Below, in pieces: positions 1 through 32,678 of a stretch of 32,678 bases of DNA (position 1 is the stretch's first letter; every line of letters begins with the position of its first letter). Source of the DNA: Gammaproteobacteria bacterium (GTDB lineage Bacteria > Pseudomonadota > Gammaproteobacteria > Ga0077536). The stretch spans positions 1 to 32,678 of the forward strand of contig JAURMM010000064.1 of assembly GCA_030830685.1 (NCBI GenBank). The letters run 5' to 3'. Made by a program: the position numbers and the translations under genes. The notes beneath the pieces were generated by a model. The model was given only the letters and a program-made list of their open reading frames with translations, was not told the DNA's origin and made no database searches.

Positions 1-4175
<4,175 letters not shown>

Positions 4176-4201
<26 letters not shown>

Positions 4202-5786
4202 CGTAGAGTGTCTCCACCGTAATCATGGCCAAGCCTCTTTCGCGCGCAAAACGCTCGGTGTTGCGTCGCGCCTTGCCACGGACGAAGAACGGAATCTTGC
4301 GCAGCTCCTGCTCCGTTTCAGGCGCCCACTGCAAGGAAGTCGAAGCATCCTGGTTCCCTGCTGCTGTGGAAGAGTCAACTTCCGGAGGTGAGGGCTGCGC
4401 AGCAATGCCCTTGCCAAGATGCGAAGGCACCGCCCTGTCGTTGAACTCGAAGTCTTCCCTGAACATCTGCAGCAGATGTTCCTCGAGCCCCATCACCAAT
4501 GGGTGCACCCAACTGTCGAAGATGACGTTTGCACCCTCGAACCCGTACACCGGGCTGTACCGGGCCGGCACGTCCTGAACATGGATGGGTGTTGAGATCA
4601 CCGCGCAGGCAATCCCGAGTCGCTTGGCAATGTGTCGCTCCATCTGCGTGCCGAGGACCAGCTCCGGTGCCGCCTCGGCGATGGCTGATTCAACCGCGAG
4701 GTAATCATCCGTGATGAGTGCGGTGAGGCCGTAAAGGCCCGCGGCGGCACGCAGCTCACGGCCGAATTCGCGACTGTATGAGCCAAGCCCCACCACTTCG
4801 AAACCCAGCTCGTCCCGCGCGACGCGGGCCGCAGCGATGGCATGGGTGGCATCGCCAAAAATGAACACGCGCTTGCCGGTGAGGTAGGTCGAGTCCACCG
4901 AGCGCGAATACCAAGGCAGGCGTGAGCTGGATGCTGCCAGCGAGCTGGCGCCCGGTATTTCACTTTCCAGAATGCGTTCCTGATCGAGGCCCGCGAGCTC
5001 GGCAACTTCCCGCATGAAATCGCGGGTGCCGCCAACCCCCAAGGGTACCGTTCGTGTGTACGGCTGGCGGAAATTCCGCTCCAGCCAGACACAGGTGGTG
5101 CGCGATATCTCTGGATAGAGGTCAATATTGAAGTCTGCATCGGGCAGTCGGGCAAGATCGGCAGGCGTTGCGCCGAGGGGTGCTACCACATTGACGTCCA
5201 CGCCCAGGCGCGACATCAAACGGGTGATCTCGATGACGTCATCACGACAGCGAAAACCAAGCACTGTCGGGCCGAGCAGATTTGCCCGAGGGCGCCGCAG
5301 CGCACTCTGCGGGCCCTGCTCCGCGGTTACAGCTTCTGCCGCCCGTCCAGAAAGCGCAGCGCGGACAATCTGGTAGAACGTTTCTGCCGCCCCCCAGTTT
5401 TCCTTTTTCGAATAAGCCGGCAACTCCAGCGCCACGACTGGAACGCCGAGATCCATGCTCGCTGCGAGGGTTCCTGCCTGATCTTGCAAGAGCTCAGCGG
5501 TACAGGACTCCCCTACCAGCAGCATCTGCGGGCGGAAGCGCGCACAGGCTTCCGCGACGGTCTGCTTCACAAGGCCAGCGGTATCTCCCCCGAGGTCGCG
5601 TGCCTGGAAGGTGGTATACGTAACGGGCGGGCGCTGATCCTGACGCTCGATCATGGTGAAGAGCAGATCGGCATAGGTGTCACCCTGAGGTGCATGCAAC
5701 ACATAGTGCAGCTCGCGCATCGAGGTCACCACCCGCATGGCACCAATGTGCGGTGGGCCTTCATATGTCCAGAGGGTGAGTTCCAT
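4176..5786 (-). CDS. bchB: Light-independent protochlorophyllide reductase subunit B (BchB)
   Basis: Catalytic beta subunit of the dark-operative protochlorophyllide reductase. With BchN it forms the NifDK-like tetramer that reduces ring D of protochlorophyllide. It has 536 residues, the usual length. Asp36 (in HAPQGDTY) matches the aspartate known in Rhodobacter BchB to ligate the NB cluster in place of a cysteine. The family's short C-terminal domain is present ([20 protein letters not shown] near residues 497-516). The ATG at 5786 lies 8 bases after the bchN stop. The ribosome-binding site is weak, so translation probably follows from bchN. The 3' end overlaps bchH by 26 bases. Confidence 0.97.
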
Positions 5787-5794
5787 GACGAATC

Positions 5795-7572
<1,778 letters not shown>

Positions 7573-7628
7573 GGGCGCGATTTCTCCGGCTGGCCTTTAT
7601 CCTGAGCGTATTCCCGCCACACCCTAAG

Positions 7629-7685
7629 TGTCAATCTAAGTTGACGTTCATTCTGTTTGACATGCACGAGTGACGTCGGGATCAT
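7629..7685. promoter_or_regulatory. Divergent bchF / aerR promoter region with two overlapping PpsR-like boxes
   Basis: Two 18-base sequences each match the known PpsR/CrtJ box TGT-N12-ACA at 5 of 6 positions: 7629-7646 (TGT...ACG) and 7645-7662 (CGT...ACA), sharing two bases. For bchF (minus) a -35 TTGACA at 7634-7629 forms the end of the first box, with a weak -10 (TACGCT) 18 bases on. For aerR (plus) a -35 TTGACA at 7657-7662 forms the end of the second box, with GATCAT at 7680-7685 after a 17-base spacer. A dyad CGGGAT-C-ATCCCG lies at 7677-7689 over the aerR -10. Promoter assignments are by eye. The rest of 7573-7862 shows nothing else I can name. Confidence 0.6.
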
Positions 7686-7862
7686 CCCGGCTCAGGTATC
7701 GGAGCCCCGCGGGTTCGTGGCAGAATCGAGCCGTCTCATCGCAAAAATCTCGCGGTGCTGCAACATAAACAAGATGGAATCGAGTCAAGCGCCTGTACCG
7801 AAAAGTCCCATGACCCGCATCCAAACCTGAACTCCTGCAAGGACAGGGAGGTTTTTAAGCCC

Positions 7863-8804
7863 ATGACCATGGCCAACAAGATCAGCGCGCAGAACACGCG
7901 CAGACGCGGCAGAGAAAAGTGCGGCGCGCAGGATGAGCCGGACACCTCCCCTGACTTGGTTGAGACGGGCTTCGAGGGCCTTCTTCGCACGATTGAGGCA
8001 GACATCATTCCCCGGTTGCTTCTGGCTCACCAGCACACTGCCCCACAGAATGAACACGTCCCGACGGCCGCCCTGCCTGCCGTGACCCTTGCTGATGTCG
8101 ACAGGCTCACGCGTCTCACTCAGAACCGGGACTTTGCTGCTGTCTGGACGGAAGTCGACGGACAACGCGCACGGGGGGTCCCTCTGGAGGCCGTGTTCCT
8201 CGAACTCCTTGCACCGGTGGCGCGCCGACTCGGCAAACTCTGGGAAGATGACCTGCTGGATTTCACCGGCGTGACCATCGCGCTCATGCGCCTGCAGCAG
8301 GTGATGCGCGAACTGGCACCGGCGTTCAGCGCGCAATGCGCTTTGCGCCCGCGCCAGACACCGTTGCGCATACTCGTGACTGCAGCACCTGGCGAGCAAC
8401 ATCGTTTTGGGGTTCAGATGGTGGCTGAATTCTTCCGACGCGCCGGGTGGGAGGTCAGAGAGGACACCGTCAACAGTGACGAAGCCTTGCGCACGCTGCT
8501 GGCCGAGTCTCATTTTGACGTGCTCGGGCTTTCCCTGGGCTCACAGACCGGCCTGGATGCACTGTCATGGACCGTTCAGACCAGTCGCGATGCAACCCTC
8601 AATCGCGACCTTGGTATCATGGTGGGCGGCCCCGCGTTTGTGGACAATCCCGCTCAGGCGGCCAAAGTTGGCGCAGACCTGACGGCCTCGGATGCTCGCT
8701 CGGCGGTCGCCAGCGCTGAAAACTTCATGAAAAACCTGGAAGCGCGTCGGATGACGCCCGTGTGGCCCGGGGATTTGCACTCTGCACCGCTCAGACGGCA
8801 CTGA
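7863..8804 (+). CDS. aerR: AerR/PpaA-type cobalamin-binding regulator
   Basis: Regulator of photosynthesis genes that works with PpsR/CrtJ; in Rhodobacter AerR binds cobalamin and antagonises CrtJ. The C-terminal half is a B12-binding domain: a helical block with LGKLWEDDLLDF (around residue 130), then LRILVTAAPGEQHRFGVQMV, where EQHxxG gives the expected His ligand, and the nucleotide-loop segments VLGLSLGS and GIMVGGPAF. The first part is basic and poorly conserved. The start is uncertain: the frame is open from a GTG at 7755 (349 residues), while ATGs at 7863 and 7869 follow an AGGGAGG with a rather long spacer; I chose 7863 (313 residues). It lies immediately upstream of, and in the same frame as, ppsR, as in other purple bacteria. 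Confidence 0.9.
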   Translation: MTMANKISAQNTRRRGREKCGAQDEPDTSPDLVETGFEGLLRTIEADIIPRLLLAHQHTAPQNEHVPTAALPAVTLADVDRLTRLTQNRDFAAVWTEVDGQRARGVPLEAVFLELLAPVARRLGKLWEDDLLDFTGVTIALMRLQQVMRELAPAFSAQCALRPRQTPLRILVTAAPGEQHRFGVQMVAEFFRRAGWEVREDTVNSDEALRTLLAESHFDVLGLSLGSQTGLDALSWTVQTSRDATLNRDLGIMVGGPAFVDNPAQAAKVGADLTASDARSAVASAENFMKNLEARRMTPVWPGDLHSAPLRRH

Positions 8805-8810
8805 TTTACC

Positions 8811-10217
8811 TTGAAGCACTCACTCGCCACTCTCGATGGCAAGGCAGCAAGCTCCTTGCTGACTGCCGTATCGGATATCACCCTGCTGCTCGACAAATCC
8901 GGGCGTATTCTCGACGTTTCATTGGGCAATCCTGAGTTGTCCGCACTGGATACCAAAAGCTGGCTGGGCAAGCAGTGGGTAGACACGGTCACGGTTGAGA
9001 GCCGTGACAAGATCGTCCTGCTGCTGAAGGAGCGGGCCACCAAAAATGCGCGCTGGCGTCAAGTCAATCATCCCGTTGGTACAGGTCAAGCTGACTTCCC
9101 GATGCTCTATCGCACGGGAGGTGTGGGCACTCAGGGACTGATCGTAGCAATGGGGCGTGACCTGCGGGCCGCCGCAGCGCTGCAACAGAAACTGCTGGAA
9201 GCCCAGCAAGCTTTGGAAGACGACTATGCCCGCCTGCGCCAGGTCGACACCCGCTATCGACTGCTTTTCCAGACCACCGCAGAAGCAGTGATCGTTGCCG
9301 ATGCCACGTCTGGTGTAGTGTCCGAGGCCAACCCGGCAGCAGCCCAGCTCCTGGGCCGCTCAGGCAAAAAGGTCATAGGCTTGGCGCTGAGCGAACTGAT
9401 GTCAGGCCCGGGCTCAAAGATGTTGCAGGGATTGCTGGACACCGTACGGGCCACCGGTCGCAGCGAAAAAGTCCGCATAACGCTCGGACGAGGTGCCGGA
9501 AGGCGCGAGTTTACGGTCTCCAGTTCGCTGTTCCGACAGGAGAACATCGCACATGTGCTGCTGCGCCTCGCACCGGTGGATCTGCGTCCTGTGCTGGAGA
9601 AAACCACGCCACCTGCCCAGCAACTGACACAGCTGATGGACCGCTTCCCCGACGGGTTCGTGGTGACGGATCCTGCAGGACAGATTGTTGCCGCCAACAA
9701 CGCTTTTCTCGACGCGGCAGAGCTCGGTACTTTCGAGCAGGCACGCGGCAAGTCGCTCGATCGCTGGCTCGGTCGCTCTCCGGTCGACGTGCGCGTGCTT
9801 CTGTCCAACCTTCAGCAGCATGGCGTGGTGCGGCACTTCTCAAGCGTGCTCAGCGGGGAGTTCGGCGCCAGCATGGACGTGGAGGTTTCTGCGGTTTCAG
9901 CGCTGAACGCCGAAACCCCCAGCCTGGCGTTCATGCTGAGGGACATGCGACGCGTCGCCGGGCGTGATGGCGCCCGCACCCCGCATCTGGCGGCCCCCGT
10001 GGAACAGTTGACGGAACTCATCGGCCGAGTCTCGCTCAAGGAGCTGGTTCGCGAATCGACTGACATGATTGAACGACTGTGCATCGAAGCTGCCCTCGAG
10101 CTGACCGGAGACAACCGTGCATCCGCAGCGGAAATGCTCGGACTGAGCCGGCAGAGCCTGTACATCAAGCTCAGGCGCCATGGTCTGGGCGATCTCGAGT
10201 CCGGCAACGAAGCCTGA
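8811..10217 (+). CDS. ppsR: Transcriptional regulator PpsR/CrtJ
   Basis: Redox- and light-dependent repressor (sometimes activator) of bch, crt and puc genes; it binds pairs of TGT-N12-ACA. The protein has 468 residues. It shows an N-terminal domain with WVDTVTVESRDK, two PAS domains (about residues 150-260 and 275-390, the second beginning MDRFPDGFVVTDPAG), and a C-terminal Fis-type helix-turn-helix (RASAAEMLGLSRQSLYIKLRRHG). The only cysteine is Cys424, in ERLCIEAALELTG, at the place of CrtJ Cys420. There is no ATG in the first 97 codons; homology to PpsR starts at once, so the TTG at 8811, six bases after the aerR stop, is the best start. It has no clear ribosome-binding site, so it probably depends on aerR translation. 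Confidence 0.95.
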   Translation: MKHSLATLDGKAASSLLTAVSDITLLLDKSGRILDVSLGNPELSALDTKSWLGKQWVDTVTVESRDKIVLLLKERATKNARWRQVNHPVGTGQADFPMLYRTGGVGTQGLIVAMGRDLRAAAALQQKLLEAQQALEDDYARLRQVDTRYRLLFQTTAEAVIVADATSGVVSEANPAAAQLLGRSGKKVIGLALSELMSGPGSKMLQGLLDTVRATGRSEKVRITLGRGAGRREFTVSSSLFRQENIAHVLLRLAPVDLRPVLEKTTPPAQQLTQLMDRFPDGFVVTDPAGQIVAANNAFLDAAELGTFEQARGKSLDRWLGRSPVDVRVLLSNLQQHGVVRHFSSVLSGEFGASMDVEVSAVSALNAETPSLAFMLRDMRRVAGRDGARTPHLAAPVEQLTELIGRVSLKELVRESTDMIERLCIEAALELTGDNRASAAEMLGLSRQSLYIKLRRHGLGDLESGNEA

Positions 10218-10272
10218 CCCGGCGGCGGGGCGCCATAGCCTCGCCCATCACTGAAAAACGCCCCTGCGCAGG

Positions 10273-10313
10273 TGTAAATTTTGTTTGACGCTTGAAAGCG
10301 TCAAGCATAAATT
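10273..10313 (+). promoter_or_regulatory. bchG promoter with PpsR-like box and a 20-base dyad over the -35
   Basis: A good sigma-70-like promoter is visible: -35 TTGACG at 10285-10290, a 17-base spacer, and -10 TAAATT at 10308-10313. A PpsR-type box (TGT-N12-ACG, 5 of 6) spans 10273-10290 and ends in the -35. A separate near-perfect palindrome, TTGACGCTT-GA-AAGCGTCAA, spans 10285-10304, starting at the -35 and filling most of the spacer. Transcription would begin about 10319-10320, at or next to the GTG start of bchG. The rest of the ppsR-bchG gap (10218-10272) holds only short GC-rich inverted repeats. Confidence 0.6.
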
Positions 10314-10319
10314 GATGCC

Positions 10320-11186
10320 GTGTCGCGCCCTGGTTTCACTTCCGTAATCGAACTGCTGAAGCCGGTGACGTGGTTCCCGCCGATGTGGGCGTTTGCCTGC
10401 GGCGTGGTATCGACCGGCCAATCATTCGAAGGGCACTGGATTCTGGTGCTCACCGGCTTGCTGCTGACGGGTCCGCTGGTTTGCGGGACCAGCCAGGCTG
10501 TCAACGACTGGTTCGACCGGCATGTGGACGCCATCAACGAGCCGGGTCGGCCGATCCCCTCAGGTCGCATACCGGGACGATGGGGGTTGTATGTCGCTTG
10601 CGTGTGGACATTGCTCTCACTTGCCGTCGCTCCGGCACTCGGTCCGTGGGGCTTCGGTGCCACCGTACTTGCCCTGCTGCTCGCATGGGGCTACAGCGCT
10701 CCACCTTTCCGATTCAAACGCAACGGCTGGCTCGGCAACAGTGCTTGCGCGATCAGCTATGAGGGACTCGCCTGGGCCACAGGTGCTGCGGTCATGATGA
10801 ACGGCGTGATGCCGGAAAACAGGACGCTGGCGCTGGCTGCCCTCTACAGCGCGGGTGCTCACGGCATCATGACCCTCAACGATTTCAAGTCCGTACAGGG
10901 CGACCGCCAGTGCGGCATCGACTCGCTTCCAGTGCTACTCGGAATCTCCGGCGCCTGTCGTGTGGCTTGCCTGCTCATGGCGGCTGCCCAGCTGGTGGTG
11001 GTGAGCTTGCTGGCAGCCTGGGGGCACGCGCTGCATGCCGTGGGCGTGGGAGTGCTGCTGATGTTGCAGATTTTTCTGATGGTGCGCCTGTTGCGGGATC
11101 CCGTGGCACGCGCGACCTGGTACAGCGGATTCGGCGTCACGCTCTACGTTCTTGGCATGCTCTTGAGTGCATTCGCGCTGCGGTGA
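10320..11186 (+). CDS. bchG: Bacteriochlorophyll synthase (BchG)
   Basis: UbiA-family membrane prenyltransferase that esterifies bacteriochlorophyllide with geranylgeranyl or phytyl diphosphate. It has 288 residues, with N-terminal IELLKPVTWFPPMWAF as in the family. The first Asp-rich motif (NDWFDRHVDAINEPGRPIPSG, about residues 63-83) and the second (NDFKSVQGDRQCGIDSLP, about 190-207) are both present, as are about eight membrane segments. The start is a GTG at 10320: an in-frame TAA precedes it at 10308-10310, the next in-frame ATG would remove conserved residues, and the ATG at 10315 is in another frame. No ribosome-binding site is seen. It is followed after 14 bases by an MFS gene and then bchP, an order known from other purple bacteria. 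Confidence 0.95.
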   Translation: MSRPGFTSVIELLKPVTWFPPMWAFACGVVSTGQSFEGHWILVLTGLLLTGPLVCGTSQAVNDWFDRHVDAINEPGRPIPSGRIPGRWGLYVACVWTLLSLAVAPALGPWGFGATVLALLLAWGYSAPPFRFKRNGWLGNSACAISYEGLAWATGAAVMMNGVMPENRTLALAALYSAGAHGIMTLNDFKSVQGDRQCGIDSLPVLLGISGACRVACLLMAAAQLVVVSLLAAWGHALHAVGVGVLLMLQIFLMVRLLRDPVARATWYSGFGVTLYVLGMLLSAFALR

Positions 11187-11200
11187 AGGAGAAAGCTCTT

Positions 11201-12532
11201 ATGGCAACGACCCTGGGTTGGCTGGGAATCATTCGTTTGGGGTTGGTCCAGACCGCACTGGGCGCGATGGTGGTGCTGGCAACCTCCACCTTCAACCGGG
11301 TGATGGTCGTGGAGCTGGCCTTGCCGGCCATGCTGCCCGGCCTGCTGGTCGCGGTGCACTACGTGACCCAGATCTTTCGCCCGCGCATGGGCTACGGCTC
11401 CGATGTGGGTGGTCGCAGTACTCCCTGGATACTCGGTGGAATGACTATGCTCGGGGCTGCCACGGTGGCCGCCGCAGTGGCGACGACCCAGCTGGCCCAC
11501 AGCGTCATGCTCGGAACGATCATGGCCATGATCGCCTATTTCGCGATCGGCCTCGGGGTCGGTGCCGCCGGCACTTCCTTGCTCGTCCTGCTTGCCAAGC
11601 GCGTAGACCCGGGCCGCAGGGCCGCGGCTGCGAGCGTGGTCTGGCTCATGATGATTGCGGGCTTCGCTGTCACTGCAACGCTCGCCGGCAAATTCCTCGA
11701 CCCTTATACGCCCATCCGTTTGGTGGAGGTGACGGCGAGTGTGGTGGCCATGGCACTGACCGTGACCTTCGCCGCAGTCTTTGGCCTTGAGAAACACGCG
11801 CTGCCTGCCACGCTCGTCGAGACGGCGGCCGTTCAGACGCCCAAGGTCCCCTTCCTCACCGCGTTGGCCCAGGTCTGGGCCGAACCTGAGGCACGGCGCT
11901 TCACCATTTTCGTGTTCATCTCGATGCTCGCCTACAGCGCGCAGGATCTGATTCTGGAGCCTTTTGCAGGCGTGGTCTTCGAGTATACGGTCGGCCAATC
12001 GACCAGCCTGTCCGGGGTTCAGCACCAAGGTGTGTTCGTGGGCATGCTGGGTGTAGCGGTGCTCTGCAGCTACTTCAAGAACAGCTGGCTGGGCTCGCTG
12101 AAGATGTGGACGGTGACCGGCTGTCTCGCATCGGCGGCTGCCCTGTGGGCGATTTCGCTCGCAAGCCTGGTCGGACCGGACTGGCCTTTGCGTCTCACGG
12201 TACTCCTGCTCGGCGCGTCCAATGGTGCATTTGCCGTGGCGGCCATCGGCTCGATGATGGCCAATGCAGGACAGGGCACCGCGGCACGGGAGGGTGTACG
12301 CATGGGTCTGTGGGGTGCTGCACAAGCCTTTGCCTTCGGGCTGGGAGGCTTCGCAGGGACTGCTGCGAGCGACATCGCGCATGCGCTGCTCTCGTCACCG
12401 GCCCAGGCTTATGCGGTGGTGTTTGGCCTGGAAGGGATACTGTTCCTTCTCTCCGCGATCATCGCGGGTCAGCTCACTGTCTCCACCCTGCAAGCACGAC
12501 GCATGAAGACAAGCAGCACTGCCTACACCTGA
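11201..12532 (+). CDS. BCD-family (PucC/LhaA-like) MFS transporter
   Basis: Twelve-helix membrane protein of the bacteriochlorophyll-delivery branch of the major facilitator superfamily (PucC, LhaA, and the Rhodobacter orf428 found between bchG and bchP). Members are thought to help assemble light-harvesting complexes, possibly by handling pigment. There are 443 residues from the ATG at 11201, which follows AAGGAG at 11186-11191 with a 9-base spacer; the frame stays open further upstream inside bchG, but that part overlaps a real gene. The motif GYGSDVGGRSTPWILGG near residues 63-79 is the family's loop 2-3 signature. The position bchG-this gene-bchP matches orf428 better than lhaA, which in related clusters sits next to bchM and puhA. 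Confidence 0.9.
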   Translation: MATTLGWLGIIRLGLVQTALGAMVVLATSTFNRVMVVELALPAMLPGLLVAVHYVTQIFRPRMGYGSDVGGRSTPWILGGMTMLGAATVAAAVATTQLAHSVMLGTIMAMIAYFAIGLGVGAAGTSLLVLLAKRVDPGRRAAAASVVWLMMIAGFAVTATLAGKFLDPYTPIRLVEVTASVVAMALTVTFAAVFGLEKHALPATLVETAAVQTPKVPFLTALAQVWAEPEARRFTIFVFISMLAYSAQDLILEPFAGVVFEYTVGQSTSLSGVQHQGVFVGMLGVAVLCSYFKNSWLGSLKMWTVTGCLASAAALWAISLASLVGPDWPLRLTVLLLGASNGAFAVAAIGSMMANAGQGTAAREGVRMGLWGAAQAFAFGLGGFAGTAASDIAHALLSSPAQAYAVVFGLEGILFLLSAIIAGQLTVSTLQARRMKTSSTAYT

Positions 12533-12562
12533 ACCACAGCTGGAAGCGAGGGAGTAACCGTC

Positions 12563-13756
12563 ATGGAACAGCAGAAGATTCTTGATGCCGTTGTTGTAGG
12601 AGGCGGGCCGGCTGGCGCCACGGCGGCCGCCGATCTGGCGGCTCGAGGTCTGCGCGTAATGCTGATGGATCGCGCGGGGCGGATTAAACCCTGTGGAGGT
12701 GCGGTTCCGCCGCAGCTGCTGCGCGAATTCGACATACCGGAGCACCTGCTGGTCGCACACGCCACGCGAGCCTGTATCGTGTCGCCCACGTTGCGTGAAG
12801 TGGACATGCCGATCTCCAAGGGCGGGTTTGTCGGCATGGTCGATCGCGATACTTTCGATGAGTGGCTGCGCCAACGGGCAGAGGCCCGGGGGGCAATTCG
12901 TGTCGAGGGGCTTTTCAAAGGCAGTCGCCAGGAAACGGATGGCAGTCTGACCTTGCAGTATCAGCAGAAGGACGGCGAGATCCGTGAAGTGAGCACCCGT
13001 GCACTGATTGGTGCGGATGGAGCCTCCTCGCGCGTAGCGAAGGAAAACATTCCCGGCGCGGACCAGCTTGAATGCGTGTACGCCTACCACGAAGTCATCC
13101 GCACACCCGATCCCGCGTGCATGCCTGCTTTTGATGGAACACGCTGCGACGTGCATTATCGCGGCACGATTTCACCTGATTTTTATGGTTGGGTCTTTCC
13201 CCATGGAGACAGGATAAGCGTTGGCAGCGGAAGTGCGCACAAAGGGTTCTCCCTGCGTGGATCTGTGTCCCGACTCCGCGCCGATACCGGTCTGGCCGAG
13301 GCGGAAACCCTGCGTCGCGAGGGCGCGCCGATTCCGCTCAAGCCCCTCCCCCGCTGGGACAATGGCCGGAATGTGGTGCTGGCCGGCGATGCTGCGGGCG
13401 TGGTGGCACCGGCATCAGGTGAGGGCATCTATTACGCGATGACCGGTGGCCGGTTGGCGGCAGATGCCGTCAGTGTGTTTCTGCAGAGCGGCAACCCCCG
13501 TGCGCTGGGCCTTGCACGCAAGAGATTCATGAAAGCCCATGGCCGTGTGTTCTGGGTGCTCGGCATGATGCAGCGCTTCTGGTACCGCAATGACAAGCGT
13601 CGCGAGCGCTTCGTCAGTATGTGTCGGGACCGCGACGTGCAGGAATTGACGTGGGAGGCTTATCTGAACAAGCGGCTGGTCCGCGCCAAGCCTCTCGCGC
13701 ATGCACGGATTTTCTTCAAGGACATGGCCCATCTCATGGGCCTTGTCGCCCCATGA
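12563..13756 (+). CDS. bchP: Geranylgeranyl diphosphate/bacteriochlorophyll reductase (BchP)
   Basis: Flavoprotein that reduces the geranylgeranyl tail of bacteriochlorophyll to phytyl. It has 397 residues. It shows an N-terminal FAD-binding fold (VVVGGGPAGATAA, residues 10-22), the family motif KPCGGAVPP near residue 42, and a second flavin motif NVVLAGDAAGVVAPASGEGI at about residues 271-290. The ATG at 12563 follows GAGGGAG with an 8-base spacer. It probably belongs to one operon with bchG and the MFS gene (30-base gap). Nothing is missing. Confidence 0.95.
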   Translation: MEQQKILDAVVVGGGPAGATAAADLAARGLRVMLMDRAGRIKPCGGAVPPQLLREFDIPEHLLVAHATRACIVSPTLREVDMPISKGGFVGMVDRDTFDEWLRQRAEARGAIRVEGLFKGSRQETDGSLTLQYQQKDGEIREVSTRALIGADGASSRVAKENIPGADQLECVYAYHEVIRTPDPACMPAFDGTRCDVHYRGTISPDFYGWVFPHGDRISVGSGSAHKGFSLRGSVSRLRADTGLAEAETLRREGAPIPLKPLPRWDNGRNVVLAGDAAGVVAPASGEGIYYAMTGGRLAADAVSVFLQSGNPRALGLARKRFMKAHGRVFWVLGMMQRFWYRNDKRRERFVSMCRDRDVQELTWEAYLNKRLVRAKPLAHARIFFKDMAHLMGLVAP

Positions 13757-13798
13757 AGACGGTGCTGGCCGGGACACCAGGCACGTCGTACTTCTGAC

Positions 13799-14077
13799 AT
13801 GCCCGCGCTCCCGGACTCACTCCCTCTGTGGGCAGTGGACGGGATCCTGGTCCTCGTAGTGATGGAGTCTTGTCTACTCTGGTGGGTCACTCGAAGGAAG
13901 CACGCAGATCGTGCCTTCGCGCGCCCGTGGCTTGCCAATCTGGCGTCGGGTGTTTTTCTGCTGGCAGCGCTGAGGGCCGTGCTGTCGGAAGCCGGATTGC
14001 TCCCGACGCTGGTGGCTCTGTCAGGTGCGTTGGTGGCGCACCTTTGTGATCTGTATCAGCGCAGCCGGCTCCCCTGA
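13799..14077 (+). CDS. Small membrane protein of unknown function in the photosynthesis cluster
   Basis: A 92-residue protein I do not recognise. It has three hydrophobic stretches, about residues 11-30 (ending in two tryptophans), 45-63 and 68-84, with a basic segment TRRKHADRAFARPW between the first two and a basic end (YQRSRLP), so it is probably a three-helix inner-membrane protein. It lies 42 bases after bchP on the same strand and ends 34 bases before the 3' end of convergent pufC. No good ribosome-binding site precedes the ATG at 13799; an internal ATG at residue 22 is possible but would cut the first helix. A role in photosystem assembly can only be guessed from position. Confidence 0.65.
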   Translation: MPALPDSLPLWAVDGILVLVVMESCLLWWVTRRKHADRAFARPWLANLASGVFLLAALRAVLSEAGLLPTLVALSGALVAHLCDLYQRSRLP

Positions 14078-14111
14078 CGCCGCGCCGACCTCGACCTGCC
14101 GCCCGCTTTCT

Positions 14112-15146
14112 TTACTCCTTCACCACTGCCGGCGCAGGGCCACCCAGCTCGGGGTGATCCTTCAGCATGCTGACACCACCCAACGGCTTGTTGAGGCCCT
14201 GGTGGCAGGTGCTGCAATTGGCCTTGAGGGGATCACCCAACGGCCCCAGACGGTTTTCCGGAAACACGGAGGCCAGCGGCTCCATATAATCGGTATTGAT
14301 TTGACGGACCATCCGGATGCCGTGCCAGGCGGTCGCGCGCTGAGGGTTGCTCTCCTCCCAGACGGCGAAGGCTCTGGAGTTGTGGCAGAAAGTGCAGTTC
14401 ACGCCGAGCGAATCAGACATGTGCATCATCAAGCCGTAAGTGCGTTCGGCAGAAAGGATGTCCGGCGCATGAGCGGGCTCGGTGGGCAGAGCCTGCGGCG
14501 CGTTCACCCGGATCTCGGAGGCGCCCAGCAGGAAGGGCGTATAGGGATCGAAAGGCAAGGATGACAGGCCGACGCTGCGGACGGGTGAATTCTGTCCATC
14601 CTGGTTGCCATCAAAGCGGGATCTGCGATCAGGTCCGGGGTCGCGTGACCAGAGATTTGCCGGAATATGCTGTCCACCATGGCAGGTGTAGCAGGTGACG
14701 CCGGTTTCCCCGACATGATCCTTCCAGCCGCCATTGATGGCGAGCGTCATCTCGATCATCCGCCGCGACACCACCTTGGTGTATTTGGAGTCATCGGCGA
14801 AATTGGCAGCTTCGTGGCAGTAGGCGCAACCCTCCTTGGGCGCAACCCATGCTGTGATGCTGGCCATCAAGCGTCCGAACTGGCCAGCGTCCAGATGCCC
14901 GAGCACCTTCACGTTCTTGTAGACATCACCCGCCTTGGGTCCACCTGGCGGAACTTGGGGCAAGGCGGCGGGGATCGCGGCCTGCACTGCCGCCGCCAAA
15001 TCATCGTCACCGGGTTCGGCCAGCTCGACCATGGCGGTACCCCGGAAGCCCTGCTGGGTGCTTTCCACGGGGGAATACTGGTCGCATCCGGCCATGGTCA
15101 GAAGCGCCGCCAGCATCAAGATGCTTGAGCATGGATTGCATCTCAT
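14112..15146 (-). CDS. pufC: Photosynthetic reaction centre cytochrome c subunit (PufC)
   Basis: Tetrahaem periplasmic cytochrome bound to the reaction centre; it re-reduces the oxidised special pair. It has 344 residues. The N-terminus is a lipoprotein-type signal with candidate acylated Cys21 (LLTMAGC; Met at -3 is not ideal). Four CxxCH haem sites are present: CAYCH (107-111), CYTCH (152-156), CTFCH and CSTCH. Likely axial Met ligands lie in RRMIEMT, LMMHMSD and IRMVRQI; the fourth haem is usually bis-His. The ATG at 15146 shares one base with the pufM stop (TGATG) and follows GGAGGGG by 7 bases; an upstream GTG at 15149 is less likely. It is the last gene of the puf run. Confidence 0.96.
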   Translation of the reverse strand: MRCNPCSSILMLAALLTMAGCDQYSPVESTQQGFRGTAMVELAEPGDDDLAAAVQAAIPAALPQVPPGGPKAGDVYKNVKVLGHLDAGQFGRLMASITAWVAPKEGCAYCHEAANFADDSKYTKVVSRRMIEMTLAINGGWKDHVGETGVTCYTCHGGQHIPANLWSRDPGPDRRSRFDGNQDGQNSPVRSVGLSSLPFDPYTPFLLGASEIRVNAPQALPTEPAHAPDILSAERTYGLMMHMSDSLGVNCTFCHNSRAFAVWEESNPQRATAWHGIRMVRQINTDYMEPLASVFPENRLGPLGDPLKANCSTCHQGLNKPLGGVSMLKDHPELGGPAPAVVKE

Positions 15147-16120
15147 CACTGCACCCCTCCGCTTTGCAGGCTTGCCGGGTCAACTACGGGCATGGGCGGA
15201 TAAGGTGCCGCAATCCCGTGTTTCACGCCCCACAGGTACCAGTTGTCCACGACCGTCCCTGTGAGCAGGATGCCGATGCCACCCGTGAGCGGGCAGAGCA
15301 CTGCAAACCACCAAGCCCAGCGATGAATGGATTCCATCGTTGCGTTGAAGCCCATCGTCCAACGCCAGAACAGGGCCGCGCGCTCGGAGGCGGTTCCGCG
15401 GTCAACGATCTGCTCGATTTCGCGCTCTCCACCCAGGCGGCTTACTGCCAGGATGGTGGCGCCGTGCATGGCGAACAGGAGAGTGGACCCATAGAGAAAC
15501 GCAATCGACAACATGTGGAAGGGGTTGTAGAAAAGATTCCCGAAGCGGATCGAAAACGCTGCGGTCCAATCGAGATGAGGAAATATCCCGAAAGGAACAG
15601 CTTCACTCCAGCTTCCCATCATCAGTGGCCGGATGAATCCAAGCACAAGGTACAACCAGATGGCGGAGGCGAACGCCCAGGTCGTATGTGTCCCCATCCC
15701 CAGAGCGCGCGCCCTGCGGTACATCCGCACCCACCAAAGAAGGATTGAGCAGGTGAGAAAAAAACCTGCCATGAGCCACCAGCCGCCTTCGGCCAACGGA
15801 GGAAGGGTCAGCCCGTATTCGGGAGACGGTGGTTCAAGGGCAAGCCATGGCAGCTGCCGGAGGAACTCCGATGGACTCCAGTTGACCGAGGCGGCCATGT
15901 TGAGTCCGATGATTTCAATCGCGACGAAGAAGCACAGGATTGACGCGAGGCCGAGCCAGCCAAGGTAGAACGGACCGATCTGGGCATCGCCTATTTTTCC
16001 CATCCAATAGGAGAAGATCGGTTGCCCTTGCCTGACCCAGCTTCCTCCGCGCATGGGCACGCCAGGATAGGGTGCCGCGCGCACTTGCACGCGGGTGAAG
16101 ATATTCTGGTAATCCGCCAT
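15146..16120 (-). CDS. pufM: Photosynthetic reaction centre M subunit (PufM)
   Basis: Core type-II reaction-centre subunit that with PufL binds the special pair, accessory bacteriochlorophylls, bacteriopheophytins, quinones and the non-haem iron. It has 324 residues with five membrane helices. The His pair in [22 protein letters not shown] corresponds to the special-pair and iron ligands; another iron His is in [10 protein letters not shown], and the Glu iron ligand lies in the [13 protein letters not shown] loop. I start at the ATG at 16120 (MADYQNIFT), preceded by GAGGGG with a 7-base spacer; a GTG one codon upstream is possible. It lies 43 bases after pufL and overlaps pufC by one base. 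Confidence 0.97.
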
Positions 16121-16163
16121 CACGTATCCCCTCTTAGCGTTGTTCCTGCGCTGCGCTCGTTAC

Positions 16164-16985
16164 TCACCAGATCGGAAGACTGAGCCACCAGTTCCACCAT
16201 TCCGGCCAGCCTTTGCTCCAGAACGGGCCACTGATCACAATGCATATCGCACTCCAGAACCCTGCAGACAAAGCCAGGAACAGGCCAAGCCGATGGATGC
16301 CGAGGGTTCCGATTGAGTACCCGATGGCGTCCCTGAAGAACGTGTTTTCGTGCTCCGGTGTCTTGACTTCCTCACCAGGCCCCGGGTTGGTGGCGGACAG
16401 GATGAGTGAGCCGTGGAGCGACAGCGCAAAGGTGGTGGTGAAGAAGAAGGTCACCGCCAGCATGTGCGCCGGGTTGTAATGGAAATGCAGATACTGATAG
16501 CCCGTGTTCGACACCCAGTCGAGATGAGAGAGGATGCCGTAGGGAAAACCGTGCCCCCAGGCGCCCATCAGCAGGGGCCGGATCACCACCAAGGTGAAAT
16601 AGGCAAAGATGGCAACGCTGAACGCGAAGGGCACGTGCAATCCGATGCCCAGCTTGCGAGAGATTTCAACTTCGCGGAGCGCCCAGGATCCGAAGGATCC
16701 GAGTGCGCAAACCGTGATGATTTGCCAGAGCCCACCCTCCTTCAAGGGAGCAAGCCCAAGCCCATATGACAGATCAGGGGGCGCGATATTGATCTGCCAG
16801 ATGTTCCAGGTAGGGCCGAGGGCTGCGCCATAAAGAATCAGCGCGGTGCCAAGAATGGTGAAAAATGCACCCGTGACACCGAAGAAACCTACGTAGAAGG
16901 GACCAATCCAGAAATCGAACAGGTCACCACCAAGCAACGTGCCGCCTCGGACGCGGTATTTTCGTTCAAAACTGAGCATGGGCAT
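16164..16985 (-). CDS. pufL: Photosynthetic reaction centre L subunit (PufL)
   Basis: Reaction-centre subunit carrying the active electron-transfer branch. It has 273 residues with five membrane helices. The N-terminus [17 protein letters not shown] is typical. His in [14 protein letters not shown] and ALSLHGSLI match the special-pair and iron ligands, with a third iron His in [13 protein letters not shown]; the Ser of GYSIGT corresponds to the QB-site serine known from Rhodobacter. The ATG at 16985 follows AGGAGAG by 5 bases; a second ATG two codons on is less favoured. It is separated from pufA by a 164-base leader with inverted repeats. Confidence 0.97.
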
Positions 16986-17090
16986 GGGTGCTCTCCTGCT
17001 ATGTCGAATCGGCTTGGCTTAGGGGCATGATCTGGTGCAGACGCAGACTCGCCTGACGCCATCTCTGCAGACTGTTCGGGAGGCGGACGA

Positions 17091-17133
17091 GCGGATGAAG
17101 CAGGAATTCATCGAACCCCTGGCCCCCATCCGC
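17091..17133 (-). other. Stem-loop(s) between pufA and pufL, likely mRNA processing/stability element
   Basis: In the pufA-pufL gap (16986-17149), GCGGATG at 17091-17097 can pair with CATCCGC at 17127-17133. Alternatively GATGAA at 17094-17099 can pair with TTCATC at 17107-17112 across a 7-base loop. The two pairings exclude each other. There is no U-run, so a simple terminator is unlikely. In Rhodobacter, hairpins in this gap protect the pufBA transcript and raise the LH1:reaction-centre ratio; the same role here is inference. A small open frame in the gap is not supported as a gene. Confidence 0.4.
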
Positions 17134-17149
17134 CCGCATCGCCAACACA

Positions 17150-17359
17150 TCAGCCGATGAGGTTCCGCACGGAAGGCGCTTGCGCTTCCGGCATGACAGA
17201 CATCGCCGTTGGCTTTCCGGCATTTCTCGGCCCTTCGATCCAGTTGAATCGATCGGTACTGAGCAGAATGAAATGAATCAGGATTGCCAGCACGAACAGG
17301 AAGGTCGCCAGCGCCACCAGAGTGCGTCTGGGATCAAACAGAAGCCATACTCTCCACAT
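17150..17359 (-). CDS. pufA: Light-harvesting LH1 alpha polypeptide (PufA)
   Basis: Core-antenna alpha subunit, one membrane helix, forming the LH1 ring with PufB around the reaction centre. It has 69 residues. The N-terminus [20 protein letters not shown] is typical, the bacteriochlorophyll-ligating His is His29 ([14 protein letters not shown]), and the aromatic residues after it suit LH1 pigment binding. A 28-residue polar tail follows EGPRNAGK. The ATG at 17359 follows a perfect AGGAGG by 7 bases and lies 15 bases after the pufB stop. Confidence 0.96.
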
Positions 17360-17374
17360 GATGCTTCCTCCTTT

Positions 17375-17596
17375 CTAGACGAAGACGTTCTTGACGGTGT
17401 CCATCAGACCCTGCACGCCATCGAGCGTCATGCCGTAGCCCTCCGGACCGGGGAACCACGGACGCCACTGCCACACCAGAAAGTGGGCAACAATCGCGAC
17501 TACCGTGAACAGGATGAAACTGCTCATGAAGATTCCGTGGAATTCCTTTGCCTCCTGATCGGTCAATCCCGACAGGGAAGTACCTCTATCTGCCAT
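17375..17596 (-). CDS. pufB: Light-harvesting LH1 beta polypeptide (PufB), with long C-terminal tail
   Basis: Core-antenna beta subunit. There are 73 residues from the ATG at 17596, which follows GGAG by 7 bases; the frame is open to 17635, but that part has no family match. It shows [15 protein letters not shown], one membrane helix and the bacteriochlorophyll His in [12 protein letters not shown]. About 26 residues follow RPW (beginning FPGPEGYG), whereas classic Rhodobacter or Rubrivivax beta chains end near there. The gene is 106 bases downstream of pufQ and directly followed by pufA. Confidence 0.95.
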
Positions 17597-17700
17597 CTCT
17601 ACTCTCCTTCTGGCCGAATGGCCGTTATCACACACGCCTCCACCCGACTGGGCGCCATCTCGGCGTCCCGCCCCCTTTCACGGGGTACGTCGGATGAATC

Positions 17701-17718
17701 TGTCAGTTCATCGAGACA
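17701..17718. promoter_or_regulatory. Perfect PpsR-type box TGTC-N10-GACA at the pufQ 3' end, upstream of pufB
   Basis: The 18 bases match TGT-N12-ACA exactly and also the extended TGTC-N10-GACA dyad. The site overlaps the pufQ stop codon and lies 105 bases before the pufB ATG. On the minus strand it ends in CTGACA, close to a -35 hexamer, as in the other boxes of this window, but I see no convincing -10. The box is short, so chance occurrence is possible. Confidence 0.4.
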
Positions 17719-17969
17719 AACTCGACAACTGTTTCTGCCGCTGTGCGGGCTTCCTCGAGCAAGGTTGCTCCCTGACGAGTGCCGGGCAACCATTTCAGGC
17801 GAACCAGGCGCGACAGCATCCCCACCATCAGGAACGCCACCACACACACACCAAAGATGAACCGGAGATCCGGAGTGCAATGGGCGTGGGTATGAACCCG
17901 TTTGCGCTCGGCCGGAGGGGTCATGGTGATGACCGCAGCGCCTTCATTCGCGAACATGTCTGCCTTCAT
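17703..17969 (-). CDS. pufQ: PufQ-like protein
   Basis: An 88-residue protein in the pufQ position, between bchZ and pufB. It has a His-rich segment (KRVHTHAHC), then TPDLRFIF and one hydrophobic helix (about residues 38-55), then a polar C-terminal tail. Rhodobacter PufQ has the same plan (RPEFxxYF then one helix) and stimulates bacteriochlorophyll formation, possibly by carrying tetrapyrrole intermediates. Sequence identity to known PufQ looks low, so the call rests on shape plus position. The ATG at 17969 overlaps the bchZ stop by 4 bases. Confidence 0.75.
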
Positions 17970-19426
17970 TGCACTGCTCCTGTCTTGAGTGCCATTTGCG
18001 TCTTGGCGACGCGGTTTGCCGTCACACTGAGTTCACCTGCCGCGCGAGCGTCCCGTTCGGCTCTGTCACGGATCTCCTTGGCCGCCGAAATTCGAACCAG
18101 CACGGGCTCTGTTTCCACTAATGATTCCAGCATCTGGTGCGCATCCTCTTCCCACCGGGTAGTTGTCTCCATTCGTTCCGCGCGGGTGGGCGTTGCTTCG
18201 ATACGGTCCAGATCTGCAGCCATCGGCAGGATATGGAACAGTGCATCGAACAGGGCATTGCAGACTTCCTGCACGAGATACACCGCACCCGAGTACCCCA
18301 TGAAAGGCGTACCGGTATGCCGCCGAATCAGTGCGCCCGGGAAGGAGGCAGGAATGAAAACTGCGCGACTGCCGGACTCTGCGAGGTACATGCGTTCATT
18401 GAAGCTGCCAAACACCACCAGCGCGCCTTTCTTGCTGACCATCTCCCGAATGGCTTCGTTGTCTGACTTGGTCCCGGGGCACCGCGCTACCGAGTAGGCG
18501 CAAGGCAGCCCCAGTTCCTGTTCCAGGAAGTTGCGGATGCCTTTGGAGTACGTTTCGGTGGCGACCACGCCAAAACTTGCCGTGGCGTAGAAATCCTGCG
18601 TGACTGAGCGCCACAGGTCCCACAAGGGTTTGATCGTCGTGTGTTTCTCGCGCGCGATGAACGGCTCGGGATCGAGTCCAATGAGTTCGCCCAGTTTGCG
18701 CAGGAAGCGGGTGGTGCTGTGCAGACCGATGGGCGCCTGGAGATACGGACGATCAAGATTTTCACAGAGCAGGCGGCCGAATTCGCGGTACATGCAGACA
18801 TTCACGTCTGCATCGGTGAGCTTCGGCACATCTTCCAGATGACTGCCCAGCGGAAATACGAGATTGATTTCGGCGCCAATGCCTTCGACGAGGCGCTTGA
18901 TTTCCGCGAGATCACTCGGGGAATTGAAGGTGCCGTAGATGGGGCCGATGATGTTGACCAGAGGTTTGCTGCCGGCCGGTCGCGTGTTGCGACCCCGCAC
19001 GCGCTTGGCACCATATTCCGTCCAGAGCCAATTGATGGCTCGGTTCGCGCTTTGCCATTGGTCTTCATCGATGGTTCGCGGCAGGAAGCGGAGGATATTT
19101 GTTCCTTCGGGAGTCACTCCTCCGCCGATCATCTCGGCGATGGAACCGGTGACCACGACCGCGGGAAGGGCCGGGTCAAGACTGCGGTGCGCGCGTTTCA
19201 TCGCCCCTTCCGTGCCGTGCTGCCCGAGCTCCTCCTCGGCCAGCCCGGTGACCACGATCGGCAGTTCATGAGGGGGCAGGGCGTCTGTGTAGTGGAGCAC
19301 AGAGGTAACAGGCAGATTTTCGCAGCCGACTGGCCCGTCGATGATGACCTGGAGGCCCTTGATGGCAGTGAACGCATACACCGCGCCCCAGTACCCGCCC
19401 GCACGGTCATGATCCAGAATCAACAT
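17966..19426 (-). CDS. bchZ: Chlorophyllide a reductase subunit Z (BchZ)
   Basis: NifK-like subunit of chlorophyllide a reductase, which with BchY and the iron protein BchX reduces ring B to the bacteriochlorin. There are 486 residues from the ATG at 19426 ([19 protein letters not shown]), which shares one base with the bchY stop (TGATG). The frame is open further upstream to 19852, but that stretch lies inside bchY and does not look like BchZ. The cluster-ligating region [21 protein letters not shown] is present, as is the C-terminal domain. It overlaps pufQ by 4 bases. Confidence 0.97.
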
Positions 19427-20964
19427 CAGAAATCCCCCTCGGAGAGGCCCTTGCGCGCGAGCTTCCGACTCTGGCTCGCACGGAATCCAGGGTGCATCAC
19501 AGGCTCCTCCTGCCAGACTCCCGCGGTGTCTCCCTCGCCAACGCCTTCGAAGAATTCCCGCATGCGATCGAAGCGCTCGCGGTTGGCCATGGCCGCATTG
19601 ACGACCTGTGCCAGTGAGCCGGCACCCGCGGCCCCCATCAAGGGACGTGCCGAGATCAGGTTCGTGAAGTAAAGGGCAGGTGTGCCCTTCTGCTTGGCCG
19701 CCTGCACCAGCGGCGTGGTGCCGATGGCAAGGTCGGGTTGGAATTCTTCTACTGCTGCCAGATCCTGCTCCAGCGAAGCCCGGTAGTTGACGTGGATTCC
19801 ATGGTCTGCGAGCCATGCTTCGTCGGCTGCCGACCATTCGGTACGCGGGCACGCGGTTCCGACTGACCGGACGTCAGCCCCGCTCTCAACCAGAAGGCGG
19901 GCGACCAGCAGTTCCGAGCCTTCGTATCCGGAGACCGTGATGCGGCCCTTGATCGGTGTGGCGGCGAGTGCGGCCTTGATTCCAGGGAGCGCCTTGTTCT
20001 GGGCCGCGGCAATCTGTGCACGCGGGACGCCGCTGGCCTCCCCTATCGCTGCAAGCCAGGCTGCAGTTCCGTCATGACCCACGGGAGCTGAGCCGATGAC
20101 CGGCCGTCCCGCGGCATCGAATTGCCGGAAGACAGAGCGGTAAAAAGGATGAAGTCCCGCGACCACCGGGCAATCCAGAGCCGCGTAGAGTTCACGCCAT
20201 TCCCGGGTCGGGACAGTCGGACCCGCGGCCAGACCCATGGGCTCGAGAAGCATTCCGATCGAGACTGGATCAGCAGGAAAGATCTCTCCGACCAAAGCAA
20301 CAGTCGGGCGTTGGGAAACACCAGCGCGTGGCGCGGCGACCGGCCCAGTCATGGCTTCCTGTCGCGCAAATTCAAGCATCGCGCCCGCCAGGACATCTTT
20401 CGCCTCGGCGTGCGTGGGCACACCAAAGCCCGGGACGTCGATACCTATGATACGTACACCTTCTATTTCCCGGGGGAGGAGGCGCAAAGGCACGCCCGAT
20501 GCAGTCGGTACGCACAGATTGATCACGACAATAGCGTCATAGAGAGCCGGATCCGCGAGCTTGAACACCGCTTCGCGGATGTCTTCGAAAAGCTTGCCCG
20601 TGACCAGGGTCTCGGAATTGAAAGGCACGTAACCGACAGACCGTCGTGCGCCATAGAAATGAGAGGTGAAGGTCAGGCCATAGACACAGCAGGCCGATCC
20701 TGACAAGACAGTTGCCGTGCGCCGCATGCGCAAACCAACGCGCAATGACCCGAAGGCAGGACACATGCTTTGCGGTTGATCGTGGGGTCCGCGGGGATAG
20801 TCGCGCCCGAGGCGTTCGAGCAGGGCACTGTTGCCGGCAGCCTTGGCAGCACGCTGCATCTCCTCCGCACCCGCATGGCACCCTTGCCCGTCGGCATGCG
20901 CGGGCGCACCGCCCTCTGCCACCGGCGCGTCAAATGCAGCGTACCCTTTCGCCTGGATACTCAT
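19426..20964 (-). CDS. bchY: Chlorophyllide a reductase subunit Y (BchY)
   Basis: NifD-like subunit of chlorophyllide a reductase. It has 512 residues. Cluster cysteines are visible in QSMCPAFGS (near residue 66) and [19 protein letters not shown] (near residues 88-105), and [18 protein letters not shown] is a conserved block. The ATG at 20964 overlaps the bchX stop by 4 bases, and its own stop shares one base with the bchZ start. Confidence 0.97.
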
Positions 20965-21959
20965 GCCTCGTCGTACACCACTTCGAGTGAAGCCTTGGGC
21001 AGGGCGTTGCTGCCACGCATGTCCGCAGCTGAGGCAGGCTCGAGCACCACATCGCGACCTACTGCATCAGCTGCGAAAAGCCCCAGAAGATCTTCCTGTC
21101 CCAGGGGCGACGGACGCACCGGAGGCGCATCGGCAACATTGCCGGCGAGTGATTCAAACAGTGAGGCCCAGGGCGTCCCCGGCTTGCCGATGATTTCGTA
21201 GGCCGCGCTCTTGCGGCGGATATCTTCGTGTGCGGGAATCGCTGAGAGCACCGGGATACCGGCCTTGGCGGCAAAGGCAGCGGCTTCGCCAGTGCCATCA
21301 TCCTTGTTGATGACCATGCCGGCCACACCGACATTGCCACCCAGCTTGCGGAAATATTCGACAGCCGAACACACATTGTTGGCTACATAGAGGGATTGTA
21401 GATCGTTGCTGCCGACCACAATGACCTTCTGGCACATGTCACGCGCGATCGGCAGTCCGAAGCCGCCGCATACCACGTCACCGAGAAAATCCAGCAGCAC
21501 GTAATCAAAGTCCCAGTCGTGGAAACCGAGCTTCTCGAGGAGCTCAAAACCGTGAATGATCCCGCGGCCGCCGCAACCGCGGCCAACCTCGGGCCCGCCA
21601 AGCTCCATGGCGAAGACGCCATCACGCTTGAAGCAGACATCGCCGATGGAAATATCGTCGCCCGCAGCTTTCTTGCGGGATGACGTTTCGATAATCGTCG
21701 GGCATGCACGACCGCCGAAGAGCAGCGAGGTGGTATCGCTCTTGGGATCACATCCGATAAGCAGAACCTTCTTGCCCTGCTGGGCCATCATGTAGGAAAG
21801 GTTGGCAAGCGTGAAACTCTTGCCAATGCCGCCCTTGCCGTAGATGGCGATGATCTGGGTTTTGGGCGCAGCCCTGGATTGCGTTTCCACGTCCGGCGCT
21901 GCAGCAGCGGGCCGCACAGCTCCAACGGGGATCCGAACAGAATCAGCTTGCATGCTCAT
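20961..21959 (-). CDS. bchX: Chlorophyllide a reductase iron protein (BchX)
   Basis: NifH-like ATP-dependent electron donor to BchY-BchZ. It has 332 residues. It shows the P-loop [19 protein letters not shown] near residue 40, GCDPKSDTTSLLFGG, and the cluster cysteines in GRGCGGRG and [17 protein letters not shown]. It differs from BchL by these BchX-type segments and by its longer ends. The ATG at 21959 overlaps the bchC stop by 4 bases; an ATG two codons later is also possible. Confidence 0.97.
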   Translation of the reverse strand: MSMQADSVRIPVGAVRPAAAAPDVETQSRAAPKTQIIAIYGKGGIGKSFTLANLSYMMAQQGKKVLLIGCDPKSDTTSLLFGGRACPTIIETSSRKKAAGDDISIGDVCFKRDGVFAMELGGPEVGRGCGGRGIIHGFELLEKLGFHDWDFDYVLLDFLGDVVCGGFGLPIARDMCQKVIVVGSNDLQSLYVANNVCSAVEYFRKLGGNVGVAGMVINKDDGTGEAAAFAAKAGIPVLSAIPAHEDIRRKSAAYEIIGKPGTPWASLFESLAGNVADAPPVRPSPLGQEDLLGLFAADAVGRDVVLEPASAADMRGSNALPKASLEVVYDEA

Positions 21960-22897
21960 CGGGAATCTCTCCAGTCAATCACCATCTTGAGGCAGGACGG
22001 GTCGTTGAATGCCGTGCGGTAAGCCGCATCGGCCTCGCTGGCATGGCTGCGGTGTGTAATGAGGTCGTCGAGAAAAAGCTGGCCCGTTTCCACGAGATCA
22101 GTGACGACAGCGAGGTCACCCTCCTGCCACTGGGCGGCCACCCGAAGTCGGGCTTCACGCATGAAAGCAGGGGGGAAAGCAAATGAAAGTGGCTGGTCGT
22201 AGAAGCCAGCCAGGACAATCTCACCCCCCGGCGCCAGCCGGGCAATGAGTGAATCAAGTATCGCGGGGTCACCGCTCACGTCGATGATGGTGTTGTAGTC
22301 GCGACGGGGATCGTCTTCAGGATCCATGACTTCATAAGGGTCGGAGTTACGTCTGCGGGCGGGGTTACGCTCCCACACCACCGGCGGTGTTGCCCCCTCA
22401 AGCAGAGCAAGGCGTGCAAACAGTCGGCCGAGCACCCCGTGACCCACGATCAAGTCCGGCTGGCTTGCGGCGGACGACGAAGTTGCGTGATAGGCGGTTG
22501 CGGCGAGCGCGAGCAGCACCCCGCGTTCTCCTATCCGGTCATCAATGGGCTGGACGCGTGCGCCGGGAACAACGACACGGGCGGCCGCTCCTCCGAACAA
22601 GCCCCGCACATCGCCAAAACAGCGCGCCCCGGGAACAAACACCTGGGTGCCAACCTCGAGGCCCGAGCCCGGGCCTGCCTCGGCCACGCGGCCCACCGAC
22701 TCATAGCCGGGTACAAGCGGGTATCCCATTCCCGGGAAATGCGGCATGCGTCCGGACCACAACAGTCTTTCTGTGCCGGTGCTGATACCGCTCCATTGGA
22801 TATCGACCACGATATCGTCTTCGCCCGGGGGCGAGAGCTCCAAGGTCTTGAGCGCCAGTTTTCCGGGTCCTTCCAGGACCACTGCTGTCGTATGCAT
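21956..22897 (-). CDS. bchC: Bacteriochlorophyllide a dehydrogenase (BchC)
   Basis: Alcohol dehydrogenase-like enzyme that oxidises the 3-hydroxyethyl group made by BchF to 3-acetyl. It has 313 residues, the usual length. The N-terminal GroES-like part has WSGISTGTERLLWSGRMPHFPG and GYPLVPGYESVG, followed by a Rossmann-type domain (LIVGHGVLGRLFARLALLEG near residue 150). The ATG at 22897 lies within a 98-base gap after crtF that holds a promoter with two PpsR boxes, so bchC has its own control inside the superoperon. The 3' end overlaps bchX by 4 bases. Confidence 0.96.
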   Translation of the reverse strand: MHTTAVVLEGPGKLALKTLELSPPGEDDIVVDIQWSGISTGTERLLWSGRMPHFPGMGYPLVPGYESVGRVAEAGPGSGLEVGTQVFVPGARCFGDVRGLFGGAAARVVVPGARVQPIDDRIGERGVLLALAATAYHATSSSAASQPDLIVGHGVLGRLFARLALLEGATPPVVWERNPARRRNSDPYEVMDPEDDPRRDYNTIIDVSGDPAILDSLIARLAPGGEIVLAGFYDQPLSFAFPPAFMREARLRVAAQWQEGDLAVVTDLVETGQLFLDDLITHRSHASEADAAYRTAFNDPSCLKMVIDWRDSR

Positions 22898-22943
22898 GGG
22901 TGACCTCGGGCTCCGTGTAGAGGGTCTTTTTGTCGCAGCTTAG

Positions 22944-22987
22944 TGTCAGTTTAGATATACGTCAGTCTTTGTCAACTAAGGTTTACA
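22944..22987 (-). promoter_or_regulatory. bchC promoter with tandem PpsR boxes 8 bases apart
   Basis: Box A at 22944-22961 is TGT-N12-ACG (5 of 6), and box B at 22970-22987 is a perfect TGT-N12-ACA. Exactly 8 bases separate them, the arrangement known for the CrtJ-bound bchC promoter of Rhodobacter capsulatus. On the minus strand a -35 TTGACA (22975-22970) forms the end of box B, and TAAACT follows after 16 bases, inside box A, as a possible -10. Box B starts 8 bases past the crtF stop. Confidence 0.75.
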
Positions 22988-22995
22988 CTTGCCTC

Positions 22996-24144
22996 TCACT
23001 CGGCATCAGCAAGAATCACAGACGTCAACATCGGGATACCTACCGCCGGGGTTCTGGCCCGCCCGAATCCGGACTCCGACAGGAGTTCGATGAGGTGGTC
23101 ACGGGTTCGCGCGCGCCCCTGTCCCATCGCAAGGAGGTAGAAGGACAGATAGGCATCGCTCAGCCGCCCTGCGGCGCCCGCGCCGGACATCGGTTCAGCA
23201 ATCAGAAGCGTGGTGCCGGGCTGCAGTTGCCTGCGGATGTTACGCAGCAGGGTGCAGACCTCCTGGTCATCGTGATCATGAAGCACCCGCACCAAGCTCA
23301 CGATGTCCGCGCCCCAGGGCAGTTCATCCCGGAAGAAATCACCGCCCAAGGCCGTAACACGCGCGGCCAGCCCGGTCTCGGCACAACGCAGAGAGGCGCG
23401 TTCAGCCACCCCAGGCAGATCGAACACCACACAACGCAGTTTCGGATTGGCGCGTGCAACTGCGGCGGCAAAAGCCCCTTCCCCACCACCTACGTCCAGC
23501 AAAAGCTTGTGCCGTGAGAAGTCGTAGGCACGCAGTACTTCCCCGGCAATCATCGGCTGCGACTCGGCCATCAATCGGGAGTATTCACCCACGGCCGATG
23601 ACGGCAGGCCGGCCGGACTTTCACTGCGGGCATACGCCCAGTAGGCTTTGAGTGCTGTGTTCTGCCGCGTGCCCTTGAGCAGTCCGATCGGATCCTGCAG
23701 GTCGTCGTAAAACAGATCATGGTGCGCAATCATCGTGAGGATTCCGAGATTGCCAACCAGTGAGGCACCCAAGGGTGCGAGACCGTACATCCCACCCTTG
23801 CGCCGCTCTATGAGCTCCAGGGCTTGCGCAGCATCTAGCAGCGTCCGGAGTGGCTCCGTCTGGAGTCCGGTCATGGATTCAAGGGTAGCCATCGAATGGG
23901 GTGATTCCCGCAGGTTCTCAAGCAACCGCAATTCCACGCAGACTTTCAGTACACGTGAGTACACAAAACCAGCGCACAGATCGAACAGCTTGGCCGCCTG
24001 ACGACGCGCCACCCAGCGCGTGAGAGGAAATCCTGAGGCCCATTGCTGGAAACCCGGGCTGGCGAGGAGTTCGTCGCGCCAGCAGCGCAGACGCTCGATC
24101 AAGGGCTCTGGCTTGCCAAGCTCGGCGCGTACTGCGTCCGGCAT
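22996..24144 (-). CDS. crtF: Hydroxyneurosporene/1-hydroxycarotenoid O-methyltransferase (CrtF)
   Basis: SAM-dependent methyltransferase that methylates the tertiary hydroxyl made by CrtC, giving 1-methoxy carotenoids. It has 382 residues. An N-terminal dimerisation/winged-helix part (residues about 40-150) is followed by the SAM motif HKLLLDVGGGEGAFAAAVA (about 213-231) and the downstream LVRVLHDHDD segment typical of this O-methyltransferase family. The ATG at 24144 is 7 bases after the crtE stop, so the two are one unit. Confidence 0.94.
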   Translation of the reverse strand: MPDAVRAELGKPEPLIERLRCWRDELLASPGFQQWASGFPLTRWVARRQAAKLFDLCAGFVYSRVLKVCVELRLLENLRESPHSMATLESMTGLQTEPLRTLLDAAQALELIERRKGGMYGLAPLGASLVGNLGILTMIAHHDLFYDDLQDPIGLLKGTRQNTALKAYWAYARSESPAGLPSSAVGEYSRLMAESQPMIAGEVLRAYDFSRHKLLLDVGGGEGAFAAAVARANPKLRCVVFDLPGVAERASLRCAETGLAARVTALGGDFFRDELPWGADIVSLVRVLHDHDDQEVCTLLRNIRRQLQPGTTLLIAEPMSGAGAAGRLSDAYLSFYLLAMGQGRARTRDHLIELLSESGFGRARTPAVGIPMLTSVILADAE

Positions 24145-24151
24145 TGCAGCG

Positions 24152-25024
24152 TCACGCGGCCTGGCGCGAGATTTCCTCAGGAATGAGGCGTTGTGACTCC
24201 AGGCGGATCAATTCCTGGAGGTTCCTGCCGCCGGGGCACGGGGGGATGGAGGCGAGCGCAGAATCCAGCAGATAGTCAAAGCGTTTCAACGCACCTTTAA
24301 GACCCAACGAACGAGCGCTGCTGGGGCGACCATGGGCGAGATCCTGACCGACGGGTTTTCCGGTTTCCTTCGAGCTGGCCGCCACATCGCGTATGTCATC
24401 CGCGACCTGATACGCCTCACCCAGTCTTGCCCCCAGCGCAGTCCATGATGCGGGTTCGGCGCCGGCCGCAATGGCCCCGGATTCAGTGGCGGCGCTGAAG
24501 AGTATGCCGGTCTTGGCGCGATGATATTCAGCAAGTGACGCGTTGGGCTCGCTCTCCCAGGCCTGACCGGCCACGATCCCGGATGGCATACCCGCCGCCC
24601 TGCACAAGGTGTGCATCAGCGCGGGTAGCTTGGCAGCATGCTCCCGACCCGAACCCAGCAAGGCCTGGTAGGCAAGCACGATGAGGGCGTCACCCGCGAG
24701 GACCGCAATTTCCTCGCCATAGGCCACATGCACCGAGGGCCTGCCACGGCGCAAGGCCGCGTCGTCAAAACACGGCAGGTCGTCATGGACCAGGGAGGCG
24801 CAATGGAAAAGCTCGATGGAGGCAGCTGCCGCCTCCGCGGCGCGCAGGTCCTCGGTAGCTCCGCAGGCCATGGCGACGGCCATGCACAGGCGCGGACGAA
24901 TGCGTGCGCCACCCGGGAAGACGGCGTGCCGTATGGCGGCGGCCAGCCTGGGTGGGTATTTGCCGCGCTCACCCTGGCCGATGACCGTGGTGATCGCATC
25001 TTCGATCCGGCGCATGACGTCCAT
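24152..25024 (-). CDS. crtE: Geranylgeranyl diphosphate synthase (CrtE)
   Basis: Isoprenyl diphosphate synthase that supplies C20 units for carotenoids and the bacteriochlorophyll tail. There are 290 residues from the ATG at 25024. The first Asp-rich motif is HDDLPCFDDAALRRG, the second QVADDIRDVA. The frame is open to a TTG at 25072, but that would place the start inside the PpsR box, and the ATG has a perfect GGAGG 5 bases before it. It is the first gene of the crtEF-bchCXYZ-puf superoperon and divergent from crtD. Confidence 0.95.
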   Translation of the reverse strand: MDVMRRIEDAITTVIGQGERGKYPPRLAAAIRHAVFPGGARIRPRLCMAVAMACGATEDLRAAEAAAASIELFHCASLVHDDLPCFDDAALRRGRPSVHVAYGEEIAVLAGDALIVLAYQALLGSGREHAAKLPALMHTLCRAAGMPSGIVAGQAWESEPNASLAEYHRAKTGILFSAATESGAIAAGAEPASWTALGARLGEAYQVADDIRDVAASSKETGKPVGQDLAHGRPSSARSLGLKGALKRFDYLLDSALASIPPCPGGRNLQELIRLESQRLIPEEISRQAA

Positions 25025-25029
25025 TCTGG

Positions 25030-25034
25030 CCTCC
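25030..25034 (-). promoter_or_regulatory. Ribosome-binding site that fixes the crtE start
   Basis: GGAGG on the minus strand, 5 bases before the ATG at 25024. It supports this start over the in-frame TTG at 25072. Confidence 0.8.
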
Positions 25035-25040
25035 GCGTTA

Positions 25041-25084
25041 TGTGCAAATTTTTTTACTTGTGCATGTGTCAATCAAAATAGACA
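25041..25084. promoter_or_regulatory. Divergent crtE/crtD control region with tandem PpsR boxes 8 bases apart
   Basis: Box 1 at 25067-25084 is a perfect TGTC-N10-GACA dyad. Box 2 at 25041-25058 is TGT-N12-ACT (5 of 6). The gap is 8 bases, as at bchC. On the minus strand TTGACA (25072-25067) forms the end of box 1 and could be the crtE -35; a clear -10 is not seen for either gene. The intergenic stretch is AT-rich compared with its surroundings. Confidence 0.7.
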
Positions 25085-25120
25085 CTTGGGGCATGACGGT
25101 CAACGGTTTCATGCAAGCAG

Positions 25121-26656
25121 ATGGCGCGCCCTGAACCGGAACTTCCGGTGGTCGTGATTGGTGCCGGGGTCGCCGGTCTCGCCTCGGCGATGCTGCTCGC
25201 CGCGCGTGGTCAGTCCGTGCAGGTGTACGAGGCCGCCGACACGCCCGGCGGCAAGATGCGGGAGGTTCGGGTGGGCCACTCACGCGTGGATGCCGGCCCC
25301 ACCGTGCTCACCATGCGTTGGGTCTTCGAAGAACTGTTCGCGGACGCCGGCGACACGCTCGGGAACCATCTCGAGCTCCAGCCCCTGGAGATCCTTGCCC
25401 GCCACAGCTGGGCAGATGGTTCTCGACTGGACCTGCATGCCGATCATCACCGGTCGGTGGAGGCCATCGCGGCACTTGCCGGAGCGGCTCAGGCCAGACG
25501 CTATGAACAGTTCTGTATCAGATCCCGCAGGGCATTTGAGGTGCTGGAGCCTACCTTCCTGCGCCAGGCCAGACCCGGGCTGCGCCATTTCCTGCATCCA
25601 CGGACCCTGCAGAAGCTGCCATACCTGTGGCGCAGTGCACCGTTCTCCAGCCTGTGGCAGGCGCTAGCCGAACATTTTCCTGATCCCCGTCTGCAGCAGC
25701 TCTTCGGGCGCTATGCAACTTACTGTGGCTCATCCCCCTTCCTGGCGCCCGCCACACTGATGCTGATAGCGCATGTCGAGCAGCAAGGTGTATGGACCGT
25801 GAAGGGCGGCATGCATCAACTTGCACGCGCGATGGAAGCGCAGGCCCGCCGCCTGGGCGTTGAGTTCCGTTACGGACAGGCCGTCGTTGACGTCCTGATG
25901 AAACATGGCCGCGCAAGCGGTGTGCGGCTTGCCAATGGTCTTGAGGTTCAGGCCGCTGCCGTCATCGTGAATGCGGATCCGGGCGCGCTGGCCGAGGGCA
26001 AACTCGGTCCTGTGATGGCCCGACGGATGAAAGGTGTGGATGTATCCCGCCGCTCGCTGTCGGCTGTGACGTGGTGCCTTGAAACCCGCGCTGAAGGCTT
26101 CCCCTTGTCCCGTCACAACGTGTTCTTCTCGCAGGACTACATCAGGGAATTTTCGGAACTGCAGCAAAAGCGTTGCCTGCCCGCCGATCCCACGATCTAC
26201 CTCTGCGCACAGGACCGGGGCGATGACGGCGCCCCTGGGAATCCTGCGCCCGAGCGTCTCTTCGTGCTGGTGAACGCGCCTTCCGGAGGCACGACCGATT
26301 GGCCCTTGGACGATGCCATAGCCAGCTGTGAAACAAGGACGTTTGACACTCTTGCAAAGCACGGATTGAGGATTGAGGCCGCAGCGGGCACCTGCATCCG
26401 AACGACTCCGGCTGATTTTGCGCAGCTTTTCCCCGGTACCGGGGGTGCGCTGTATGGACAGGCCACCCATGGATGGCGAGCGTCCTTCACTCGACCCGGT
26501 GCACGTACAGGTGTGGCGGGGCTTTTTCTCGCCGGGGGCGGCGTACACCCGGGCGCGGGCGTCCCGATGGCCGTGATGTCCGGACGCTTTGCTGCCCGCA
26601 GTGCGCTTGACGAACTCTCCCGGGCAGGCCGCCTGCGACGGGGAAAATCCCTGTGA
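25121..26656 (+). CDS. crtD: 1-hydroxycarotenoid 3,4-desaturase (CrtD)
   Basis: FAD-dependent desaturase of the CrtI family that adds the C-3,4 double bond to hydroxy/methoxy carotenoids in the spheroidene or spirilloxanthin routes. It has 511 residues. It shows the N-terminal dinucleotide fold (VVVIGAGVAGLASAMLLAARG, residues 10-30), DAGPTVLTMRWVFEELF typical of CrtD, and the C-terminal FLAGGGVHPGAGVPMAVMSGR. The ATG at 25121 has only a weak ribosome-binding site. The stop overlaps the GTG start of crtC by 4 bases (GTGA). Distinguished from CrtI here by these motifs and by pairing with crtC. Confidence 0.93.
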   Translation: MARPEPELPVVVIGAGVAGLASAMLLAARGQSVQVYEAADTPGGKMREVRVGHSRVDAGPTVLTMRWVFEELFADAGDTLGNHLELQPLEILARHSWADGSRLDLHADHHRSVEAIAALAGAAQARRYEQFCIRSRRAFEVLEPTFLRQARPGLRHFLHPRTLQKLPYLWRSAPFSSLWQALAEHFPDPRLQQLFGRYATYCGSSPFLAPATLMLIAHVEQQGVWTVKGGMHQLARAMEAQARRLGVEFRYGQAVVDVLMKHGRASGVRLANGLEVQAAAVIVNADPGALAEGKLGPVMARRMKGVDVSRRSLSAVTWCLETRAEGFPLSRHNVFFSQDYIREFSELQQKRCLPADPTIYLCAQDRGDDGAPGNPAPERLFVLVNAPSGGTTDWPLDDAIASCETRTFDTLAKHGLRIEAAAGTCIRTTPADFAQLFPGTGGALYGQATHGWRASFTRPGARTGVAGLFLAGGGVHPGAGVPMAVMSGRFAARSALDELSRAGRLRRGKSL

Positions 26657-27630
26657 TTCAAGCTGCAGCCCCCCTCACGCCTGCATCGGCTCCGCAGAAA
26701 GGGCCGGACTTCGTCCACACCCCGCCGCAAGGTGGATATGTGTGGTGGTACCTGGATGCCTTTTCCGATGACGGTGATCTCGGTCTGACCGTGATTGCCT
26801 TCATCGGCAGTGTCTTCTCCCCGTATTACGCCCACACTCGCCGCAAGGGCCGAGGAGATCCGCGAGCGCACGTCGCACTGAACGTAGCTTTGTATGGAAA
26901 GCCGGGCGCCCGCTGGAGCATGACCGAGCGGGGAGCACAGGCGCTGGAGCAGGATAAAGAGCGCCTTGTCATTGGCCCCAGCGCCCTGCACTGGCGCAAC
27001 GACGCCCTAGAAATCGACATCGACGAAATCTGCATGCCGATTCCGCGCCGTATCCGGGGCAGGATCCGGCTGCATCCGGAACAGATGCCGGGTATCCGCT
27101 ACGCACTGGACGATGCCGCGGCACATTGGTGGCAACCCATCGCACCGCGTGCGCGGGTGGAGGTCGATCTTGAAAATCCGCATCTGCGCTGGAGTGGCAC
27201 GGGATACATGGACTCAAACACCGGCGAGATTCCGCTGGAACACTCGTTCAGCGATTGGGACTGGTCGCGTGCCGCCGCCAGCGGTGGTGATTCCCTGGTC
27301 GTGTATCAGGTGCGACAAGTCGACGGCGGAACTCGCAATCTTGCCCTTCACTTCAGGCGTGACGGCGCGGTGGAAGCCTTTGATGCGCCCCCACCCCGGC
27401 CATTGCCTGGAGCACTCTGGGGCATCGGCGGGGCGAGTTGCCTTGACCATGAGCAACCGGTGCGGGTGGTTTCGCGCCTGGAAGACACGCCCTTCTATTC
27501 ACGAACGCGTCTCAGCGGTGTACTCGCAGGCAGGCCCGTCGAAGTGATGCATGAGAGTTTGTCACTGGAGCGCTTCAGGCAGCGCTGGGTGCAAATGCTT
27601 CTGCCGTTCAGGATGCCCCGACGACCCTGA
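26653..27630 (+). CDS. crtC: Carotenoid 1,2-hydratase (CrtC)
   Basis: Adds water to the 1,2 double bond of neurosporene, lycopene or derivatives, the step before CrtD and CrtF. It has 325 residues. It shows PPQGGYVWWYLDAFSDDGDLGLTVIAFIGSVFSPYYA near residues 25-61 and the GTGYMDSNTGEIPLE and FSDWDWSRA segments typical of the family. The start is a GTG at 26653 inside the crtD stop, since no ATG occurs in the N-terminal part. The 3' end runs 23 bases into the 3' end of convergent crtB. Confidence 0.94.
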   Translation: MIQAAAPLTPASAPQKGPDFVHTPPQGGYVWWYLDAFSDDGDLGLTVIAFIGSVFSPYYAHTRRKGRGDPRAHVALNVALYGKPGARWSMTERGAQALEQDKERLVIGPSALHWRNDALEIDIDEICMPIPRRIRGRIRLHPEQMPGIRYALDDAAAHWWQPIAPRARVEVDLENPHLRWSGTGYMDSNTGEIPLEHSFSDWDWSRAAASGGDSLVVYQVRQVDGGTRNLALHFRRDGAVEAFDAPPPRPLPGALWGIGGASCLDHEQPVRVVSRLEDTPFYSRTRLSGVLAGRPVEVMHESLSLERFRQRWVQMLLPFRMPRRP

Positions 27631-28687
27631 TCGAGTTGGCCTCACGTTCCTGGCGTTCGAGTCGGTCAAAGATTGCGACAAGCCGTTCGACACGCGCATC
27701 GAGATTCCACCAAGGCGTCACTGCAGGCGGCGCGGTGCCAAGGGTATCTGCGGCAGAGCCGGCCACGGCACGCACCAGAAACATGGCCTCCGGAACCGTT
27801 GGGGAGTGATCGCGGGACGGCAGGAGCGGGGTTGCCGCGAGTGCACGGGTGACATACCAAAGCTTGCGCAGGCGGGACACCCTGGCCCTGACACTGACTG
27901 AATCGAAGCCGTTGCGCGCCACCTGATGCCCGATCCCGTCATAGAGAAAGCGCGCCGCATACATCGCAGGCCTGCACGCGAGCGGCAGCCCGGCGATGCC
28001 ATCCTCCGCCTTGCGGTAGAGGGTGTCTGCGGCCTCAAGCACTCGCGCAACTACCCGGGCGATACCCGGATTGAATTCCGGCGCAGCCAGCCACGCACGC
28101 TCATCGATGCCCTCTGCTGCAAGCCACGCCTGAGGTAGATACAGACGACCTGCCCTGGCATCTTCCCCCACGTCGCGCGCGATATTGGTGAGCTGCATGG
28201 CGACGCCGAGATCGCTTGCCCTTGCCAGCAACCTCGGCTCGTCCACACCCATGACCCGCGCCATCATCACGCCAACCGTGCCAGCCACACGTGCGGCATA
28301 TGCGAGCAGCGCCGGAAAATCCGGGTACCGGCGATTCTCGGCATCCCACGCAAACCCTTCCAACAGCGCGGCAGGAATTTCATGCGGGATGGCATACCGC
28401 CGGACCACGGCTGCAAACGCCCGGTCACTCGCGATATCGAAAGGCTCGCCGGCGTGCAGGCAGCGCAGTCGCTTCTGCAGGGTCTCCAGCGCGCGCAGGG
28501 GTTCTGCAGTCTGGTCTATCGCATCATCCGCCTCACGACAAAAGCCATAGAGTGCGGTGGCGCCTTCGCGCAGGTGGGTTGGGAGAAGATGGGATGCGGC
28601 ATGAAACGAACGCGAGCCGTGGCGCAACAGCTCGCGACACGCAGCGAGATCGGACTCTGCAGGAAAATCAGGCAGTGAGACGGACAT
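27608..28687 (-). CDS. crtB: Phytoene synthase (CrtB)
   Basis: Condenses two geranylgeranyl diphosphates to phytoene. It has 359 residues. The two Asp-rich substrate motifs are READDAIDQ (about residues 51-59) and the DVGEDARAGRLYLP segment (about 171-184), with SFHAASHLLP near residue 27 as in the family. The ATG at 28687 lies inside the last codons of crtI (20-base overlap), which suggests coupled translation. The 3' end overlaps crtC tail to tail by 23 bases. Confidence 0.95.
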   Translation of the reverse strand: MSVSLPDFPAESDLAACRELLRHGSRSFHAASHLLPTHLREGATALYGFCREADDAIDQTAEPLRALETLQKRLRCLHAGEPFDIASDRAFAAVVRRYAIPHEIPAALLEGFAWDAENRRYPDFPALLAYAARVAGTVGVMMARVMGVDEPRLLARASDLGVAMQLTNIARDVGEDARAGRLYLPQAWLAAEGIDERAWLAAPEFNPGIARVVARVLEAADTLYRKAEDGIAGLPLACRPAMYAARFLYDGIGHQVARNGFDSVSVRARVSRLRKLWYVTRALAATPLLPSRDHSPTVPEAMFLVRAVAGSAADTLGTAPPAVTPWWNLDARVERLVAIFDRLERQEREANSIRVVGAS

Positions 28688-30194
28688 CGGGGACCACGCT
28701 GTCGAGTATTCGCGCCGAGGACAATACCCCCGGCAAACCGGCGCCCGGATGGGTTCCGGCGCCCACGAGATAGAGGTTCTTCACGTCTTCGCTGCGATTG
28801 TGTGGCCGGAACCAGGCACTCTGGGTGAAGCGGGGTTCAAGACCGAAACCTGCGCCGCGGAAGGATAGAAACTGATTCTCGAAATCCGGGGGCGTCGTGA
28901 TCCAGGAAGTTGCCAGCCTGTCCTCGAGTCCCGGCAGCACCGTCGCTGAAAGTTCGCGCGCAATCCTTGCCCGATAGGTCTCCCGCAAGTCACTCCAGTC
29001 GATACCGCTTTCGGTATTGGGCACCGGCGAAAGGACATAAAAGGTGTCGCAACCCGGAGGTGCCAGGGACGGGTCGGTTGCAGTCGGGCGGTGCAGATAC
29101 AGACTGAAATCGTCCGCCAGAATCTTGCGGTCAAAGATGTCTTCCAGCAGTTCGCGATAACGCGGCCCCAACAACAGCATGTGGTGAGGGACATCCTCAT
29201 AGCGACCCCGGGTACCGAAGTACCACACGAAAAGCCCCATGGAATAATGCGAGCGCTCTATTTTTTTGTCCGTCCAGCGGCGCCGCGCGTGGGCAGGTAC
29301 CAGGTGCCGGTATGTCCAGGCAGAGTCTGCATTGGATACGACGATATCGGCGTGAATCTCTTCGCCGGAAGCCAGGCGCACGCCAGTGGCCCGTCCTCCA
29401 TCGACAAGGATTGTCGCGACATCGGCGCCGGTCCGAAGCGTGTTTCCTTGCCCCTCGATGAGCTTGGCCATCCCGTTGACCAGACTGCCGGTGCCTCCCA
29501 TCGCGAAATGCACACCCCAAGCGCGTTCAAGATGCGCGATCAGTGCGTAAACGGCCGTGACCGAGAACGGATTCCCCCCCACCAGCAACGGGTGATAGCT
29601 CAGGATCGTGCGCAGCCGCGGATCGCGGACGTGCTTTGCCACCAGGCCATGCACGGTTCGATAGCTTTGCAGGCGGATCAGCTCCGGCACTGCACGCAGC
29701 ATGGTGGCCCAGTTGTCGAACGGAACATGGCCGAGTTTTTCGAAGCCGGTACGGTAGATCGCTTCGCTCAACTGCATGAAGCGTTCGTAGCCGGCAACAT
29801 CGTCCGGCGCCAAACGTGCGACTTCATCGCGCATGGCCGCCGGGTCGCCGCTGTAGTTGAAGGTTTCTCCGCTGTCGAAACGAATGCGGTAGAAGGGATC
29901 GAGCGCACGCAGTTCGACGTCGTCCTCAAAGCGTCGACCGCACAGTTGCCAAAGTTCCTTGAAGAGGAACGGTGCGGTGATGATCGTGGGGCCGCTGTCG
30001 AAGGTGAATCCGTCCTGCTTGCGCACCCAGGCCCGCCCTCCCGGCACTGCACAGCGCTCCAGCACCGTCACGCGATAGCCGCGTGCACCGAGTCGAATCG
30101 CGGCTGCGAGTCCACCAAAGCCACTGCCAATCACCACAGCGTGCGCCGTGTGGCCAGGCTGACCCGGGGGCGATGAGGTGAGAGATGTCAACAT
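28668..30194 (-). CDS. crtI: Phytoene desaturase (CrtI)
   Basis: FAD-dependent desaturase converting phytoene to neurosporene or lycopene; the number of steps cannot be told from sequence. There are 508 residues from the ATG at 30194. It shows VVIGSGFGGLAAAIRLGARGY near residues 21-41, DSGPTIITAPFLFKELW, and the C-terminal LYLVGAGTHPGAGLPGVLSSAR. The frame is open up to 30344, but that part runs into bchD and contains the dyad at 30202-30225. No clear ribosome-binding site is seen before the ATG. It is followed by crtB with a 20-base overlap and preceded by bchD after 61 bases. Confidence 0.94.
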   Translation of the reverse strand: MLTSLTSSPPGQPGHTAHAVVIGSGFGGLAAAIRLGARGYRVTVLERCAVPGGRAWVRKQDGFTFDSGPTIITAPFLFKELWQLCGRRFEDDVELRALDPFYRIRFDSGETFNYSGDPAAMRDEVARLAPDDVAGYERFMQLSEAIYRTGFEKLGHVPFDNWATMLRAVPELIRLQSYRTVHGLVAKHVRDPRLRTILSYHPLLVGGNPFSVTAVYALIAHLERAWGVHFAMGGTGSLVNGMAKLIEGQGNTLRTGADVATILVDGGRATGVRLASGEEIHADIVVSNADSAWTYRHLVPAHARRRWTDKKIERSHYSMGLFVWYFGTRGRYEDVPHHMLLLGPRYRELLEDIFDRKILADDFSLYLHRPTATDPSLAPPGCDTFYVLSPVPNTESGIDWSDLRETYRARIARELSATVLPGLEDRLATSWITTPPDFENQFLSFRGAGFGLEPRFTQSAWFRPHNRSEDVKNLYLVGAGTHPGAGLPGVLSSARILDSVVPDVRLTA

Positions 30195-30201
30195 TGCTGG
30201 A

Positions 30202-30225
30202 CACTGTAACATTTTTTTTACAGTG
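30202..30225. promoter_or_regulatory. PpsR-type dyad just upstream of crtI
   Basis: A perfect TGT-N12-ACA lies at 30205-30222 inside a longer inverted repeat, CACTGTAA at 30202-30209 and TTACAGTG at 30218-30225. The centre is only about 20 bases before the crtI ATG, too close for a usual -35 position. The run of T/A in the loop makes the mRNA side poly-A, so a rho-independent terminator on the minus strand is unlikely. Confidence 0.6.
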
Positions 30226-30255
30226 GGCCAGCCGGTCCGGTGGCGGATCTCTAAG

Positions 30256-32034
30256 TCAGCGCAGCCTCTCTTCTCCGCGTGAGTGCTGCACCACATGAGC
30301 AAGGCCGCTGGCGTCTGCATGCGGCAGCGCAAGGTATCGCGCACCCAGCTGTTGCGCGAATTGCTGGGCCCGAGGATCCGGGCGTGTGGAAGTGTCTATG
30401 AAAAGGGTGTTGAGGCTGCGGAGCAAATACTGCCGGGCTGCGAGTGTCGCATCAGCCTCCCCTGCTATTCGCCCCTGACTGCCATCCCGCGCGAGATTCG
30501 CCCGACCATCCGTGAAGAACACGATCAGAGGGGTGGCCTGGGAGCGCTGCACCTGCCCGGCAAGCTCGGCCGCTGCATCGATGGCCGCGGCAAGCGGGGT
30601 GCTCCCCCCACCGGGTAAGGCCGCCAGACTGCGCCGTGCACGCGCCAAGGATCGGGTGGGCGGTAGCAGTGTTTCTGCACCGCTGCCCCGAAAGGCAATC
30701 AGGGCGACCTCATCCCGGCGCACGTAGCACTCGGCAAGCAGTAATTCCACCGCCCCCTTGGCTTCCGCGAGCCGGTGCAACGCAGACGAACCCGAGGCAT
30801 CCACCACAAAGAGCGTGACGCTGCGCGATCGCTGACGGTAACGACGAGACCGCAGATCATCCCGCGCGATGATGAAAGGACGAGCGTTGTCGGCTGCCTC
30901 CTTGCGTCGCCAGGCCTGCCAGGGAGCGGCCGCATAGAGAGTGGCAACCAGATCGAGCCTCTCTCCGCGCCTGGGCAAACCCCGGCGCGTGCCCAGCGGA
31001 CGACCTCGGGCGCCACCGGACTGCTCCTGGCCAGAGCGACCAGCACTCCCCGAGGAACCCCGTTGCTGACCGCGAAGCGCAAGACTCGCCAACAGTTCGG
31101 GCGCCAATGCCGTTACCACAGCCTCCAGCACACGATCTTCCAGCGCAACCGGAGCAGTGCGGGTTTCGAATTCAGTCTCTGCGGCAGCATCTTCAGGAGC
31201 GTGCTCGCGCGACGTCGGGTCTGCAGGGGTTTGCGCGGCGGGTTCGATCTCGGGCTCGGCCGGTTGAGGCAAGCAGGTTGCCCGATGTCCCAACACGAGG
31301 CTTGCGGCGAGCGTGAGGTCACTTTCTTCAGTTCGGAGCCGTCCCTGCAGGGCCGCACTTGCACGCACCACCCTGGCAGCAAGCAGCGGGGCACGCAGGG
31401 AGCGGATGCCACAGCGCAGGGCGATTTCGTTCATAGCCGGCAGGAGCTCATCGCTGCTTTCAACCTGCGGCAATTGCTGCCGCGCGCGCGCAATATCTTC
31501 CGGCATGAACAGGGTGCTCCCGGTATCGCTGGCCCGGAGACCCTCCAGCCTCACCTCGAAAGCAGCCCTTTCCCGCAGGGCTGCAGGCGCAGATTCTTCC
31601 TCATCGAGACCCTCATCCAGGACGACGATGCCGAAGCGACTCGGCACCCGCAGGGCCAGTCCCTCACGTTCCACCTGGACTTCGCCGTTGTCGAGCACTG
31701 CCGCGATGCGTGCGGCCGTGGCGGAGGAAATGCGTTCCGCCATGGAAAGTACGGCCAGTCCACCATGGGCGGTCGCGAGCAAGCCGCGTTCTGCCCGGGG
31801 TTTGCCGGCAGCGAGCGTGGCGGCCAGATCCATCCCCCCCATGAGGCGCGAATCGGGAATATTGAGCGGGACAGTGCACCATGGTGACTGCGCAGGCATC
31901 CACTGTCGCAGCAAGCCAAGCCAGCGATCGCGCACCGGTCCGGCGGCAGCCCGAACCACAGCACCGCCCGTGCCGGCCGGATCAACGGCGAGCAGCGCTG
32001 CGGCGAATTGGGCAAGCTGCCAGGGATCGGGCAC
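30256..32034 (-). CDS. bchD: Magnesium chelatase subunit D (BchD)
   Basis: Platform subunit of Mg-chelatase that assembles with the AAA+ BchI ring and acts on BchH. It has 592 residues. An AAA-like N-terminal domain without a good P-loop (residues about 1-250) is followed by an acidic/proline-rich linker (about 260-310) and a C-terminal von Willebrand A domain with the metal-binding motif DASGSSAL (about residue 410) and FFTDGRANL. The start is a GTG at 32034, three bases after the bchI stop; no early ATG exists. On the opposite strand long open frames (for example 30775-31887) are shadows. Confidence 0.95.
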   Translation of the reverse strand: MPDPWQLAQFAAALLAVDPAGTGGAVVRAAAGPVRDRWLGLLRQWMPAQSPWCTVPLNIPDSRLMGGMDLAATLAAGKPRAERGLLATAHGGLAVLSMAERISSATAARIAAVLDNGEVQVEREGLALRVPSRFGIVVLDEGLDEEESAPAALRERAAFEVRLEGLRASDTGSTLFMPEDIARARQQLPQVESSDELLPAMNEIALRCGIRSLRAPLLAARVVRASAALQGRLRTEESDLTLAASLVLGHRATCLPQPAEPEIEPAAQTPADPTSREHAPEDAAAETEFETRTAPVALEDRVLEAVVTALAPELLASLALRGQQRGSSGSAGRSGQEQSGGARGRPLGTRRGLPRRGERLDLVATLYAAAPWQAWRRKEAADNARPFIIARDDLRSRRYRQRSRSVTLFVVDASGSSALHRLAEAKGAVELLLAECYVRRDEVALIAFRGSGAETLLPPTRSLARARRSLAALPGGGSTPLAAAIDAAAELAGQVQRSQATPLIVFFTDGRANLARDGSQGRIAGEADATLAARQYLLRSLNTLFIDTSTRPDPRAQQFAQQLGARYLALPHADASGLAHVVQHSRGEERLR

Positions 32035-32037
32035 GAA

Positions 32038-32678
32038 TCACTCTGCCCAGATTTCGCGCATGCCACGCTCGATGCGCACGGCCGATCCCGCATCGTCCAG
32101 CGGATTTCTGCGCAGCCTGTGACGCAAGGCCGAGGGCGCGATCTCTTTCAGATGGACAGAAGAGACCTCGAGTTCGCCGGCCAGACTAGCCATCGCGCGC
32201 GCTGCGCGCAGCAAGGTGAGCTCACCCCGCAGACCATCGGTGCCGAGTTGCATGCACAAACGTGCCGCCTGCTCCAGCACCGCGTCGGGCACTACCACTT
32301 CGGGCAGCAACTCCCGCGCATGGGTGATCTGCTTGCGCAGCCGGGACTGGGCGCGACTCCAGCGCGCGATGAAAGCTTCCGGATCCCGTTCAAAGGCGTC
32401 CCGCCGCTTGATGATCTCAAGACGGGTGGGCAAGTCATCCGGCGTGCTGATCTCGACCGACAGTCCGAACCGGTCCAGCAGCTGGGGTCGCAGCTCACCC
32501 TCCTCCGGATTGCCGCTTCCAACCAGAACAAAGCGTGCCGGATGACGCACGCTCAACCCCTCCCGTTCCACCACATTTTCGCCGGAGGCCGCGACATCCA
32601 GCAGAAGATCCACCAGGTGGTCCTCCAGCAGATTGATTTCATCGATGTAGAGAAAACCGCGATGGGCTCGGGCCAGCA
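32038..32678 (-). CDS. bchI: Magnesium chelatase ATPase subunit I (BchI), 5' part cut by window edge
   Basis: AAA+ motor subunit of Mg-chelatase. The last 212 codons are present. They begin in the Walker B region ([28 protein letters not shown]), followed by the sensor-type segment [28 protein letters not shown] and the C-terminal helical lid. The Walker A loop would lie beyond the right edge. bchD starts three bases after its stop, so the two are co-translated, ahead of crtI and crtB. Confidence 0.97.

Follow-up and report, generated by a model that had tools for sequence, protein, structure and literature searches.

It is proposed that bchG in this gammaproteobacterial DNA is transcribed from a sigma-70-type promoter that sits inside a PpsR operator of the bchC type and is fused to the start codon, the mRNA of the bchG-pucC-bchP operon being leaderless; we put the probability of this reading at about 0.78. 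The window is the whole stretch that was analysed, 32,678 nt in length. The upper PpsR box would cover the -35 hexamer, and 8 bp further on, in the spacer, would lie the left half of a degenerate second box, the missing right half of which would cover the end of the -10 hexamer and the bases before the start codon. PpsR on this operator would block RNA polymerase under repressing conditions, which in known species are oxygen and light, acting with a B12-binding AerR/PpaA partner like the one that may be encoded upstream. With repression lifted, transcription would start at the start codon or no more than about 3 nt from it, and the resulting leaderless bchG mRNA would be translated without a Shine-Dalgarno sequence. 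PpsR-controlled promoters are textbook knowledge, and bacteriochlorophyll synthesis is dangerous in the presence of oxygen and light. The operator type is likewise known already; its fusion to a start codon in a broad array of species is, within the scope of our searches, apparently undescribed, and no report of a conserved leaderless bchG was found in the open-licence literature, which was screened by titles and abstract starts.

The genes and sites concerned are collected in Table 1. The ppsR gene is the only match above the TIGR02040 cut-off in its own genome, which is 90.7% complete, and it is followed by bchG in the same direction after a gap of 102 nt. The pucC-like gene and bchP downstream are presumed to belong to the bchG operon. 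Upstream of ppsR-bchG lies a gene for a B12-binding protein (PF02310), a putative AerR/PpaA by its position. A TGT-N12-ACG box is also present between bchF and this gene (7629-7646), with a TTGAC on either strand.

Table 1. Features at and around the bchG promoter, with comparator operators in the window.
Feature	Positions	Strand	Evidence or remark
ppsR/crtJ, PAS domains and Fis-type HTH	8811..10217	+	TIGR02040, 467.5 bits (cut-off 275.4); PAS, HTH_8
Upper PpsR box, TGT-N12-ACG	10273..10290	+	-47..-30 with +1 at 10320
-35 hexamer TTGACG	10285..10290	+	scan; doubles as right half-site of the upper PpsR box
Dyad, 9-base arms	10285..10304	+	right half of upper box, 8 bp, left half of lower box; extra arm bases local
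Lower PpsR box, degenerate, CGT-N12-GAT	10299..10316	+	-21..-4 with +1 at 10320; spans the -10
-10 hexamer TAAATT	10308..10313	+	scan; A in 48/54 and T in 37/54 loci at the matching columns
Out-of-frame ATG, ten codons, then TAA (10345-10347)	10315..10347	+	missing in the sister species
Predicted transcription start, first base of the bchG GTG	10320	+	inferred from -10 spacing, bchC register and conservation
bchG, bacteriochlorophyll synthase, 288 aa	10320..11186	+	TIGR01476, 331.8 bits; NF005742, 401.8 bits
pucC-like gene	11201..12532	+	PF03209 on 11507-12532; ATG at 11201, frame 11204-12532 intact
bchP	12563..13756	+	TIGR02023
Tandem boxes (TGT-N12-ACA)-N8-(CGT-N12-ACA) before bchC (TIGR01202)	22944..22987	-	comparator
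Tandem boxes (TGT-N12-ACT)-N8-(TGT-N12-ACA) between polyprenyl synthase gene (crtE-like) and crtD	25041..25084	+	

Read directly from the sequence, the bchG promoter has a 17-nt spacer, and its -10 ends 6 nt ahead of the GTG, within the distance of about 6-8 nt at which a -10 precedes the start codon of leaderless mRNAs; no Shine-Dalgarno sequence stands before this GTG in the window. The sequence-only reading had placed the -35, the -10, the spacer, the GTG, the PpsR-like box and the dyad correctly to the base, and its count of exactly ten codons for the out-of-frame ATG holds as well. Many relatives have their own ATG or GTG start (residue 1) aligned with this GTG, and the sister species (L002/L013) has a GTG at the same place. 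In E. coli, GTG is a poor start codon for leaderless messages. A further GTG occupies the leaderless position in L113 (CGT-N12-ACA, GGC, GTG), the third such case beside L001 and L002. A promoter scan of 5.2 kb returned two predictions, one of them the bchG promoter, against a mean of 0.7 in shuffled sequence, so that the promoter motif alone is weak evidence; it is conservation across species that makes the arrangement more than chance. The sigma factor that reads this promoter is not certain, given that an RpoH-type sigma factor is needed for the puf, puh and bch operons of Roseateles (PMC10037100).

The upper box over the -35 agrees with TGT-N12-ACA at five of six core bases. A second box begins 8 bp downstream, as in bchC-type tandem operators, with a good left half (CGTCA, 10299-10303); as a full palindrome it is lacking in the window, where only two of its six core bases are present, and the window operator is thus one box and a half-site, not a full tandem. 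The other two tandem operators of the window, before bchC and next to crtD, both have the N8 spacing, and bchG has this layout of its own genome with the lower box reduced to its left half; counted in this register, the predicted leader of the window bchC is about 43 nt. Two exact TGT-N12-ACA boxes are also found at 30186-30203 and 30205-30222, 1 nt apart instead of the usual N7-N9, inside the annotated 5' part of a minus-strand crtI-like frame whose family match starts at residue 69.

Published operators resemble that of the window in several respects. The bchC promoter of R. capsulatus carries two CrtJ palindromes (TGT-N12-ACA) 8 bp apart, one at -47..-30 over the -35 and the other at -21..-4 over the -10 (PMC5362033). 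The window bchG boxes fall in this very register if +1 is 10320, which argues for a start at that base without resting on the -10 alone; unlike R. capsulatus bchC, the lower box at bchG has its left half only, and the predicted +1 is on the start codon. The portion of the R. capsulatus CrtJ ChIP-seq text that was available does not name bchG among the targets. In Rubrivivax gelatinosus, degenerate tandem PpsR sites precede crtI (N8) and pucB (N9), binding in vitro being redox-independent for the former spacing and redox-dependent for the latter; pucB has a TGT-N12-ACG box like the upper box of the window, crtI has a cGT half together with N8, and the main text makes no mention of bchG (PMC4452267). 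In the gammaproteobacterium Congregibacter litoralis, 12 of 15 putative PpsR sites are tandem at 7 or 8 nt, a spacing like that of the window, and adjacent palindromes overlap sigma-70-type promoters; bchG does not appear in that main text (PMC2654016).

Comparison with the bchG upstream regions of relatives, which had been proposed as a check alongside the sequence-only reading, shows that the upper box, the spacer half-site and the distance to the start codon recur. The survey comprised 87 loci, namely 88 bchG loci (L001-L008 and L013-L092) minus L013, the genome of which is that of L002. The window itself is one of the 87 (L001), two pairs (L014/L026 and L030/L037) are near-duplicates, and, as best BLAST hits with many Burkholderiales among them, the loci are not independent. 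A selection rule, an in-frame ATG or GTG 32-39 nt from a TTGAC, retained 66 of the 87, and dropping rows that shared 80% identity or more over 67 nt, with L001 kept, left 54 non-redundant loci. The offset from the -35 to the start codon in these is 34 nt in 2 loci, 35 in 22, 36 in 18, 37 in 10 and 38 in 2, so that 50 of 54 lie at 35-37; L032 is counted at 38 (GTG) by the rule, though it has an ATG at 35. Before this selection, the first in-frame ATG or GTG was at 34-37 nt for 58 of the 83 TTGAC occurrences that have one (69 of 87 loci). The T, G and T of the upper box, columns that lie outside the selection rule, are kept in 46, 53 and 53 of the 54 loci, and the aligned columns read gTGTAAAT, then TTGAC with A (36) or G (17) as the next base, then TGTCA in the spacer. 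This TGTCA matches at four or more of five bases in 39 of 54 loci and exactly in 30, at one position only, 8 bp after the box, and the right half of the lower box is not conserved across the 54. At L036 the codon that stands 6 nt after the -10, in frame and at the site expected for the leaderless ATG, is ATT, which may be a rare start codon or a lost start.

Counts against a background of the same patterns at shifted positions were made for 86 of these loci, L025 being truncated upstream. An upper box with TTGAC(A/G) or TGGAC(A/G) stands 45-50 nt before the start in 63 of the 86, the window included (background 0.027), the spacer half-site is correctly placed in 54 (0.217) and a strict -10 pattern in only 43 (0.151); a full lower box is found in 7, without excess over a background of 0.072. 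This lack of excess in the nearer set, together with the two of six core bases in the window, means that a second PpsR dimer may not bind at bchG. A second, phylum-wide set consisted of 28 of the 30 loci fetched for 31 matching genomes, L127 (the window) and L122 (the genome of L003) having been dropped, after which the two sets (86 and 28) have no overlap. Here 13 of 28 loci have a full lower box 20-23 nt ahead of the start (background 0.091), its left half is present in 19 (0.234) and the upper box in 14 (0.019), and a -10-like hexamer is found 6-8 nt before the start in 23 (0.138), being absent in L118, L119, L121, L124 and L129. Judged from these comparisons, the promoter, its overlap with a PpsR site and a bchG start on the promoter recur in many photosynthetic proteobacteria, in line with the earlier claims that bchG has its own promoter, the -35 of which is common to a PpsR box, and that its start codon is at the predicted transcription start. 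The selection rule failed in 21 of the 87 loci. Seven of these come from Thiocystis, Thiorhodococcus, Thiocapsa and a further record of the Chromatiaceae; the failures also include loci for which no upstream ppsR was found, the truncated L025, and L006, whose ATG is preceded by CGGAGG. In L008, which has no TTGAC, a full TGT-N12-ACA ends 3 nt before the ATG.

The start codon follows the promoter even where the protein changes length. In 17 of the 54 loci the start is 3-57 nt upstream in the protein alignment and is still 35-38 nt from TTGAC; L032 is an eighteenth shifted start, this one downstream and shifted only by the counting rule. The spacing between promoter and start codon is maintained as the BchG N-terminus varies in length. 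A Shine-Dalgarno core precedes 5 of 54 bchG starts against 24 of 31 bchP starts, with bchN (10/21), bchB (14/25) and bchF (12/27) in between, where the control starts are approximate, being the nearest ATG or GTG, and bchH yielded only one. The view that bchG has no ribosome-binding site thus extends from the window to its relatives, and a leaderless bchG message is well supported, if unproven, by these patterns.

A different reading would have bchG translated mainly from mRNA that reads through from ppsR, with the gap as a passive spacer or a minor extra promoter. The two genes are co-directional and only 102 nt apart, and a scan of the gap shows a single weak terminator-like stem of 5 pairs, both of which suit such read-through; the missing Shine-Dalgarno sequence before bchG and the joint movement of promoter and start codon between species speak against it, as does the listing of bchG-pucC-bchP as a PpsR-bound target operon in R. 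sphaeroides (PMC4344238). The promoter is, in addition, kept in L014, L021, L023, L026 and L058, where the ppsR stop is more than 1.6 kb away, and we regard read-through as the main source of BchG as unlikely. It would also be conceivable for the dyad to act in RNA, a hairpin in the read-through transcript hiding the bchG start codon. A 143-nt stretch of the window does fold at z -2.97 with the last two bases of the GUG paired, and the mean z over the 54 loci is -1.83; however, pairing of the start codon across these loci is 0.52, against 0.55 when the upstream part is shuffled, and palindromic operators alone would be expected to produce such stems. Such a start-hiding hairpin, present in the window and without enrichment of start-codon pairing in the 54 loci, was rejected as highly improbable.

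The dyad, TTGACGCTT-GA-AAGCGTCAA, had been taken in the sequence-only reading to be better than the PpsR box and as a possible site for a second regulator. The first of these claims is true of the window sequence; in the sister species seven of the nine arm pairs remain. The second proposal, an unrelated protein that competes with PpsR for the -35, draws on nine perfect arm bases, which are rare in a gap of this size: such a dyad occurs in 0.37% of 3000 shuffles of the 102-nt gap. Over the whole window the dyad is less remarkable, five perfect dyads (arms of at least 9, loop 0-6), two of which overlap, being present where 10 shuffles average 1.2. Covariation could be followed in five of the ten arm pairs, TTGAC being fixed by the selection rule, and the innermost pair is complementary in 23 of 54 loci against 14.0 in shuffles (p 0.005), the sole signal among the five testable; the pair adjoining TTGAC has a weak excess (31 against 26.9, p 0.09). 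Against a second regulator, the part of the arms that is conserved in relatives, TTGAC(A/G)...(T/C)GTCA, consists of PpsR half-site bases, with little or no conservation of the other arm bases, and the tandem PpsR boxes at the window bchC and beside crtD show this same N8 spacing. FNR sites have the form TTGAT-N4-ATCAA and RegA sites GCGNC...GNCGC, and by inspection the dyad matches neither pattern. A search of whole genomes for TGT-N8-ACA was uninformative. Given the pattern of conservation in relatives, the best interpretation of the dyad is a pair of PpsR half-sites 8 bp apart, the right one of the first box and the left one of the next, and a second regulator seems quite improbable. The earlier interpretation is corrected on this point: the inner half-sites of neighbouring PpsR boxes can mimic a separate operator.

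For the proposed PpsR control of the bchG operon, a published parallel is from R. sphaeroides. There PpsR targets bchG-pucC-bchP: a ChIP peak is listed at chr1 2005000-2005599 together with the motif TGTAAGGATAGATTGACACT, and expression differed 8-fold between a ppsR mutant and its parent, which was read as repression (PMC4344238). Among 394 genomes searched, which are a draw from a larger family, the published motif occurs in one, at 2005133, and because it lies at the published coordinate this genome (L135) is taken to be that of R. sphaeroides 2.4.1. Its bchG is on the opposite strand, with a stop four codons upstream of the ATG, and a CGT-N12-ACA box lies at -21..-4 of the ATG; the published motif starts at base 6 of bchG, which puts the ATG in the 8-bp gap between two boxes. 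The second of these boxes is within codons 2-8 of bchG. The order bchG-pucC-bchP is shared with the window, and the operon is PpsR-bound and repressed in R. sphaeroides (PMC4344238), but the start codon position between two boxes is unlike that of the window. The ATG is preceded by AGGTGA, which might act as a weak ribosome-binding site, and there is a GTG in the same frame 9 nt before the ATG; on sequence alone R. sphaeroides bchG is therefore not a clean leaderless case.

It is possible, and we hold it only tentatively, that the leaderless state of bchG is kept by selection across alpha-, beta- and gammaproteobacteria, which would tie translation to the PpsR-controlled promoter. Transcripts that run on from ppsR, having no ribosome-binding site before bchG, would then yield little BchG, and only transcripts that start at the operator would make enzyme. 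The start codon would form part of the operator-promoter module, and BchG N-termini would lengthen or shorten to follow it. A start codon fixed on its promoter over such a range would, if true, turn bchG into a broad predicted example of leaderless translation conserved among Proteobacteria.

A second gene may share this arrangement. Among 160 PpsR-box/-35 sites in the surveyed loci that do not belong to bchG, one more peak in the distance to the start codon was found, at 35-36 nt with 23 cases, and 21 of these 23 sites open a homologue of BchF (blastp against the window BchF), so that in many betaproteobacteria bchF seems to be leaderless much as bchG is. The window bchF, judged by inspection, is without the leaderless layout. 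In the betaproteobacterial layout, seen on the minus strand of L037, L038, L047, L048, L059 and others, a CGT-N12-ACA lies over the -35, and the -10 is often TAAATT or TAGATT, followed by 6-7 nt to the ATG.
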